This document shows, in pieces, positions 1 through 64,000 of a DNA stretch of 64,000 bases (position 1 is the stretch's first letter; every line of letters starts with the position of its first letter). Location: contig NZ_QMFY01000001.1 of assembly GCF_003286915.1 (NCBI RefSeq), forward strand, positions 806,001 through 870,000. Direction: 5' to 3'. The notes beneath the pieces were generated by a model. It saw nothing but the letters and a program-made list of their open reading frames with translations. It had not been told where the DNA came from and did no database searches. Position numbers and translations under genes: made by a program. Source of the stretch: Pseudochryseolinea flava (GTDB lineage Bacteria; Bacteroidota; Bacteroidia; Cytophagales; Cyclobacteriaceae).

Positions 1-71
1 TGAGAGTAGTCTCGCACTTTTTTATTTAAAGGCCATACGTTTACGTTGCGCGTCAACAACAAACGGCAACC

Positions 72-157
72 GCCCTGGTGGTGGAATTGGTAGACACGCA
101 GGACTTAAAATCCTGTGGCTAGTAATAGTCGTGCGGGTTCAAGTCCCGCCCGGGGTA
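72..157 (+). tRNA. tRNA-Leu (anticodon UAA)
   Basis: An 86-nt class II tRNA folds completely. The acceptor stem pairs 72-78 with 150-156 (G-T and T-G wobbles included), the anticodon stem is CAGGA/TCCTG around the loop CTTAAAA, and the anticodon TAA lies at 106-108. A long variable arm follows, and the T arm GCGGG/CCCGC encloses TTCAAGT. The long variable arm and UAA anticodon identify leucine (UUA codon). The 3' CCA is not encoded, since the sequence continues CAAAAA after the discriminator A. A Rho-independent terminator follows within 10 nt, so this looks like a single-gene transcript or the last gene of one that starts outside the window. Confidence 0.97.
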
Positions 158-164
158 CAAAAAG

Positions 165-195
165 AAACCTGATGGATTAATCATCAGGTTTTTTT
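165..195 (+). terminator. Rho-independent terminator of tRNA-Leu
   Basis: AACCTGATG at 166-174 pairs with CATCAGGTT at 182-190 around a 7-nt loop and runs into a T tract ending at 195. It lies 8 nt after the tRNA. Confidence 0.9.
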
Positions 196-238
196 ATGCC
201 CATGCACGGCGATGAAATGCAATATGAGCTACCGTTGG

Positions 239-745
239 CTATGTCGTAACGGGAAGAGAATTTCTTTCGATAATTGTTGTCACCCATTCGTCTGGTTCAT
301 TCACGATAAACTTATGCTTCTTGCCGTTGAACGTTACAAACAAAACGTTCTTTAAGAATACGAGGGACTTGTCAATCGAAAGCGATTCAATCTGGTTTAG
401 CGGAATGTTTAGCTGATGTGTTTGTACGTTTAGTTTGTGCGACTTGAAAACTAACCTGTGATTTGTGAGTGCAAGCTTTCCACCAACGCCTTCATACTTT
501 AAGATGTGATTGGCGCCACCTTCTTTCAACATGTCTTCCCCATCTTGCAATTCTACCTCGATGTTTTTCATCTGTCTCTTTGCAAACCATTCTGAAAACC
601 ACGTAAATGTTATTCCGAATAGTATCCCGTTGATGATCGCACTCACGACTAGCCCTGCAGAGAAGTCATCAAAGATCAACCTCAATCCAAACTGCAGGAT
701 AATGGTTGGAAGGCCAATGACTAAAACAGTTTTCCAAAATTTCAT
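239..745 (-). CDS. GRAM-domain-like membrane protein
   Basis: A 168-residue protein if started at the ATG at 745 (MKFWKTVLVIG). The open frame continues 20 residues further upstream, but that stretch is not membrane-like. Two hydrophobic segments lie near the N-terminus (about residues 4-25 and 32-52). A soluble C-terminal half carries the GRAM/PH-like pattern 'GGKLALTNHRLVFKSH', followed by 'IPLNQIESLSIDKSL' and a strand ending in 'FIVNEPDEWVTTI'. GRAM folds are PH-like and often bind lipids or proteins at membranes, but the ligand here is unknown. It sits alone between the tRNA and an amine oxidase gene on the same strand, with 75 nt before its start. The family call is confident; the function is not. 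Confidence 0.75.
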   Translation of the reverse strand: MKFWKTVLVIGLPTIILQFGLRLIFDDFSAGLVVSAIINGILFGITFTWFSEWFAKRQMKNIEVELQDGEDMLKEGGANHILKYEGVGGKLALTNHRLVFKSHKLNVQTHQLNIPLNQIESLSIDKSLVFLKNVLFVTFNGKKHKFIVNEPDEWVTTIIERNSLPVTT

Positions 746-820
746 GTCACACAATTTTTGAGGAAGATACGCTTTGTGTAGCGTTGATCCAAAAGCGATG
801 ATCACCGGGCGTTTTAGACT

Positions 821-2098
821 TTAGCGATTATCACCGTTGATATTGCGTGCAACCAATTCGCTGCTCTGAAACGCAGCCTCTACAGTACCCATCGCAGGAC
901 CATCGTAATATGCTTCGCCGGCAAAGTAAATGGTATCTTGAATTGGCTGTGATAATATTTTCAATGTCTTGTTTCCCTCAACAGATCGATAAGCATACGC
1001 ACCACCCGCGAGCGGATCATTACTCCAGTCGATAATCTTTATCCCCCGGATGTGTGACACCAATGCAGCTTTAGAGCAATTCAACAAATACATCAGTGAC
1101 CGCTGACATCTCGCAAGCAGGGCCTCTGGAGAACGATCAATCTCTTTCAACACTGGCCCTGCAAGCCATCCGGTAAGAAGCGGAACATCTTTAGGTTTCT
1201 GCGTCCACCATGTTGGAATTTCTGCATCTGAAAAAAGAAAATGAAGATTGTTCATGGTTCTGAATCGATAGTCATCTTTTTCCCAATAAGCTTCTTTGAA
1301 CTCGACAACAAATTTTATCACACCTCCAGTTTCAATTTTTTGAATTGCATCTAACTGTTGTGGAATATCTGGAGAAAAGATAATAGGCTTCGCTTTCAGC
1401 ACTGCGGGTGGAACTGTTATTAGTACTCTTCTTCCTTCGAAGAAAGAGCCATCACTTAGCATTACCATCCCCTCACCTTTCTTCCATGTGATCGCGACTA
1501 CTTCTTGATTTAGTTTGAAAGTGACATTCTGTTTTAAACATTCGTCATACAGAAAATTTATTAGGCCACCGTATCCTCCTTCAGGATGATATCCTGTAAG
1601 GTCTTCTTCAGCTAGCCACTCATCGCGCAATGATAATGCACTCGCTTTCTCAGGATCAGCGGCATCGTAGCCAGATACAAACTGTACTACCGATTCGCGC
1701 AGGTCTTTGTATTTTTCGTCATTGAAATAACGTTGTAAAAATTCGTTGATGCTGATGTCTTCTTGTAGTGCTTTTAATTTGGCAAGCATATCATCCCACC
1801 CTTCTGTGTAGAATTCCCCTTCGCTCAATTTTCCAGCATACACGTTCCAAACCTTACCCTCGCCTTTCCGTGATTTAATGCTCGCTTCTTCAAGCAAGGA
1901 TTTCGTCACGGGTAGATCGCCGTGAATAAATTCAGCACCATACTCGATCGGCACTGAGAAGGTTTTGTCGTGAACAGTATGAATGCGACCACCGATACGG
2001 TCGCGCGCTTCGAGTACGAGGACTTTTTTTGTTTTGCCTAACGTTCGCGCTGCACTCAGGCCAGCGGCACCAGCACCTACAATAATAATATCAATCAT
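821..2098 (-). CDS. Flavin-containing amine oxidase
   Basis: A 425-residue FAD enzyme of the monoamine/polyamine oxidase (GMC-unrelated, Rossmann) family. The N-terminus has the dinucleotide-binding GxGxxG in 'VGAGAAGLSAARTL' (residues 7-20), followed by 'LEARDRIGGRIHT', the signature that contacts FAD in this family. The C-terminal FAD motif is 'YFAGEAYYDGPAMGTVEAA', with Gly-Glu-Ala in the usual place. Full family length, with no signal peptide, so probably cytoplasmic. Such enzymes oxidise amines to imines with release of H2O2; the substrate (polyamine, aromatic amine or an amino acid) cannot be read from the sequence. It is followed by the GRAM protein gene 75 nt downstream on the same strand and preceded by a long non-coding gap. 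Confidence 0.9.
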   Translation of the reverse strand: MIDIIIVGAGAAGLSAARTLGKTKKVLVLEARDRIGGRIHTVHDKTFSVPIEYGAEFIHGDLPVTKSLLEEASIKSRKGEGKVWNVYAGKLSEGEFYTEGWDDMLAKLKALQEDISINEFLQRYFNDEKYKDLRESVVQFVSGYDAADPEKASALSLRDEWLAEEDLTGYHPEGGYGGLINFLYDECLKQNVTFKLNQEVVAITWKKGEGMVMLSDGSFFEGRRVLITVPPAVLKAKPIIFSPDIPQQLDAIQKIETGGVIKFVVEFKEAYWEKDDYRFRTMNNLHFLFSDAEIPTWWTQKPKDVPLLTGWLAGPVLKEIDRSPEALLARCQRSLMYLLNCSKAALVSHIRGIKIIDWSNDPLAGGAYAYRSVEGNKTLKILSQPIQDTIYFAGEAYYDGPAMGTVEAAFQSSELVARNINGDNR

Positions 2099-2711
2099 GC
2101 ATTACCTAATCCTTAGCGTTTCAAGTTACACAAAATGAATGCATGTGTTGTGACGAATTATTTTTCATCTTAATGCATGTTGTTGAAAAAATTCCCGACG
2201 TGTTTGGTTCTCCTCATTCGTTATCTGAATGGTAATATGCTCAGTGATATTAGAATGATGTTAGACGTGAGCGATGATGATGGCAGGCGTGGTTTCCGAA
2301 CCAACCTTAAAAAAAGTTTATTTTATTCTGGTTTCTGCGTACGAAGGAGTAATCGCTATTGATCCGCCGTTTCTGTAATGTAATCTGCAATAAAAACTGT
2401 TCGACTGTTGAGTTTATCATCTGGCGGAATTTTTGAGTTGACCTTTCTTTGCAAGCGTCACGAGAAATTTTACTGTACATGCGAACTAAAACACATCGAC
2501 GGTCGTTCGACATATTATACCGATTTCCCTATCAGTTTTTAATCGTTCGTGCAATTCGCATAGGTTGTTTTGTGGTGTTTTTTCGCAAAATGAAGTGGGT
2601 GATTCTTTAACCCTAATGCTTCGCAAATTCTACAAGTCAACTTTCACGCTGAGTGCAGGGATGCGGCATTATCTTTTTTAATTATTCGTAAAACAATTAA
2701 TTGTAAAACCT
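2099..2711. other. Long non-coding gap (613 bp)
   Basis: This is the only gap over 300 bases in the window. Short open frames here (2177-2362 plus, 2307-2513 minus) have no recognisable composition or domain and are probably chance. It must hold the divergent promoters of the amine oxidase (minus) and the KGG protein (plus). A 12-bp palindrome ACAATTAATTGT at 2693-2704 lies 7 nt before the KGG start. TATCTTTT at 2670-2677 matches the Bacteroidota -7 element in 7 of 8 positions. I see no tRNA, repeat array or mobile-element end. Confidence 0.5.
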
Positions 2712-3134
2712 ATGGCGAGAACAAAAGAAGGAGGAGAAGGCAAGGGTACTGCCAACCGTGGTTTTGCTTCGATGAGCGAAGAACAACAACGTGCTATTGC
2801 CCGCAAAGGAGGTGAAGCAGTGAGCAGGAACCGTGCCCATATGGCTGCGATCGGTCGCAAAGGTGGCGAACGCGTAAGTCAAAATCGTGAGCACATGGCG
2901 CAGATCGGCCGCAAAGGTGGCGAGACTGTGAGCCGTGATCGGGAACATATGGCACAGATCGGCCGCAAGGGCGGTGAGACTGTGAGCCAGAATCGTGAAC
3001 ACATGGCAGAGATTGGCCGTAAAGGTGGTGAAGCTGTGAGTGAGGATCGCCAACACATGGCGAGTATTGGAAGAAAAGGTGGAGAAAGTGGTGGCTCTCG
3101 AAACGAAGCACCTAAGCAGGAAAATAATTCCTAA
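2712..3134 (+). CDS. KGG-repeat stress-type protein
   Basis: A 140-residue, highly hydrophilic protein made largely of an 18-residue repeat of the form I-G-R-K-G-G-E-x-V-S-x-x-R-x-H-M-A-x. There are five full copies at residues 29-118 and a partial sixth. A leader (MARTKEGGEG...FASMSEEQQ) and a polar tail flank them. This is the KGG motif of the GsiB/YciG group, which in other bacteria is induced by general stress or desiccation and is thought to be disordered and hydrophilin-like. No Cys, no signal peptide, no membrane segment. The gene is transcribed alone and converges on purM across a strong hairpin. The family is clear; a role in desiccation or osmotic stress here is inference. Confidence 0.88.
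   Translation: MARTKEGGEGKGTANRGFASMSEEQQRAIARKGGEAVSRNRAHMAAIGRKGGERVSQNREHMAQIGRKGGETVSRDREHMAQIGRKGGETVSQNREHMAEIGRKGGEAVSEDRQHMASIGRKGGESGGSRNEAPKQENNS
2796..3065 (+). repeat. Five tandem 54-bp coding repeats (KGG units)
   Basis: Each 54-bp unit encodes one 18-residue KGG unit. Units 2 to 4 are nearly identical at the nucleotide level, for example the recurring 'cgcaaaggtggcga' and 'gaacayatggc' blocks. A truncated sixth unit follows to about 3098. Copy number may vary by slippage or recombination. Confidence 0.9.
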
Positions 3135-3161
3135 CATATTCTCTTTACTGAAAGAAAGAAG

Positions 3162-3195
3162 GAGATGTTTCTATGGCGAAGCATCTCTTTTTTTT
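3162..3195 (+). terminator. Rho-independent terminator of the KGG gene
   Basis: GAGATGTTTC (3162-3171) pairs with GAAGCATCTC (3178-3187), with one G-T pair and a 6-nt loop, followed by eight T. It lies 27 nt after the KGG stop, and its T tract touches the convergent purM stop. Confidence 0.85.
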
Positions 3196-4369
3196 ATTCG
3201 TAGATGAACGTTCCGCGATCAGATTGAACGGTCACTTTCTTTTTATCAGACGATTCCACATGACCTATAACTTTTGCGTCTATTGCAAACTGCTTGGCAA
3301 TGTCGATTATCGTTGACGCATGTTTCTCTTCAACATAAAATTCCAACCGGTGTCCCATGTTAAATACTTTATACATCTCTTTCCACTCAGTACCACTTTG
3401 GTCGTGAATCATTTTGAACAATGGCGGAACATCAAACAGATTATCTTTTACAACATGAACATTGTCGACGAAGTGTAGCACTTTCGTTTGCGCACCACCA
3501 CTGCAATGAACCATGCCATGAATTTGGCTGCGCAGTTGTTTTAAAACCTCAATCACTACCGGTGCGTATGTGCGTGTTGGAGATAGTACCAACTTGCCGG
3601 CGTCTAATGGAGATCCTTCGACGCTATCTGTAAGTTTATACTTTCCTGAATAAACGAGGTTGCGTGGGACGTTACCATCGAACGACTCAGGATATTTTTC
3701 CGCGTAGATATGATCAAACACATCGTGGCGTGCAGATGTTAAACCATTGCTTCCCATCCCGCCATTGTACTCGCTTTCGTATGTAGCCTTTCCATAAGAC
3801 GCAAGACCGACAACCACATTACCTGTTTTAATCTTGCTATTGTCAATAACGTCGCTGCGTTTCATTCTCGAAACAACCGTACTATCGACAACAATTGTTT
3901 TTACCAAATCGCCAAGGTCAGCAGTTTCACCACCGGTACTGATGATGTTTAATCCATGTTTTCGTAGCATATCGAGAACTTCTTCCGTACCGTTAATAAT
4001 AGCGGCAATGACCTCACCTGGAATTAGGTTTTTGTTTCTGCCAATGGTTGACGAAAGAAGAATATTGTCGATTGCGCCAACGCATAACAGATCATCGATA
4101 TTCATGATGATTGCGTCTTGTGCGATACCTTTCCACACGGAGATATCGCCAGTTTCTTTCCAGTACAAATATGCGAGAGATGATTTTGTTCCCGCGCCGT
4201 CGGCATGCATTACTGTGCAATAGTTTTCGTCATGACCGAGGTAGTCGGGTACGATTTTGCAGAAAGCCTTTGGAAAAAGTCCCTTATCTAGCTTTTGAAT
4301 CGCTTGATGAACATCTTCTTTGGAGGCGGAAACACCGCGCTGTGCGTAACGATCGGAAGTCAAACTCAA
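3194..4369 (-). CDS. purM: Phosphoribosylformylglycinamidine cyclo-ligase (AIR synthase)
   Basis: A 391-residue member of the PurM/AIR synthase family. It catalyses ATP-dependent ring closure of FGAM to aminoimidazole ribonucleotide, step 5 of de novo purine synthesis, in the cytoplasm. Recognisable blocks in order are 'HADGAGTKSSLAY' (the conserved D-G-x-G-T-K), 'DAIIMNIDDLLCVGA', 'GTEEVLDML', 'STGGETADLGD', 'VVGLASYGKATYESEYNGGMGSNGLTSAR' (glycine-rich) and 'VHCSGGAQTKVLHF'. It is longer than the roughly 345-residue enterobacterial enzyme, which in my recollection is normal for Bacteroidota. The ATG start is preceded by a good -7 element at 4388-4395. The next gene on this strand upstream is the HisA-like gene, 148 nt away. 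Confidence 0.9.
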   Translation of the reverse strand: MSLTSDRYAQRGVSASKEDVHQAIQKLDKGLFPKAFCKIVPDYLGHDENYCTVMHADGAGTKSSLAYLYWKETGDISVWKGIAQDAIIMNIDDLLCVGAIDNILLSSTIGRNKNLIPGEVIAAIINGTEEVLDMLRKHGLNIISTGGETADLGDLVKTIVVDSTVVSRMKRSDVIDNSKIKTGNVVVGLASYGKATYESEYNGGMGSNGLTSARHDVFDHIYAEKYPESFDGNVPRNLVYSGKYKLTDSVEGSPLDAGKLVLSPTRTYAPVVIEVLKQLRSQIHGMVHCSGGAQTKVLHFVDNVHVVKDNLFDVPPLFKMIHDQSGTEWKEMYKVFNMGHRLEFYVEEKHASTIIDIAKQFAIDAKVIGHVESSDKKKVTVQSDRGTFIYE

Positions 4370-4387
4370 TGAGATTTAATGAAAGGG

Positions 4388-4395
4388 CAAAGGTA
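4388..4395 (-). promoter_or_regulatory. Probable -7 element for purM
   Basis: On the minus strand this reads TACCTTTG, a perfect match to the Bacteroidota -7 consensus TAnnTTTG, 18 nt before the purM ATG. No clear TTTG-type -33 element lies 19-21 nt further upstream, so the call rests on the -7 match alone. Confidence 0.45.
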
Positions 4396-4517
4396 GGAAA
4401 AGTGTTCAATGTGCCTGGCTGCCATGCGCGCAAATAATTACGCGACATTGACTTCAAACACGTTTCCGTCTTGGGCGCGCTTTTTACAATACCTAGAAAG
4501 CAGGCTGTAAAATTGTG

Positions 4518-5261
4518 CTAGATTTCTTTCTTAACCAGGAATTGCTCGAGGTCGCTTAGCTTTAGTATCCCTTCGTAGAACGCCTTTCCAAAGATTACAG
4601 CGAAAATTCCCATGTCGTTTAAACGTTTGATGTCGTCAACACCGCGAACACCACCGCTGGCGAGTACGCACATTTCGGGAAACGTTGTGAGAATATCTTG
4701 ATAAAAATCGAACGCTGGCCCCTCCAACACACCATCGCGACTCACGTCTGTCGACTTAACGTACTTGAGCCCACGAGAATAAAAGTAATCGAGGTGATCG
4801 AATAATGTTGTTTGTGTGCGACGAAGCCATCCACGATAAAGAAGTTCTTTTGTGTTTCTATCTACAACATCGGCTCCTAACGTGATTTTTTCACGTCCAT
4901 AAGAAATGATCCATGAAGCAAACAATTCTGGATCCGTAACTGCGACGCTGGCAGCCGTGATGTAGTCGGCGCCGTATTCGTAAGCTTTTGCGATATCGCC
5001 ATCCGTTGAAATCCCACCTGTGAAATCAATCTTAAGATCAGTGTATCCTGAGATCGCTTCGAGTACATGCCAATTTACAGGGCTTCCTTTTTCCGCACCG
5101 TCCAGATCAACAAGGTGAACGACTTCGATGCCATGGTCTTCAAATCGTTTTGCTAGGTCCAATGGATTTTCATCATATGTTTTCTCGCTAGATGGATCGC
5201 CCTTGCGCATCTTGACTACTTTTCCTTTTCGAATTGCAATGGATGGAATGACTTGAATCAT
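4518..5261 (-). CDS. HisA/HisF-type TIM-barrel protein lacking the catalytic Asp8
   Basis: A 247-residue (beta/alpha)8 protein clearly of the HisA family. It has 'VVHLVDLDGA' (47-56), phosphate-binding 'TGGIS' (81-85), 'LGADVV' (128-133, conserved Asp131), 'STDVSRDGVLEG' (170-181) and 'ASGGV'. HisA isomerises ProFAR in histidine synthesis using an acid/base Asp in the N-terminal 'PAIDL' motif. Here that stretch reads 'IPSIAIRKGK', so the Asp is Ala9, confirmed in the DNA codon GCA. The phosphate sites are kept and no other his gene is nearby. It may be a paralogue with a different isomerase substrate or a non-catalytic role rather than the true HisA. It is transcribed alone, with TAACTTTA upstream as a possible -7 element. 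Confidence 0.75.
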   Translation of the reverse strand: MIQVIPSIAIRKGKVVKMRKGDPSSEKTYDENPLDLAKRFEDHGIEVVHLVDLDGAEKGSPVNWHVLEAISGYTDLKIDFTGGISTDGDIAKAYEYGADYITAASVAVTDPELFASWIISYGREKITLGADVVDRNTKELLYRGWLRRTQTTLFDHLDYFYSRGLKYVKSTDVSRDGVLEGPAFDFYQDILTTFPEMCVLASGGVRGVDDIKRLNDMGIFAVIFGKAFYEGILKLSDLEQFLVKKEI

Positions 5262-5409
5262 TGGTTATGAGTTGAGATACAGCATTAAAGTTACAATCGT
5301 CAGACTGAAAAACCCCCCGGATAGGCTGAAAATCTGAAAATATTTCACGGCAACGAATTTGCTTTATAGCGGACGGGAAATCGTTAATTTTATATATCTG
5401 ACTACCCTT

Positions 5410-6987
5410 ATGAGATATCAAATTGCCATCGTAATTACTTTCATTAGTATATCTGTTTTTGGCCAGGCGAAGACGCGTCGCTTACCAAGTATTATTAATC
5501 ACCCCTCCAATAGTTTGTATGCACCATTCATTAGTCTTGATGGTAACGCACTACTATTTATTGCTAATACGGGCCAAGACGGAGCGTTAACGTTGAACTA
5601 TACTTCGCGTGAATCCGATTGGAGCGCACCGGTAGAAGTTCCGAAGCACTTGACTTCGCGACTTAATTATCTGAAAGGGTTTGCACTGAATGCCGATGGG
5701 AAAAAAATATACTTCACGTCGGCAAAATCTCCGGTAGTAGGTGGTTATGATATTTTTGTTTCGGAACTGAAGGGAACCACATGGTCCCCGCCGGAGAATC
5801 TGACGGCACCGATCAACTCAAAAACGAACGATGGCGCTCCCTCTATTTCTGCCGATGGTAACACGATTTACTTTATGCGGTGTGAAAAGATGGATCAGAA
5901 TAAGGCGAGTGGATGTCAAATTTTTGTAGCGAAAAAAAAATCTAATGGTCAATGGGAAGAGCCGATAGCGCTGGATGCGTCGATCAACACCGGTAACTCA
6001 CAATCACCCCGTATCATGGCTGATAATGAGACGCTGATTTTTTCATCGGATAAAAACGGCGGACAAGGTGGAATGGATCTTTTTATCACACGCCTAAAGG
6101 ATGGTGCATGGACAAAGCCTTCGCCACTTGATTTTGTCAACACGCCCAACGATGATCAACACGTTAGCGTAACGGCTTTAGGAAGATATTTGCTGAAGGA
6201 ATCGCCAGGAGCACGCGACAACAGTGAGCTAACAGAATTTCTTTTTCCTGCCGAACAACGTCCACGTGGTATGATGAAAGTAGAAGGAAAAGTTTCGAAT
6301 GAAGCTGGTGCTGCCGCGACTGCTTTTGTGATCGCCACGGACTTGAACACCAATAAGCGCGCCTACACCGGTAGGCCAAATGCAGATGGCACCTATGCCT
6401 TTTATCTCCTGGAAGGAACACGATATGAAGTTTCAATTGAGCCGGAACTTGGTAGTATGAACTTTGTATCGAAACAATTCGATCTTACCACCGACAAAAT
6501 TCCGCAGAAAGAAAAGCTGAACGCGATCTTAAAAAAACCAACCATTGGCGAAGAACTATCACTAGATGTTGTGAAGTTTAAGCAGAGTAGTGTGCAGTTG
6601 GATCCGTCCAGTGAATCTGAGTTGAAAAGATTAGCACGTTTGGTAAAGGGTAATCCAGATTTAAAATTTGAAATCCAAGTTTTGTTGAGTGGCTATATAG
6701 AGGATACGGTTCAATCGAATACAGACCTGACTGAGAAAATTATCGATTCGATTCATGTGAAGGTTGACGATATTGATACCCTGGGACAACTCTACAAACG
6801 CGATACAGTAATTGCGAAAGTGTTGTATCACAACGATCGAACGCAGCAACAAGGACAGGTAATTGTTGACTACTTGTCTTCGCAAGGTGCACCCGCGTCG
6901 AACCTCACGTATTTCGGCAACGCGATTCCAGGGCGAGCACCCGAAAATAGAAAGCTCACGATTAAGGCCGCGGTACGAAAAAAATAA
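5410..6987 (+). CDS. PD40 beta-propeller protein with degenerate OmpA-like C-terminus
   Basis: I start it at the ATG at 5410, giving 525 residues and a clean signal peptide (MRYQIAIVITFISISVFGQ). The open frame runs 17 residues further upstream without signal character. Residues about 40-280 hold TolB/PD40-like blades ('FALNADGKKIYFTSAK', 'PSISADGNTIYFMR', 'ADNETLIFSSDKNGGQGGMDLF'). A short carboxypeptidase-regulatory-like beta domain follows ('VEGKVSNEAG...GTYAFYLLEGTRYEV'). The C-terminus has OmpA-like elements ('LVKGNPDLKFEIQV', 'QVIVDYLSSQGAPASNLTYFGN', 'ENRKLTIKA'). However, the usual H-T-D is absent and about 50 residues are inserted, so peptidoglycan binding is doubtful. Probably periplasmic or outer-membrane associated. 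Its stop abuts the convergent DUF2911 gene. Confidence 0.8.
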   Translation: MRYQIAIVITFISISVFGQAKTRRLPSIINHPSNSLYAPFISLDGNALLFIANTGQDGALTLNYTSRESDWSAPVEVPKHLTSRLNYLKGFALNADGKKIYFTSAKSPVVGGYDIFVSELKGTTWSPPENLTAPINSKTNDGAPSISADGNTIYFMRCEKMDQNKASGCQIFVAKKKSNGQWEEPIALDASINTGNSQSPRIMADNETLIFSSDKNGGQGGMDLFITRLKDGAWTKPSPLDFVNTPNDDQHVSVTALGRYLLKESPGARDNSELTEFLFPAEQRPRGMMKVEGKVSNEAGAAATAFVIATDLNTNKRAYTGRPNADGTYAFYLLEGTRYEVSIEPELGSMNFVSKQFDLTTDKIPQKEKLNAILKKPTIGEELSLDVVKFKQSSVQLDPSSESELKRLARLVKGNPDLKFEIQVLLSGYIEDTVQSNTDLTEKIIDSIHVKVDDIDTLGQLYKRDTVIAKVLYHNDRTQQQGQVIVDYLSSQGAPASNLTYFGNAIPGRAPENRKLTIKAAVRKK

Positions 6988-7542
6988 TCAATACGAGAAG
7001 GGTGCGGCTACGAGCGTCGTATCCCAGATCAGCACCATTTCGGCATCTTCGCCGGTTTTTTCGAAAGAAATGGTGAATTGTTCGATCGGCTGGGGTGATG
7101 CAAGTACGGGCACATCGAATTTAAGAACATCTCGCGCGGCGTCACGATTGGCTTGTCCCTCAAAGTTTACGCCCCATTGACCGAACTCGCTGTTAAAAAT
7201 GATGGTCCAGCTGTCTTTTCGTGGGATTGTCCAAAGGCTGTACTTACCTTTTGGCAAGGTCTTGCCATCAAATTTAAGTTCTTTAGTCGTTTCAAAGGTT
7301 GTAGCTTCGTTCGCCCCAGTTCTCCAAACCGTATCGAAAGGAACAAGCGCGCCAAAAACGTCACGGTTCTTTTTAAAAGGTCTATTATAAATAACGTCGA
7401 TCTTTAAGTCGCCATCCGCATAAGTCGCCGATTCTTCTGGGCTGTAACTTTTAGTCTGTTTGCGCATAAAAAAGAATAGTGTGCCAGCCAGCACTACAAT
7501 TATCGCAATGGCAATCGCGGAAAATGTGAGAAATTTTTTCAT
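6988..7542 (-). CDS. DUF2911 family membrane-anchored protein
   Basis: A 184-residue protein with an N-terminal hydrophobic segment (residues 4-26) that looks like a signal anchor. A DUF2911 domain follows: 'DLKIDVIYNRPFKKNRDVFGALVPFDTVWRTGANEATTF', 'LPKGKYSLWTIP', 'SWTIIFNSEFGQWG' and a C-terminal strand 'FTISFEK'. DUF2911 is widespread in Bacteroidota and has no established function. The stop codon lies directly next to the stop of the convergent PD40 gene, with no intergenic base and no terminator seen. The family call is strong; there is no functional inference. Confidence 0.85.
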   Translation of the reverse strand: MKKFLTFSAIAIAIIVVLAGTLFFFMRKQTKSYSPEESATYADGDLKIDVIYNRPFKKNRDVFGALVPFDTVWRTGANEATTFETTKELKFDGKTLPKGKYSLWTIPRKDSWTIIFNSEFGQWGVNFEGQANRDAARDVLKFDVPVLASPQPIEQFTISFEKTGEDAEMVLIWDTTLVAAPFSY

Positions 7543-7661
7543 ACTACCCAGGTAATTAAAGACTTCGGATTAAGTTCGCGAAACTTAAAACAAATTTTCA
7601 AGCCTTTTAGCATAAAATAATCGGGGAGGCGCTATTTTTACACTTCCAAAAAAATAAAGTT

Positions 7662-7784
7662 ATGGACTTTGCGAACTGGTGGCCATTTTACGTAGTAATC
7701 TTCTTATTCGTTCTTGCTATTATCTCTCCATGGATCATTCCAAATAAAATGGTGAGCAAGAACAAGCACGACAACAAGTTCTAA
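7662..7784 (+). CDS. Small single-span membrane peptide (40 aa)
   Basis: An ATG open frame of 40 residues: a short aromatic N-terminus (MDFANWWPFY), about 18 hydrophobic residues (VVIFLFVLAIISPWII) and a positively charged tail (NKMVSKNKHDNKF). The charge distribution suggests one transmembrane helix with the C-terminus in the cytoplasm. It ends 12 nt before the TTG start of the LOG-type gene, so the two are likely co-transcribed. The coherent peptide design, ATG start and tight spacing make it more likely real than chance. I do not recognise a family. Confidence 0.6.
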   Translation: MDFANWWPFYVVIFLFVLAIISPWIIPNKMVSKNKHDNKF

Positions 7785-7796
7785 GCTTCCCTTCTT

Positions 7797-8345
7797 TTGA
7801 ATATTTGTGTTTTCTGTGGTTCATCGATAGGTCAAAATCGGGCCTTCGCTGAAGCCGCGAGAGAACTAGGTCGCCTCATGGCGGCACAATCACACACTTT
7901 AATATATGGTGGCGGCAAGGTAGGCCTTATGGGCGTCGTTGCTGATGCTGTATTGGAAAGTAACGGTGAGGTGATTGGCATTATCCCGGATTTTCTTTTA
8001 CAACGCGAAGTAGGACATCGTGGACTCACCCGTCTAGAGGTAGTCGAGAGCATGCACGAGCGCAAATATCGCATGGCAAATTTGGCCGACGCTTTTGTCG
8101 CCATGCCCGGCGGTTGGGGAACGTTAGATGAGCTCGCTGAAATCCTAACTTGGCGTCAACTCGGATTGATCAACCACCCAGTAGCACTCCTCAACATCAA
8201 TCAATTCTTTACGCCGCTGCTCGAACAAATGCAACACATGGCAAACATGGGTTTTCTTAAAGAAAACTATCGCGAGCACTTTCAAATTTTCGAAACGCCT
8301 CAAGCACTTTTAACTGAAATTCAGTCGCAAAAAATTCAGCGATAA
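7797..8345 (+). CDS. LOG-family nucleoside 5'-monophosphate phosphoribohydrolase (TIGR00730 type)
   Basis: A 182-residue Rossmann-like protein of the 'lysine decarboxylase-like'/LOG family. The family signature is 'MPGGWGTLDELAEIL' (residues 103-117), preceded by 'SMHERKYRM', and both contribute to the active site. 'YGGGKVGLMGVVADA' (38-52) is the phosphate-binding region. Known LOG enzymes cleave ribose 5-phosphate from cytokinin nucleotides or from AMP-type purine nucleotides; in a non-plant bacterium the physiological substrate is uncertain. The start is TTG at 7797, directly giving 'MNICVFCGSS', the normal family N-terminus. It follows the 40-residue peptide gene by 12 nt. Confidence 0.9.
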   Translation: MNICVFCGSSIGQNRAFAEAARELGRLMAAQSHTLIYGGGKVGLMGVVADAVLESNGEVIGIIPDFLLQREVGHRGLTRLEVVESMHERKYRMANLADAFVAMPGGWGTLDELAEILTWRQLGLINHPVALLNINQFFTPLLEQMQHMANMGFLKENYREHFQIFETPQALLTEIQSQKIQR

Positions 8346-8391
8346 GAACTCTGTTAAATTTATTCTATATTGTTCTTTCAGAGCGTTAACT

Positions 8392-9621
8392 ATGATCAGA
8401 AAGATCGGTGTTTTGTTTTTCTTGTTTCTTTCGCTTCAATCCCGCGCGCAGAATCTCGGCTTTACCCTTCCGCCTGGTCAGCATAAAGTGGCTATACCTA
8501 TTGAGATTAATAACAATCTGGTTGTTGTGCCTGTCGTTTTGAATGAAGCATTGCCACTGAAGTTCATTATCGATACCGGCGTGAGAACAGCCATCCTCAC
8601 ACAAAAAACGTTCGCTGATATTTTAAATCTTCCGTATACACGTAAGTATACCATTGCCGGTCCTGGCGCAACAAAATCTATTGAAGCATTCATCACTACA
8701 AATGTTACCCTGCGACTACCCGGCGTGCTGGGGAGAGGCCACGCGTTATTAGTGCTCGCTGAAGATTATTTGGAACTTAGAAATTACCTTGGGACAGATG
8801 TACATGGCGTACTCGGTTATGAATTGTTCAGCCGCTTTATTGTTGATATAGATTACGAACGGAAATTGATGACCTTACGCACGCCCGAGAAATTTAAGAA
8901 GCGCTCAAAATTTCATACACTACCCATGACTGTGGAGGACACAAAGCCCTACATTAAAACTTCGGTGGTGATGAAAGATGGAAAAAAAATAAGCGTGAAG
9001 CTGTTGGTGGATTCTGGCGCAAGTCATAGTCTTTTGCTCGACCCGAATTCATCGGATGAAATACAAGTTCCTGAAAATACCGTTAGCAGTACCATTGGCA
9101 GAGGCTTGGGCGGGGAAATCACCGGAAAAGTTGGTAGGATCTCGTCGCTTAATATTGGCACGTACAGTGTTGATAAGCCACTGGCAAATTTCCCAGATCC
9201 GAATAGTTACGTCGACACATTAAAAATGAGTTCTGTTTATCGAAATGGAAGTTTGGGCGGAGAGATGCTCTCAAGATTTCATGTCATTTTCAATTTTCCG
9301 AAGGAGGAATTGTACGTTAAGAAGAACTCATATTTTAGAAAAAAATTTCATTACAATCTTAGCGGGGTGATTGTAAAAGCAAAGGGATCGCGTCTCGATG
9401 TTTTCGAAGTTCAAGAGATTCGCGAAAAGTCGCCGTCTGATGTTTGCGGCCTTCTTCCGGGAGATATCATACTAAAATTGAACGGGCTCGAAACAAAGCA
9501 GCTTACGTTGAATCTGATCAACGGCTTACTAAACTCCAAGCCTGGAAAGAAAATAAGACTTGAGATTGAAAGAAATGGCCAGCGCGTTAAGAAAGAATTT
9601 TTGCTGGCAGATCAAATCTAG
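8392..9621 (+). CDS. Secreted retropepsin-like aspartic protease with two DxG motifs and a PDZ domain
   Basis: A 409-residue protein with a signal peptide (MIRKIGVLFFLFLSLQSRAQ). Two aspartic protease-like domains are present in one chain: 'FIIDTGVRTAIL' with Asp61 and 'LLVDSGASHSLLL' with Asp207, each followed by hydrophobic-Gly flaps ('VHGVLGYELFSRF' and 'NGSLGGEMLSRF'). Retropepsins are normally homodimers with one Asp each, so this protein may form an intramolecular pair like pepsin. A C-terminal PDZ domain (about 325-405, 'GLLPGDIILKLNGL') probably binds substrate C-termini. Periplasmic or extracytoplasmic location is expected. It overlaps the convergent receiver-like gene by 4 nt at the stops. 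Confidence 0.82.
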   Translation: MIRKIGVLFFLFLSLQSRAQNLGFTLPPGQHKVAIPIEINNNLVVVPVVLNEALPLKFIIDTGVRTAILTQKTFADILNLPYTRKYTIAGPGATKSIEAFITTNVTLRLPGVLGRGHALLVLAEDYLELRNYLGTDVHGVLGYELFSRFIVDIDYERKLMTLRTPEKFKKRSKFHTLPMTVEDTKPYIKTSVVMKDGKKISVKLLVDSGASHSLLLDPNSSDEIQVPENTVSSTIGRGLGGEITGKVGRISSLNIGTYSVDKPLANFPDPNSYVDTLKMSSVYRNGSLGGEMLSRFHVIFNFPKEELYVKKNSYFRKKFHYNLSGVIVKAKGSRLDVFEVQEIREKSPSDVCGLLPGDIILKLNGLETKQLTLNLINGLLNSKPGKKIRLEIERNGQRVKKEFLLADQI

Positions 9622-10091
9622 CGCATAACCTTGAGCAGTTGTTGCTTACGTTTCTTATAAGCTTGATACAAGTACAACTGTGTTCTCCTGAGTTTCAATG
9701 AATTTTTGAGCGTGTTATACAAAGCTTCTGGCGAAAGGTTTTGTTTGAGGAGGTAGTCAAGAATACTTGAAGACCCCATCGCCTCTTTGTAATTGGAATT
9801 TTTCAAGACTGTAATCGGAACATCACGCGTCTTTTTATTGTGCGAAAGCGATTCGACAGCGGCGAGAAGCTCATGCTTTCCAATATTGTCGTCGATCAAG
9901 ATAAAATTTGGCCTGAAGCGCAGCAGGCGCTCCATGATCGATTTTAAATCAAAAGCACTTTCGGTAGTGATCTTATGGCCACGAATTTTATGAAGGTTAT
10001 CGAGCACACGCCCCATTTCAATGGGGTTGTTACCAATCAATAGAACATTTACTTGCTCTTTCACTTCTGCATTTTGTAATACTGTTTCCAT
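9618..10091 (-). CDS. Receiver-like (pseudo-response-regulator) protein
   Basis: A 157-residue protein if started at the ATG at 10091 (METVLQNAEV). The frame is open 35 residues further upstream, but that part looks non-coding. It shows the response-regulator order: strand 'VNVLLIGNNP', helix, strand with 'PNFILIDDNIG' (Asp at the phospho-acceptor position), 'VPITVLKNSN' and 'ILDYLLKQNLSPEALYNTL' (Lys in the usual strand-5 place shifted to Leu-Lys). The acidic pair normally after strand 1 is Gly-Asn-Asn, so phosphorylation may be impaired. The C-terminus is very basic (RRTQLYLYQAYKKRKQQLLK) and there is no DNA-binding domain. It is divergent from the FAD oxidoreductase gene, 104 nt apart. Confidence 0.65.
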   Translation of the reverse strand: METVLQNAEVKEQVNVLLIGNNPIEMGRVLDNLHKIRGHKITTESAFDLKSIMERLLRFRPNFILIDDNIGKHELLAAVESLSHNKKTRDVPITVLKNSNYKEAMGSSSILDYLLKQNLSPEALYNTLKNSLKLRRTQLYLYQAYKKRKQQLLKVMR

Positions 10092-10195
10092 AAGCCAACT
10101 GATTAAATAAATATAACGTAAAACATAGCCCCTCAAGATTTGTTCCAGCGATATTTTTTTCACGAAATGAGTGTTTCTACCTTTAGGTAATCTCA

Positions 10196-11332
10196 TTGCG
10201 GGAGAAAGAAATTTCCAGTTTGAAAAAGATAATCATCATCGGCGGTGGCCTTGCAGGATTAATTACAGCGGTTAAGCTAATTGATGCTGGAATACCTTGT
10301 ACCGTGATCGAGAAGAAATCATTTCCTTTCCATCGCGTCTGTGGAGAATATGTCTCAAATGAAGCCGCGCCCTTTCTAAAAAACAACGGGCTTTTTCCGG
10401 TTGATATCGACCATAGCAATATTAACACCCTGTTGCTTTCATCTACTCAAGGCAAAAGTGTAACAATACCCCTTGCCATGGGAGGCTTTGGAATAAGTCG
10501 TTATGCATTTGATGATTTTATCTATCGTGAAGCCCTACGTCGCGGCGTAACGTTCATGTTAAACACGGAAGTATCATCTGTTCAATTCAACGAAGATCAG
10601 TTTGTGTTGAAAGCCGGGCACGAAACACTCGTTGCTGATGTAGTCGTTGGGGCTTTTGGAAAACGATCACGTCTCGATGTATCCATGCAGCGGGCCTTCA
10701 CAAGACATCGGTCTCCCTATGTGGGCGTGAAGTATCATGTTCGTATCAATCATCAACCAAACGTAATAGGTCTTCATAATTTTCAGGGTGGATATTGTGG
10801 AATCAGTAACATCGAAGAGGGCAAAACAAATTTATGCTACCTTACCCACCGCGATCAGCTGAAACGATTCGGAAACATTCCACAATTCCAGGAAGCAATC
10901 TTATGGGAGAACCCGTATCTAAAAAATATTTTTAATGAAGCCGAGTTTTTATTTCACGCGCCCGAGACGATAAATGAAATTACTTTCGAGACTAAATCCG
11001 TTGTCGAAGATCATTTGCTGATGACGGGTGATGCCGCAGGGATGATTACTCCGTTGTGTGGTAACGGAATGGCGATGGCGATTCATAGCGCAAAGTTGTT
11101 ATCTGAACTGTTGATCCGTTTCGTTCATGATCATCGTTTTACGCGTGAAAAGCTTGAACACTCTTACGAAGAGGCGTGGCGAAAACATTTTGCAATGCGC
11201 CTATGGCGCGGAAGACATATCCAGCGATTATTCGGTCACCCGTGGGCGTCATCTTTTGCTGTTTCATTGGCGAGAGGTAGTGCACCTGTAGCCAAACAAC
11301 TGGTGCGGATGACGCACGGCGAAAATTTTTAG
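10196..11332 (+). CDS. FAD-dependent oxidoreductase (geranylgeranyl reductase/hydroxylase-like)
   Basis: A 378-residue flavoprotein. The N-terminal Rossmann motif is 'IIIIGGGLAGLITAVKLIDAG' (GxGxxG at residues 16-21), followed by the Glu that holds the ADP ribose (VIEKK). 'HRVCGEYVSNEA' and the second FAD motif 'LLMTGDAAGMITPLCGNGMAMAI' place it with the geranylgeranyl-reductase/aromatic hydroxylase group. No signal peptide. It starts with TTG at 10196, or a second TTG at 10220 just before the Rossmann strand; there is no ATG in frame nearby. Flavoproteins of this group accompany type III PKS genes elsewhere (for example the srs operon of Streptomyces), and one lies 2 kb downstream here, so a role as tailoring hydroxylase or reductase is a reasonable inference. 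Confidence 0.8.
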   Translation: MREKEISSLKKIIIIGGGLAGLITAVKLIDAGIPCTVIEKKSFPFHRVCGEYVSNEAAPFLKNNGLFPVDIDHSNINTLLLSSTQGKSVTIPLAMGGFGISRYAFDDFIYREALRRGVTFMLNTEVSSVQFNEDQFVLKAGHETLVADVVVGAFGKRSRLDVSMQRAFTRHRSPYVGVKYHVRINHQPNVIGLHNFQGGYCGISNIEEGKTNLCYLTHRDQLKRFGNIPQFQEAILWENPYLKNIFNEAEFLFHAPETINEITFETKSVVEDHLLMTGDAAGMITPLCGNGMAMAIHSAKLLSELLIRFVHDHRFTREKLEHSYEEAWRKHFAMRLWRGRHIQRLFGHPWASSFAVSLARGSAPVAKQLVRMTHGENF

Positions 11333-11426
11333 CTTCTCATTTTATTATTAGTTGCCGTTGATATAACAGAACCGTTTTCAATGACAATTTTGTTTTATCT
11401 TCCATCCGTACAAACCTAACCTTACT

Positions 11427-12416
11427 ATGCAAACTGGAAATAATCGTCGCGATTTTCTAAAGTCATTGGGAATAATGTCACTTGGTGCTTTTGCTGGAAG
11501 TTCAATCGTTTCGGCCTGCGCGGGAAAAACGGGAGACGCAGCGCATGCGACAGATAGCGCCTCCGTTATCGCGACAGAGGCGAAGCCATTGTTCTTTAAA
11601 ATATCATTGGCCGAGTGGTCTTTGAACAAATCTATTTTTGGCGGGAAGATGTCTAATCTTGATTTCCCTGCAAAAGCAAAAAATGATTTTGGTGTTTCTG
11701 CCGTTGAATATGTAAATCAATTTTTCAAAGACAAGGCAACCGATCAGGCTTATCTTGCGGAATTGAAGAAACGTTGTGATGACGTGGGCGTAACGAGCGT
11801 ACTAATCATGTGCGATGGCGAAGGTGGACTTGGTGATACAGATGAGAAAAAAAGAATTCAAGCGGTTGATAACCATAAGAAGTGGGCGGATGCTGCGAAG
11901 TTTTTAGGGTGTCATTCTATTCGCGTAAACGCCTATGGTGAAGGTACTGCTGAAGAGGTTAGCAAAACGGCAACGGATGGATTACGTCGGTTATCTGAAT
12001 ATGGAAAGACGCTAGGGATAAATGTAATCGTTGAGAACCACGGAGGTTATAGCTCTAACGGACAATGGTTAAGTGAAGTGATTAAAAATACCGGCATGGA
12101 GAATTGTGGTACACTTCCTGACTTCGGAAATTTCTGTATAAAAGGACAGCCTGATAAATGCGATGAGTGGTATGACCGCTACAAAGGTACCGAAGAAATG
12201 ATGACCTATGCGAAGGGCGTTAGCGCCAAGACATTCAACTTCGACGATGCCGGAAATTGTATCGAAACAGATTATGTGAAGATGCTGCAGATTGTGAAGA
12301 ACGTCGGCTACAATAACTATATCGGTATTGAGTATGAAGGAAGTTCTTTATCCGAAGAAGAAGGTATTCTCAAAACGAAGGCGTTGCTCGAACGCGTTGG
12401 TGGTACCCTTTCATAG
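11427..12416 (+). CDS. Tat-exported lipoprotein, sugar phosphate isomerase/epimerase-like TIM barrel
   Basis: A 329-residue protein. The N-terminus carries a twin-arginine signal 'NNRRDFLKSLG' (RR at 7-8) and a lipobox 'IVSAC' (Cys31), so it should fold in the cytoplasm, cross by Tat and be lipid-anchored. The remainder is an AP-endonuclease-2/xylose isomerase-like TIM barrel: 'FKISLAEWSLNKSIF', 'GVSAVEYVNQFF', 'GCHSIRVNAYGEG', 'INVIVENHGGYSS' (Glu as metal ligand), 'GTLPDFGNFC' (Asp) and 'YIGIEYEGS' (Glu). Such proteins bind a divalent metal and isomerise or epimerise sugars; the substrate is unknown. It sits between two genes of the PKS locus, but an exported sugar enzyme has no obvious place in polyketide synthesis, so it may be a bystander. 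Confidence 0.83.
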   Translation: MQTGNNRRDFLKSLGIMSLGAFAGSSIVSACAGKTGDAAHATDSASVIATEAKPLFFKISLAEWSLNKSIFGGKMSNLDFPAKAKNDFGVSAVEYVNQFFKDKATDQAYLAELKKRCDDVGVTSVLIMCDGEGGLGDTDEKKRIQAVDNHKKWADAAKFLGCHSIRVNAYGEGTAEEVSKTATDGLRRLSEYGKTLGINVIVENHGGYSSNGQWLSEVIKNTGMENCGTLPDFGNFCIKGQPDKCDEWYDRYKGTEEMMTYAKGVSAKTFNFDDAGNCIETDYVKMLQIVKNVGYNNYIGIEYEGSSLSEEEGILKTKALLERVGGTLS

Positions 12417-12425
12417 AAACAAACT

Positions 12426-13319
12426 TTACTGGAACAGTTGGATTAACTGTGTGCTGTAGAGCATGAGGTAGAGGAAAAATCCATTTAAACATGTGGCTGA
12501 AATAAAATTCAGCCACATCGTATGACTAAAATCTGCCTTCCTCTCATCGCCGAGTATTTGAAAAAACCAATAGGCAAAGAAAATTAACACAGGCGCGAGT
12601 GCTATCATGAAATGGAAAAAGTATTTCACGTTTAAGAAGGTGATAAAATAGTAGCCAAAGCCGGCGGTAGCAATTGCGAATGCAGCACCCGTAAAAAGAA
12701 AAGTGCCTTTGATACCCAACTTCAAACTCAGCGTGATGTCGCCGCGCTTGGCATCTTCCTCATGTTGATATACTTGAGTCATTGGATAGTTTGCCCATAA
12801 CATCATTGTCGTTAACGCACCTGGAACAAGGACTTCAGGTTTTACGATGTTTTCAATTCCATATTTGTTAATGCCAACGTAGCACATCACAAAAGAGAAG
12901 AGTCCTTGAAAAATTCCAGCAACAAGCCAACTGGTAATGGCATATTTTTTTAGCCTGATGGAAGGATGACTATACGCTTTCGACACCAGTCCATAGACCA
13001 AGAGCAATATGGAGAAAGTGAGATTGATCTTAATGTAGCCGATGATCATGGCTAATAAATCAAAAAGAATTGAAAGATAATAGAGACCCTTATTCACAGG
13101 CGGAGGATTCTTTAACCCACCGATGCTTTTTTCGTCTTTGTCGAAGTAGCTGTTATAGCCATTACTCGCAGGGTACAAGAGAAAGTGTACAATAAGAAAT
13201 GTCCAGAGTAAGGATGATTCGCTAAAGTTCGGTGACGATGCCGCGGAAAATAAGAAAACCGGAAGAAGGAAGTAGGAAAAAGGAATTCGAAGGTGTAGCC
13301 AAGAGGAACGTGAAAGCAT
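12426..13319 (-). CDS. UbiA-family prenyltransferase
   Basis: A 297-residue integral membrane protein with about eight or nine hydrophobic segments. The first Asp-rich motif is 'SNGYNSYFDKDEKSIGG' (N56-x3-D60-x-D62), and the second is 'YQHEEDAKRGDITL'. Both are where UbiA enzymes hold Mg2+ and the prenyl diphosphate. UbiA enzymes transfer a prenyl chain to an aromatic or quinone-like acceptor in the membrane. The gene diverges from the type III PKS with only about 71 nt between starts, and ends 9 nt from the convergent TIM-barrel gene. The PKS neighbour suggests a phenolic or pyrone acceptor (inference). A role in menaquinone or heme pathways is the alternative, but none of those genes is adjacent. 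Confidence 0.85.
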   Translation of the reverse strand: MLSRSSWLHLRIPFSYFLLPVFLFSAASSPNFSESSLLWTFLIVHFLLYPASNGYNSYFDKDEKSIGGLKNPPPVNKGLYYLSILFDLLAMIIGYIKINLTFSILLLVYGLVSKAYSHPSIRLKKYAITSWLVAGIFQGLFSFVMCYVGINKYGIENIVKPEVLVPGALTTMMLWANYPMTQVYQHEEDAKRGDITLSLKLGIKGTFLFTGAAFAIATAGFGYYFITFLNVKYFFHFMIALAPVLIFFAYWFFQILGDERKADFSHTMWLNFISATCLNGFFLYLMLYSTQLIQLFQ

Positions 13320-13390
13320 AATAACAAATTTAATAGCCTCATCGGAACGTGGATGTCGAAAATATAGTTTTTTAAGATATATTGAAATGC

Positions 13391-14494
13391 ATGAGTTATA
13401 TCACCGCCATCGGTAAAGCAAATCCTTCTATTCGTATTTCGCAATCCGACCTTGCTGACTTTATGATCCAGGCGATGCAGCCAGACGCAGCTACCGCCAG
13501 GATACTAAGAACTGTTTTCAAAGCAAGTGGAATCGATTATCGTCATACGGTAATTGAAGACTACGCAAAAAAGAAAGACTACACTTTTTTTCCCAACACG
13601 CCGAATATCGAGCCATTTCCGTCCACCGAACAGCGGATGAAGATTTTTTACGAGCATGCACTACCCTTAAGTGTTGCCGCCGTAAAGAATATGGTCGTTA
13701 ACAATCCGTCGTATGATCGAAAGTCTATTACCCATTTGATCGTTGTGTGTTGTACCGGAATGTATGCTCCCGGACTTGATATCGAGTTAGTAGAGCAGCT
13801 GGAATTACCGACAACGGTGCAACGTACGAGTATTACGTTCATGGGGTGCTACGCCGCATTTAATGCCCTGAAGGTTGCTGATGCATTCTGCGCAAAAGAT
13901 GAAAATGCGAAAGTACTGATTGTTTGTACCGAGTTATGTAGCTTACATTTTCAAAAATCTATCAGTGAAGATAATTTGCTAGCAAACGCGTTGTTCGCCG
14001 ATGGTTCTGCCGCAGTATTGGTCGAGGCGCAGTCTGACACCAAAGTAAAATTAAAGCTTGAAGCATTTTATAACGATCTTGCCAGAGAAGGTGCCAACGA
14101 TATGGCGTGGCATATTGGCAATGTCGGTTTTGAGATGAAATTATCCACCTATGTTCCTGACATCATCAAGAAAGGAATTGGTGAATTAACTGATAAGCTG
14201 TTGCGTAAAATTCAGATGCGCATCGAAGATATTCGCTATTACGCGATTCATCCGGGTGGAAAAAAAATCCTTACTGCAATCGAAGAGGCGTTGCTGATTG
14301 GTCCAGGGCAAAACTTTGCAGCATATCACACGCTTCGAAACTACGGAAACATGTCATCGCCCACGGTGTTGTTTGTACTTCGTGAGATTTTTGATAAGCT
14401 TCAGCAGGACGATCACGATAAACATATTTTAAGCTTCGCGTTCGGTCCGGGGTTAACACTTGAGAGTATGTTGTTACAAATTAAAATGCGATAG
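13391..14494 (+). CDS. Type III polyketide synthase (chalcone synthase-like)
   Basis: A 367-residue enzyme of the chalcone/stilbene synthase superfamily, started at the ATG at 13391 (MSYITAIGKANP); a TTG lies 3 codons upstream. The catalytic triad is visible: Cys153 in 'FMGCYAAFNAL', His287 in 'YAIHPGGKKIL' and Asn320 in 'YGNMSSPTVLF'. The C-terminal 'FAFGPGLTLESML' corresponds to the conserved GFGPG loop of the family. Type III PKSs extend a CoA- or ACP-bound starter with malonyl-CoA and cyclise to resorcinols, pyrones or phloroglucinols; the starter here, perhaps a long acyl chain, cannot be told from sequence. The methyltransferase gene follows 2 nt after the stop and the UbiA gene is divergent, making a compact biosynthetic locus. 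Confidence 0.93.
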   Translation: MSYITAIGKANPSIRISQSDLADFMIQAMQPDAATARILRTVFKASGIDYRHTVIEDYAKKKDYTFFPNTPNIEPFPSTEQRMKIFYEHALPLSVAAVKNMVVNNPSYDRKSITHLIVVCCTGMYAPGLDIELVEQLELPTTVQRTSITFMGCYAAFNALKVADAFCAKDENAKVLIVCTELCSLHFQKSISEDNLLANALFADGSAAVLVEAQSDTKVKLKLEAFYNDLAREGANDMAWHIGNVGFEMKLSTYVPDIIKKGIGELTDKLLRKIQMRIEDIRYYAIHPGGKKILTAIEEALLIGPGQNFAAYHTLRNYGNMSSPTVLFVLREIFDKLQQDDHDKHILSFAFGPGLTLESMLLQIKMR

Positions 14495-14496
14495 AC

Positions 14497-15204
14497 ATGC
14501 CCAACTTCAATGTAAGGTCTGATGAGCTCGAAGTGATGGATGATTTAAACTGTGCGGGAGAAGTCGTCAGGCAAACACTTCATGAACTCGAAGTGATTAA
14601 CACTTGGTTGGGCGGAAACGCAGTGACGATGGATGGTGTTAAGAAGTTGTTTAAGAATATAGCTACACAAAAGGAAATTGTGATTGCAGATTTGGGGTGT
14701 GGCCGTGGAGATATGTTATTGAGCATTGATCGATGGGCGCTAAGGAATGGGTATCGTGTGAAGTTGTTGGGATTCGATGCTAATCCAAATATCGTTGCAG
14801 AGGCCCGTAGTCATGCAAGATCAAATCCGAGAATTACTTTTGAAGTGCTCGATATTTTTTCGGCACGCTTCCAAGAATTACAATTCGATGTTGTCACTGG
14901 AACGCTTTTTTATCATCATTTTACTTCTGATCAACTTGCCGCATTTTTTACTGCCTTGCGAAAGCGAGTGAAGATTGGAATACTGGTCAACGATATTCAT
15001 CGCCATCCTCTTGCTTATTATTCCATTAAACTTTTAACAGGCTGGTTTTCGCGGTCGCCGATGGTGAAGGCTGATGCGCCACTTTCCGTAATGCGTGCCT
15101 TTCATAAGCATGAATTAAAAGAAATATTTTCGGCGGCGGGCTTTAGACATGTCGAAATTCGCTGGAAATGGGCATTTCGATGGCAAGTGATTGCCCATGC
15201 ATAA
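14497..15204 (+). CDS. SAM-dependent methyltransferase next to the type III PKS
   Basis: A 235-residue class I methyltransferase. SAM motif I is 'VIADLGCGRGDML' (62-74). 'KLLGFDANPNIVAEAR' gives the acidic residue of motif II, and 'FDVVTGTLFYHHF' corresponds to motif IV. The start codon is 2 nt downstream of the PKS stop, so the two are translationally close and almost surely one operon. The likely task is O- or C-methylation of the polyketide product, as SrsB does for alkylresorcinol-derived phenolic lipids in Streptomyces (analogy, not shown). No membrane segment is evident. Confidence 0.85.
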   Translation: MPNFNVRSDELEVMDDLNCAGEVVRQTLHELEVINTWLGGNAVTMDGVKKLFKNIATQKEIVIADLGCGRGDMLLSIDRWALRNGYRVKLLGFDANPNIVAEARSHARSNPRITFEVLDIFSARFQELQFDVVTGTLFYHHFTSDQLAAFFTALRKRVKIGILVNDIHRHPLAYYSIKLLTGWFSRSPMVKADAPLSVMRAFHKHELKEIFSAAGFRHVEIRWKWAFRWQVIAHA

Positions 15205-15291
15205 GGGGTCATGACAAGCGAAATGATCACGGTGGGAAAAATTTTATCTGGCACAATTTTTCGTACTTTCGTTATGAAAATGAAATGTCAC

Positions 15292-15855
15292 ATGAAGCCG
15301 CTACGCAATTTTTCAGCATTCGCTATCCTCTTCATTTTCTATTCTTGTGCCTCCAGTCCATTCGGTTCTAAAGTCAAAGAGCCCTTCCAAGGAAATGCAT
15401 ATGAATCTAACAATCGCTTTTGGAGAGGCACTGGAAAAGGAGAAAGCATAAAAGATAATATCGCGAGAAGTAAAGCAGATCTGGAAGCAAAATCTGTGTT
15501 AGCTGGCCAAGTTAATACGACGATGAAACAAGTGGCCGATCAATACCTGGGTCAAACAGAAAATGAGAATGCTGCCGATGTCGCGGATAAATTTCAAAGT
15601 TTGGTTCGTCAGGTGATGAACACTGATATCGCCGATTTGCGAAAAATTGGTGAGAAGAAATTTTTGAATGATAAAACGAAAGAATATACCGTGTTCATGG
15701 CATATGAGATAAAGAAAAATGCAATGCTTCGTTTCATGAAGAAGCAGGCAAAAGTTGACAAGACGATCGATGAACGTCAACGAGAAGTAATCGAAAAGAT
15801 TATTGATGAAGAAATTGCGAAGGCAGATCAAGAAGATGCCGAAGGAAAGGATTAG
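15292..15855 (+). CDS. Lipoprotein of unknown function
   Basis: I start it at the ATG at 15292 (MKPLRNFSAFAILFIFYSC), giving 187 residues with a lipobox Cys at position 19; two further ATGs lie up to 6 codons upstream and the frame opens at 15211. The mature protein is charged and mostly helical, with 'NRFWRGTGKGES', 'KADLEAKSVLAGQVNTTMKQVADQYLG' and a Lys/Glu-rich C-terminal helix. The repeated short-helix pattern recalls LPP20-like outer membrane lipoproteins, but I do not assign a family. A strong terminator follows 24 nt after the stop, so it ends the PKS-methyltransferase direction of transcription or forms its own unit. TACTTTCG upstream at about 15264 is a near match to a -7 element. 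Confidence 0.7.
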   Translation: MKPLRNFSAFAILFIFYSCASSPFGSKVKEPFQGNAYESNNRFWRGTGKGESIKDNIARSKADLEAKSVLAGQVNTTMKQVADQYLGQTENENAADVADKFQSLVRQVMNTDIADLRKIGEKKFLNDKTKEYTVFMAYEIKKNAMLRFMKKQAKVDKTIDERQREVIEKIIDEEIAKADQEDAEGKD

Positions 15856-15879
15856 AGATCAAGTTTTTACAGGTTGAGA

Positions 15880-15920
15880 AAAACCCCGATAAGCAAGAGC
15901 GCTGTCGGGGTTTTCTTTTT
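15880..15920 (+). terminator. Rho-independent terminator after the lipoprotein gene
   Basis: AAAACCCCGA (15880-15889) pairs with TCGGGGTTTT (15905-15914) around a 15-nt loop, followed by CTTTTTT. Confidence 0.9.
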
Positions 15921-15976
15921 TATGGGCGGTTAAAAATACATACTGGGGTTTTCTTTCGGTGAAGTATATTGGCACC

Positions 15977-18511
15977 ATGATGAAACGTAGTACTGTCCTC
16001 ACAGCGATAGCGCTTTTATTTAGCTATCATACTTTCGCACAGCAGAAACTGGTGTCGCCACAAGAGTTTTTAGGCTATGAATTGGGTGAAAGATTTACGC
16101 GCCACTATCAGGCTGTAGGATATTATAAGTACGTTGCCGACCTCATGCCCAATGTCGTACTTCGGCAGTATGGTGAGACCAATGAGTATCGCCCCCTTGT
16201 ATATGCGATCGTAACAGCGCCAGAAAATTTTAAAGACATTGAAACAATCCGTACTGATAACCTCAAACGTGCTGGTGTGTTGGACGGAACTCCGGCGGGT
16301 GAAAAGAAAGCAATTGTTTGGTTGAGTTATAATGTTCACGGAAACGAAGCCAGCGGGATGGAAGCGTCGCTGCTAACGTTGTTTGAATTGGCGGATCCGC
16401 AGAACGCAAAAACGCAAGCTTGGCTAAAAAATACAATTGTCATCATTGATCCATGCATTAATCCTGATGGCCGTGATCGTTACGCAAACTTTAATGGACA
16501 GTACAGCAATTCTCCTTATAACATGAATGAAGATGCAATGGAGCATCATGAACCATGGCCCGGGGGTCGATCAAATCATTACATGTTTGACTTGAATCGC
16601 GACTGGGCCTGGGCCAAACAGAAAGAGACGCAGCACCGATTGAAAATTTACAATGAGTGGCTTCCGCACGTGCATGTTGATTTCCATGAGCAGGGTTATA
16701 ACAGACCATACTATTTTGCACCTGCAGCAGAACCTTTTCACGAAGTCATTTCGCCGTGGCAACGGAAATTTCAAACATTGATCGGAAAGAACCACGCGAA
16801 ATATTTCGATGAACAGGGATGGCTCTATTTTACAAAAGAAGTTTTTGATCTCTACTACCCCAGCTACGGTGATACTTATCCGACCTACTCGGGTGCGATC
16901 GGTATGACTTACGAGCAAGGTGGTGGAGGCTATGCGGGTCTTGGCATTCGCACGCCTGAAGATGATCCGCTTACGTTGAAAGACAGATTGCTTCATCATC
17001 ATGTAACTGGCCTCTCAACAATTGAGATTACTGCTCAGAACGCAACACAAGTTGTGGAGGAGTTCGAAAAATATTTTCGCGACAATAATTCAAATCCTTC
17101 AGGGCTTTATAAAACATATGTTATCAAAGGGGATAACAATTCCGATAAAGTTGCGCGGATCACAAGTTGGATGGATATGCATGGTATTCGGTACGGCAGT
17201 GCTGCTTCAGGTCGTACACTTTCAGGATTCGATTTTCAGACACAAAAGAGTGGAAGCGTTACGTTGTCGACGGAAGACATCGTTGTGAGTACAGCGCAGC
17301 CAAAATCTAGATTTATTTCCGCGATATTCGAGCCGAAATCAAAACTATCCGATTCGCTAACCTATGATATTACTGCATGGAACTTGTTTTATGCTTACGA
17401 CTTGAACGGCTTCGCGCTGACAGAGAAAATCCAAGTAGCGAAGAAGTTTGAACCGAAATCTCTAGCACCATCAACCCGCGCGAAGCCTTATGCTTATCTG
17501 TTTCGCTATAAAACTTTAGACGATGCAAGTTTTGCAGCGTCGCTGATGAAGGCAGGAATTAAAGTTCGCGTGGCTCAACGAGCGTTTACGGCCAATGGAC
17601 TCTCCTTTGATCCGGGCACCTTAGTGGTTACACGCCGTAACAATGAAGGTGTAAATGAATTTGACGAGCGCGTAACATCGATGGCAAAACTCATGGGACG
17701 CCAAGTTTTTTCAACATCAACAGGGTTTGTGGAAAAAGGAAAAGACTTGGGTTCAGCTGATGTCAGTTATTTGAAAGCACCTAAAGTCGCGTTGCTCTTT
17801 GGCGAGCAAACATCGTCACTCTCTGCTGGTGAAGTATGGCATTTCTTCGAGCGCGAGTTGATGTATCCGATTACGCCAATCGGAACGACGTACTTTAAGC
17901 GATCGAATTGGAAAGATTACAATGTGCTCATTATTCCGGACGGCAGGTATCGGTTGTTTGATGATGCGCTGCTTGAAGAAGTGAGCAATTGGGTTTCGCA
18001 GGGGGGAAAACTGATTGTCGTGGGTGACGCATTATCGACTTTTGCAGATAAGAAAACCTTTGGCTTAAAACAATTTGCCTCGAAGGAAGAAGAAGATCGC
18101 GCCGATGAAATTGAGAAGAAGAAGGTGGAAAAGGAACAGCTAACGCGCTACGAAGATTTTGAACGGAAGGAATTGTCGGGATACATCTTTGGGGCTATCT
18201 ATAAAATTGACATCGACAATTCTCATCCTCTCGCTTTTGGTTTGCGAAATACCTATTTCAGTTTAAAGACTACAGAACGACGTTTTGCTTTTTTAGATCA
18301 TGGATGGAATGTGGGCGTTATCCGAACGAAGCCTACACCTATACAAGGTTATGCCGGTTACGCTGCGAATAAGAAACTGGAAAACAGTTTGGTGTTTGGT
18401 GTCGAGGAAAAGGGATCAGGAAAAGTGATTTACATGATTGACAACCCGCTTTTCCGAGATTTTTGGGAGAATGGGAAACTTATTTTCGCCAATGCCGTGT
18501 TTATGAACTAA
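15977..18511 (+). CDS. Secreted M14 zinc carboxypeptidase with C-terminal amidotransferase-like region
   Basis: I start at the ATG at 15977, giving 844 residues with a signal peptide (MMKRSTVLTAIALLFSYHTFAQQ); a GTG lies 6 codons upstream. The M14 metallopeptidase domain occupies roughly 40-370. Zinc ligands are His121 and Glu124 in 'NVHGNEASGMEAS' and a later His in 'HVDFHEQGYN', and the catalytic Glu is probable in 'TYEQGGGGYAG'. 'DPCINPDGRDRYANF' is the conserved substrate loop. The C-terminal third has a Rossmann/class-I-amidotransferase-like stretch ('WKDYNVLIIPDGRY', 'VSQGGKLIVVGDAL'), as seen in large Bacteroidota M14 proteins. No sorting domain for type IX secretion is evident at the C-terminus. 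Transcribed alone. Confidence 0.88.
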   Translation: MMKRSTVLTAIALLFSYHTFAQQKLVSPQEFLGYELGERFTRHYQAVGYYKYVADLMPNVVLRQYGETNEYRPLVYAIVTAPENFKDIETIRTDNLKRAGVLDGTPAGEKKAIVWLSYNVHGNEASGMEASLLTLFELADPQNAKTQAWLKNTIVIIDPCINPDGRDRYANFNGQYSNSPYNMNEDAMEHHEPWPGGRSNHYMFDLNRDWAWAKQKETQHRLKIYNEWLPHVHVDFHEQGYNRPYYFAPAAEPFHEVISPWQRKFQTLIGKNHAKYFDEQGWLYFTKEVFDLYYPSYGDTYPTYSGAIGMTYEQGGGGYAGLGIRTPEDDPLTLKDRLLHHHVTGLSTIEITAQNATQVVEEFEKYFRDNNSNPSGLYKTYVIKGDNNSDKVARITSWMDMHGIRYGSAASGRTLSGFDFQTQKSGSVTLSTEDIVVSTAQPKSRFISAIFEPKSKLSDSLTYDITAWNLFYAYDLNGFALTEKIQVAKKFEPKSLAPSTRAKPYAYLFRYKTLDDASFAASLMKAGIKVRVAQRAFTANGLSFDPGTLVVTRRNNEGVNEFDERVTSMAKLMGRQVFSTSTGFVEKGKDLGSADVSYLKAPKVALLFGEQTSSLSAGEVWHFFERELMYPITPIGTTYFKRSNWKDYNVLIIPDGRYRLFDDALLEEVSNWVSQGGKLIVVGDALSTFADKKTFGLKQFASKEEEDRADEIEKKKVEKEQLTRYEDFERKELSGYIFGAIYKIDIDNSHPLAFGLRNTYFSLKTTERRFAFLDHGWNVGVIRTKPTPIQGYAGYAANKKLENSLVFGVEEKGSGKVIYMIDNPLFRDFWENGKLIFANAVFMN

Positions 18512-18521
18512 TATCAGGGTA

Positions 18522-18541
18522 GGCTGCTGACTTCAGCAGCC
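18522..18541. terminator. Hairpin between convergent M14 and tpx genes
   Basis: GGCTGCTG and CAGCAGCC form a perfect 8-bp GC-rich stem with an ACTT loop. It sits 10 nt after the M14 stop and 57 nt from the tpx stop. No T tract follows, so it is a weaker terminator candidate, possibly working in both directions. Confidence 0.5.
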
Positions 18542-18597
18542 TCCACCGTTGAGATCCGTTGACTGACAAGTGACGAATATCCGAATGCCCACGGATA

Positions 18598-19098
18598 CTA
18601 TCCCAGCGAAAGGATAGCTTTTTCATAATCTGGTTCCTGGCCGATCGTAGGAACAAGTTCTGTATAAATCACCTTTCCTTGTTTGTTGATCACGACTATT
18701 GCACGTGCAAAAAGGCCAGCCATGCCGCCGTCTTTCATTTCGAGACCATAATCGCTTCCAAAGTTTTTGTGTCGGAAGTCTGAAAGTGAAATCACCTTGT
18801 CGATGCCTTCTGCGCCACAAAACCTGCGAAAGGCGAAAGGAAGGTCTTTCGAAATACAGAGGATTGTAGTTTCAGGCAATGACGCCGCGCGTTGGTTGAA
18901 TTCCCGTACAGACATCGCGCATACCCGTGTGTCTATACTTGGAAATATATTCAAGATGACGTTTGTGCCAGCGTAGTCGCTAAGGTTTACATCCTTGAGT
19001 TCGATTCCCGTAAGCGTAAAAGATGGCGCTTGCGTTCCGACAGCGGGTAAATCTCCGATCGTGTTTACAACATTCTCACCGAGTTTGGTTTGAGCCAT
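18598..19098 (-). CDS. tpx: Thiol peroxidase (atypical 2-Cys peroxiredoxin)
   Basis: A 166-residue Tpx-family peroxiredoxin that reduces H2O2 and alkyl hydroperoxides in the cytoplasm. The peroxidatic Cys60 lies in 'FPSIDTRVCAMSVREF' (Thr57 of T-x-x-C present) and the resolving Cys94 in 'LPFAFRRFCGAEGI', the spacing and context typical of Tpx, which form an intramolecular disulfide reduced by thioredoxin. 'VGTQAPSFTL' and 'KNFGSDYGL' are further family blocks. It is a single gene with its own promoter region, upstream of and divergent from rnr with 158 nt between them. Confidence 0.95.
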   Translation of the reverse strand: MAQTKLGENVVNTIGDLPAVGTQAPSFTLTGIELKDVNLSDYAGTNVILNIFPSIDTRVCAMSVREFNQRAASLPETTILCISKDLPFAFRRFCGAEGIDKVISLSDFRHKNFGSDYGLEMKDGGMAGLFARAIVVINKQGKVIYTELVPTIGQEPDYEKAILSLG

Positions 19099-19256
19099 GG
19101 TATTAAGTTTTAACTATTAACAAAAATAACATAATTGCAGCCGTATTGTTTTCCGACAATCGTAATACGTGAGGATAGCAGAATTACTTGTACCTTTAAC
19201 GATAAGGAAAGATTAAACAACGATGCAATGTTGTTACATTAAATCAAGTCATTAAG

Positions 19257-21416
19257 ATGTCTAAAAAAGATAAGAAGTCTAAAAGCAAAAAGACAAAAAC
19301 GAAGGAGTTTAGAAATACGCTTCGTGAGAATATACTACAACTCTTGGAGTCGCGACCAGGTAAAGGTTATACAATAGCGCAGATTATAAAGAAGCTAACT
19401 TTAAAGAAGCGCGACGATATAAAGCAAGCCACCTTGCTTATTTATGGTATGGAAGATGACAATGTCATCAAAGAGCAAAGCAATGGAAACTTCATCAGTA
19501 CGCGTGAACAAGAAGCGTTTACCGGTGCAGTCGATCATGTAAATGCGCGTTTCGCTTACGTTAACATTGGCGAAGGAAAGTCGGACGTATATATCAAAAC
19601 GCAAGATCTTAAATCGGCCGTTGATGGTGATATGGTGAAAGTTGCCATACTACCGGGTCGTCATGGTGAGCACCCTGAAGGACGCGTTACAGAAATTGTA
19701 CGACGCAACCGGACAAAATTTGTAGGCAAGATTGAGGTTTCAAAAAATTATGCATTCGTTGTGCCTGATGCGCGAAAGATCCACCAAGATTTCTTCGTGT
19801 ATTTGGAAAATATCAAAGGCGCAAAAACCGGCGATAAGGTAATCATTGAAGTCACGTCGTGGGCGGAGGAAGAACGGAAGCCTGAGGCTAAAGTTGTTGA
19901 TGTTCTCGGCCGCGCGGGTGAAAACAATGCGGAGATCCATTCGATTATGGCGGAGTTTAATTTGCCATTCCGTTTTCCAGAAAATATTCTGAAAGATTCG
20001 GAAAAGATCGATGAAGGCATTACAAAGCAAGAAGTGAAGAAACGTTGGGATTTCAGAGAGGTAACAACGTTCACCATCGATCCTTTTGATGCAAAAGATT
20101 TTGATGACGCGCTGTCATTCAAAAAGCTTGACAATGGAAACTACGAGATCGGTATTCACATTGCGGATGTAACGCACTACGTTCTTCCCGATACACCACT
20201 CGATCAAGAAGCGTTTGATCGTGCAACGTCAGTCTATTTGGTAGATCGTACAATTCCGATGTTGCCGGAAAGATTGTCAAATCAATTGTGCTCGCTCCGA
20301 CCAAAAGAAGATAAACTCACTTTTGCGGCGGTGTTTGAAATGGATGACAAAGGGAAGATTAAGAAAGAATGGTTCGGAAGGACCGTTATTCACTCCGACG
20401 TTCGTTTCACGTATGAGGAGGCCCAAGAGATACTCGAAGGCAAGAAGCATCCATTATCAGAGGAATTACTAATCTTAAACTCACTCGCGAAGAAACTTCG
20501 AAAAGAGCGTTTCAATAAAGGCGCTGTGAATTTTGAGACCACGGAAGTGAAGTTTAAGCTCGACGAAAATGGACGCCCATTGGAAGTAGTTCCGAAGATC
20601 AGAAAAGATGCACACAAGCTGATCGAAGAATTTATGTTGTTGGCAAATAAGCAGGTGGCCACATTTGTGTACAATCATAAGAAGGGGAAAGAGAAGAATA
20701 CATTTGTGTATCGTATACATGATTTTCCGGACCCGGAAAAGGTGAAGGATTTCTCAGTGTTTGCGAAACAGTTCGGTCACAAGATGAATGTTGATGAAAC
20801 AGCCATCAGCAGGTCATTAAATAAATTGATGACGGAGATTGAAGGAAAGCCAGAACAAAATATTCTTGAACAACTGGCCATTCGTACAATGGCGAAGGCT
20901 AAGTATTCAACCGAAACAAAGGGACACTTTGGATTGGCCTTCGATCATTATGCGCACTTTACGTCACCTATTCGTCGCTATCCTGATATGATGGTGCACC
21001 GTCTGCTTCAACGTTATCTCGACGAAGAGAAGCCGCCGAGTCAGTCTGATTATGAAGAGAAATGTATTCACACTTCCGAACGCGAGAAGAGAGCCGCTGA
21101 TGCAGAACGCGCATCCATTAAATACAAGCAAGTGGAATTCATGACCTATGCGGAGAATAAAGTTTATGAGGGATTGATCTCTGGTGTAACTGAATTCGGA
21201 ATCTTTATAGAAATCGTAGAAACAAAATGTGAAGGAATGGTGCGCTTGGCGGATCTCACCGACGACTTCTATGATTTCGATGAAAAGAAATATCGTGTTG
21301 TTGGAAAGCGGAAGCATAAAGTTTATACGCTTGGCGATCGTGTACGTGTTCGTGTGAAAAAAACAGATATTGATAAACGTCTCATCGACTTAGTGTTCGA
21401 GAAAAACGAAGACTAG
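19257..21416 (+). CDS. rnr: Ribonuclease R
   Basis: A 719-residue 3'-5' exoribonuclease of the RNase II/R family. Order: a basic Lys-rich N-terminus (SKKDKKSKSKKTKTK), a winged-helix-like segment ('RPGKGYTIAQIIKKL'), cold-shock domains, the RNB catalytic domain with its Asp cluster in 'TIDPFDAKDFDDALSF' and 'HIADVTHYVLPDTPLDQEA', the 'SPIRRYPDMMVHRLL' block, and a C-terminal S1 domain ('VYEGLISGVTEFGIFIEI'). The family degrades structured RNA, mRNA decay intermediates and rRNA fragments. It is followed 41 nt downstream by the polyprenyl synthase gene on the same strand, likely one transcript. Confidence 0.95.
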   Translation: MSKKDKKSKSKKTKTKEFRNTLRENILQLLESRPGKGYTIAQIIKKLTLKKRDDIKQATLLIYGMEDDNVIKEQSNGNFISTREQEAFTGAVDHVNARFAYVNIGEGKSDVYIKTQDLKSAVDGDMVKVAILPGRHGEHPEGRVTEIVRRNRTKFVGKIEVSKNYAFVVPDARKIHQDFFVYLENIKGAKTGDKVIIEVTSWAEEERKPEAKVVDVLGRAGENNAEIHSIMAEFNLPFRFPENILKDSEKIDEGITKQEVKKRWDFREVTTFTIDPFDAKDFDDALSFKKLDNGNYEIGIHIADVTHYVLPDTPLDQEAFDRATSVYLVDRTIPMLPERLSNQLCSLRPKEDKLTFAAVFEMDDKGKIKKEWFGRTVIHSDVRFTYEEAQEILEGKKHPLSEELLILNSLAKKLRKERFNKGAVNFETTEVKFKLDENGRPLEVVPKIRKDAHKLIEEFMLLANKQVATFVYNHKKGKEKNTFVYRIHDFPDPEKVKDFSVFAKQFGHKMNVDETAISRSLNKLMTEIEGKPEQNILEQLAIRTMAKAKYSTETKGHFGLAFDHYAHFTSPIRRYPDMMVHRLLQRYLDEEKPPSQSDYEEKCIHTSEREKRAADAERASIKYKQVEFMTYAENKVYEGLISGVTEFGIFIEIVETKCEGMVRLADLTDDFYDFDEKKYRVVGKRKHKVYTLGDRVRVRVKKTDIDKRLIDLVFEKNED

Positions 21417-21457
21417 TTACGATATTTGCCCCAATCAAAATTTTCGAAAAATAATCC

Positions 21458-22423
21458 ATGCTTGATAAGTATCTCGATTCGATTGAAAAAAGTATTGCAA
21501 AGAATCAATTTGGAAAGTCACCAGCGTCTCTTTATGAACCGATTCGCTATATCATGAATTTAGGTGGTAAGCGTTTACGCCCAATGTTGACGTTATTGGC
21601 TTACAACCTTTACAAGCAGGATTATAAATCCATTGTTCCGTATTCTGTAGCTGTCGAGGCGTTTCACAATTTCACTTTGATGCACGATGACATTATGGAC
21701 AAGGCGCCGTTACGACGGGGCAAGCCTACTGTTCATAAGAAATGGAATACGAGTACGGCTATTCTTTCTGGTGACGTCATGTTGGTGAAGGTGTACGAGA
21801 TGTTTAGCGATCTTGATCCGGGTCAATATAAAACGGTTATCAAAGCGTTCAACCAGTGTGCTGCGGAAGTTTGTGAAGGACAGCAATGGGATATGGAATT
21901 TGAATCGGAGAAGACAGTAGCTGAAAATGATTATATTAATATGATCAAGTTGAAGACAGCGGTGCTTCTTGGATTTAGCTTAGAGCTTGGCGCTATCCTT
22001 GCCGGCGGAAGTGAAGCAGACCGAAATTCTCTGCGTGCGTTCGGAACGAATATCGGTATCGGCTTTCAATTAAAAGACGATTTGCTCGATGCTTATGCCG
22101 ATCCGAAGAAATTCGGTAAGCAAGTTGGTGGTGACATAATCGCCAACAAAAAAACGTTTTTATTGATTAAAGCGATTGAGAAAGCCGAAGGAAAACACAA
22201 GAAGGAATTGGCAGGCTGGCTTACGGCAACGAAGTTTAAAAAACAGGAGAAAGTTGCTGCGGTGAAGAAGATTTATGATTCATTAAACATTCCAGCGTTG
22301 ACTGAAAAAAAGATCAACCAATATTTTGATAAAGGTTTTCAGCACTTGAATCAATTGCCACCGTCATCGCAGCGAGATTTCCTCGAACAGTTTGCGAAAA
22401 ATCTAATTGAACGTCAGTCATAA
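21458..22423 (+). CDS. Trans-polyprenyl diphosphate synthase
   Basis: A 321-residue all-alpha isoprenyl diphosphate synthase. The first Asp-rich motif is 'MHDDIMDKAPLRRGKPTVH' (DDIMD at 77-81 with the Arg pair following), and the second is 'FQLKDDLLDAYAD'. 'GGKRLRPML' binds the diphosphate. It condenses isopentenyl diphosphate with an allylic diphosphate; whether the product is farnesyl, geranylgeranyl or longer cannot be decided with confidence. Its product could feed quinone side chains, cell-wall lipid carriers or the UbiA enzyme at 12.4-13.3 kb (inference only). It is probably co-transcribed with rnr and with the small lipoprotein gene 28 nt downstream. Confidence 0.92.
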   Translation: MLDKYLDSIEKSIAKNQFGKSPASLYEPIRYIMNLGGKRLRPMLTLLAYNLYKQDYKSIVPYSVAVEAFHNFTLMHDDIMDKAPLRRGKPTVHKKWNTSTAILSGDVMLVKVYEMFSDLDPGQYKTVIKAFNQCAAEVCEGQQWDMEFESEKTVAENDYINMIKLKTAVLLGFSLELGAILAGGSEADRNSLRAFGTNIGIGFQLKDDLLDAYADPKKFGKQVGGDIIANKKTFLLIKAIEKAEGKHKKELAGWLTATKFKKQEKVAAVKKIYDSLNIPALTEKKINQYFDKGFQHLNQLPPSSQRDFLEQFAKNLIERQS

Positions 22424-22451
22424 GAAATATCGTTAACCTAAATTGTAAGCC

Positions 22452-22907
22452 ATGAAAAACCTGTTCTACCTCTCAATCTTAGTTGTATTGTTTAGCTGCA
22501 ATCAGAAACCCGCAACTCCGACGGAAGAAGAATTAAAAGCAATCGTTCATGCGCAGAATGAAAAACTGAAAGCGCTATTTACGGAAGGTGATGCCGAGAA
22601 GCTGTCTCAGTTTTATACGAAGAACGCCAAGTTATCGGGTGATGGTAATAGCGATGTTGTTCGCGGTCGTGAAGCTATTCGTGATTTTTGGAAGTCGATG
22701 TTGCAAGGAGCAAAGTTGGTCGAGATGAACACGGAAACCCTGTCGATAGATGCGTCGGGCGATGTAATTTATGAAACAGGAAAAGTCACGAATAAAATTC
22801 AAGTACAAGATTCTGTGATGACATTCAAGGCAAAATATGTGAACATTTGGAAAAAAGAAGATGGAGAATACAAACTTGAGGTTGATTCGTGGACTGACAT
22901 TGAGTAG
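22452..22907 (+). CDS. NTF2-like (SnoaL/DUF4440-type) lipoprotein
   Basis: A 151-residue protein with a short lipoprotein signal peptide ending 'VVLFSC' (Cys16). The mature part has the NTF2-like cone-fold pattern: helix 'AIVHAQNEKLKALFTEGDAEKLSQFYT', 'GREAIRDFWKSML', then strands 'VIYETGKVTNKI', 'FKAKYVNIWKKEDGEYKLEVDSW'. Many such domains bind small molecules, but here no catalytic residue can be named. It lies 28 nt after the polyprenyl synthase and may be in the same operon. Confidence 0.8.
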   Translation: MKNLFYLSILVVLFSCNQKPATPTEEELKAIVHAQNEKLKALFTEGDAEKLSQFYTKNAKLSGDGNSDVVRGREAIRDFWKSMLQGAKLVEMNTETLSIDASGDVIYETGKVTNKIQVQDSVMTFKAKYVNIWKKEDGEYKLEVDSWTDIE

Positions 22908-22935
22908 TCTTCATCAGTTCGAAAGTTGTAGGTAC

Positions 22936-24123
22936 TCAACGGCTAAGCACTTCTTGAATAGCTTCCACAAAGCGTTCACTTAATTTCCGTCGCGCATATT
23001 TTGCTTGCGCTAATTTTCGTGAGGCTTGCTGATATTCAACTAACAAAGATGAGTTTTCAATAAACGGTTGTATCAACCTTGGGAACTCACTTTGTAATTT
23101 TTGGTCTATCACAATGCCGCACCGCTCTTCTTGAATTTCTTTGCCAATCCATCCACCGAAATTGGTGATGATCATTTTCCCAGCAGCAAGTCCGTCGAAA
23201 TATTTGTTTGGTGAACCGGTTTCTAATACTGCAAACGGTTTGTAGCTAATCATCACTGCGTCGCTCACGTTGAGAATGTCTCTTACACCTTCGCGCGTTT
23301 GAAACGGAATGAAACTTACGTTTTGAAGTTGCATTTGACTCGCCCTTTCCATGAGTGATACTTTTACGGCGCCTTCTCCGCAGATCAAAAATTTAGCTGG
23401 TAAATTATGCTCCTGACTTTCAAGCGCGCAGCGTAAAATGTGCTCTAAGCCATTAGCAGCACCAAGTGCACCACAATACGTGATCACAAACTTACCCTCT
23501 ACCTCAAACTTTTTAATTAACTCAGCAGGCTTCGACACGGGTTTGTAATAATCGACGTCTGCCATGTTGGGAATAAGATGCATTTTCTTTCCCGCTACTT
23601 TTCTTTCTATAGTTTCTTTAATGGCTGTGGACAAAGCCACGATCGATGATGCATTTTGGTAAATTTTCTTCTCAAGGTTTAGCAATGATTTTTTGAGAAG
23701 AATATTTTTTACATAACCCAAATCGATAGGCGCGTCTGGCCAAAGATCTCCTACTTCAAAAATGTAGGGGATTCTCCATCGACGTTTTACATAGAGCGCT
23801 GCTAACCCTACCGTTAGTGGTGTGGAGATAGCATAGCAAATCTTAATATGTCTGAGCTTCGTGCTCATCTGAATAACGGCAATAACATACCGTAGAAAAG
23901 AAACGCTACGCTTAAAAAAGGAAAAACTGTTGTCGTAAGGTATGGGTAGGTAATGAATTTCTATTCCATTCAAATTCTCGATCCGATAACGATCTTCATT
24001 ATGAATAGTCAGCACCACGGGTTCAAAACCGAAATCCACGAGAGATTGAGCGAGGTAGTACGAACGAAGCGGACCACCTTTGGCGGGTGTATTGAAATGC
24101 TGATGAAGGATTAGAACTCTCAC
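22936..24123 (-). CDS. Family 4 glycosyltransferase
   Basis: A 395-residue GT-B-fold glycosyltransferase. The N-terminal domain starts 'RVLILHQHFNTPAKGGPLRSYYLAQSL', the acceptor-side glycine-rich loop. The C-terminal domain has 'VITYCGALGAANGLEHIL' and the nucleotide-sugar-binding E-x7-E region 'SYKPFAVLETGSPNKYFDGLAAGK'. The 'GAxGxANGLE' and 'xGSPNKxFDYLAAG' patterns resemble WbuB-type enzymes of surface polysaccharide synthesis. No polysaccharide cluster surrounds it, so donor and acceptor are unknown. It converges on the NTF2-like gene and has a 108-nt gap to prmA upstream. Confidence 0.9.
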   Translation of the reverse strand: MRVLILHQHFNTPAKGGPLRSYYLAQSLVDFGFEPVVLTIHNEDRYRIENLNGIEIHYLPIPYDNSFSFFKRSVSFLRYVIAVIQMSTKLRHIKICYAISTPLTVGLAALYVKRRWRIPYIFEVGDLWPDAPIDLGYVKNILLKKSLLNLEKKIYQNASSIVALSTAIKETIERKVAGKKMHLIPNMADVDYYKPVSKPAELIKKFEVEGKFVITYCGALGAANGLEHILRCALESQEHNLPAKFLICGEGAVKVSLMERASQMQLQNVSFIPFQTREGVRDILNVSDAVMISYKPFAVLETGSPNKYFDGLAAGKMIITNFGGWIGKEIQEERCGIVIDQKLQSEFPRLIQPFIENSSLLVEYQQASRKLAQAKYARRKLSERFVEAIQEVLSR

Positions 24124-24231
24124 TTTCGAGTATAAAGTTAAAGGTTGAAAGTTAAAAGTTTTTTGCCAAGAGGTTTATCCCACGAGATCAGTTAAGATGG
24201 GTCGGCAACGTTACGCCTGCGTGAATACAGA

Positions 24232-25062
24232 CTATCCCTTACGAAGAAGCAGTGACGCCCAAGTTTCTCTGTCGTCCCGGCGTACTTCGTTGAGATTGAA
24301 TTTTGAAGCTTCTGCTTTGAGATCTTCAATATCATGCGTGTAGAATCCGCTTAGCAACAGGAGGCCGTTAGAAGGAAGGTATGTTTGATATGTTTGAATT
24401 TCAGCAAGCAAGACATTCTTATTAATGTTCGCAAGGATGATATCGAATTGTCCTTCGAGTTGTACTTCGGAAATTTTCCCCTGCTGCAGATTGATATTGG
24501 AAGTTTTGTTTACTTCCATATTCTCCTTCCCATTGATGACGCTCCACTCGTCAATGTCAAAAGCTTCGACAAAAGATGCGCCTAGCTTTGAAGCCATGAT
24601 CGACAGAATAGCCGTGCCGCAACCTGCATCCATCACGCGTTTACCTTGGTGATCAATACCCATTTGTTGTTTGATCATCAGGTAGGTTGTTTGATGATGT
24701 CCCGTCCCAAATGACATCTTTGGCGTAATCACGATTTCATACGGAATATTTGGATTTGGCTGATGGAACTCAGCACGGATCAAGCATTGGTTTTCAACAT
24801 TGATCGCTTCATAACTTTTTTCCCACTCCTCGTTCCAGTTTCTTTTTTCAATCTTGTCGAATACAAATGAAAAAGTAGTCTGTTCGCGATAGCGCTCCTG
24901 AATGTCATTTAGAATAGATTGGTCGAAGCGATCACCTTCGACAAAAGCTTCAAAACCATTGTCGGTTTCCATGAAGCTATCAAATCCCGCCTCAGCAATT
25001 TCGGCGATTAGAATCTCTGAAAATGCTGGGTCGCAAAGGACCTGAAGGCGGGTATAATACAC
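24232..25062 (-). CDS. prmA: Ribosomal protein L11 methyltransferase
   Basis: A 276-residue PrmA. The N-terminal domain begins 'YYTRLQVLCDPAFSEILIAEIAEAGFDSF', and the class I methyltransferase domain has 'MDAGCGTAILSIMASKLGA' and the catalytic-loop equivalent 'ILANINKNVLL'. 'VITPKMSFGTGHHQTTYLMI' is a hallmark of PrmA. It methylates lysines and the N-terminus of uL11. It is 12 nt downstream of tpiA on the same strand, so tpiA-prmA form an operon. Confidence 0.93.
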   Translation of the reverse strand: MYYTRLQVLCDPAFSEILIAEIAEAGFDSFMETDNGFEAFVEGDRFDQSILNDIQERYREQTTFSFVFDKIEKRNWNEEWEKSYEAINVENQCLIRAEFHQPNPNIPYEIVITPKMSFGTGHHQTTYLMIKQQMGIDHQGKRVMDAGCGTAILSIMASKLGASFVEAFDIDEWSVINGKENMEVNKTSNINLQQGKISEVQLEGQFDIILANINKNVLLAEIQTYQTYLPSNGLLLLSGFYTHDIEDLKAEASKFNLNEVRRDDRETWASLLLRKG

Positions 25063-25074
25063 TCTAGAATATTT

Positions 25075-25839
25075 TTAGTTTGCTCCTTTAATTACTTCGG
25101 TGAAGTCGCGCGACTTTAATGAAGCTCCACCTACAAGACCTCCATCAACATCTGGGCAGGCAAACAATTCTTTTGCATTTGCCGCATTTACGCTACCACC
25201 ATAGAGGATGATAATTTTATCGGCAACCGCTTGACCATATTTCGATGCAAGATGTTTACGAATAACGGCGTGCATGTCTTGCGCTTGTTGTGCACTTGCA
25301 GTTTTACCAGTACCGATTGCCCAAACAGGCTCGTATGCAATCACCACTTTTTCAAGTGAAGCAGCATCAAGGTGAAAAAGCGCTTCTTCAACTTGTTTTG
25401 TCACCAAAGCTTCATGTTGGTTTGCTTCTCTTACTTCAAGCGGCTCACCACAACAAAAAATTGGCGTTAGTCCGTGCTTCAGTGCTACATCCGTTTTCTT
25501 TGCAAGAAGTTTTGCGTCTTCACCGAAAAATTGACGACGCTCGCTGTGCCCAAGGATTACATAAGGAATACCCAATGACTTTAACATGGGAGCAGAAACT
25601 TCACCGGTGTAAGCACCCCACTCATGTTCACTGCAGTTTTGCGCACCGAGTGCGATACGCGAATTATTTCCGAGCACACCTTTTATGGCGGTTAAGTATG
25701 GGAAAGGAACACAGAAAATTACTTTAGCATTACCGCGAACTTCGTCGGCTACCATTCCGCTAACCTCAGAAGCAAGAATGTTTGCTTCCTCGAGCGTTTT
25801 ATTCATTTTCCAATTTCCGGCTACAATTTTTTGACGCAT
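25075..25839 (-). CDS. tpiA: Triosephosphate isomerase
   Basis: A 254-residue glycolytic TIM that interconverts dihydroxyacetone phosphate and glyceraldehyde 3-phosphate. All active-site blocks are intact: 'AGNWKMNKT' (N9, K11), 'VILGHSERRQFFGE' (catalytic His), 'VIAYEPVWAIGTGKTASAQQA' (catalytic Glu and the flexible loop) and 'ILYGGSVNAANA' (phosphate). Preceded by a perfect -7 element (25856-25863) and followed by prmA at 12 nt. Confidence 0.97.
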   Translation of the reverse strand: MRQKIVAGNWKMNKTLEEANILASEVSGMVADEVRGNAKVIFCVPFPYLTAIKGVLGNNSRIALGAQNCSEHEWGAYTGEVSAPMLKSLGIPYVILGHSERRQFFGEDAKLLAKKTDVALKHGLTPIFCCGEPLEVREANQHEALVTKQVEEALFHLDAASLEKVVIAYEPVWAIGTGKTASAQQAQDMHAVIRKHLASKYGQAVADKIIILYGGSVNAANAKELFACPDVDGGLVGGASLKSRDFTEVIKGAN

Positions 25840-25855
25840 GGGTATTTAGTTTTCG

Positions 25856-25863
25856 CAAAGATA
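25856..25863 (-). promoter_or_regulatory. -7 promoter element for tpiA-prmA
   Basis: On the minus strand this reads TATCTTTG, a perfect TAnnTTTG, 17 nt before the tpiA ATG. A possible ATTG lies near 25889-25892, somewhat further than the ideal -33 spacing. Confidence 0.5.
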
Positions 25864-25950
25864 TAAATCGGACGGTAAGAAGTAAGAGCAATTGATAAGT
25901 TAAGGCTACTTGGAAAGAAATCAACCGATTCCTTCCTACTGCTCGTGAGG

Positions 25951-26973
25951 TTATTTTTTTTGTTTCGGTTTATAGTGTGAGTCCTTAAAAAGTTTTTGCG
26001 CATCACCAACTTGCATCAATTGTTGAAGCGTCATCTCCGGATGAGAATCCATGTATGCTTTTACAATTTGCCATCCGATGAATAGACCAATTCGTCCAGG
26101 ACATTTCTCACCTACCTGCGTTGTGATAGGGCGTTCGCCTAAGTAATTCCGTTTATCTTCATTACTTGTCGAGAAAAGTATTTCATCTTGCACGAAGCGC
26201 GCCCAAATTAGATCTTGATTATTTTTTGAACCCGCCATCTCCTGAGGCGTGTACCAGATAAAAGTACTATCCGGAACACAAGGCAACATATGTTTCGCGA
26301 AAGCAAACGCTTTGCCGTAAGAAATCATTTCCGCTAAAACAGTTTTGTCCTTTACATCTGTTGCGTTGAATCTTGTGTCGATTCCATACACCAGCATAAG
26401 TGACGCTACGATGTCCTCGGGGTCATATTTCGCGAGCTGATAATCGTATACACGCGGACGATATTTCCCCTCCTTACCAAGGAAGAAATCCAGGCTCACG
26501 ATAATCACAGAATCAGAAACAATCATATCAGTATCGAGCAAGCCAGATATCATTGTCTTTACTTTTGGCGGATTGAAGTCCGGGTAGTAATGTTTGAAAT
26601 TCGAAAAAGCCTGATTGAACTGTGCCTTCAATGTCGACAAATCACCATGAATGCGTTTCGTTTCAATCAATAGACTGTCGAAAGCGTTGCTGCTAAAACG
26701 TTTGTAAAGTGTGTTGATAAAAACGGAATCACCTGGGTACTCCCCACGTCGAAGCATGAAGTCACGAATCAACGGCTGTCGCGTTAAAAAACTAACGAGT
26801 TGTTCTTTTGATTGGATGGCAGCGATGGTGTCTTCAAACTGTTCGAACTCTATCGTTAAAGGAGTTACCGACGGCTGTGGAGCACATTCATTTTCATCTT
26901 TTGAATTGCATCCGATATGGAGGGCGGCGATGGAAATAAAAGCGGCGAAACTGGCTAATGATCTGAAGTGCAT
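25951..26973 (-). CDS. gldB: Gliding motility lipoprotein GldB
   Basis: A 340-residue lipoprotein with a signal peptide ending 'ALHIGC' (Cys22). It contains the GldB hallmarks: 'FINTLYKRF', 'HYYPDFNPPKVKTMISGL' then 'DSVIIVSLDFFLGKEGKYRP', and the later 'DLIWARFVQDEILFSTSNEDKRNYLGERP' with 'GRIGLFIGWQIVKAYMDSHPEMTLQQLM'. The last block resembles HExxH-less peptidase folds of the DUF2268/Gld type. GldB is required for gliding and is linked to the type IX secretion apparatus in Flavobacterium johnsoniae. No gldC is adjacent here. The DUF6702 gene is 24 nt upstream on the same strand. Confidence 0.88.
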   Translation of the reverse strand: MHFRSLASFAAFISIAALHIGCNSKDENECAPQPSVTPLTIEFEQFEDTIAAIQSKEQLVSFLTRQPLIRDFMLRRGEYPGDSVFINTLYKRFSSNAFDSLLIETKRIHGDLSTLKAQFNQAFSNFKHYYPDFNPPKVKTMISGLLDTDMIVSDSVIIVSLDFFLGKEGKYRPRVYDYQLAKYDPEDIVASLMLVYGIDTRFNATDVKDKTVLAEMISYGKAFAFAKHMLPCVPDSTFIWYTPQEMAGSKNNQDLIWARFVQDEILFSTSNEDKRNYLGERPITTQVGEKCPGRIGLFIGWQIVKAYMDSHPEMTLQQLMQVGDAQKLFKDSHYKPKQKK

Positions 26974-26997
26974 TACGTAGAAGTACTCTGTTTAGAA

Positions 26998-27486
26998 TTA
27001 TTTAACGTCAAAGGTAAGCTTATCCGTCAAATGATCCTTCGTCAACCGCATACTCTTTACATCATCGTATAGCGTTACGTGCACTAAATTGGATTGGTCG
27101 TCAAACATTTCGGTTAATAATGAATTGGTCGTCTGAATGGTCTTCCATTTTTTAACCTTTTCAATTTCTATGTAAAATATGAAAGCATCTCCATCGCGCT
27201 CATGACCAAGAAAGTGGATCACTTGAGCCTTTCCATCCAAGCTAACTTTCAAGTTTTCGTTGTAATAAGCTGTCATGAGTTGATTGACAGTTTCCTTCGG
27301 AGCAGCCAGAATATCAAAGGTCTGATTGCCGGTTCGCTTTCGTAATGTTTCCTCTAAATCGTCGGCAAAAATCCGCGACATGATTTCGAGTGACTTATTC
27401 TTTTCATTGAATTCGATTTCGGTTACCGACACATGAAGCGGGTGTACAAAGAGAAAGCTTAAAAGACAGGCGATCACGGTTTTCAT
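26998..27486 (-). CDS. DUF6702 family exported protein
   Basis: A 162-residue protein with a signal peptide ('VIACLLSFLFVHPLHVS'). The mature part begins 'HPLHVSVTEIEFNEKNKSLEIMSRIFADDLEETL', the hallmark of DUF6702, a Bacteroidota family of unknown function. It is divergent from the HupE/UreJ-like gene (211 nt) and 24 nt upstream of gldB. From memory, DUF6702, HupE/UreJ and M1 peptidase genes often cluster in this phylum, which is seen here too. Confidence 0.8.
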   Translation of the reverse strand: MKTVIACLLSFLFVHPLHVSVTEIEFNEKNKSLEIMSRIFADDLEETLRKRTGNQTFDILAAPKETVNQLMTAYYNENLKVSLDGKAQVIHFLGHERDGDAFIFYIEIEKVKKWKTIQTTNSLLTEMFDDQSNLVHVTLYDDVKSMRLTKDHLTDKLTFDVK

Positions 27487-27697
27487 AGTCTACTATTTCG
27501 GTCAGCTTTATTTCAAAAGTTATTCCAAGATGCCCAAAACACTGTAAGGTATTTGAATTTTCAGAATCGGGCGCGAATTTTTAGTTGAAAGGTCAATTGA
27601 AGGGAAACTGTCTGCGCTTATTGTTTTACCGTTCGTTAAAAATTGGTCCGCGAAATCAAAATTATCCGCTATACTTGGGGTTCTTCAACAAAAAACA

Positions 27698-28282
27698 ATG
27701 TTTAGGACTTACTTTGAACTCGGACGCGAGCACATTCTCGATCTTGAGATGGGATATGATCACATCCTCTTTATCGTTTCGTTGTGCGCGCTCTATACTA
27801 TGCGTGATTGGAAAAGGGTGCTCATTCTTGTAACGGCATTTACGGTAGGCCACTCCATTACGCTGGCATTGTCGGCACTTGAAGTAATTAAAGTCAATAC
27901 GAACTGGATCGAGTTTTTAGTCCCAGTAACCATTTTTATTACGGCAGTGTCTAACCTTTTTAAGGACGAAGAGAATTTAGGCGACCGGAAAATTCAGATG
28001 AATTATCTGTACGCGCTCTTTTTTGGGTTGATCCATGGCATGGCTTTCTCTAATCAGTTCCAAGCAATTTTGGGGAGGAACAGAAGTATTGTATCCCAGC
28101 TTTTTGCCTTTAATATTGGTATTGAAGTAGGCCAGATAATTATCGTTGTTATCTTTTTGACCGTGACGTTTATTTTAGTGGATTTACTAACCCTGAACAG
28201 ACGGGATTGGAAAATGGTAGTCTCCTCAGCTGTTGCCGGTATGGCTTTGATGCTCATTAAGGAACGATGGCTCTGGGACTAA
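27698..28282 (+). CDS. HupE/UreJ-like membrane protein
   Basis: A 194-residue integral membrane protein with about six hydrophobic spans. It carries the family blocks 'GYDHILFIVSLCALY' (Asp-His), 'LVTAFTVGHSITLALSAL' and 'FFGLIHGMAFSNQF'. These His/Asp residues sit in membrane helices, as in HupE/UreJ proteins, some of which transport Ni2+ or Co2+. Metal transport here is unproven. The M1 peptidase genes begin 32 nt downstream on the same strand. TATACTTG at 27670-27677 is a possible -7 element. Confidence 0.85.
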   Translation: MFRTYFELGREHILDLEMGYDHILFIVSLCALYTMRDWKRVLILVTAFTVGHSITLALSALEVIKVNTNWIEFLVPVTIFITAVSNLFKDEENLGDRKIQMNYLYALFFGLIHGMAFSNQFQAILGRNRSIVSQLFAFNIGIEVGQIIIVVIFLTVTFILVDLLTLNRRDWKMVVSSAVAGMALMLIKERWLWD

Positions 28283-28313
28283 AAGAAAATTGAATAACTC
28301 TTTAACCGACAAT

Positions 28314-30536
28314 ATGAAACGACTAGTAATAGTGGCCCTTTTGGCTATTACGCACACAGCTTTGGCGCAAGACGCACCGAAGTGGAAAGGTAAGTTTGAA
28401 CAACTCGACCAAAAGCTGCCGACACCAAACGAATATCGCAGCGGATCCGGAGCCCCCGGTCCGAAGTACTGGCAACAAAAAGCAGACTACGTAATCAACG
28501 TCGAGCTTAATGATGATAATCAAAGCATCACGGGTTCAGAAACAATCACCTATACCAACAACTCACCCGATGTACTGAAGTTTCTCTGGCTTCAGCTCGA
28601 TCAAAATAATCTTGCCAAAGGAAGTATGACAGAAGCAACTCGCACTTCTGCCGTGAGGGATTCTGCTGCCGTAAAAGTTGCCGCATCGACATTCAACTTG
28701 TACGATTTTGATGGTGGGTTCAAAATCAAATCTGTAAAAGCGACGGATGGCTCTGCGCTTCCATTTATCATCAATTATACAATGATGCGTATTGATCTTC
28801 CGCAGCCACTCAATCCTGGTCAAAAAGTTTCGTTTTCGGTTGCCTGGAATTATAATATCAACAATGGACTTCATCAGCGTGAGCGAACACAGTATGAATT
28901 TTTTCCAGACGACGGAAACTATGCCTATGTTATCGCACAGTGGTTTCCACGCATGTGTGTTTACGATGATTATGAAGGATGGCAGAACAAGCAGTTCCTT
29001 GGACAAGGTGAGTTCGCACTACCCTTCGGTGATTACAAAGTTAAAATTACGGTTCCGGCGGATCATATAGTCGGCGCAACAGGATCATTGCAAAATGCAT
29101 CACAAGTATTGACGAAGGAGCAACTTGATCGTTTTGAGAAAGCGAAGTCGTCGTTCGACAAACCTGTTATTATCGCGACACAAGATGAGGCTGTAGATCG
29201 TGAAAAAACAAAGGTGAAAGAGAAAAAGACTTGGGAGTTTCATGCCGATAATGTTAGAGACTTTGCGTTTGCAACTTCTCGCAAATACATCTGGGATGCA
29301 CAGGCCGTGAAAATCGGAAACAAGACGCCACTTGCGATGTCGTTCTATCCAAAAGAAGGTAATCCATTGTGGCAAATAGAATCTACCAAGGCTGTGAAGA
29401 ATGCCCTTGAAGTTTATTCGCGCATGACTATCGACTATCCTTATCCTGTTGCAATTTCTGTTCACGCAGCGCATCAAGGTATGGAGTATCCCATGATTTG
29501 CTTCAACTATGGTCGGCCTGCAAGAGATGGATCGTATACGCCACAAGTTCGTAAAGGAATGGTCGGTGTAATCGTGCACGAAGTGGGTCACAACTTCTTC
29601 CCGATGATTGTGAATAACGATGAGCGCCAAACAACGTGGATGGACGAAGGGATTAATACTTTCGTACAGCTTGTCACAGAAATTGAACGTTATCCGGATA
29701 TCGATTTTGATCGTGGAAAACCTGCAGCCCTTGTTCCATACTTAAAGGGCGATCAGAATATGATGCGTCCACTGATGACGAACTCTGAGCAGGTAATTCA
29801 GTTTGGAGCAGAGCAGTACGCGAAAGCCGCTGCTGGTCTTTTTATGCTTCGCGAAACGGTAATGGGTCGCGATTTATTCGACAGATCTTTTAAAGAGTAT
29901 GCGCGTCGCTGGGCATTTAAACACCCTAAGCCTGCTGACTTCTTCCGTACAATGGAAGATGCATCGGCTGTTGATCTTGATTGGTTCTGGAATGGTTGGT
30001 TCTATACAACCGATGTTAACGATCAATCTATCGATCAAGTAAAGTGGTATAAGATGCGCACCGAAGAAAAATCCATCGAAAAAGATGTCAAGGCTAAGGC
30101 TGGTGATCTTTCAGGAAAAGACGGTGACAAGAAGTTCGATAATTTCAACAATGGACCGGAACCTTTCAGCTTGGTGAATACTGATCCAAGAATGTATGGT
30201 GAGTTCCGTGGCACGATCGATGATAAAGCGATCATGGGGAAACTTCAAGGTAAAAACATTTATGAAATCACACTCTCGAATAAGGGAGGCCTCGTGATGC
30301 CTGTTGTTATACAATGGACATTTAAAGATGGATCTAAAGAGATCGAACGATTGCCAGCGGAAATCTGGAGAATCAATGAAACGAAAGTGACGAAAGTGTT
30401 TGTGAAGGAGAAGGAAGTTGAAAGTATTGTTCTTGATCCAAACGTTGAACTTGCCGACGTGAATGCATCCGATAATGTGTTCCCGAAAAAAGAAGGCTCT
30501 TCGAAGTTTGGTGACTTCAAAAACAAATCGAAATAA
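28314..30536 (+). CDS. Secreted M1-family metallopeptidase, tandem copy 1
   Basis: I start at the ATG at 28314 (MKRLVIVALLAITHTALAQ, a signal peptide), giving 740 residues; a TTG lies 8 codons upstream. The zinc site is complete: His422-Glu-x-x-His426 in 'VHEVGHNFFP' and Glu445 in 'WMDEGIN', exactly 18 residues on. 'HQGMEYPMICFN' takes the place of the GAMEN substrate motif of M1 aminopeptidases. The N-terminal beta-saddle domain starts 'WKGKFEQLDQKLPTPNEYRSG'. The exported peptidase likely acts in the periplasm or at the surface. It is the first of three adjacent paralogues and begins 32 nt after the HupE-like gene, so the four may be one transcript. Confidence 0.92.
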   Translation: MKRLVIVALLAITHTALAQDAPKWKGKFEQLDQKLPTPNEYRSGSGAPGPKYWQQKADYVINVELNDDNQSITGSETITYTNNSPDVLKFLWLQLDQNNLAKGSMTEATRTSAVRDSAAVKVAASTFNLYDFDGGFKIKSVKATDGSALPFIINYTMMRIDLPQPLNPGQKVSFSVAWNYNINNGLHQRERTQYEFFPDDGNYAYVIAQWFPRMCVYDDYEGWQNKQFLGQGEFALPFGDYKVKITVPADHIVGATGSLQNASQVLTKEQLDRFEKAKSSFDKPVIIATQDEAVDREKTKVKEKKTWEFHADNVRDFAFATSRKYIWDAQAVKIGNKTPLAMSFYPKEGNPLWQIESTKAVKNALEVYSRMTIDYPYPVAISVHAAHQGMEYPMICFNYGRPARDGSYTPQVRKGMVGVIVHEVGHNFFPMIVNNDERQTTWMDEGINTFVQLVTEIERYPDIDFDRGKPAALVPYLKGDQNMMRPLMTNSEQVIQFGAEQYAKAAAGLFMLRETVMGRDLFDRSFKEYARRWAFKHPKPADFFRTMEDASAVDLDWFWNGWFYTTDVNDQSIDQVKWYKMRTEEKSIEKDVKAKAGDLSGKDGDKKFDNFNNGPEPFSLVNTDPRMYGEFRGTIDDKAIMGKLQGKNIYEITLSNKGGLVMPVVIQWTFKDGSKEIERLPAEIWRINETKVTKVFVKEKEVESIVLDPNVELADVNASDNVFPKKEGSSKFGDFKNKSK

Positions 30537-30568
30537 TTGACCCCAAAGAATAACTCATGATAAACCCG

Positions 30569-32797
30569 ATGAAAGTATTTGCATTTCTCTCCATGATGTT
30601 CCTAGCAGTGGGTGCTTTTGCACAGAATCCTGCTTGGAAAGGTAAGTTCGAGCAACTTGACCAAGTCCTCCCAACACCAAATAGTTATCGCTCTGGCTCC
30701 GGCGCGCCAGGCGCAAGTTATTGGCAGCAACGTGCCGACTATGTTATCAATGTAGAAGTTGATGACAACACGCAGTTGCTCACGGGTTCGGAAACCATTA
30801 CGTATCACAACAACTCACCAGAGACGATGACTTATCTCTGGATGCAACTTGATCAAAATCTTCTCGCGGAGAACAATCTTAGCGCACAAAGTAAAACCGG
30901 TGCTATTCGTGATTCTGTTCCTGCCGCATTCTTCCAAATGATGACAGGTGTAAATGTTTCCAACTATAAAGGCGGATACAACATCAAGTCCGTAAAAGAC
31001 GCTACAGGAAAAGCACTACCTTTTACCATTAACTACACGATGATGCGTGTTGAACTTCCTGCACCATTAAAGACAGGTGAGAAGTTTGTTTTCTCTGTTG
31101 ATTGGAGTTACACAGAATACAATCGCCAGGAATTTCACCAACGCGGTGGATATGAATTCTTCACAGAAGACGGAAACTACCTGTATACATTCGCGCAATG
31201 GTTCCCACGCATGTGCGTGTTCGATGACTACGAAGGCTGGCAGAATAAACAGTTCCTTGGTCAAAGCGAGTTTGCATTGGTATTTGGTAACTATCGCGTT
31301 CGCATTACTGTGCCATCCGATCATATCGTTGGCGCGACAGGCTCAATTCAAAATCCGAAAGAGGTCCTTTCGAAGGAACAACTTGAGCGATATGAACGCG
31401 CTAAAAAAACTTTTGATAAACCTGTCGTGATCGTTACACAGGACGAAGCAACGGCTAAGGAGAAAACAAAATCGACGAAAAAGAGCACATGGGAGTTTTA
31501 TGCGGAAAATGTTCGCGACTTCGCCTTCGCTAGTTCTCGTAAATTTATTTGGGATGCACAAGCGGTGAAGGTTGGAGACAAAACGCCTCTTGCCATGTCA
31601 CTCTATCCTAAAGAAGGTAATCCACTATGGGAAAAAGAGTCGACGAAAGCGATAAAGAATGCACTTGAACTTTATAGCGAGCGCACTTTGGTCTACCCTT
31701 ATCCAGTTGCATATTCAGTTCACGCAGCAAATCAAGGAATGGAATATCCGATGATCTGCTTCAACTATGGTCGCCCCGGAAAAGATGGCAAATACTCACA
31801 ACAAACTTTAATTGGTCTTGTGGGTGTTGTTGTTCATGAGGTCGGTCATAACTTTTTCCCGATGATTGTGAACTCTGATGAGCGCCAATGGACTTGGATG
31901 GATGAAGGCTTGAATACATTCCTCGAAAAGGAAACTTTCCGTGTTCGTTACCCTGAATTGTTTGACACTCATGGCACACCAAAAGGGATCATTCCTTTTA
32001 TGAAGGGTGATAAAACACAAATGCGTCCAATCATGGCGCAAGGTGATAACATGCGTGGACAGGAATTCGGTGCAAACGGATATACAAAACCATCTGCTGC
32101 ACTTACCGTGCTCCGCGAAACCGTTATGGGCCCTGAACTCTTCGATAAAGCTTTCAAAGAATACGCACAACGCTGGGCCTTCAAACACCCTAAACCAGCA
32201 GACTTTTTTAGAACCATGGAAGATGCATCAGGTGTTGACCTCGATTGGTTTTGGAGAGGATGGTTCTATGGAACAGAAAATGTTGATGTCGCTGTTGATG
32301 AAGTGAAGTGGTTCAAACTAAAAACTGAAAAGACAGATCTCGAGAAGAAAAATGTACAAGTGAAAAAAGGTGACCTTGGCGCAAACAAATCAAATAATGG
32401 AACAGACTTTACAAATGGTCCTGAAGAATTCACTTTGTTGAACACACCAGAGCAAATGTATGGCGAGTTCCGCGGTAAAGTCGACGACAATGCCATCAGA
32501 CAAAAATTGGAAGGCAAGAATCTTTATCAAATTAAATTCAAGAACGTTGGTGGATTAATCAGTCCACTTGTAATTGAATGGACATTCAAAGACGGCTCGA
32601 AAGAGATTGAAAGAATCCCTGCTGAGATATGGAGAATTAACGAGAATGAAGTGACGAAGACTTTTGTAAAGGAGAAAGAAGTTGTGAACATCGCACTTGA
32701 TCCTAACTTCGAACTGGCAGATGTGGACATGAAGAACAACGTGTTCCCGAAAAAAGCGGCTGAGTCAAAGTTCGACCAGTTCAAGAAGAGTAATTAA
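30569..32797 (+). CDS. Secreted M1-family metallopeptidase, tandem copy 2
   Basis: 742 residues from the ATG at 30569 (MKVFAFLSMMFLAVGAFAQ signal peptide); another in-frame ATG lies at 30557. The active site is intact: HEVGH at about residues 423-427 and the Glu in 'WTWMDEGLNTF'. 'QGMEYPMICFNYGRPGKDG' matches copy 1 almost residue for residue, as does the N-terminus 'WKGKFEQLDQVLPTPNSYRSG'. The gap to copy 1 is 32 nt, or 20 nt to the upstream ATG. The Rho-independent terminator at 32842 closes the unit of copies 1 and 2. Confidence 0.92.
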   Translation: MKVFAFLSMMFLAVGAFAQNPAWKGKFEQLDQVLPTPNSYRSGSGAPGASYWQQRADYVINVEVDDNTQLLTGSETITYHNNSPETMTYLWMQLDQNLLAENNLSAQSKTGAIRDSVPAAFFQMMTGVNVSNYKGGYNIKSVKDATGKALPFTINYTMMRVELPAPLKTGEKFVFSVDWSYTEYNRQEFHQRGGYEFFTEDGNYLYTFAQWFPRMCVFDDYEGWQNKQFLGQSEFALVFGNYRVRITVPSDHIVGATGSIQNPKEVLSKEQLERYERAKKTFDKPVVIVTQDEATAKEKTKSTKKSTWEFYAENVRDFAFASSRKFIWDAQAVKVGDKTPLAMSLYPKEGNPLWEKESTKAIKNALELYSERTLVYPYPVAYSVHAANQGMEYPMICFNYGRPGKDGKYSQQTLIGLVGVVVHEVGHNFFPMIVNSDERQWTWMDEGLNTFLEKETFRVRYPELFDTHGTPKGIIPFMKGDKTQMRPIMAQGDNMRGQEFGANGYTKPSAALTVLRETVMGPELFDKAFKEYAQRWAFKHPKPADFFRTMEDASGVDLDWFWRGWFYGTENVDVAVDEVKWFKLKTEKTDLEKKNVQVKKGDLGANKSNNGTDFTNGPEEFTLLNTPEQMYGEFRGKVDDNAIRQKLEGKNLYQIKFKNVGGLISPLVIEWTFKDGSKEIERIPAEIWRINENEVTKTFVKEKEVVNIALDPNFELADVDMKNNVFPKKAAESKFDQFKKSN

Positions 32798-32841
32798 ACG
32801 GTAACACTGCAGCGTAAGCAACTACCGGTAGTAAATATCTT

Positions 32842-32875
32842 AACGCCATCCGTCAATTTAGGATGGCGTTTTTTA
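32842..32875 (+). terminator. Rho-independent terminator after M1 copy 2
   Basis: AACGCCATCC (32842-32851) pairs with GGATGGCGTT (32861-32870) around a 9-nt loop, followed by a T tract. Just upstream, 32821-32832 is a perfect palindrome, ACTACCGGTAGT. Confidence 0.9.
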
Positions 32876-32911
32876 TTTTCGTTTGCCATATTCGTACAAA
32901 CCCATTCTGCT

Positions 32912-35101
32912 ATGAAGTTTTTAAAACCTCTCATCGTCTCTTTTCTGATGACGATCACCATCTTTGCACAAGCACAAAAACCGTGGCTAGGAAAATTTGA
33001 ACAACTTGATCAGTTGTTGCCTACCCCAAATGAATTTCGAAACGGATCAGGTGCACCAGGTTATAAATATTGGCAACAACGTGCCGATTATGTTATCGAC
33101 GTGGAATTGGACGAGCAGACAAATACGTTAAAAGGAAAAGAAACAATTACATATTTCAATAACTCACCCGAAGTACTGAGTTACGTGTGGCTCCAATTGG
33201 ATCAGAATGTAAATAAAAAAGGTAACGAAGATTTCGGAAGTCTGTTTGGAAACGTGCGCGATTCTATCCCAGGAAGACAAGTGATGTTCATACTTCGACC
33301 GTTGGAATTCGAAGCAGGTTACACGATTGAATCGGTTACGGATAAGAGTGGCAAAGCGCTTCAGGTACTTACAAATAATACGATGATGCGTGTTGACCTC
33401 ACAAGTCCAATAAAGCCTGGTGAGTCATTTACTTTCAATGTTGCATGGCATTATCCGATCACAGATCGCATTAAATTCCTCTTGTCGCGTGAAGGGTACG
33501 AGTCTTATCCAGATGATAACAATAACGCATATCTGATGGGTCATTGGTATCCGAGGTTGTGTTCGTTTGATGATTTTGAAGGCTGGCAAAATCAACAATT
33601 TCAAAGACTCGGGGAATTCGCTTTGGAGTTTGGAAATTTTACAGTGAACATGACGGTACCGTCAGATCACGTCATCGCATCGACAGGTGTTCTTCAAAAT
33701 CCAAAAGAAGTACTCACATCAACACAGCTCGAAAGATTTGAAAAGGCAAAGACTTCATTCGACAAACCATTATTCATAATAACTGTCGATGAAGCAAAAC
33801 AAAAAGAAAAAACAAAGGCTACTTCAAAAAGAACCTGGCGATTCAAAGCGGAGAATGTGAGAGATTTTTCTTGGGCATCGTCGCGCAAATTTATATGGGA
33901 CGTGCAGGCGGTTAAACTAAAGAGCAACACGGTGCTTGCGATGTCATTCTATCCGAAAGATGGATTGCCTGTTTGGCCGGAAGAATCTACAAAGGCTGTA
34001 AAGAATGCTTTGGAAATTTATTCGGAACACACGTTCGACTATCCTTATCCTATAGCGATCTCGGTTAATACGAGCAACATTGGTATGGAGTACCCGATGA
34101 TTAGTTTCAATGGCGGGCGTCCACAACGTGATGGATCGATGAGTGCTGCTGCTAAAAAAAGTATGATTGGGACTATTGTGCATGAAGTAGGCCACAATTA
34201 TTTCCCAATGATTGTTAGCTCCGACGAACGACAATGGTTTTGGATGGACGAAGGCTTAAATACTTTTCTGCAAGAGATGACCGAAGAACAGAGATATCAG
34301 TGGGATTCGTCGCCAAAGGATATCGTTCCTTACATGAAGGGAACCAATCAAAGGCCAGTGATGACAGCGGCCGATCATGTTGCACTAACCGAGATTGGAA
34401 ACAACGCCTACCAAAAGCCAGCGACTGCATTAATGGTATTGCGTGAAACGGTAATGGGTCCTGAACTTTTCGACAAGGCCTTTAAAGAATACTCAAATCG
34501 CTGGATGTACAAGCATCCAAAACCTGCCGACTTTTTCCGTACCATGGAAGATGTTTCGGGCGTGGACCTTGATTGGTTTTGGAGAGGATGGTTTTTTACA
34601 ACCGATCACGTGAACCTGGCCGTGGTCGATGTGAAATGGTTTAAACTAAACAACGAGAAGCGTAAAGGAAGTCAAGCGGCAAAATTGAATATGGATCAGA
34701 AACACGATTTCAGCGGTGGACCAATAGCCTTCACGTTGACGGATACACCCGAACAGATGTACGGTGAGTTCCGCGGACGTATCGATGAGCAAGCAATTCT
34801 GGCGAAGCTCGACGGTAAGAACTTGTACCAGGTCACATTCAAGAACATTGGTGGGCTTGTGATGCCGCTTGTGATCGAATGGACATACAAAGATGGGTCG
34901 AAAGAAATTGAACGGATTCCAGCGGAGATTTGGCGACATAATGAGGCTGAAGTCACGAAAGTTTTTGTGAAAGCGAAAGAGGTCGTTAACATTGTGTTGG
35001 ACCCGAATTTTGAGCTTGCCGATGCGGACATGTCTGACAATACATTCCCCAGAAAGGTAGCGGAGTCTAAATTCGACCAATTCAAGAAGGCCAAAGATTA
35101 G
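32912..35101 (+). CDS. Secreted M1-family metallopeptidase, tandem copy 3
   Basis: 729 residues with signal peptide MKFLKPLIVSFLMTITIFAQAQ. The zinc motif HEVGH falls at about 424-428 and the third ligand Glu in 'FWMDEGLNTF'. 'IGMEYPMISFNGGRP' replaces the Gln-Gly-Met-Glu of the other copies. It is shorter and more diverged than copies 1 and 2: for example 'YESYPDDNNNAYLMGHWYPRLCSFDD' against 'RMCVYDD' in copy 1. It is separated from copy 2 by a terminator, so it probably has its own promoter in the gap ending at 32911. No sorting domain is visible at the C-terminus. Confidence 0.92.
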   Translation: MKFLKPLIVSFLMTITIFAQAQKPWLGKFEQLDQLLPTPNEFRNGSGAPGYKYWQQRADYVIDVELDEQTNTLKGKETITYFNNSPEVLSYVWLQLDQNVNKKGNEDFGSLFGNVRDSIPGRQVMFILRPLEFEAGYTIESVTDKSGKALQVLTNNTMMRVDLTSPIKPGESFTFNVAWHYPITDRIKFLLSREGYESYPDDNNNAYLMGHWYPRLCSFDDFEGWQNQQFQRLGEFALEFGNFTVNMTVPSDHVIASTGVLQNPKEVLTSTQLERFEKAKTSFDKPLFIITVDEAKQKEKTKATSKRTWRFKAENVRDFSWASSRKFIWDVQAVKLKSNTVLAMSFYPKDGLPVWPEESTKAVKNALEIYSEHTFDYPYPIAISVNTSNIGMEYPMISFNGGRPQRDGSMSAAAKKSMIGTIVHEVGHNYFPMIVSSDERQWFWMDEGLNTFLQEMTEEQRYQWDSSPKDIVPYMKGTNQRPVMTAADHVALTEIGNNAYQKPATALMVLRETVMGPELFDKAFKEYSNRWMYKHPKPADFFRTMEDVSGVDLDWFWRGWFFTTDHVNLAVVDVKWFKLNNEKRKGSQAAKLNMDQKHDFSGGPIAFTLTDTPEQMYGEFRGRIDEQAILAKLDGKNLYQVTFKNIGGLVMPLVIEWTYKDGSKEIERIPAEIWRHNEAEVTKVFVKAKEVVNIVLDPNFELADADMSDNTFPRKVAESKFDQFKKAKD

Positions 35102-35250
35102 CCGGGAAGTAGCCCAAGTCCAAAAAAACTTACATTCCTGTAAAAAATCTAGAATCTTCGTTGGATTGGAAAAATCCTTTATTGCTTCATGATCAACACT
35201 TTACTATTTATTAACTATACTATATCTTTACATCACTGCGCGTCTGACCA

Positions 35251-35271
35251 GGGTTCAGAACCCAATTTTTT
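35251..35271 (+). terminator. Possible terminator or attenuator upstream of the M23 gene
   Basis: GGGTT and AACCC around CAG (35251-35263), with a further closing C-G pair possible, are followed by AATTTTTT. The hairpin is short. It could end read-through from M1 copy 3 or lie in the M23 leader, because TATCTTTA at 35223-35230 is a plausible -7 element just before it. Confidence 0.45.
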
Positions 35272-35314
35272 AAGACCGCTTAACTTTTTTGAAACCTTCT
35301 AAAAAACTCATGAC

Positions 35315-36604
35315 ATGCAAAAACGCTGGTTAAAAATCGGATTATTCCTTGTCGTCATCGCAGTCGCTGTAGTCGGCATGAACCGTTACTACCTGGCTAC
35401 TATGCCGAGCTCGGTGGCCGCGCAAGATTCGGTAGGTTATTTTCCGCTTCAGGTGAAAGAACCCAGCGTATTATATGGAATGATCGTGGATGATCGCGTT
35501 GTGATTGCCGACAAGATCAAGCGTAACGAAGTACTCGGCGATATTTTGCAACAGTACAATGTACCCGCGAAATTGATCCACCAAGTGTCACTTCTCTCGA
35601 AGACCATCTTTGATGTACGTAAAGTTGCACCCGGTAAAAATTACACACTCATCTGCAGCCAAGATTCTTCTAAAACCGCAAAGGCTTTAGTGTATGAGCC
35701 AAACCCGATTGAGTACATCATCTTCCGATTTGATGATTCACTCAAAGTAGATGTTTGCAAGCGTGAAGTCACAACAGTAGAAAGAAGTATTACTGGCGAG
35801 ATCAGAACAAATCTTTCAGAGACAATCGAAGAAATGGGAATCTCTCACGAACTCACCAATAAGTTTGTTGATATTTTCGGATGGCAAGTAGATTTCGCAC
35901 GACTTCAGAAGGGTGATAAGTTCAAGCTTATCTATGAAGAACTTCAAGTTGAAGGCACGACCATCGGAATAAAGCAAATCAATGGAATTTATTTCGAACA
36001 TTTTAAGACACCTTATTATGCGTTTCCTTTTGATCAAGGTGAAGGTGTGGACTACTTCGACGAAGAAGGAAAAAGCTTACGTAAAGCGCTTCTAAAATAT
36101 CCAATTGAGTTTACGCGCATCAGTTCACGCTATTCATTAAACCGTTTCCATCCCGTACAAAAGCGTTGGAAAGCGCATTTGGGAACAGACTTCGCCGCAC
36201 CAACAGGGACACCGATTCGTTCTGTGGGTGATGGTCTCGTGGAAGAAGCACAATACAAATCTAACAACGGTAACTACGTTAAAATCCGACACAACGGAAC
36301 CTATACGACACAATACCTGCACATGTCAAGAATTGCAGCCGGTGTAACAGCTGGAACACGTGTAAGACAAGGTCAAACGATCGGTTACGTAGGCAGCACA
36401 GGTCTTGCGTCTGGTCCACACTTATGCTACAGATTCTGGAAGAATGGTGTTCAGGTTGATGCACTTAAAGCAGACCTGCCGGCATCTCAACCCGTGAAGA
36501 AAGACTATCAAGATGCTTTCAACAAGGTGAAAGAAGAATTGACCAACAAACTAAACAGTATTCCTTTCCAGGAAGCAGCTGCTGAACCGATGGCATCACT
36601 TTAA
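35315..36604 (+). CDS. M23-family peptidase (murein hydrolase/activator type)
   Basis: 429 residues with one N-terminal membrane anchor (residues 7-22). OapA/LysM-like and helical regions occupy residues 50-270 ('NEVLGDILQQYNVPAKLIHQV'), and the LytM/M23 domain lies at about 270-385. Zinc ligands His288 and Asp292 are in 'AHLGTDFAAPTG' and the catalytic His336 in 'YLHMS'. The usual H-x-H motif reads 'GPHLCYRFW', so the third zinc ligand is Cys371 in place of His. I recall this variant in other Bacteroidota proteins. Probably a periplasmic peptidoglycan endopeptidase or a regulator of one. Transcribed alone, after a hairpin. Confidence 0.88.
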   Translation: MQKRWLKIGLFLVVIAVAVVGMNRYYLATMPSSVAAQDSVGYFPLQVKEPSVLYGMIVDDRVVIADKIKRNEVLGDILQQYNVPAKLIHQVSLLSKTIFDVRKVAPGKNYTLICSQDSSKTAKALVYEPNPIEYIIFRFDDSLKVDVCKREVTTVERSITGEIRTNLSETIEEMGISHELTNKFVDIFGWQVDFARLQKGDKFKLIYEELQVEGTTIGIKQINGIYFEHFKTPYYAFPFDQGEGVDYFDEEGKSLRKALLKYPIEFTRISSRYSLNRFHPVQKRWKAHLGTDFAAPTGTPIRSVGDGLVEEAQYKSNNGNYVKIRHNGTYTTQYLHMSRIAAGVTAGTRVRQGQTIGYVGSTGLASGPHLCYRFWKNGVQVDALKADLPASQPVKKDYQDAFNKVKEELTNKLNSIPFQEAAAEPMASL

Positions 36605-36670
36605 AGAATCATTTTTCACATCTGACGTTGATGTACTGGTAATTTTCTTTAACTTTTTCAGTTATAAGAT

Positions 36671-36695
36671 GAAGCCTTCTAAGTTAGAAGGCTTC
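36671..36695. repeat. Perfect 12-bp inverted repeat before the patatin gene
   Basis: GAAGCCTTCTAA and TTAGAAGGCTTC flank a single G. It ends 13 nt before the patatin ATG and lies 66 nt after the M23 stop. No T tract follows. It may be an operator, a leader hairpin or the M23 terminator. Confidence 0.6.
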
Positions 36696-36708
36696 ACTGT
36701 TTATCGTC

Positions 36709-39006
36709 ATGAAACGTTTTTTCGTAATCGGTCTTCTCTTACTTCCGTTGTTGGCTTCGGCGCAACGCGTTGGGCTTGTGCTTAGTGGAGGCGCTTCTAA
36801 AGGACTTGCACACGTTGGTGTTATCAAAGCGCTTGAAGAGAATGACATTCCGATTGATTATGTAGTCGGTACATCGATGGGTGGCATCATTGGCGGATGC
36901 TATGCGGCAGGTATGAGCCCCGCGCAAATCGAGCATATGGTTCTTTCTCCAGAATTCTTAAGATGGGTGAACGGCTCGCCTGAAGAAGGTTATAATTATT
37001 ACTACCATCAACAAGACATTAATCCAAGTTTCCTTAAACTTTCATTGGGGTTGGATTCAACTTTTAATTTTCAATTCAATTCGAGTATTGCAAACGATGT
37101 GTCGTTGAATTTCGTGCTCGCCGAAAAAATGGCGCAAGCTTCCGCGATTTCACACGGCAACTTCGATAGCCTCTTTGTTCCATTACGTGTTGTGGCCGCC
37201 GACATCTTTACTCAAAATGAAGTTATTCTTTCGAAAGGATCATTGAGTGATGCCTTACGGGCAACGCAAACAGTACCATTCTTCTACACCCCGATTCGCG
37301 TCGATGGCAAGTACCTGTTCGATGGAGGCGTGTATAATAATTTTCCCGTCGACATCGTCCAACGTGATTTTAATCCGGATGTCATCATCGGCGTGAACGT
37401 TTCAACAAAAGTGTTTGAAGAATATCCTTACAAACAAGACGAAAAGCTCATCTCAAAATCGTTACTATTCTTACTGCTTGATAAATCGGATCCTTCTCAG
37501 GTTCCTGAAACCGGTGTATACATTCAGCCAGATATCGCCAGTTATTCCTCCTTCGATTTTGCAAAAGCAAAAAGTCTTGTTGATAGCGGTTATGCGCAAA
37601 CCATTCGGCAGATGCCCGATATTAAACGTAAAGTGCAAGCAAGAAGAGACTGTGATGAGCTTGCGGAACGTAGAAATAGATTTACCAGTAAGAGTGTTCC
37701 TTTCTTATTTGATGGTGTGACGTTTAATGGATTCAATTCCAAACAACGGATGTACATTCGGAAAACTTTCCGAACGCGTAGAAAGGATGATCCGTTGTTA
37801 AGATACTCTGAAGTCCGTCGTGGATACTTTAATCTTGTATCCGATTCATACTTTTCAAATGTCTATCCAAGCATTGTATTTAATGAAGAAAAAAAGACAT
37901 TTAGTTTGCGCCTTGCAAAGCGTCCTCAACAAAATTTTCAAGTCGACTTTGGTGGTGTAGTGGCAACACGCGACATCAGCAACATCTTTCTCGGGCTAAA
38001 TTACTATCACTTCGATCGCGTGCTTTCTCGATTCAATGCCAATTTTCAAACCGGAAATTTCTATAAATCAGCTTTACTTCGGACGAGATTTGATTTTCCG
38101 TGGCCAGTATATCTCGAGCCTTACGCTTCTTTCGATAGCTGGAATTATCTCGAAAATGACGACCTGTTGCAAGAGACATCAAATAACGCACACACTATTT
38201 TGAAGCGCGTCGACCGATACGCTGGTGTAAAATTCGGATTCCCAGTCGAGGCACTTTTCCGGTCGTCTTTTTATGTCGAAGCGTTTAATAATTTAGACCG
38301 CTATGCAAACTCAAATGTTTACATCAGCACCGACATTCTTGATCAATTGAAAGTTCAAGGGTTTAAAGCGGGTATTAATTTTTCAGCCAATACCCTAAAC
38401 AGAAAACAGTACGCCACCGCAGGAAGACACTACGCAATATCGGGTGAATACATTCGCGCGGAGGAAGACTTCAAGCCAGGAAATACCTCTGTACAAACAA
38501 TGCGTACGCGTAATACACACCAATGGGTCAAAGCAAAGGCAACCGCTGAACAATATTTTGGTGGTGGTCGGTATCATTTCGGATATTTAGTGGAGGGTGT
38601 AATCTCAACCCAACCGGTGTTTCAAAATTATTTTGGAACCATTATTCATGCTCCAGGCTTCTTTCCTATTCAAGATAGTCGAACACTTATTCTCCAGAAT
38701 TTCCGATCGTTCAGTTATGGTGCGGTAGGACTTCGAAATGTTTTCACGTTTTATAATCGTTTTGATTTCAGACTTGAGGGTTATCTCTTCAAACCATTTC
38801 GTCATATTCATGAAGGGCTCAGTCAAAAGGCTATTGTGTCCGATGATATTAGGTCGTTGTATTTTGCTGGTTCCGCTGCCCTCGTATATCACTCACCACT
38901 TGGGCCGATCAGCCTCAGTACTAATTACTACGATGATGAAGAGAATCAACTCGGCGTGTTATTACATGTCGGGTTCTTGCTCTTCAACAAACATCCTTTT
39001 GATTGA
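36709..39006 (+). CDS. Patatin-like phospholipase with BamA-type barrel C-terminus
   Basis: 765 residues with signal peptide MKRFFVIGLLLLPLLASAQ. The patatin domain (about 20-310) has the oxyanion loop 'VLSGGASKGLAHVG', the nucleophile Ser56 in 'GTSMGGI' and the dyad Asp in 'FDGGVYNNFPV'. A POTRA-like linker ('VPFLFDGVTFNGFNSKQRMYIRKTF') leads to a C-terminal region rich in alternating strands ending 'SLSTNYYDDEENQLGVLLHVGFLLF', as in bacterial surface antigen barrels. This architecture equals PlpD-type type Vd proteins, in which the phospholipase is presented or secreted through its own barrel. An outer-membrane location is expected. Its start lies 13 nt after the inverted repeat at 36671-36695. 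Confidence 0.9.
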   Translation: MKRFFVIGLLLLPLLASAQRVGLVLSGGASKGLAHVGVIKALEENDIPIDYVVGTSMGGIIGGCYAAGMSPAQIEHMVLSPEFLRWVNGSPEEGYNYYYHQQDINPSFLKLSLGLDSTFNFQFNSSIANDVSLNFVLAEKMAQASAISHGNFDSLFVPLRVVAADIFTQNEVILSKGSLSDALRATQTVPFFYTPIRVDGKYLFDGGVYNNFPVDIVQRDFNPDVIIGVNVSTKVFEEYPYKQDEKLISKSLLFLLLDKSDPSQVPETGVYIQPDIASYSSFDFAKAKSLVDSGYAQTIRQMPDIKRKVQARRDCDELAERRNRFTSKSVPFLFDGVTFNGFNSKQRMYIRKTFRTRRKDDPLLRYSEVRRGYFNLVSDSYFSNVYPSIVFNEEKKTFSLRLAKRPQQNFQVDFGGVVATRDISNIFLGLNYYHFDRVLSRFNANFQTGNFYKSALLRTRFDFPWPVYLEPYASFDSWNYLENDDLLQETSNNAHTILKRVDRYAGVKFGFPVEALFRSSFYVEAFNNLDRYANSNVYISTDILDQLKVQGFKAGINFSANTLNRKQYATAGRHYAISGEYIRAEEDFKPGNTSVQTMRTRNTHQWVKAKATAEQYFGGGRYHFGYLVEGVISTQPVFQNYFGTIIHAPGFFPIQDSRTLILQNFRSFSYGAVGLRNVFTFYNRFDFRLEGYLFKPFRHIHEGLSQKAIVSDDIRSLYFAGSAALVYHSPLGPISLSTNYYDDEENQLGVLLHVGFLLFNKHPFD

Positions 39007-39096
39007 TATCACATCACACGTCAAATGCTCTAGCTTCTTCGGCCGTTCCTGAAATTTTAGTTAAGTTTATCCTTTGAATCATAATCTAGGCGGTTC

Positions 39097-41130
39097 ATGA
39101 AGAGATCCTTACTAATCACCATCCTACTGGCTGGCTTTTCCCTATCAACAAGTGCTCAAGTTGTGCAGTGGGCGTCAAAAGTCATCGAGTTTTCATCCGA
39201 GCTAACACCTGTTCAATACTCAGCACAACAAGCGCTGGGAAAACCAAATGTTCTTCCCGCTGGTGGACAGAGTCCAAACGCATGGGCTCCGGATCGTCCT
39301 AAGCGCGCTGAATTCCTTAAACTAGGCTTTGCAAACCCCATTAGCATTCGACAAATCGCCATCGCCGAATCACATAATCCAAGCGCAATCTCTCGGGTTC
39401 TCGCATATGATGAAGCTGGAAAAGAATATGTGATCAATACATTGAATCCAATGCCTGTGCCTTTGAAAGGGAGGATGCTCAATCTTTTTGTTGAGATGAC
39501 GTCATTCAAAGTAGCTGCCATCAAAATAGAATTCGATGGTGCGGCCGTACCTGATTATTTCGGCATCGATGCTGTTGCTATTTCCGATTCGAATTATCCC
39601 ATCATTGCCGACATTCCTAAAATGCAATTGCTCGCATCAGGAATCGCTATTGAATCACTTGATAAAAATGTAAACAGTGATTACAGCGAGTTGAGTCCTG
39701 TCCTTTCACCCGATGGAAAGACGCTTTATTTCAGTCGCCAGAACCACCCTGAAAATGTTGGTGGCGTAGATGACAAGGAAGACATCTGGTACTCTGAACT
39801 TGACTCAACAGGTCGTTGGCAACTGGCGAAGAACATGGGTCCGCAATTCAACAACGCTGGACCAAACTTCGTGAACTCCATTCAAGCGGTAACGCCTGAT
39901 GGAAAATCTGCTGTGATGGTATTGGGCAATCGTTACCTTGAAAACGGAAAGATGGCTGCAGGCGTGTCGATCAGTTCAAATGTTGGCGGCCAATGGAGTA
40001 AGCCTGTTGCTTTAAATATTAAGAACGATTATAACTACGCAGAGAAAGCTCACTACTTTCTGGCTAACAATCGCAAAACGTTGTTGATGTCGGTTGAGCG
40101 TGAAGATACACATGGCGATCGCGATCTTTATGTGTCGTTTATGAATGACGATAGCACGTGGACCGAACCACTAAATCTAGGTGACGTTTTAAATTCTGCT
40201 GCGGAAGAATCGGCGCCGTTCTTAGCGTCGGATGATAAAACACTTTATTTCTCATCGAAAGGATTCAGCGGCTATGGTGGAAGCGACGTGTATGTATCAC
40301 GAAGACTTGACGACACCTGGACAAATTGGTCGGAACCCGAAAACCTCGGGCCTGAAATCAACTCACCACTTGAGGACCTATTTTTCAATATTCCAGTGTC
40401 GAGCGATTTTGCATATTACTCACGTGGTGTTACAGAAACCAATACAGATATATTCAGAGTGAAGCTTCCAATCGTCAAAAATCCGGAGCCATGGGTTACT
40501 GTTAAAGGAAAGATTATTGATAAAGCGACAGGAAAACCGCTTGGTGCGAAAATTGTGTATGAAAGACTTCCGGATGGGAAAGACGTCGGTATCGCCCAGT
40601 CTAATCCTGAAACAGGAGAATACGAGATTAGACTTCCAGCGGGACAATTGTACGGTGTAAGAGCGGAAGCTGCAGGAAAAATTTCCGAAAGCCAAAGTTT
40701 AGATTTAAGAGATGTGAAAACGGATAAGGTAATTGAACATTCTGACTTTAGCTTGTCACCAATCGAAGTTGCAGATGCGAAAGAGAATGTTGTTATCGTT
40801 ATGAACAATGTGTTCTTTGAATTTGATAAAGCAACGCTGAAAGCGGAATCATATCCCGAGCTTGATCGTATCGTTGACTTCTTGAAGTCGAAGGAGACTA
40901 TCGAAATTGAAATTTCAGGTCACACCGATGCCGTTGGTGAAGAATCCTACAACTTAGGACTGTCGCAGCGTCGTGCTAATTCGGTGAGACAATATCTTAC
41001 AGGTAAAGGCGTGCCTTCAGAAAGAATTAAAGCTGTCTACTTTGGTGAAACGCGTCCAGTAGATAGCAATGAGACGAAGGAAGGCAGAAGAAAGAACAGA
41101 CGTGTTGAATTCAAGATTTTGAAAATGTAA
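39097..41130 (+). CDS. OmpA-family protein with discoidin-like, PD40 and regulatory-like domains
   Basis: 677 residues with a signal peptide (MKRSLLITILLAGFSLSTSAQ). The N-terminal 150 residues look like an F5/8-type discoidin fold ('AQQALGKPNVLPAGG', 'PDYFGIDAVAIS'). PD40 blades follow ('LSPVLSPDGKTLYFSRQN', 'SAPFLASDDKTLYFSSKGFSGYGGSDVYVSRR'), then a carboxypeptidase-regulatory-like beta domain ('VKGKIIDKATGKPLGAKIVYE'). A full OmpA domain ends the protein: 'VFFEFDKATL', 'IEISGHTDAVGEESYNLGLSQRRANSV', 'NRRVEFKIL', with the peptidoglycan-binding Asp and Arg present. It probably anchors the outer membrane to the wall. It precedes a second OmpA gene by 11 nt, forming an operon. Confidence 0.9.
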   Translation: MKRSLLITILLAGFSLSTSAQVVQWASKVIEFSSELTPVQYSAQQALGKPNVLPAGGQSPNAWAPDRPKRAEFLKLGFANPISIRQIAIAESHNPSAISRVLAYDEAGKEYVINTLNPMPVPLKGRMLNLFVEMTSFKVAAIKIEFDGAAVPDYFGIDAVAISDSNYPIIADIPKMQLLASGIAIESLDKNVNSDYSELSPVLSPDGKTLYFSRQNHPENVGGVDDKEDIWYSELDSTGRWQLAKNMGPQFNNAGPNFVNSIQAVTPDGKSAVMVLGNRYLENGKMAAGVSISSNVGGQWSKPVALNIKNDYNYAEKAHYFLANNRKTLLMSVEREDTHGDRDLYVSFMNDDSTWTEPLNLGDVLNSAAEESAPFLASDDKTLYFSSKGFSGYGGSDVYVSRRLDDTWTNWSEPENLGPEINSPLEDLFFNIPVSSDFAYYSRGVTETNTDIFRVKLPIVKNPEPWVTVKGKIIDKATGKPLGAKIVYERLPDGKDVGIAQSNPETGEYEIRLPAGQLYGVRAEAAGKISESQSLDLRDVKTDKVIEHSDFSLSPIEVADAKENVVIVMNNVFFEFDKATLKAESYPELDRIVDFLKSKETIEIEISGHTDAVGEESYNLGLSQRRANSVRQYLTGKGVPSERIKAVYFGETRPVDSNETKEGRRKNRRVEFKILKM

Positions 41131-41141
41131 ATTCATAAGCT

Positions 41142-41840
41142 ATGGCCAAGCGATTTTTTTATCTTTTGCTGCTTTGCCTAGGTGCAACAGCGGCCCTTGC
41201 TCAAAACGACAGCTTGATTTACGCTGAGGGTAAAATTTTCAATGCTGCCACGAAAGAGCCTATTACTGCCAGAATTACCTACCAAAGTTTACCATATGGT
41301 AATCGCGTAGGGACCTTGAACAACAGCAACTATTCGTTTCCAATGTTCGACAATGAAAAGTATGCGATCATTGTTGAAGCACAGGGCTTCGCGACAGCAA
41401 AATTTATGTTAGATCCTGCTGAGGCAAACGGAGAAAGAAAAGTTCTGAAAGACATTGAACTTTCTGTCGGCAATGTTGGTCCGCGTCATCCGGTAGGGCA
41501 CGTGATGCGGTTAGACAATTTGATTTTTCAAGTGAGTAGATCCAAAATCAGCGAAGATTCTTTTGAAGAACTCGACTTGTTGGTGAATATGATGCGTGAA
41601 AATCCAACCATGGTTATTCAATTAGAAGGGCACACCGATTATCAAGGTAATCCGAAGGATAACATGAAATTGTCTCAAGACAGAGTTGATGCAGTTCGTG
41701 AATATCTGATCGACAAACGAATCAACAAAAATCGAATCAAGACAAAAGCATTTGGTGGAACGCAGCCGCTCTCACGAGATGATACGCCGGAAGCACACCG
41801 GTTAAATAGACGCGTTGAAGTTCGAATATTACAAAGCTAG
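41142..41840 (+). CDS. OmpA-family protein (short)
   Basis: 232 residues with signal peptide MAKRFFYLLLLCLGATAALAQ. A regulatory-like beta domain ('AEGKIFNAATKEPITARITYQSLPYGNRVG') is followed by an OmpA domain ('LIFQVSRSKIS', 'IQLEGHTDYQGNPKDNMKLSQDRVDAVREYL', 'LNRRVEVRIL'). The peptidoglycan-binding residues Asp of H-T-D and Arg of the S-Q-D-R helix are kept. It looks like a shortened relative of the gene just upstream (domain order preserved, PD40 and discoidin parts absent) and lies 11 nt after it, so co-transcription and a shared complex are likely. Confidence 0.9.
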   Translation: MAKRFFYLLLLCLGATAALAQNDSLIYAEGKIFNAATKEPITARITYQSLPYGNRVGTLNNSNYSFPMFDNEKYAIIVEAQGFATAKFMLDPAEANGERKVLKDIELSVGNVGPRHPVGHVMRLDNLIFQVSRSKISEDSFEELDLLVNMMRENPTMVIQLEGHTDYQGNPKDNMKLSQDRVDAVREYLIDKRINKNRIKTKAFGGTQPLSRDDTPEAHRLNRRVEVRILQS

Positions 41841-41876
41841 GTAGCTTATCTAATTTCTGAAGAAGAAGTGAATTGC

Positions 41877-42686
41877 CTATCGACTGGCAAGCGCGTTCAA
41901 ATTGCGTTTACGAAGCACTTGAATTCTTCGAACACTTTCCTCTTTGAATTGGTCGTTCTGCTTGCTTTCGATGATCGACAACAAAACGATTCGCGTAAGT
42001 TCTTCCATACGTGGCGAGCAGTAGATCGCCGTGGCCTTATCAAGATGCTCGATTGTGTTCTGCAGGTCGTGATGATTGAATGCTTTTATCGCAAGATTGT
42101 AATGCAGAAGTCCAGTAAGCTCTTCTAATGCGACATGCTTGTACACGGAACAACTGAGGCGATAGTAATTATCTTTTTCGTCGCGTACGGCATTCGATTT
42201 GTATTTTTTAATCCTCGTTTCAATTTCTTTTTGATCTGTAATAAATCCATTTACCGGATCTGTCGTTTCAAGAAGAACTGTGCCCTCCACTGTATTCACC
42301 AGTATAAACATGTGATAGTTTGTCTCTACAATGTCATAGTCAAGATTAAAATGATGCAGTAGAAGTCCGTACGTCGCGCTAGCGGTTAAGCAGTTGTATT
42401 CTCCTTTGTTAATTGTTTGTGCGAACGATGCATATTCATCAAAACGTTTCAGAAATTTTTCATGCGTTCTGCTAAACAGCATTCTCAAAAAGTTCAATTC
42501 ACTTTTCGCAGCCTCACGCTTTGTTTGCAGTTTGTCGATGTGTGATCGAAAGGCTTCTGTGGAGATAGAAGCGTTATCTGTCGATAAAAAAGCTTGAAGC
42601 GATTGCTCAAAAGTTTCCCGTGAGGAAACATCTCTCTGCCCGAAGGCGAAGATTGGCAAGAAGAATATCAACACCACCCATTTCAT
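41877..42686 (-). CDS. Secreted transglutaminase-like protein, function unknown
   Basis: 269 residues with a signal peptide (MKWVVLIFFLPIFAFGQ). The core resembles transglutaminase-like (papain-fold) domains: Cys99 in 'GEYNCLTASATYGLLL', His125 in 'TNYHMFILV' and Asp143 in 'LLETTDPVNGF', in the right order and spacing for a Cys-His-Asp triad. A C-terminal helical part ('LLHYNLAIKAFNHHDLQNTIEHLDKA') has a TPR-like rhythm. It may be a protease or peptidase rather than a cross-linker. It is convergent with the OmpA pair, 36 nt apart, and divergent from the aldehyde dehydrogenase. Confidence 0.7.
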   Translation of the reverse strand: MKWVVLIFFLPIFAFGQRDVSSRETFEQSLQAFLSTDNASISTEAFRSHIDKLQTKREAAKSELNFLRMLFSRTHEKFLKRFDEYASFAQTINKGEYNCLTASATYGLLLHHFNLDYDIVETNYHMFILVNTVEGTVLLETTDPVNGFITDQKEIETRIKKYKSNAVRDEKDNYYRLSCSVYKHVALEELTGLLHYNLAIKAFNHHDLQNTIEHLDKATAIYCSPRMEELTRIVLLSIIESKQNDQFKEESVRRIQVLRKRNLNALASR

Positions 42687-42809
42687 ATTATGCCAATGTT
42701 ACTATTGTGTTATCAAATTTAACAGAATAGTAATCTTTAGCAATTGAAAAGTGCTTTTTCTATGCTTTTGAAACTTTTGCGACCTCCTGATTTTGGGTTA
42801 ACTTAGATT

Positions 42810-44243
42810 ATGGCGGTAATTCAAGAAGAAACCACGATACACAAAGCGCAAGAAATTTTCCGCGACCAAAAGCAACACGTATTGACATTGCGGAAAGAAT
42901 ACATAAAGTTTCGGAAGGAACGTTTACAAAAGCTTAGGACTTGGGTGTTGAATAATCGTGCCGACATCCAGACTGCAGCGTATGATGATTTCCGTAAAAA
43001 CGCAGCAGAGGTTGACGGCGTAGAAATATTCCATGTGATACAAGAGATCAATCACGCGATCGCTAACCTCGATGATTGGACACGTCCTCGGAAAATTGAT
43101 GCACCAATGACGATGTTAGGCTCAAGAGCAACACTGCATGTTGAGCCACGTGGCGTTTGTTTGATTATCGCCCCTTGGAATTACCCGTTCAGTTTGGCAA
43201 TCGGGCCCCTCGTATCGGCTTTAGCCGCTGGCAACGCTGTCATCATTAAGCCATCTGAATTAACGCCGAACGTTTCTGCACTTATTGCAAAAATGATTAC
43301 CGAGCTTTTTCCTTCGGCGGTCGCGGCCGTGTGCGAAGGTGGACCCGAGGTATCGAAATTTTTGCTCTCCCTTCCGTTCGATCATATTTTTTTCACCGGC
43401 AGCCCTTCGATTGGGAAGGTTGTGATGAGAGCAGCTGCGGAGAATTTGACATCTGTGACGCTGGAACTTGGCGGGAAATCACCAGCGTTCGTGACAGAAA
43501 AAGCTGTCATTGAGGAGGCAGCAAAACGAATTGCTGTCGCTAAGTTTATTAACAATGGACAGACCTGCATTGCACCTGATTATGTATTGGTGCATGAACG
43601 CATTTTTGAAAAATTTCTTGACGCGTTAATCAAGCAGACCAAAAAGCTATTTCTGTCGGCCAATGAAACATTTGACACGACTTCTAATTATTGTCGCATT
43701 GTAAATGAGAAACACTTTTTAAGGTTGAACGCATTATTGCAAGATGCGCTAACAAAAGGAGCCAAGTTGGAATTCGGAGGACAGGTTGATCAATCGACAA
43801 GATTTATGCACCCGATCGTGATCTCCCAAATCCCGATGGATGCTAAATTGATGGAGGAGGAAATCTTTGGTCCAATATTGCCAATTGTTGCGTACAAAAA
43901 TTTGGATGACGCAATTTCTATTGTGAACAGTAAGCCAAAACCACTGGCTCTATACATCTTCTCGAAAAATTCGGAGGAACAACAAAAGGTGTTAACAGAA
44001 ACGTCGGCAGGAGGTACGTGTGTTAATGACTGCGCAATACACTTTTTGCATCAGGGACTTCCGTTCGGCGGAGTAAATAATAGTGGTATTGGAAAATCTC
44101 ACGGCTATCATGGTTTCTTAGCTTTTTCAAACGAGAAGCCAGTACTTAAGCAACGGCATGGCGTCACATCCATTAGCCCATTCTATCCACCGTATACGAG
44201 TCTCACAAAAAAACTCATGAGCTTTGTATTGAAATGGATGTGA
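42810..44243 (+). CDS. NAD(P)-dependent aldehyde dehydrogenase (class 3-like)
   Basis: 477 residues of the ALDH superfamily. 'IIAPWNYPFSLAIGPLVSAL' and 'IIKPSELTPNVSALI' bind cofactor, 'TGSPSIGKVV' follows, and the catalytic Glu is in 'LELGGKSPAFV'. The nucleophile is Cys253 in 'NNGQTCIAPDYVLV', and 'EEIFGPILPI' is a further hallmark. Length, the spacing and the lack of an N-terminal extension fit class 3/fatty aldehyde dehydrogenases. The C-terminus is short and mildly hydrophobic (LTKKLMSFVLKWM), which could associate with membrane. The aldehyde substrate is unknown. Transcribed alone. Confidence 0.93.
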   Translation: MAVIQEETTIHKAQEIFRDQKQHVLTLRKEYIKFRKERLQKLRTWVLNNRADIQTAAYDDFRKNAAEVDGVEIFHVIQEINHAIANLDDWTRPRKIDAPMTMLGSRATLHVEPRGVCLIIAPWNYPFSLAIGPLVSALAAGNAVIIKPSELTPNVSALIAKMITELFPSAVAAVCEGGPEVSKFLLSLPFDHIFFTGSPSIGKVVMRAAAENLTSVTLELGGKSPAFVTEKAVIEEAAKRIAVAKFINNGQTCIAPDYVLVHERIFEKFLDALIKQTKKLFLSANETFDTTSNYCRIVNEKHFLRLNALLQDALTKGAKLEFGGQVDQSTRFMHPIVISQIPMDAKLMEEEIFGPILPIVAYKNLDDAISIVNSKPKPLALYIFSKNSEEQQKVLTETSAGGTCVNDCAIHFLHQGLPFGGVNNSGIGKSHGYHGFLAFSNEKPVLKQRHGVTSISPFYPPYTSLTKKLMSFVLKWM

Positions 44244-44315
44244 TCAAAGGATGAACCGGCCGACAGGCATACATATCCTTCCATAAAACTTCAGTAAGAA
44301 ACCTTTGTTCTTTAC

Positions 44316-44323
44316 TAAATTTG
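44316..44323 (+). promoter_or_regulatory. Probable -7 element of the AsmA-like gene
   Basis: TAAATTTG matches TAnnTTTG fully and lies 45 nt before the ATG. A TTTG at 44304-44307 is too near to be the -33 element, and no better one is evident. Confidence 0.4.
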
Positions 44324-44367
44324 GTCTCTTTTTGGATGAAACGACTTTTTAAAAATCTATAAGCGCT

Positions 44368-47349
44368 ATGAAAAAAGCATTGAAATGGGTCTTTATCATT
44401 TTAGGCGGATTGATCGTACTGATCTTGGCAGCAGCCTTTATTATTCCGGTTGTCTTTAAAGATGAAATTAAGGCGGCAATTGATAAAGAACTTGCGAAGT
44501 CTGTTAACGCAACGGTTTATCTCGAACCCGATAATTTTAGTTTATCATTGTTCAAAAACTTCCCGAACATCTCCGTTCAAATGAAAGAGCTTGGGGTCAT
44601 TAATAATGAGCCTTTTGCAGGCGAAGTTCTTTTTGCGGCGGAAGAACTGAACGTTGAAGTGAATTTATCGGATATTCTTTTTGGAGATCAACTCCGCGTA
44701 AAAGGAATTTCTTTGATCAAACCAGTCATCAACATTCAAGTGCTTCCCGATGGACGAGCCAATTACGATATCGCGATTCCATCTGCGGATACAGTTGAAA
44801 CACCCACCGAAGAACCAAGTGATTTTTCATTCGGAATAGACCACTGGGAAATTGTTGATGGGGATGTTACTTACAACGATAGGTCTATGCCTTTTTTGAT
44901 GGAAATAAAAGGACTTGACCACGCGGGAAGTGGTGATTTTACGCAAGATATATTTGACCTTAAAACAAACACTGAAGCCGATACCGTTACGATGGCTTAT
45001 GATGGATCTGAATATCTGTCCAACAAGCGTGCGTTTATCGATGCTACCATTTCGATCAGTGAGCAATACACAAAGTATACGTTCAAAGAGAACACGGCAA
45101 AGATTAATGACTTTGCGATGAGCTTCGATGGCTGGTTTAAAATGAATGAAAATGATTTTGGAATGGATATCAGCTTTAAGAGTCCTGAAAATTCATTTAA
45201 GAGCCTCCTCTCAATTGTTCCCGGAATGTTCACAGAAAGCTTCAAGGATATTCAAACGAAAGGTGATCTTGCCTTCAACGGTTTTGTTAAAGGAACTTAC
45301 AGCGAAAAGCAAATGCCGGCTTTCAATGTTAATCTATTGGTGAAAGATGGTATGTTCCAATATCCTGATCTTCCGACGGCCATTAACAACATCAATGTTG
45401 ACTTATTGATTGACAATAAAGATGGTGTTATTGACAACACCGTAATTGACTTGAAAAAACTTCATCTTGATTTCGGTTCAAATCCAGTAGATGCGCGCGC
45501 CTTGATCACGAAAATGTACCCAACCAATGTCGATGCAAGTCTTTCTGCAAAATTAAACCTCACCGAACTTAACAAGATGTTCCCGATGGAAGGTCTAAGC
45601 ATGAAAGGAAATTATTCTGTTGACCTCAAAGCAAAAGGTGTTTATGATAGTCTTAAGAAAACAATTCCTGCAATCGACGCAAACATGGCACTTGCTAACG
45701 GCTATGTGAAATCCGCGGATGTACCACTGCCACTAGATGATATCCATTTTACCTCTACGATTAAAAATACATCTGGCGTTTTAGCGGAGACATTTATTAC
45801 GGTGAAAGATTTTACGGTACTGCTCGACGGCGAGAAGTTTTCCGCTGATCTTCTTTTGCAGAACCTCGACGATTATACGTGGGATCTGAAAGCGAAGGGT
45901 GGAATCGATCTTGAAAAGATGACAAAAGTATTTCCACTTGAAGGTATGACGTTAGCGGGCAAAATAAAGGCCGATATTCAAACGAAAGGAAAATTCTCGG
46001 ACGTACAAGCAGAACGTTACGATAAGCTTCCAACCAGTGGCTCAGCGTCGTTGAAAGACTTTAAGTATGTAACAAAAGATCTTCCTACGGTTACCATGTC
46101 GCAGGCTACGATGGCATTCGATCCGAAAAAAATCGAGCTACAGAATGTAAATGGAACAATCGGTAAGAGTGATTTTAATGTTAGTGGCGCGGTTAACAAT
46201 TACCTTGGCTATGTTTTCGGAAAGAACGAAACAATCAAAGGCGTAGTGAATTTTAATTCGACGCTTCTCGATCTGAATGAATTTATGACCGACACAGAAG
46301 AGACCACAGCTACAACCGATACCGCTGCGATGAGCGTTATTCCGGTTCCGCAGAACATCGACTTTGTGTTGAAGTCTAATATCAAGCAAGTCAAAATGAT
46401 GGACTACAACATTACGAATGCTGCTGGAGACATTATCGTAAAGGATGGTATCGCCAACTTGAGTGGATTGAAATTTAATATGCTGGGTGGATCATTTGTG
46501 GTGAATGGTTCTTACAACACGAAAGACATTGAACATCCGAAGTATGATTTTGGGTTGAATGTTAACAGCGTTTCCATGAAGGAGGCGTCAAGTGCTTCGT
46601 CTCTTGTTTCCACTTACGCTCCAATTGCCGGACTTGTGAATGGTAATTTCTCACTTAAAGATTTCAGAATTAGCGGTGAGTTGTTGAAAGACATGATGCC
46701 GAACATGGCTACTGTAAATGGTGGCGGTGCGATTGAAATCGCGCAAGCTGCGTTAAAAGATTCTAAACTTGTTTCTGGAATTACATCGCTAACGAAGTTG
46801 GACAACACAAGTGAAGTAACGCTCAAAGATGTGGCGATGTCGGCGACAATTAAAGATGGAAGATTGAGCGTAAAACCATTTGATGTGAAGTTTGGTGAGT
46901 ATAAAACGACTGTATCTGGAAGTACTGGGCTCGATCAATCGATCGATTATAACTTGAAGATGAACGTGCCTGCTGGTAAGTTAGGAACACAACTAAATAG
47001 TTTCCTTGCCGACAAAGCTGGTGCGAAGACAGATCCAAATGGAACAGTGCCTGTTAATATTGCTCTGGGCGGATCAGTCACGAATCCTTCACCGAAGCTG
47101 GTTGCCTCAGGTGAGCAGAAGCAGCAGGTAAAAGATGCTGTGAGTAACACGGCTAAAGAAGAAGCAGGCAAAGCTTTGGAAAAAGCTGCGAAGGGAACCA
47201 AAGCTGAAGATGTAATTGGTGGGCTACTTGGCAAAAAAGATACAACGAAGACTAAGACAGATTCGACCAAGACACCTTCACAAAAACAGCAAGCTGAAGA
47301 AGGCGCCAAAGATTTGATCAAAGGGCTGTTGAAGAAGAAAAAGAACTAG
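44368..47349 (+). CDS. AsmA-like (TamB/AsmA superfamily) membrane protein
   Basis: 993 residues. The N-terminus is a membrane anchor ('WVFIILGGLIVLILAAAFIIPVVF', residues 8-31) followed by the AsmA_N pattern 'LYLEPDNFSLSLFKNFPNISVQMKELGVIN' and 'LRVKGISLIKPVINIQVLPDGRANYDI'. A very long stretch of alternating hydrophobic residues is rich in N-x-x-L-D-L strand repeats, typical of groove-forming lipid-transport proteins. The AsmA_2-like C-terminus has 'VNGGGAIEIAQAALKDSKLVSGITSL'. The tail is Lys/Thr/Ala-rich. The family bridges the envelope and moves phospholipid; the specific role here is unknown. A bidirectional terminator follows. Confidence 0.88.
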   Translation: MKKALKWVFIILGGLIVLILAAAFIIPVVFKDEIKAAIDKELAKSVNATVYLEPDNFSLSLFKNFPNISVQMKELGVINNEPFAGEVLFAAEELNVEVNLSDILFGDQLRVKGISLIKPVINIQVLPDGRANYDIAIPSADTVETPTEEPSDFSFGIDHWEIVDGDVTYNDRSMPFLMEIKGLDHAGSGDFTQDIFDLKTNTEADTVTMAYDGSEYLSNKRAFIDATISISEQYTKYTFKENTAKINDFAMSFDGWFKMNENDFGMDISFKSPENSFKSLLSIVPGMFTESFKDIQTKGDLAFNGFVKGTYSEKQMPAFNVNLLVKDGMFQYPDLPTAINNINVDLLIDNKDGVIDNTVIDLKKLHLDFGSNPVDARALITKMYPTNVDASLSAKLNLTELNKMFPMEGLSMKGNYSVDLKAKGVYDSLKKTIPAIDANMALANGYVKSADVPLPLDDIHFTSTIKNTSGVLAETFITVKDFTVLLDGEKFSADLLLQNLDDYTWDLKAKGGIDLEKMTKVFPLEGMTLAGKIKADIQTKGKFSDVQAERYDKLPTSGSASLKDFKYVTKDLPTVTMSQATMAFDPKKIELQNVNGTIGKSDFNVSGAVNNYLGYVFGKNETIKGVVNFNSTLLDLNEFMTDTEETTATTDTAAMSVIPVPQNIDFVLKSNIKQVKMMDYNITNAAGDIIVKDGIANLSGLKFNMLGGSFVVNGSYNTKDIEHPKYDFGLNVNSVSMKEASSASSLVSTYAPIAGLVNGNFSLKDFRISGELLKDMMPNMATVNGGGAIEIAQAALKDSKLVSGITSLTKLDNTSEVTLKDVAMSATIKDGRLSVKPFDVKFGEYKTTVSGSTGLDQSIDYNLKMNVPAGKLGTQLNSFLADKAGAKTDPNGTVPVNIALGGSVTNPSPKLVASGEQKQQVKDAVSNTAKEEAGKALEKAAKGTKAEDVIGGLLGKKDTTKTKTDSTKTPSQKQQAEEGAKDLIKGLLKKKKN

Positions 47350-47372
47350 GCCGTTAACGATTCATCGATAAC

Positions 47373-47407
47373 AAAAAGAGCACGACTTTAAAATCGTGCT
47401 CTTTTTT
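47373..47407. terminator. Bidirectional Rho-independent terminator
   Basis: AAAAAGAGCACGA (47373-47385) pairs with TCGTGCTCTTTTT (47394-47406), and an A tract on one side and a T tract on the other serve both strands. It lies between the convergent AsmA-like gene and the 721-residue protein gene. Confidence 0.9.
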
Positions 47408-47427
47408 ATTGTTGAAAGTTATAAGCT

Positions 47428-49593
47428 TTATTCTTCTACACTCTCCTTGCGAAGATATTCAATCAAATAAGCCTTGTCGTCGGTGTTAGTAGTGGTCTCG
47501 TCGTAGTCGACGTAGTTTAATGTACCCCACGTAGAAAGTTTGTTGGGTTCGAATGGACCAAAAACACCACGATAACTTTCTGCCTCATCAAAGGAAATAT
47601 TTACCACGTAAAATTTCATTGGCTTTCCTTCGTACGTCTCAAGACCCTGATACGTAATCTCTACTTTCAATGGTTGGTAATCCTCATCTTCAAGATATGA
47701 ATATACCTGCGCGATGACCAAGCTATCTTGGTTTGCATATGCCTTCGGAAAATATTGTGTCAGTCCATCTTCTTCAAGCCTATCAAACAGCATAATCCTA
47801 CTAGAATTATTTTTTGCAAAGCCTTCTAATATCGATGGATCTACGCGCTGCTTATGTTTCAGCAATGTGTTGCTGGCCAATATTCCGATGTAATAGTGAT
47901 CGCTGCTGACAAGTTCTGTTAAAGCACTGACTTGCTTTTTGTCAAGGGCTTCGTAGTATTTCATGATTTCCACAACGTCGTCGATGTAGTCGTACGTTGA
48001 ATCCTTGCGGAAGGTCTTCATCTCGCTTTCAAAATCGGCGTTTATCGTTGGCCTCCAAGCCGCGACTTCCTGAATTTTTAATCGTTTGTCATGAAGAAGA
48101 TTTTTCATGAAAGGATAAAGCGGCATCTTATAAGGAGGTTGCTTCAGGAGCGCAATAGTTTTGTCATAGAAGTATCGTTGATCAACGGAATCGACGGTAT
48201 ACATTCCAATCAATGAGTGATAATATTCATCAGCCGTCGGTGTGTGTTTCGTGAGAAGAACGATGCGCAAGTCCAATGCTTCACGTGTTGGTAAATGTGT
48301 GAGTACCCCGATGGCTGCGAATTCTTGCGACGAATTTTTGTTTAACGTCGGAAATAACTTTTCTATGAACGAGATCGATTTTTCTGACTCTATCTCCGCG
48401 AGCGCTTTCAATAGATATACTTTCCGACTGTTCTCGGTGTCTTTATCATCGGCATACTGTTTTCCGAGATAGGTAAAAATGTCTTCCAGATTTTTCTCAG
48501 TGAAGGATGCTAACCGCATATACTTTTTTGCCTCGTTTGAAATGCTGGTGTCGGCATTTACCAAATCTTGCAGCAATCGGGACGACTTGTCTGAAAACAA
48601 ATCACCTTCTGGAGGTGCTGAGAATTTGATCCCTTTAAATATTTTCTCCGTATCCCTGTTTTGAATATGCGATGGATGTGCGCCGCCGAGTAGCAAATAG
48701 CCCGCGTTACCTCGCACGAAAGTCAGGTATCGATACCAAGCGTGTTTGGTTTTTTTAACGATCAATTCTTTTGCAGGTACGCCGTCGACAATAACATCAC
48801 GCTCTTCATTTTCAGCATCATTCGCTGACTTAAACGAAGACAGATAGTCTGCAACCCATGTCGAATCATTTTCGAATTGTGCGTACTTGGAGTATCGGCT
48901 GATTAAAATCGAGTAAGAATCACCGGAGTTTTCATCTTGAAAAGCATATGCTTCCGATCCAAGATTATCTTCACCATTCAGTTCACCTGTGGTGGCCTTG
49001 TCAAAAACAGGTTTGCCCGGAAGATTCATCTTTATGGTGTTGCCAACATCATACGTAGCAAAACTTGCCGGCTGAAGCGGTAACAGCTTAAAAGAATTGA
49101 CAAACTTATCGAGGTTAGATTTTTGTTTCTTTGGAAAAATCCCGGCGATTACATACGCGCGGTTAGAGCGGAGGATAACTTTGAAGTGTGCGACGACATC
49201 GTCAACACTGACGTCGATGGTTTTTCCTGGATATCCATCGAAGATGATGTCCTTTACTTGTGGCTTTTCAGCATCTGCGGCTGCATAACTATTCGAAACT
49301 TTACTCAACATTTCTTCGACCACCTGCGCGAGGTAAATGGAATCGCTTTGAATGTTCACGCCAGTTTCGAATGCATTGTAGATCACAAACGCGGTGACGG
49401 GTTCCTTCGCCATCATGTGGATATGCGCGGTTACCGAATAGCCCTCCGCGGTTTCACGCGTAAGATCTTTCATCTCGGGCTCCGCTGGAAAATTAACGGA
49501 GAATGCACCGGCCTTTGACGTGAAGGGATGCCATTTTTGCGCAGGCAATGCAATACTGATCAGCATGCTAAATGCCAACAACGTTGATCTCAT
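47428..49593 (-). CDS. Secreted protein with two PsbP-like domains and a helical-repeat region
   Basis: 721 residues with a signal peptide (MRSTLLAFSMLISIALPAQ). Two similar domains come first: one about 20-175 ('AGAFSVNFPAEPEM' to 'KFVNSFKLLP'), the other about 180-335 ('GNTIKMNLPGKPVF' to 'KIFKGIKFSAP'), matching the pattern of PsbP/TPM-like lipid-independent domains seen in many Bacteroidota. Residues about 340-640 are helix-rich and irregularly repeated (HEAT-like). No catalytic motif is seen. It ends 17 nt before the start of the RNase G gene would read, both on the minus strand, with rng upstream. Location extracytoplasmic; function unknown. Confidence 0.75.
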   Translation of the reverse strand: MRSTLLAFSMLISIALPAQKWHPFTSKAGAFSVNFPAEPEMKDLTRETAEGYSVTAHIHMMAKEPVTAFVIYNAFETGVNIQSDSIYLAQVVEEMLSKVSNSYAAADAEKPQVKDIIFDGYPGKTIDVSVDDVVAHFKVILRSNRAYVIAGIFPKKQKSNLDKFVNSFKLLPLQPASFATYDVGNTIKMNLPGKPVFDKATTGELNGEDNLGSEAYAFQDENSGDSYSILISRYSKYAQFENDSTWVADYLSSFKSANDAENEERDVIVDGVPAKELIVKKTKHAWYRYLTFVRGNAGYLLLGGAHPSHIQNRDTEKIFKGIKFSAPPEGDLFSDKSSRLLQDLVNADTSISNEAKKYMRLASFTEKNLEDIFTYLGKQYADDKDTENSRKVYLLKALAEIESEKSISFIEKLFPTLNKNSSQEFAAIGVLTHLPTREALDLRIVLLTKHTPTADEYYHSLIGMYTVDSVDQRYFYDKTIALLKQPPYKMPLYPFMKNLLHDKRLKIQEVAAWRPTINADFESEMKTFRKDSTYDYIDDVVEIMKYYEALDKKQVSALTELVSSDHYYIGILASNTLLKHKQRVDPSILEGFAKNNSSRIMLFDRLEEDGLTQYFPKAYANQDSLVIAQVYSYLEDEDYQPLKVEITYQGLETYEGKPMKFYVVNISFDEAESYRGVFGPFEPNKLSTWGTLNYVDYDETTTNTDDKAYLIEYLRKESVEE

Positions 49594-49610
49594 ATCGATA
49601 GAATAAAAAA

Positions 49611-51164
49611 CTAGTTCAGTTGGATCTCCTCACCTTCTTTGTTGAGGAATTTAAATTCGGTAACGCCCATCGAAGAATCCATGATCATATTCACCCAACG
49701 CTTGTATTTGAAATACCATTTCACTCGTCTGGAAATAATTCCTTTAGTGAAAAACGCGTATACATATGGATGTACGGCAAGCACGAGATCTTTCTCATTT
49801 TGCTTCACCAATAAATGCTCGATATTCTTTTCGATGAGATCGGATACCAGGATCGACGCAGTAATCTTGCCCGTACCGTTGCAAGTCGGACAAACTTCCT
49901 TCGTTGCAATATTCATCTGCGGACGAACACGCTCACGGGTAATTTGCATCAAACCGAATTTTGACAACGGAAGAACAGTAGACTTTGCCTTGTCTTCTTC
50001 CATTTCATCCTTGATCGTCTTATAGATGAGTTTCTTGTTATCCTGATTCTTCATGTCGATGAAGTCGATAACAATAATTCCACCCATATCGCGCAGCCTT
50101 AACTGGCGTGCAATTTCTTTTGCAGCCTCAAGATTTACAGACAATGCTGTGGTTTCTTGATTCTCTTCGCGATTAGATTTATTTCCACTATTAACATCGA
50201 TAACGTGGAGTGCTTCCGTATGCTCGATAATCAAATAGCCGCCACCTTTCAAACTCACGGTTTGACCGAAAGCAGATTTAATTTGCTTTTCGATGCCATA
50301 ATGTTCGAAGATTTTTGCCTTGCCTGAATAAAGTTTGACAATTTTTTCTTTGTCGGGTGCAATGCTGCGAACGTATGCTTTTACGTCTTCAAAGATTTTC
50401 TTGTCGTCGACGTGAACGTTATCGAAAGATTCGTTCAGCATATCGCGCAGGAGAGAAGATGTCTTGCTGAGTTCGCCGATGATTTTGTCGCGGGAATTTG
50501 CTGTAACGAGACGCGTCATTCCTTCTTCCCATGTTTTGACCATGGAGCGGAGGTCGCGGTCGAGTTCGGCTACATCTTTGCCTTCAGCAACGGTGCGGAT
50601 AATCACACCAAAGTTTTCAGGTTTGATGGATTGGATTAGCCTTAGAAGGCGTTTGCGTTCCTCGCTGCTGGTGATTTTTTTGGAAACACTTACGGCATTG
50701 GAAAAAGGCACCAATACTAAGTATCGGCCTGCCAGAGATAACTCACAGGATAATCGTGGCCCTTTTGTAGAAATTGGCTCTTTAACAATTTGAACCGGAA
50801 CGACTTGATTCTTTGCAAGAAGCTGTGTGATCTTGCCGTGTTTGTCAATATCTGGTTCGGGATTGAATTTGTCGAGTTTTCCACCATTGATCTTTTTGGC
50901 GCGAACCAGTTTCGTAAACTTTTGTAACGAACCGAATTGTGGACCGAGATCAAGGTAATGAAGGAAAGCATCTTTATCGTAGCCGACATCTATGAATGCT
51001 GCATTCAACCCTTGGACTACCTTCTTAACGGTACCCAAGTAGATATCACCTACGGTAAACTTGCTTCCCTCTTCCTCGTTGTGAAATTCAACAAGCGTTT
51101 TATCTTTTAGAAGGGCTATACGACATCCGTCCTGAGTGGCACTAATTATTAGTTCATTACTCAA
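49611..51164 (-). CDS. rng: Ribonuclease G (RNase E/G family)
   Basis: 517 residues of the RNase E/G family of RNA endonucleases. The S1 domain is N-terminal ('FTVGDIYLGTVKKVVQGLNAAFIDVG'). The DNase I-like catalytic Asp residues are in 'LHVIDVNSGNKS' and 'GGIIVIDFIDM', and the Zn-link is 'CPTCNGTG' (CPxC). No long C-terminal degradosome scaffold is present, so it is RNase G-like rather than RNase E. Roles in 16S rRNA 5' maturation and mRNA decay are expected. It sits in a minus-strand run HU, TPR, 29-residue basic protein, rng, 721-residue protein. Confidence 0.94.
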   Translation of the reverse strand: MSNELIISATQDGCRIALLKDKTLVEFHNEEEGSKFTVGDIYLGTVKKVVQGLNAAFIDVGYDKDAFLHYLDLGPQFGSLQKFTKLVRAKKINGGKLDKFNPEPDIDKHGKITQLLAKNQVVPVQIVKEPISTKGPRLSCELSLAGRYLVLVPFSNAVSVSKKITSSEERKRLLRLIQSIKPENFGVIIRTVAEGKDVAELDRDLRSMVKTWEEGMTRLVTANSRDKIIGELSKTSSLLRDMLNESFDNVHVDDKKIFEDVKAYVRSIAPDKEKIVKLYSGKAKIFEHYGIEKQIKSAFGQTVSLKGGGYLIIEHTEALHVIDVNSGNKSNREENQETTALSVNLEAAKEIARQLRLRDMGGIIVIDFIDMKNQDNKKLIYKTIKDEMEEDKAKSTVLPLSKFGLMQITRERVRPQMNIATKEVCPTCNGTGKITASILVSDLIEKNIEHLLVKQNEKDLVLAVHPYVYAFFTKGIISRRVKWYFKYKRWVNMIMDSSMGVTEFKFLNKEGEEIQLN

Positions 51165-51249
51165 AACGTAAAAAATTAAAATGAAAAGATGTGTATAAGC
51201 TGAAAAGGCAGGAGTCGATTAGTAAAGACCCTGCCAGCAGACGAACGAA

Positions 51250-51339
51250 TTACTTCTTCTTATGTCTGTTCTTTCTAAGGCGCTTCTTACGCTTGTGCGT
51301 TGCCATTTTGTGCTTCTTTCTTTTCTTTCCGCTTGGCAT
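51250..51339 (-). CDS. 29-residue basic protein of the AURKAIP1/COX24 (mS38-like) type
   Basis: A tiny ATG frame of 29 residues, more than half Lys, Arg or His: MPSGKKRKKHK, then MATHKRKKR, then LRKNRHKKK. I recognise the pattern 'KRKKHKMxxHKxKKR...RKNRxKKK' of the AURKAIP1/COX24 C-terminal domain, which in mitochondria is small-subunit protein mS38. Bacteroidota encode such short versions, plausibly ribosomal. Between HU/TPR and rng it matches a translation-related neighbourhood. Its leader contains the hairpin GCCGAT-CTTA-ATCGGC (51363-51378 on plus) and GGAGGAG about 15 nt before the ATG, further than normal for a Shine-Dalgarno site. Confidence 0.85.
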   Translation of the reverse strand: MPSGKKRKKHKMATHKRKKRLRKNRHKKK

Positions 51340-51417
51340 AGTAGTAATTTTTGCTCCTCCACGCCGATCTTAATCGGCAATTTCCTTTATGGATTATTGG
51401 AGGGGTTGGTTAAACAA

Positions 51418-52221
51418 TTATTTTAAATCCTTTAGATAAGAATCCACTGTTTCTTGAACAGCAGGATCATTATCCAGTTGTTTCACTTTTTCGAGTTGCT
51501 CGCGAGCGCCTTTCTTATCGCCAGTTTCCATCAACGAGATTCCCAAGAGTAATCGTCCTTGAATGTGTTCTGGACTAATCTTGATTAACTTCTCAAGGTG
51601 CCCAACAGCTTTATCATACTGTCGAGACTGCACTGAGAGCATTCCAAGATTGTAGAGTGCTTCTTCATGCGTCGGATCCACTTCAAGGATTTCACGCAAA
51701 AGCGCAACACCCTGCATCGGAGCTTCCGTCATGTAGGTCATCGCAAGCTTTGTCTTAACATCTAGGTTCTTCGGATTCTCCGCTAAAACCTGTTTATAAA
51801 TGTCTTGCGCTTTCCTCGCCAACATTCCCTGCTTTTTTGCATCAACGGCAAAAGTGTAAGCTTCATAATATTGGTCGCCGGCCTTTGTCCAGCTTCCAGG
51901 CGTACCATAAAACTTAGCAGCATCCTCGGCAAACCACGCAGAACTGTCAAATTTGCCAGCTTCGCGGTATAGGTCTGCTAAAGAGTCGGCAAAGATAGCA
52001 TTTTTTTCTTTCTCAGAACTTTTCTCATACAGAGACCGAACAGCTTTAATAGCATTACCCGTTTCTGGGGCAATCGGTTTATGCATCTCTGGCTTCGTTT
52101 GAGCAGTTGAGTCACCCGAGGCTAAGGGTGCATCATTCTCAATGACTACTTTCGGAAGCAAAAAAATAATGGCGATCAGTGCGACACTGACCACCAACAA
52201 TATTATCCGTGTTTTAATCAT
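51418..52221 (-). CDS. TPR-repeat protein, membrane-anchored
   Basis: 267 residues with one N-terminal membrane segment (residues 5-24) and no cleavage site. Tetratricopeptide-like repeats fill the rest, clearest at 'ALYNLGMLSVQSRQYDKAVGHLEKLIKISPEH' and 'IQGRLLLGISLMETGDKKGAREQLEKVKQL'. TPR proteins scaffold other proteins; the partner is unknown. It is followed on the minus strand by the 29-residue basic protein and rng, and preceded by HU 39 nt upstream. Confidence 0.85.
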   Translation of the reverse strand: MIKTRIILLVVSVALIAIIFLLPKVVIENDAPLASGDSTAQTKPEMHKPIAPETGNAIKAVRSLYEKSSEKEKNAIFADSLADLYREAGKFDSSAWFAEDAAKFYGTPGSWTKAGDQYYEAYTFAVDAKKQGMLARKAQDIYKQVLAENPKNLDVKTKLAMTYMTEAPMQGVALLREILEVDPTHEEALYNLGMLSVQSRQYDKAVGHLEKLIKISPEHIQGRLLLGISLMETGDKKGAREQLEKVKQLDNDPAVQETVDSYLKDLK

Positions 52222-52260
52222 CTATTTTGAGGATCGAATGATCGACCGGGAAGGCAAAAT

Positions 52261-52596
52261 TTAATCTACGTCTTCTTCTTTAAGGTTTTCTGGGCGATCC
52301 GCCATTAGTTTTACTTTCTCGCTGTTCTTAATCTTGCTCACAAAAATCTTTGCAGGCTTAAAAGCAGGAACATAGTGCTCGTCAATTACCAAGGCAGTAT
52401 TGCGTGAAATATTTCGGGCAATCTTTTTCTTCCGCTTCTTGTTAATAAAACTTCCAAATCCGCGGATATAGATATTATTGCCATTGGACATAGAATTCTT
52501 AACAACGCTAAAAAATGCTTCTACGGAGGCTGTTACATCAGCCTTGTCAACTCCAGTTTTCTCAGCGATTTCGTTGATGATGTCTGCTTTGGTCAC
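52261..52596 (-). CDS. HU-family DNA-binding protein
   Basis: 111 residues of the HU/IHF family: 'MTKADIINEIAEKTGVDKADVTASVEAFFSVVKNSM' is the dimer body, and 'GNNIYIRGFGSFINKKRKKKIARNI' begins the DNA-binding beta arm, with an acidic/charged C-terminal extension ('KNSEKVKLMADRPENLKEEDVD') of about 20 residues beyond the usual 90-residue HU. It bends and compacts DNA. Upstream it diverges from mutY with 96 nt between starts. Confidence 0.93.
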   Translation of the reverse strand: MTKADIINEIAEKTGVDKADVTASVEAFFSVVKNSMSNGNNIYIRGFGSFINKKRKKKIARNISRNTALVIDEHYVPAFKPAKIFVSKIKNSEKVKLMADRPENLKEEDVD

Positions 52597-52692
52597 AATC
52601 GTATATTTAAGGTCTCCAAAAATGGGTTGGCAAAGTTATACGCCGCCCGTAGATTTAAAAATGAATATTGAAAAAATCTGATAATCAGGAGG

Positions 52693-53754
52693 ATGGACAG
52701 CCGATATTTCTCTGATAAAGTCGTTAAATGGTATCTTCAAAATCAACGAGACCTGCCGTGGAGACAGACGCGCGATGCTTATCGCATCTGGCTTTCGGAA
52801 ATAATTCTTCAGCAAACTAGAGTCAGCCAAGGCTTACCTTATTATTTAAGGTTTGTCGATAGCTACCCAACCGTAGAAGCACTGGCGAATGCCTCCGAGC
52901 AATCTGTACTTCGGTTGTGGCAAGGCTTAGGGTATTACACGCGCGCACGAAACTTGCATAAATGCGCAAAGGTGGTCGCTACAACGTATGCGGGTAAATT
53001 CCCGAATAACTTTGAAGCACTGAAAAAACTTCCTGGTATTGGCGACTATACTGCGGCAGCCATCGCTTCCATTTGCTTTAAAGAACCTGTGGCGGTAATC
53101 GACGGCAATGTGTTTCGTGTCTTGTCAAGGATTTATGGAATAGAGACAGCCATCAATTCGCCGGCAGGAAAAAAGGAATTTACTGACCTTGGTAACAAAT
53201 TAATTCTCGACCAATCGCCTGACATCTATAATCAGGCTGTCATGGAATTTGGTGCCCTTCACTGTACGCCCAAAAACCCGAAGTGCGGGGAATGCCCCTT
53301 TCAATCAAAATGTGTCGCGGCGATCAATAGCCTGCAAGACAAGCTGCCGGTGAAAATAAAAGGCAAGCCAGTCCGCAAACGCTACTTTAATTATATCGTG
53401 GTGCGCAAAGGCAACTCATTGTTAATGCGGCGACGAGATCAAAAAGATATTTGGCATGGACTCTTCGATTTCTATATGGTGGAAACAAACCGTCAAACTG
53501 CGTTTTCGAAGATCTTATCAGCTGATAAATATCTAAGCAAATATTTGAGCAGGGAAGACAAAACAGAGATGGTTAAGAAATTTAAGCATGTTTTAACCCA
53601 TCAGATCATCATTTCAACATTTACGGTTGTTGAGAAGCGCGGCGTGCCTTGGGATAAAGATCTTAAAATGAAATTCTTTAATAGGAAGCAAATTGCTGCA
53701 CTTCCGAAACCGGTTTTGATTAGCAAATTCCTGGACGAATACCAGCTTTTGTAG
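52693..53754 (+). CDS. mutY: A/G-specific adenine glycosylase
   Basis: 353 residues. MutY removes adenine mispaired with 8-oxoG. Catalytic residues are Glu36 in 'WLSEIILQQTRV' and Asp137 in 'VAVIDGNVFRVLSR'. The helix-hairpin-helix is 'LPGIGDYTAAAIASICF'. The [4Fe-4S] cluster is C191-x6-C198-x2-C201-x5-C207. A NUDIX-like C-terminal domain ('YFNYIVVRKGNSLLMRRRDQKDIWHGLFDFYMVE') senses 8-oxoG. It is followed by ssb and gldE at short distance in the conserved Bacteroidota order. Confidence 0.96.
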   Translation: MDSRYFSDKVVKWYLQNQRDLPWRQTRDAYRIWLSEIILQQTRVSQGLPYYLRFVDSYPTVEALANASEQSVLRLWQGLGYYTRARNLHKCAKVVATTYAGKFPNNFEALKKLPGIGDYTAAAIASICFKEPVAVIDGNVFRVLSRIYGIETAINSPAGKKEFTDLGNKLILDQSPDIYNQAVMEFGALHCTPKNPKCGECPFQSKCVAAINSLQDKLPVKIKGKPVRKRYFNYIVVRKGNSLLMRRRDQKDIWHGLFDFYMVETNRQTAFSKILSADKYLSKYLSREDKTEMVKKFKHVLTHQIIISTFTVVEKRGVPWDKDLKMKFFNRKQIAALPKPVLISKFLDEYQLL

Positions 53755-53817
53755 AACGGGATTGGTATTTTTGTTAAGAGCCCTCCTCTTTCCAAATAGA
53801 AAATAAATAATAACAAT

Positions 53818-54264
53818 ATGTCAGGAGTAAATAAGGTAATTCTCGTTGGTCGACTTGGTAAAGACCCGGAAGTTAGGAATCTGGACAACGGTGCCGTGGT
53901 AGCAAACTTTAGTATCGCTACATCGGAAAGTTACAAGGACCGCACCACTGGTGAGAAAAAAGAAATTACCGAATGGCACAACGTCGTGCTGTGGAGAGGC
54001 CTAGCCGAGATTGCACAGAAATACCTGAGAAAAGGCGACATGGTTTTTATTGAAGGTAAACTTAGAACACGCTCATGGGAGAAAGACGGCGTGACAAGAT
54101 ACACGACAGAAGTAGTAGCGGATAACATGACGATGCTTTCACCGAAAACAGGTGGTGCCTCAGGTGGTGGAAGTTCTGACTATGGATCTGAGCGTTCTGG
54201 TAGTGAGCCGATGAGGACTGCAGCCACAACAAGTGATACGAGTACAGACGATCTGCCTTTCTAA
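53818..54264 (+). CDS. ssb: Single-stranded DNA-binding protein
   Basis: 148 residues. The OB-fold N-terminus '[20 protein letters not shown]' and '[12 protein letters not shown]' identify SSB. The C-terminus is a Gly/Ser-rich linker leading to the acidic tip 'TDDLPF', the protein-interaction tail. The gldE frame opens inside its 3' end at 54233. Confidence 0.97.
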
Positions 54265-54286
54265 CCTCCATTCAGAATTAAAAAAG

Positions 54287-55315
54287 TTGGACGAGCCTCC
54301 CGGTAATAGTGACCCGTTGTTGATAGCAGGCGAGACTTTGGATAGCACCTTAAGCTTTTCCATTGTCGCTGGACTTGCTTTGATATGGTTCGTGATTGTT
54401 ATCGTGGAGGCCGCACTCTTTACGCTATCGATCGAAGATCTTAACAAGCTCAGTCAACGAAAAAATATTTTTGATGCACCAGTTCTTTGGCTAATGAACT
54501 ATCCACAACAAATGCAGATCACGAATTTGATGTTGCGTTGGGGAATTAAGGTTAGTGTGATTACGGTGCTCGTGTTGCTTCTCAGGAAAGATTTATATTC
54601 ATCTTGGATTGTACTCCTAACCGGCGTCGCTGTGAGTATGGTTATTCTTTCTAGTGAAGTGCTCGCAAAATATTTGGCCAATCACTACAAGACGCTCATC
54701 GCGAGGAGTGCCGCGCCCGTTGCGATCGCAGGGGTTATAGCGCTTTCACCAATTACTTATCCGTTAAATTTTTTCCAAACATTTATCGTGAAAATCTTAG
54801 GGCGTAGGACGAAAGCATCGGAGAAGGCAGCCACAAGAGTGCTTCAAGAAACACTCAATGCCACGCATGCTCATGACGTACTTCCACAGCTCAATTTTGC
54901 AACGGTTGTGGTGAAACAATTAATGAAACCCGCAGGAAGTATCACTGCCGTTGAAATTGGAAACGATTTTGAGGCGCTACTGAGTTGTATCAATCGAACA
55001 GGGTTTTCGCGAATTCCAGTTTATCGCACAACGCCAGATAAAATAGAAGGTGTCATTTACATTAAAGACCTCATTCCATTTATTGAACAGACGCGTGGTT
55101 TTCAATGGCAGAAGCTTTTGCGGCCAGCTTATTTTGTGTCGGAATCTACAACGTTATCGACAGTATTGCGCGACTTCCAACAAAAGCATATTCAAATGGC
55201 GTTGGTGATAGATCGTTTCGGAAGAATTGCCGGTTTGGTAACGTTGCATGACCTGATCAAAGAAGTGATCGGCGACATTAATGAAGAATTTAATTCCGTA
55301 AACCCCGGCAGTTAG
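54287..55315 (+). CDS. gldE: Gliding motility-associated protein GldE
   Basis: 342 residues if started at TTG 54287 (MDEPPGNSDPLLIAG), directly after the ssb stop; a GTG at 54233 would overlap ssb. I prefer 54287 because 'DEPPG' looks like the normal family N-terminus. Hydrophobic segments (about 28-50, 80-103, 105-125 and 145-165) are followed by a CBS-pair/CorC-like cytosolic part ('LSCINRTGFSRIPVYRTTPDKIEGVIYIKDLIPF', 'MALVIDRFGRIAGLVTLHDLIKEVIGDINEE'). This equals the HlyC/CorC architecture of GldE, which in Flavobacterium assists GldD. gldD follows 6-33 nt downstream. Confidence 0.88.
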   Translation: MDEPPGNSDPLLIAGETLDSTLSFSIVAGLALIWFVIVIVEAALFTLSIEDLNKLSQRKNIFDAPVLWLMNYPQQMQITNLMLRWGIKVSVITVLVLLLRKDLYSSWIVLLTGVAVSMVILSSEVLAKYLANHYKTLIARSAAPVAIAGVIALSPITYPLNFFQTFIVKILGRRTKASEKAATRVLQETLNATHAHDVLPQLNFATVVVKQLMKPAGSITAVEIGNDFEALLSCINRTGFSRIPVYRTTPDKIEGVIYIKDLIPFIEQTRGFQWQKLLRPAYFVSESTTLSTVLRDFQQKHIQMALVIDRFGRIAGLVTLHDLIKEVIGDINEEFNSVNPGS

Positions 55316-55348
55316 TAAAACGTGATACCTTTGCCTGATTCAATTATT

Positions 55349-55933
55349 ATGAAGCTGAATTTTTTCGCCGTTTTGATCCTGGTCGTTTCCATGACCAGCT
55401 GTAACCGTGACTATTTGCCGAAACCACTTGGCTACAATCGTCTCGAGTTACCCACGCCAGCTTATCGAAACTTGCCCGATTCATTACCATTTGCTTTCGA
55501 ATATTCTCAACACGCAACATTGCTCGACGACACCTCAAGTATTAGCGAGCGATTTTGGATTGAAATCTATTACCCAACACTGAAATCAAACGTCCACATT
55601 ACGTATAAGCGTTTGAATCATGATGAAAAACTTTTGAAGGAGTTCATCAACGATGCCTATGTGCTCACGTCGAAGCATCAAATTAAGGCTTCTGCGATTG
55701 ATGAGGTTATCACAAAAACACCAAGTGGTAAAACAGCTGTGATTGCAGAGCTAGAAGGAGATGTTCCGAGTCAATTTCAATTCACGGTAACAGATTCGGC
55801 AGAAAATTTCATAAGAGGCGCGTTGTACTTCAACACGAAGGTTGCGTCTGATTCGCTTGCACCAGCCATAGAGTACATGAAAAAAGACATCATGCATCTC
55901 ATCAACACGTTAGAATGGAAAAATCAAAAATAA
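55349..55933 (+). CDS. gldD: Gliding motility lipoprotein GldD
   Basis: 194 residues from the ATG at 55349 ([18 protein letters not shown]), with a lipobox Cys18; a GTG lies 9 codons upstream. The mature part has the family blocks '[35 protein letters not shown]', '[19 protein letters not shown]', '[17 protein letters not shown]' and '[11 protein letters not shown]'. GldD is needed for gliding and type IX secretion-linked motility in F. johnsoniae. It is the last gene of the mutY-ssb-gldE-gldD run. Confidence 0.94.
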
Positions 55934-55988
55934 GATAGCTTGCGGCTCAATTCAAAGGCAAGCTGTTAGGGTGGCAAAACAATGTTGT

Positions 55989-56008
55989 CATCCAAATATT
56001 TTTGGATG
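55989..56008. terminator. Hairpin between gldD and the sigma-factor locus
   Basis: CATCCAAA (55989-55996) and TTTGGATG (56001-56008) form a perfect 8-bp stem with loop TATT in the convergent gap. A second hairpin, AGCTTGC/GCAAGCT, lies at 55937-55964. Neither has a long T tract. Confidence 0.45.
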
Positions 56009-56036
56009 TAGCCATAAAAATCCTACACCGATAGGA

Positions 56037-56270
56037 CTATAGTTGCTTCTTCTGGGTGCTGCGTGAATATGCAAGGATATTGAGTACCGTGCTCGCAGAT
56101 GGCTGCATCTGACTTTCATCAATATCCCTTTTCAGCGAGCAAAGCTCCTTATAAAGCGCTTGCAATTCGCTATCGCAGATCAAAGCTTTATCAATCTCCT
56201 TGCTCTCCGCCTCCGTAGTCTCGTGGTATAGATACCTGATCAGGTCCGTCTGGGTAAAAGTTTTTATCAT
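56037..56270 (-). CDS. Small protein overlapping the sigma factor gene, possibly anti-sigma-like
   Basis: 77 residues, acidic, with 'TDLIRYLYHETTEAESKEIDKALICDSELQALYKELCSLKRDIDESQ', a single long helix-loop-helix pattern. It resembles the N-terminal cytosolic helices of short anti-sigma factors, but lacks any membrane segment and its two Cys are not in a zinc motif. Its ATG at 56270 lies 80 nt inside the sigma gene's 3' end on the same strand in a different frame, so translational coupling is likely. Downstream lies the intergenic hairpin. Function inferred from position only. Confidence 0.65.
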   Translation of the reverse strand: MIKTFTQTDLIRYLYHETTEAESKEIDKALICDSELQALYKELCSLKRDIDESQMQPSASTVLNILAYSRSTQKKQL

Positions 56271-56841
56271 AGGCTCTGTTTTTACTCATTTTCTTCCGGA
56301 GGTTGATCAGCGCATACCGCATTCTTCCGAGTGCAGTATTAATGCTAACACCTGTCCGGTCCGCAATTTCCTGAAAACTCATTTGAAGGAAGTGTCTCAT
56401 GATCAGTACTTGCTTCTGTTCAACAGGAAGTTCTTTGATAAACGTGCGAAGTCGTGATCGCGTATCTTGGGCGACCTGTTTCAATTCCATTGAATCCTCA
56501 GCGAATTCCATTGAATTAAAAACGCGGCTTCCGTCTTCAAGAACAATTTCGGGGTAACGCTTATTTTTTCTGAAATGATCAATGGCAAGGTTGTGCGCGA
56601 TCCTGCTGATCCATGGTTGGAATTTCCCCTCTTCATTATAACGCCCGCTGCGGATCGTGTTAATGGCCTTGACAAATGTTTCCTGTAACAAGTCTTCAGC
56701 AGTATATCGATCCTTGACGATCAGATATATAGCTGTATAAAGTTTAGATTTGTGACGGTTCAGGAGCATTTCGAAAGCTTCTTCGTTACCGATTTGATAT
56801 AACGACACCAATTGGCTGTCGCTTAATCTGCTATCAATCAT
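56191..56841 (-). CDS. ECF-type RNA polymerase sigma factor
   Basis: 216 residues. Region 2 is 'AFEMLLNRHKSKLYTAIYLIVKDRYTAEDLLQETFVKAI', with 'FQPWISRIAHNLAIDHFRKNKR'. Region 4 is 'LPVEQKQVLIMRHFLQMSFQEIADRTGVSINTALGRMRYALINLR', a helix-turn-helix that reads -35 DNA. There is no region 3, as in ECF factors. An unusual tail of about 30 residues ('KNRAYDKNFYPDGPDQVSIPRDYGGGEQGD') follows region 4 and overlaps the next gene. Regulon unknown. It starts 178 nt from the divergent acidic protein gene. Confidence 0.92.
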   Translation of the reverse strand: MIDSRLSDSQLVSLYQIGNEEAFEMLLNRHKSKLYTAIYLIVKDRYTAEDLLQETFVKAINTIRSGRYNEEGKFQPWISRIAHNLAIDHFRKNKRYPEIVLEDGSRVFNSMEFAEDSMELKQVAQDTRSRLRTFIKELPVEQKQVLIMRHFLQMSFQEIADRTGVSINTALGRMRYALINLRKKMSKNRAYDKNFYPDGPDQVSIPRDYGGGEQGD

Positions 56842-57019
56842 TCTATCTCTCTTTTAGGTAACGTAGAGGTCTTGCTCGATATTGTAGGGGTTTAAATTTT
56901 GTGATTGGAATGAAAAGATAGAAAGATTCTTGATGAGCGCAAAAAAAAATCTCAGAAATTCTTGCCTCTCAAATAATTTCTTCACCTATTTGCTCGCAGA
57001 ATTCGCACACAATAATGGT

Positions 57020-57421
57020 ATGGCTGTTAGTAAAAAGAAAGTAATAAAAAGTTTAGAAAATCTTTCCGAAGATTTGAAAGATCTGCTTCGCGATCAGTAT
57101 CCAAACGGATATGAGGGAAGCATCACGCGTATCACAAACGCTAAAAAAGAACCAATTTTTGTTTTCCCATTGGAAACAGAAGACGCAACATACCTTATTA
57201 AGGTACCCGCTACTAAAAACAGCGAGGGCGAATACGACGTCGAGTCTAAACCCGAGGGCGACGACGATGGTGGCGACGACGACTACGGATCAAGTAGCGG
57301 TGGTAGCGACGATGACGACTTTGGAAACAGCGGCAGCAGTAGTGGTGATGACTACGATGACGATGGTGGTGGCCGAAAAAGTGGCCGCGAGCAAAGCTAT
57401 GACCCCGATTTCGACGCATAA
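57020..57421 (+). CDS. Conserved-looking protein with a long Asp/Gly/Ser tail
   Basis: 133 residues from the ATG at 57020 (MAVSKKKVIKSLENLSEDL); the frame is open 30 residues upstream without coding character. The globular first half is 'LKDLLRDQYPNGYEGSITRITNAKKEPIFVFPLETEDATYLIKV'. The second half (about 75-125) is almost only D, G, S, E and Y in short runs, strongly acidic, with a final 'RKSGREQSYDPDFDA'. Disordered acidic tails of this kind can mimic nucleic acid or bind basic proteins. A terminator follows. I do not recognise a named family. Confidence 0.7.
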   Translation: MAVSKKKVIKSLENLSEDLKDLLRDQYPNGYEGSITRITNAKKEPIFVFPLETEDATYLIKVPATKNSEGEYDVESKPEGDDDGGDDDYGSSSGGSDDDDFGNSGSSSGDDYDDDGGGRKSGREQSYDPDFDA

Positions 57422-57449
57422 TAATTACGATAGAACTCATCAATACAGA

Positions 57450-57480
57450 AATATCCGGCAGAACGTCGGATATTTTTTTT
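57450..57480 (+). terminator. Rho-independent terminator after the acidic-tail gene
   Basis: AATATCCG (57450-57457) pairs with CGGATATT (57467-57474) around a 9-nt loop and runs into a T tract. Confidence 0.88.
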
Positions 57481-57611
57481 CCATTGACTCCAGCTTGTGT
57501 TGGGATGTATCCAACGCTGTGGAATTTTATATTTCAAATCAGCAAATTGAACTTATCTTTTCACATTAGCAGTTTATAGGTATTATTGACCCGAACAACA
57601 GCCGCAGCCAC

Positions 57612-60452
57612 GTGAGTAAAGCATTATCGAAAACAGACGCCCATTTAGACGAACTCGATCCCAAAGAATACATCATCATTAAGCGGGCAAGAGTAAATAA
57701 TCTGAAAAATCTTAGCGTCGCCATTCCGCGTAATAAATTGGTGGTCGTCACCGGGCTCTCGGGTTCTGGAAAATCATCGTTGGCATTCGATACTTTGTTT
57801 GCAGAGGGCCAGCGTATGTATGTAGAAAGCTTAAGCTCCTACGCTCGGCAATTTCTTGGTCGTATGGAAAAACCAGAGGTGGATTATATCCGAGGTGTAT
57901 CTCCAGCGATTGCTATCGAGCAGAAAGTGAACACCAGAAACCCACGTTCTACGGTTGGTACCACAACCGAAATCTATGACTATCTAAAACTTCTGTTTGC
58001 CAGAATCGGAAAAACCTACTCACCTGTTAGCGGCAAAGAAGTGAAACGCGACACGGTGACAAGTGTGGTTGATGCAATTAACAAATTCCCAACCGGCATG
58101 CGCGTGATGGTAGCCTGTCCGTTGCATGTAAAGAAGGGAAGAAAAATTGCGGACGAATTAAACCTACTGCTCAGCAAAGGCTTTGCGCGTATCCTCATTA
58201 ACGGTGTTGTGCAGTTTATAGAGGAACTTGTCGGAACAGAAACGGAAGGGACCAAGAAAAAGAAAGCACTGAAGATTGAGGGTGAAATCGAAATTCTTAT
58301 TGATCGAACATCCGTTGACGCGGCCGATGAGAACACGATTTTTCGATTGTCGGACTCTATACAAACAGCATTCTTCGAAGGTGAAGGCGACTGTGTAATT
58401 TATCCCGAGGGTCATGCGAAGATGAACTTCACCGATCGCTTCGAGCTCGACGGTATGAAGTTTACCGAGCCCTCTGTAAACTTTTTCAGTTTTAATAATC
58501 CGTATGGAGCATGTCAAACATGTGAAGGATTTGGAAAAATATTAGGCATTGATGAAGATCTGGTGATTCCGGATAAATCGCTTTCTGTTTACGAGGGTGC
58601 TATTGCACCATGGCGAACGGAAACGATGAGCGAGTGGTTGAAGCCGCTACTGAAAAATGGAATTAAGTTCGACTTTCCTATTCACCGGCCTTACAACGAA
58701 CTGACTAGAGCACAACAAGAATTATTGTGGACAGGTAATACGCATTTCGAGGGCATCAACGATTTCTTTAAATATTTAGAATCGAAAATGCACAAGATCC
58801 AGTACCGCGTGATGTTGTCGCGCTACCGTGGAAGAACCAACTGTCCTGATTGCCGAGGAACACGACTCCGAAAAGATGCACAATATGTGAAAATTGTAGA
58901 TACATCGATTACGGATCTGGTGTTAATGCCAATCGAAGAAGGCTTGGTATTCTTTGAAAAATTGAAGCTGCCGGAATATGATCGAAAAGTGTCGGATAGA
59001 ATTTTGACAGAGATCAAATCGCGATTAGAGTACCTAGAAAAAGTTGGACTGGGTTACTTAACACTCAATCGTATTACGTCCACATTATCGGGTGGAGAGT
59101 ATCAGCGCATCAAACTTGCAACATCATTAGGTAGCGCACTTGTTGGATCAATGTACATCCTTGATGAGCCAAGTATCGGACTTCATCCAAAAGACACAGA
59201 TCGAATGGTGAGTGTGCTGAAGACGCTTCGTGATTTGGGAAATTCGGTAATCGTTGTTGAGCACGAGGAAGAGATTATGCGGGCAGCAGATCAAATTATT
59301 GATATTGGTCCAGATGCAGGAAGTCATGGTGGTGAATTGGTTTTCCAAGGAACACTGAATGACATGAACGGAAAAGTAGCGTCTCACACAACGGACTACC
59401 TATCTGGTCGGGAAGAAATTGCGCTGCCAAAAATGCGTCGTCGCTGGAAAGATTCCATTACCGTTGTCGGTGCACGCGAAAACAACCTTAAGAATTTGAC
59501 GGTGAAGTTTCCGCTTGGCGTTCTTACGGTGATCACAGGCGTGAGTGGATCTGGAAAATCAACGTTGATCAAGAAAATTCTTTACCCAGCGGTGGGTAGG
59601 TTAAACGGTTCTGTTGCCGAAGCGCCAGGACGTTTTGATAAACTGGAAGGTGATTTTGCAAAGATCACGCAAGTGGAATTTGTAGATCAGAATCCAATTG
59701 GAAAATCCTCGCGATCAAACCCAATAAGTTATGTGAAGGCGTATGATGCGATTCGTAATCTTTATGCGGAGCAACCGCTTGCTAAGCAACGCGGTTACAA
59801 ACCCTCGCACTTCTCCTTCAATGTTGAAGGTGGAAGATGTGAGACTTGCGAAGGTGAGGGTGAGATCAAAGTAGAAATGCAATTCATGGCCGACATTTAT
59901 CTGAAGTGTGAGAGCTGCCATGGAAAACGTTTCAAACAAGAAATTCTTGAAATCGAGTTTAATGGCAAGAACATCGCCGATATTCTTGATATGACCGTCG
60001 AAGAAGGAATGGATTTTTTCAAAGACAAAAAAACAATCTTCGATAAAATTCTTCCGCTCAATGATGTTGGGTTGGGATATGTTAAACTTGGACAGTCATC
60101 AAACTCGTTGAGTGGAGGTGAGGCGCAACGCGTGAAGCTCGCTTCGTTCCTAGGAAAAAATTCCGCCGAGGGAAACATCCTTTTCATATTCGATGAGCCT
60201 ACTACTGGGCTACATTTTCATGATATTTCAAAATTGCTGAAAGCCATTAATGCACTCGTTGATCAAGGTCACAGCGTGATGGTGATTGAGCATAATCTTG
60301 AAGTAATCAAATGTGCAGACTGGATTATAGACCTCGGTCCTGATGGCGGGGAAAAGAAAGGTGGAACGTTGATGTTTGAAGGAACGCCAGAGGAAATGGT
60401 AAAAAAGGGTAAAGGGTATACTGCAGAGTTTCTGAGAAAGAAACTCACTTAG
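57612..60452 (+). CDS. uvrA: Excinuclease ABC subunit A
   Basis: 946 residues. UvrA, the damage-sensing ATPase of nucleotide excision repair, has two ABC ATPase halves: Walker A '[12 protein letters not shown]' (48-59) and '[11 protein letters not shown]', signature motifs '[13 protein letters not shown]' and '[13 protein letters not shown]', and Walker B '[13 protein letters not shown]' and '[13 protein letters not shown]'. Zinc modules are 'CPDCRG' and 'CETCEGEG...KCESCHG'. The start is GTG at 57612 with a short N-terminal extension before '[15 protein letters not shown]'. Transcribed alone, with its own promoter expected in the 57481-57611 gap. Confidence 0.97.
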
Positions 60453-60462
60453 CTTTTGGCGA

Positions 60463-60555
60463 TTAGACGGTCATACCAAAAAGCCCAGTATAAAGTCCGA
60501 CGACGATCGCCACGACAATCCCAACAACGAGTAAAATTCTTCTTTTCAACAACAT
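60463..60555 (-). CDS. Possible small membrane peptide (30 aa)
   Basis: An ATG frame on the minus strand encodes 30 residues: MLLKRRILLVVG, then a hydrophobic span (IVVAIVVGLYTGLFGMTV), with a basic N-terminus and no charged residue afterwards. This is the layout of single-span small membrane proteins. It overlaps no other gene, between convergent uvrA and the M1 aminopeptidase lipoprotein gene. Without homologue evidence it stays uncertain. Confidence 0.4.
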   Translation of the reverse strand: MLLKRRILLVVGIVVAIVVGLYTGLFGMTV

Positions 60556-60681
60556 ACAATCGAATATCATAACGCTTAGACACCAAAGGTGCCAAAGACG
60601 TTGCATCGACCCAAAAATTATTTCTTGGATCGACAATATTGTTTACTGAAGCGTCTGAATTTTGATCTGAAGTGGAGCGAT

Positions 60682-62553
60682 TTAGTTAAGCAGCTTGTCA
60701 AACGTATTCGTTGCAACGAAATGGTAGTTAGGTCGAGCTTTCGCGTAGATATCCTTCGCGTACTGCTTGCCTTCCGGTGTTTTGACAAGTTCGCCATACA
60801 ACGGACTCAAGAATTTTCTACGACCTGTATTGATCAAGAACTCCTCCATTCGCGGATATGCTTTCTTGTAATTGTGTTTGATCACGTGAACAAACCAAGC
60901 GCAAAGAATTTCAGCATTGCCCGATTCGGTAAATTTTCCAAAAGCATCCAACGCCGCCATTTGTTCAGCTGATAATGCGTCGGGTAAATTTTTGATGAAG
61001 TGAAGCCATTCGTGTGTACTCCACTGGGCTGCTGCTGTCGGATTAAATCTTCCATCAGCTTTCCATTGACTTAACGCTGCGTCTACTTTCTCGAGCAATG
61101 TCGATACCGGTTGAGGGCATGACGCCGGGAGGTCTTCTGAAAAAATCCACTCATTGAACAATGAATCGCTCAGTGAAATGTTGTTCTTCGTTTGATAGTA
61201 ATCTTTGATGTATTTGATGAAGCCATCGGTATCAAGCGACTTAAATGCATTGTCGTGAAAATAGTTATTCAAGAAAGCATCAAACTTTTCGCGACCATAC
61301 TGTTCTTCTATGAGGCGAAGGAAAAAATAACCTTTGTTATAAGCTATGTCAGTCACGCCGTCGTCAGGATTTCTTCCAACGAGATCTAATTTGAGCTTTG
61401 TGTCTTTGGACAAATTATCTCCTTTAAGATCGGCAATAGTTTCTTTTAGGTCTTGCAATGCGAGTGTCGCTTGCATTTCCGAATAGTCATGACCATAGAG
61501 TTTTTCCATGATGCGATGTTCGAAGTAAACGGTGAATCCTTCGTTCAACCAGAAGTCATCCCACGTTGCATTGGTAACAAGATTTCCAGACCAGCTATGG
61601 GCGAGTTCATGTGCGACCAATGAAGTCAGTGAACGGTCACCGGCCAATATCGTAGGGGTTGCAAAAGTAAGACGCGGATTTTCCATCCCTCCAAATGGAA
61701 AGCTTGGCGGAAGTACGATAAGATCGTAACGTTCCCATTGATATTTTCCGTACAGGGACTCGGCGCCAGCGATCATCTTTTCGAGGTCAGCAAATTCCCA
61801 AGCAGCTTTTTCTACTACCGATGGCTCAGCATAAATTCCGGCGCGATCACTGATCGGTTTGAACGCAACGTCTCCCACTGTCAAAGCAAGTAAGTATGAC
61901 GCAATAGGTTGCTTCATTTCAAAATGATATTCTCCTTTCTCATTTTTTTCTTGCGGGTTCGATGCACTCATCATCGCCAATAAAGTGTTTGGCACTTTCA
62001 CGTCAGCGTCGTAAGTGAAGCGAATACTGGGCGAATCTTGACATGGCACCCAGGTACGTGCAAGTATCGCCTGTGATTGCGTAAACATGAAAGGATACTT
62101 TTTTCCTGCCGTTTGTTGTGGCGATAGCCATTGAATTGCTTCTGCATCGGCCGGTACGGAATAATGTACGGCTACTCTTTTTGTTTCTGGTTTTATGAGA
62201 ATGGCGAGTGCTTGTCCGAGGATCGGATCCTTTTCCGAAAGTCGAAATTCGGTTTTCTGATTATTATCGAGAAAAACTTCCTTTATCGTTAGCCCTTTAA
62301 TATCCAGCGTGAGCAGGTCAGCACCTTCTGATTTTTCAATATTCCAAGTAGCAACAGCATCGATCGTTTTTGTGTCAACATGAATATCTGCTTTCCAGGA
62401 AAGATGGGTTACGCGTGCGTCAGTTGGAATGGAATAGGAATGTGGATCTTTGGGCATAGCAACAGGTGTAGATTCGTTTTTCTCAGGTTGGCAACTCTCC
62501 ATGCTGAAGAGTATCAGCGCGACTAAACTTAAGCGAGTGAAATTCATAAGCAT
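60682..62553 (-). CDS. M1-family aminopeptidase lipoprotein (leukotriene A4 hydrolase-like)
   Basis: 623 residues, beginning with a lipoprotein signal (MLMNFTRLSLVALILFSMESC, Cys21). The catalytic domain has the classic 'GGMENPRLTFATP' exopeptidase motif and the zinc motif 'VAHELAHSWSGNLVTNATWDDFWLNEGFTVYFEHRI' (HExxH-x18-E). The C-terminal helical domain ends 'FVATNTFDKLL' and resembles LTA4 hydrolase-type aminopeptidases. It cleaves N-terminal residues from peptides, presumably in the periplasm. It belongs to a different branch from the three tandem copies at 28-35 kb, which lack the exact GGMEN. Confidence 0.93.
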   Translation of the reverse strand: MLMNFTRLSLVALILFSMESCQPEKNESTPVAMPKDPHSYSIPTDARVTHLSWKADIHVDTKTIDAVATWNIEKSEGADLLTLDIKGLTIKEVFLDNNQKTEFRLSEKDPILGQALAILIKPETKRVAVHYSVPADAEAIQWLSPQQTAGKKYPFMFTQSQAILARTWVPCQDSPSIRFTYDADVKVPNTLLAMMSASNPQEKNEKGEYHFEMKQPIASYLLALTVGDVAFKPISDRAGIYAEPSVVEKAAWEFADLEKMIAGAESLYGKYQWERYDLIVLPPSFPFGGMENPRLTFATPTILAGDRSLTSLVAHELAHSWSGNLVTNATWDDFWLNEGFTVYFEHRIMEKLYGHDYSEMQATLALQDLKETIADLKGDNLSKDTKLKLDLVGRNPDDGVTDIAYNKGYFFLRLIEEQYGREKFDAFLNNYFHDNAFKSLDTDGFIKYIKDYYQTKNNISLSDSLFNEWIFSEDLPASCPQPVSTLLEKVDAALSQWKADGRFNPTAAAQWSTHEWLHFIKNLPDALSAEQMAALDAFGKFTESGNAEILCAWFVHVIKHNYKKAYPRMEEFLINTGRRKFLSPLYGELVKTPEGKQYAKDIYAKARPNYHFVATNTFDKLLN

Positions 62554-62645
62554 GATGTTGGCTTTAAAAATAGTACAAATTACCTGATTTGAACCCGCTT
62601 TGTGATGATCGGTTCGGTTGTAAAAATTGTAATTTCATTGACTAA

Positions 62646-62969
62646 CAATATCTCCACATCGGTGAAGCAAATTTTGCAATGGTGGTTGGTGCTATCGAGA
62701 AGCAAGGTCCATATGGATTCGGTCCACTTGAAAAATCTAATAAGTACAATACAAAAGCTACGTTGGCTAAGATCGTTGGTGATAGCTATGATGGTGTGAA
62801 AGAAATGAACGATCAGAAATTTACAGAGACGTTCCAGTTATTCAATTGGAATGTGACGAAGGAAGCGGCATTTCAAAAAGCATTTGAACATCAAACGCAT
62901 CATCGAGGTCAAACAACGGTGTGCCTACGGGTAAGGGGTATCAAGCCGCCTGAAGAGAGATTATTTTAG
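62646..62969 (+). pseudogene. 5'-truncated DinB-family gene remnant
   Basis: Reading upstream of the ATG at 62679 in frame gives 'QYLHIGEANFAMVVGAIEKQG', clear DinB-fold sequence, but a TAA at 62643 stops it. The remaining about 107 codons match the C-terminal two-thirds of a DinB/DUF664-type protein, ending 'FEHQTHHRGQTTVCLRVRGIKPPEERLF', with the family's metal-binding His residues in 'HQTHHRG' present. The N-terminal helix, which normally supplies a further His, is missing. The ATG at 62679 would give a 96-residue product lacking the first helix. Most likely a decayed gene. Confidence 0.7.
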
Positions 62970-62982
62970 AAATCAATAAAAA

Positions 62983-63008
62983 GAAGAGGGACTTTAAAAG
63001 TCCCCTTC
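62983..63008 (-). terminator. Terminator of the His-rich protein gene
   Basis: GAAGAGGGACTTT (62983-62995) and AAAGTCCCCTTC (62997-63008) form a long stem with one bulge or mismatch. On the minus strand the stem is followed by a T tract (complement of AATAAAAA at 62975-62982). It also closes the plus-strand DinB remnant. Confidence 0.7.
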
Positions 63009-63012
63009 TATT

Positions 63013-63579
63013 TTACCATTCGTCGCAATGACGTCCACCGGGTCTTCTGTTATCTAAATATCCTGCGAAGTCATCGTCGTAGTAATCTACATTTGTACTA
63101 ACAATTGTGCCTCTATCGGCGTAGTACATTCTCACCGGGATCTCTGTTGACACAGACCAGTTTCTGCCGGAGAAAGATATGTACACACGTCTTGTGTTGT
63201 CGTAGTAAACGTCATAATCGCGGTAGTAGACGTAACGAGGTTCATGATAAGCATGGTGATGGTGGTGATGAACGACTACCGGTGCTGGACGGTGTACAAC
63301 AACTACCGGAGCAGGACGATGAACGACCACGATTTTTTTAGAGTGATGATGATTGTTGTGGTGATAATAGTTATGGTCAGTATGATGGTAGCGTTCTGAA
63401 TGATATCGGTTATTATCATGATGATTGCTCTTACCATTTCCTCTACCGTTACCACGTTCGCCACCCTTATGATGACCCCCGCGATCATGTCCGTTACCAC
63501 GTCCTTGTGCCCAAACAATATTTCCACTGGTGATGATCATCAATGCAATCACAGCGGATAAGGCAAACCTCGTTTTCAT
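63013..63579 (-). CDS. Secreted His/Tyr/Gly-rich protein
   Basis: 188 residues with a signal peptide (MKTRFALSAVIALMIITSGNIVWAQ). The next 55 residues are Gly/Arg/His/Asn-rich ('GRGNGHDRGGHHKGGERGNGRGN', dozens of His). Two copies of 'VVVHRPAPV' follow, then a run of six His. The C-terminal part ('YVYYRDYDVYYDNTRRVYISFSGRNWSVSTEIPVRMYYADRGTIVSTNVDYYDDDF') looks like a small beta domain known from other Bacteroidota secreted proteins. A metal-binding or envelope-associated role is a guess. Alone, with a terminator at the 3' end and a hairpin-rich leader up to the holin-like gene. Confidence 0.75.
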   Translation of the reverse strand: MKTRFALSAVIALMIITSGNIVWAQGRGNGHDRGGHHKGGERGNGRGNGKSNHHDNNRYHSERYHHTDHNYYHHNNHHHSKKIVVVHRPAPVVVVHRPAPVVVHHHHHHAYHEPRYVYYRDYDVYYDNTRRVYISFSGRNWSVSTEIPVRMYYADRGTIVSTNVDYYDDDFAGYLDNRRPGGRHCDEW

Positions 63580-63701
63580 AATTTTTTGGCTTTAAATCTC
63601 GGAGTTGAGCTCCTTGCCTGGTATTAGGCAAAGGGAATGCCAAATCATTACTACACGAAAGATGCGATCAGACGCATTTGTGGTTCAACGAGTTATAAAA
63701 A

Positions 63702-64000
63702 TCAATCCTGATTCCTTTTGGCTTTTTCGCCGGTTATATCATCGAATAGACTATTGAAAATCGCAAGGATTAAACTAAACGCGAGCGCCCACCAAAATCC
63801 ATCAACGTTGAACCCGGGAACAAGGAAATCAACAAGTAAAATGATGAGTGCGTTGATGACGAGGAGGAACAATCCAAGGGTTATAAATGTAATGGGAATG
63901 GTAAAAAAAATGAGGACAGGACGAACGATTACGTTGGCGAGGGAAAGAACGGCGGCCACTAATAAGGCGTACCAATAATCGCGCACGTGAACGCCATTGA
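63702..64000 (-). CDS. Phage holin-like (Holin_4_2 type) membrane protein, 5'-truncated by the window end
   Basis: The frame stays open to the window edge, reading '...NGVHVRDYWYALLVAAVLSLANVIVRPVL', so the gene starts beyond 64000. Visible: three hydrophobic segments ('YALLVAAVLSLANVIV', 'VLIFFTIPITFITLGLFLLVINALIILLVDFLV', 'GFWWALAFSLILAIFNSLF'), the family signature of phage holin 4_2/YvlD-like proteins, which are ordinary chromosomal membrane proteins of unknown function. Short tail 'DDITGEKAKRNQD'. No phage genes are near, so the holin name is only nominal. Confidence 0.88.
   Translation of the reverse strand, partial: NGVHVRDYWYALLVAAVLSLANVIVRPVLIFFTIPITFITLGLFLLVINALIILLVDFLVPGFNVDGFWWALAFSLILAIFNSLFDDITGEKAKRNQD

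What the first reader, a model, noticed from the sequence alone, without database searches (positions are those of the whole stretch)
10196..15204. Candidate type III PKS / UbiA / methyltransferase / FAD-enzyme biosynthetic locus
Seen: a complete type III PKS (Cys153, His287, Asn320), a methyltransferase 2 nt downstream, a UbiA prenyltransferase divergent from the PKS by about 70 nt, and an FAD oxidoreductase 2 kb upstream. Known: the Streptomyces srs operon pairs a type III PKS with a methyltransferase and a flavin hydroxylase to make phenolic lipid quinones. Inference: this locus makes a methylated, oxidised and perhaps prenylated alkylresorcinol, pyrone or quinone-like lipid. A UbiA partner would make it a meroterpenoid-type product. 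The Tat-exported TIM-barrel gene between them may be a bystander.
Basis: partly seen in the sequence, partly recalled or inferred. Interest (0 to 1): 0.72.

Follow-up and report, generated by a model that had tools for sequence, protein, structure and literature searches.

The report
Conserved phenolic-lipid gene cluster in Bacteroidota
Four neighbouring genes probably build an oily phenolic compound in this bacterium and many of its relatives; similar pathways are known in other bacteria, but this version has its own, unusual prenyl-transfer-type membrane enzyme and its product is not yet known.

Summary
The locus idea survives its refutation tests. Beside the PKS in 140 loci of relatives: MT 111, FAD 99, divergent UbiA 63, TIM barrel 8. 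In 7 of 20 PKS loci outside the order, UbiA-PKS-MT-FAD run on one strand. In 59 hand-picked genomes (39 with the PKS, 20 without) the partners co-occur even when unlinked: UbiA 37/39 v 1/20, FAD 34/39 v 0/20, MT 24/39 v 1/20; the single UbiA without PKS has lost its motif residues. A control UbiA paralogue (39/39 v 9/20) and the TIM gene (17/39 v 8/20) track it less or not at all. The PKS is in 224 of 291 sampled genomes of the order. The UbiA is neither MenA nor heme O synthase; it keeps most donor-site residues but has Gln-His where canonical enzymes have an Asp. Best reading: a Bacteroidota variant of the srs/agq phenolic-lipid pathway giving a methylated, oxidised, probably prenylated alkylresorcinol or quinone. 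The product is unproven; my paper searches found no description.

The parts
10220..11332 (+). FAD-dependent oxidoreductase (GG-reductase / UbiH-like), probable ring hydroxylase
   Evidence: FAD_binding_3 52 bits; GG-red-SF 103.4 bits, below its cut-off 158.8; orthologue in 99/140 PKS loci; 34/39 v 0/20 genomes
11427..12416 (+). Tat-type TIM-barrel (AP_endonuc_2) gene; bystander, not part of the pathway
   Evidence: 8/140 loci; 17/39 v 8/20 genomes
12426..13319 (-). UbiA-superfamily membrane protein with NSxxDxD / QHxxD motifs, divergent from the PKS
   Evidence: PF01040 68.5 bits; 37/39 v 1/20 genomes; motif residues invariant in 94/94 aligned sequences; AF2 pLDDT 90.7, best fold match AfUbiA
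13320..13390 (.). 71-nt divergent intergenic region, presumably a shared promoter
   Evidence: coordinates only; promoter not tested
13391..14494 (+). type III polyketide synthase, catalytic Cys153-His287-Asn320, Cys183 at the PKS18 Cys205 position
   Evidence: Pfam PF00195/PF02797; best solved relatives by profile Steely1 and PKS18; AF2 pLDDT 89.4; 224/291 sampled genomes of the order
14497..15204 (+). SAM-dependent methyltransferase, 2 nt after the PKS
   Evidence: Methyltransf_25 52 bits; PRK06202 137.5 bits, below its cut-off 243; orthologue in 111/140 PKS loci

Best explanation
The locus encodes a Bacteroidota version of the bacterial phenolic-lipid pathway (srs / agq type). Proposed steps: (1) the type III PKS extends a long-chain acyl starter with malonyl units and cyclises it to an alkylresorcinol, alkylresorcylic acid or alkylpyrone; (2) the FAD enzyme hydroxylates or oxidises the ring; (3) the methyltransferase adds a C- or O-methyl group; (4) the membrane UbiA enzyme attaches a prenyl group, giving a prenylated alkyl-(hydro)quinone-like membrane lipid. 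Shown here: the four genes, their conserved linkage, their co-occurrence across genomes even when scattered, catalytic residues of the PKS, most donor-site residues of the UbiA. Inferred: substrate, ring type, order of steps, prenylation, biological role. A PKS kept in 77% of sampled genomes of the order looks more like a standard cell component than an occasional antibiotic (inference).
For: Linkage in 140 loci: MT 111, FAD 99, UbiA 63. Same-strand UbiA-PKS-MT-FAD in 7 of 20 loci outside the order: L244, L246, L247, L249, L251, L254, L259; in these 7 no other gene family within about 6.5 kb recurs in more than 3. Co-occurrence: UbiA 37/39 v 1/20, FAD 34/39 v 0/20, MT 24/39 v 1/20 (Fisher p 3e-12, 2e-11, 2e-5, uncorrected for kinship and for my choice of genomes), with controls. 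The one PKS-negative genome with a UbiA homologue (G164) has Ser, Ser, Phe, Leu, Gln at positions 56, 60, 116, 185, 189. UbiA in 11/11 genomes outside the order whose PKS lies in the window's PKS clade, 2/21 (distant) with other PKS clades, 0/20 without. PKS: closest solved relatives Steely1, PKS18, Ectocarpus PKS-I; Cys183 (141/141) aligns with PKS18 Cys205, the residue changed to Phe in 1tee. In 5 of the 12 loci fetched, orthologous FAD-MT stand with a divergent type III PKS and a further gene row, which in the one annotated (L273) is FabZ-like, ketosynthase, ACP and PPTase, pointing to an ACP-borne acyl starter. UbiA keeps the equivalents of AfUbiA R22, N68, D72, Y139, S140, D202 (94/94 each; roles from PMC4106721 passages).
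Against: No product, no enzyme assay. FAD is missing in 5/39 and MT in 15/39 PKS genomes by these searches, so a fully decorated end-product cannot be universal. Two PKS genomes (G213, G223) lack the UbiA. The first Asp of the second UbiA motif is replaced by Gln185 and the AfUbiA D76 position varies, so prenyl transfer is not assured; EcMenA mutants of the equivalent of D198 lose all or nearly all function (PMC4106721). NCBIfam places the FAD enzyme nearest the geranylgeranyl reductase family (below cut-off), so a reductase role is possible. The long-chain starter rests on one aligned residue and on relatives, not on a measured tunnel.
Confidence: 0.62

Rival explanations
1. Same PKS-MT-FAD phenolic-lipid pathway, but the UbiA-fold protein is not a prenyltransferase onto the ring: it is a UbiA-type terpene cyclase or transfers another group, and the final product is a conjugate or a mixture.
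For: Motif II reads Q-H-x-x-D in 94/94, resembling the QDxxDxxxD of UbiA-type terpene synthases more than DxxxD (PMC9835599 passages). Only one weak NCBIfam match.
Against: Motif I keeps N56 and D60 (94/94), whereas the cyclases have N-xxx-(G/A)-xxx-D; the Tyr116/Ser117/Arg11 donor-site residues are kept.
Confidence: 0.15
2. The FAD enzyme is a geranylgeranyl-reductase-type enzyme that saturates the prenyl chain added by UbiA (as in a dihydrogeranyl product), not a ring hydroxylase.
For: Best NCBIfam match is GG-red-SF, 103.4 bits, below the 158.8 cut-off.
Against: Orthologous FAD stands with MT and a divergent type III PKS in 5 loci whose genomes lack the UbiA subfamily (0/5), so it acts without UbiA there; FAD is missing while UbiA is present in 5/39 genomes.
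Confidence: 0.12
3. The genes are neighbours by shared ancestry of the region only; PKS-MT is a pathway, UbiA and FAD are unrelated.
For: Further genes (8392-9621 protease, 9618-10196, 15211-15855) are also syntenic in some relatives: 36, 28 and 34 of 140 loci.
Against: FAD, UbiA and MT reach other orders as one gene row and co-occur with the PKS when unlinked; the protease and its neighbours were not traced genome-wide.
Confidence: 0.04
4. The PKS makes a non-lipid aromatic (for example a DpgA-like dihydroxyphenylacetyl unit or tetrahydroxynaphthalene), prenylated by UbiA to a small meroterpenoid.
For: The best NCBIfam model is DpgA, 142 bits against a cut-off of 425.
Against: Closest solved relatives by profile are Steely1, PKS18 and Ectocarpus PKS-I, and Cys183 matches PKS18 Cys205; that these enzymes take acyl starters is recalled. 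DpgB/C/D-like partners were not searched for.
Confidence: 0.07

Closest known systems
srsABC phenolic-lipid operon, Streptomyces griseus
   Same: Type III PKS (SrsA) whose alkylresorcinols are oxidised to alkylquinones (PMC10896814 section 14), with the hydroxylase SrsC (PMC8086630 passage); SrsB as methyltransferase is recalled. Original paper not held
   Different: No UbiA as far as recalled; sequence relation of the three proteins not tested here
agq cluster, Actinoplanes missouriensis (alkyl-O-dihydrogeranyl-methoxyhydroquinones)
   Same: Alkylresorcinol from a type III PKS, then prenylated and hydroxylated (PMC10896814 section 14; title of Awakawa 2011 seen in a reference list). That a UbiA-type enzyme does it is recalled
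   Different: Whether its prenyltransferase shares the QHxxD motif is untested; original paper not held
Loseolamycin locus, Micromonospora endolithica
   Same: UbiA family prenyltransferase and putative methyltransferase genes near the type III PKS losA (gene table passage of PMC7587189)
   Different: Has an acyl-CoA dehydrogenase next to the PKS; no FAD hydroxylase in the table lines that I saw
hidABC (hierridin) and planctomycetal alkylresorcinol operons
   Same: MT + oxidoreductase + type III PKS three-gene operon, PKSs shown to make alkylresorcinols (PMC10896814 passages)
   Different: No UbiA in the described operon; a prenyltransferase in one cyanobacterial cluster only (PMC8086630 passages)
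Canonical UbiA prenyltransferases (AfUbiA, ApUbiA, MenA)
   Same: Fold (Foldseek TM 0.60-0.72 to AfUbiA/ApUbiA), donor-site Arg/Asn/Asp/Tyr/Ser
   Different: DxxxD motif replaced by QHxxD; D76 position variable; Asp62 invariant

Membership tests
Type III polyketide synthase | CHS/STS N and C domains with Cys-His-Asn triad | tested here: met
   (C153 141/141, H287 and N320 140/141)
Long-chain (alkylresorcinol/pyrone) type III PKS | Acyl tunnel / acceptance of long acyl starters | tested here: inconclusive
   Cys183 aligns with PKS18 Cys205; model coordinates not available for a tunnel measurement
DpgA | NCBIfam NF042429 cut-off 425 bits | tested here: not met
   142 bits
srs-type PKS-MT-FAD gene set | Three genes together | tested here: met
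   window and relatives
srs-type PKS-MT-FAD gene set | Orthology of each protein to SrsA/B/C | not tested
   reference sequences were not at hand
srs-type PKS-MT-FAD gene set | Product is a methylated alkylresorcinol/quinone | not testable with these tools
   needs chemistry
agq-type (PKS + hydroxylase + MT + UbiA) | UbiA co-inherited with the PKS | tested here: met
   37/39 v 1/20; 11/11 in the same PKS clade outside the order
agq-type (PKS + hydroxylase + MT + UbiA) | UbiA prenylates the alkylresorcinol-derived ring | not testable with these tools
   needs an assay
UbiA superfamily | PF01040 domain and fold | tested here: met
   68.5 bits v cut-off 34.2; AfUbiA best fold match
UbiA superfamily prenyltransferase | NDxxDxxxD and DxxxD motifs | tested here: not met
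   NSxxDxD and QHxxD, invariant in 94/94; other donor-site residues kept
MenA / heme O synthase | NCBIfam equivalog match | tested here: not met
   separate MenA (L265) and heme O synthase (L263) in the genome
Geranylgeranyl reductase family (FAD) | TIGR02032 cut-off 158.8 bits | tested here: not met
   103.4 bits

The most novel reading that the evidence does not exclude
Most Cytophagales, and further Bacteroidia outside that order, make an undescribed class of prenylated polyketide (hydro)quinone-like membrane lipid as a standard cell component, beside menaquinone, using a dedicated UbiA subfamily with a new QHxxD metal motif that has evolved together with one clade of type III PKS.
Probability: 0.3. 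Interest if true: 0.78.

Novelty: new variant of a known kind. Interest (0 to 1): 0.5.

Why it matters
Type III PKS phenolic lipids are reported to affect beta-lactam sensitivity in Streptomyces griseus and to carry electrons in Mycobacterium tuberculosis (as stated in PMC10896814 section 14). A PKS found in 224 of 291 sampled genomes of an order, with its partner genes following it, and no product found by my paper searches, suggests an overlooked membrane lipid. Several relatives that carry the genes are named isolates (for example Chryseolinea serpens, Pontibacter and Hymenobacter species), so one gene deletion plus lipid LC-MS could settle it. The UbiA subfamily also offers a natural variant of the metal site for studying how these enzymes bind diphosphate.

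Tried and rejected
Rejected: the TIM-barrel gene as a pathway member (8/140 loci; 17/39 v 8/20 genomes). Rejected: UbiA as MenA or heme enzyme. Rejected: accidental neighbourhood. Considered: EboC-type UbiA with EboE-type TIM barrel (recalled); the EboC model was not among the matches at E 0.001, and the TIM gene is not conserved, so dropped. Looked for clues in neighbours of UbiA, FAD and MT genes that stand away from the PKS (20, 14 and 6 loci): the only families seen in more than three loci are in the same five UbiA loci L214-L218. Plasmid search with the UbiA: no match; with the PKS: 175 records (20 listed), among them a Psychrobacter plasmid with PKS (49% identity), an FAD gene (24%) and an MT (27%). 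Literature: the searches listed no paper that I could recognise as describing a type III PKS with UbiA in Bacteroidota; I judged most by title and start of abstract, and three listings were capped (15 of 23, 20 of 111, 10 of 21). One paper shows antiSMASH type III PKS regions in Reichenbachiella (passages of PMC10752948). The library lacks most subscription papers, so this is weak evidence of absence.

E-value limits differ by query: UbiA and control UbiA 1e-12, FAD 1e-30, MT 1e-15, TIM 1e-50. The control UbiA matches of six PKS genomes are weak (E 1e-16 to 1e-28), so they may be paralogues. PKS-negative means no match at E 1e-20 or 1e-30.
Full report
WHAT IS THERE. The window lies at G000:C11:806001-870000 of a 6.5-Mb genome; its closest PKS relatives are a Flammeovirgaceae MAG and Chryseolinea/Chryseosolibacter, Cytophagales. 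Gaps: PKS stop to MT start 2 nt, UbiA start to PKS start 71 nt. In the 111 loci with both genes the median gap from PKS stop to MT start is -4 nt, with 101 of 111 between -30 and +50, which suggests coupled translation.

LINKAGE. Outside the order, 20 PKS loci of the phylum were read: 10 have the UbiA, 8 have all four genes, and in 7 of these UbiA-PKS-MT-FAD run on one strand (L244, L246, L247, L249, L251, L254, L259). Flanking genes: no other family within about 6.5 kb of the PKS recurs in more than 3 of these 7 loci; a ~170-aa and a ~125-aa family recur in three each and a ~490-aa family in two. So the recurring unit is the four genes.

CO-OCCURRENCE WHEN UNLINKED. Many Cytophagales keep the PKS away from its partners. 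I searched 59 whole genomes: 39 with the PKS (37 mostly chosen for missing or scattered neighbours, 2 controls) and 20 without. UbiA: 37/39 v 1/20. FAD: 34/39 v 0/20. MT: 24/39 v 1/20. The UbiA of the exceptional PKS-free genome, G164, is 33% identical and has lost N56, D60, Y116, Q185 and D189. Controls on the same genomes: another UbiA-family gene of the window's genome, 39/39 v 9/20 (six of the 39 weak); the TIM gene, 17/39 v 8/20. Of the nine PKS-free genomes that keep the control UbiA, none has the FAD gene, one has an MT match (G018) and one the degenerate UbiA (G164), so genome reduction alone does not explain the pattern. In five genomes only PKS and UbiA were found (G014, G047, G102, G049, G180), and two PKS genomes have no UbiA (G213, G223); of the three partners UbiA is the most constant. 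Outside the order the UbiA subfamily is in 11/11 genomes whose PKS falls in the window's PKS clade, in 2/21 (distant matches, E 1e-36 and 1e-39) with other PKS clades, and in 0/20 without PKS (the clade of 57 rows has SH-aLRT 91, that of 58 with the Psychrobacter PKS 98).

HOW COMMON. The PKS is found in 224 of 291 sampled genomes of the order at E 1e-20 and in 168 of 395 of the phylum sample at E 1e-30 (this includes divergent PKS clades).

THE ENZYMES. PKS: triad conserved (141/141 and 140/141); AlphaFold model pLDDT 89.4; best solved relatives by profile are Steely1, PKS18 and the Ectocarpus enzyme. Cys183, invariant in 141/141, aligns with PKS18 Cys205, the residue changed in the C205F structure 1tee; that this residue lines the acyl tunnel is recalled. 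In 5 of the 12 loci (guessed to be Flavobacteriaceae-like; genomes unnamed) the FAD and MT orthologues (475-485 and 257-273 bits) stand with a divergent type III PKS and a further row of genes; in the one that I annotated, L273, these are a FabZ-like dehydratase, a FabF-like ketosynthase, an acyl carrier protein and a phosphopantetheinyl transferase. This suggests an ACP-borne acyl starter. FAD enzyme: the nearest models are the geranylgeranyl reductase family, QhpG and UbiH-type hydroxylases, below their cut-offs; because it accompanies PKS and MT in those five genomes, which lack the UbiA subfamily, I favour ring oxidation.

THE UBIA. It is one of six UbiA-family matches in the genome, one of them below the cut-off; the others are heme O synthase, a PRK12872-type (GGGP-transferase-like) prenyltransferase, MenA, DPPR synthase, and a protein with a sub-threshold LA_0991-type match. 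The locus protein matches none of those models at E 0.001. The model (pLDDT 90.7) resembles AfUbiA and ApUbiA (TM 0.60-0.72). In AfUbiA the ligands are N68, D72, D198, D202, with Y139/S140 and R22/K146 at the substrate (PMC4106721 passages). The locus family keeps N56, D60, D189, Y116, S117, R11 and K124 in 94/94 sequences (window included) but has Gln185-His186 in place of the first Asp of motif II, a variable residue at the D76 position, and an invariant Asp62. The mapping rests on alignment and spacing, and the K146 match is approximate. UbiA-type terpene synthases have QDxxDxxxD as motif II but lack the motif-I Asp (PMC9835599 passages), so the family looks like a prenyltransferase with a changed second metal site rather than a cyclase; the second reading is kept as a rival.

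KNOWN RELATIVES. PKS-MT-oxidoreductase triads that make alkylresorcinols or alkylquinones are known from Streptomyces (srs), cyanobacteria (hid) and planctomycetes (PMC10896814 passages and section 14); prenylated products come from agq in Actinoplanes (same source), and a UbiA gene stands near losA in Micromonospora (PMC7587189 table). The Bacteroidota set is therefore a variant of a known kind. A Psychrobacter plasmid carries a 49%-identical PKS with an FAD gene (24%) and MT (27%), and no UbiA match was found in the plasmid collection; Deinococcus and Methylobacterium plasmids carry more distant triads, the Deinococcus FAD gene scoring only 26 bits.

VERDICT.

Noticed in passing
L269, L270, L272, L273, L279: Gene row FAD-MT-divergent type III PKS followed by FabZ-like, KAS, ACP and PPTase genes (annotated in L273 only; the others by order and rough size): same FAD and MT families with a different PKS clade and a dedicated acyl-ACP module, UbiA subfamily not found in these five genomes.
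   Followed up: partly
L281:5995-8818: Antarctic Psychrobacter urativorans plasmid with a type III PKS 49% identical to the window's, plus FAD and MT genes (24% and 27%): possibly a transfer between phyla.
   Followed up: partly
L284:6405-7262: UbiA homologue in a PKS-free genome (G164) with its motif regions degenerate; its present role, if any, is unknown.
   Followed up: partly
L252, L255, L257, L261: Outside the class, the PKS-MT row is preceded by one family of ~450-aa genes, a MatE exporter in L252 (the only one annotated), and followed by an FAD_binding_3 gene in L252: the product may be exported there.
   Followed up: partly
window 8392-10196 and 15211-15855: Aspartyl-protease/PDZ gene, a 192-aa gene without a Pfam match and a 214-aa gene are syntenic in 36, 28 and 34 of 140 loci.
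   Followed up: partly
L271, L274, L275, L276, L280: A further PKS clade (29-34% identity) without FAD or MT of these families within 4.5 kb; in L275 next to an ICMT-like methyltransferase.
   Followed up: no
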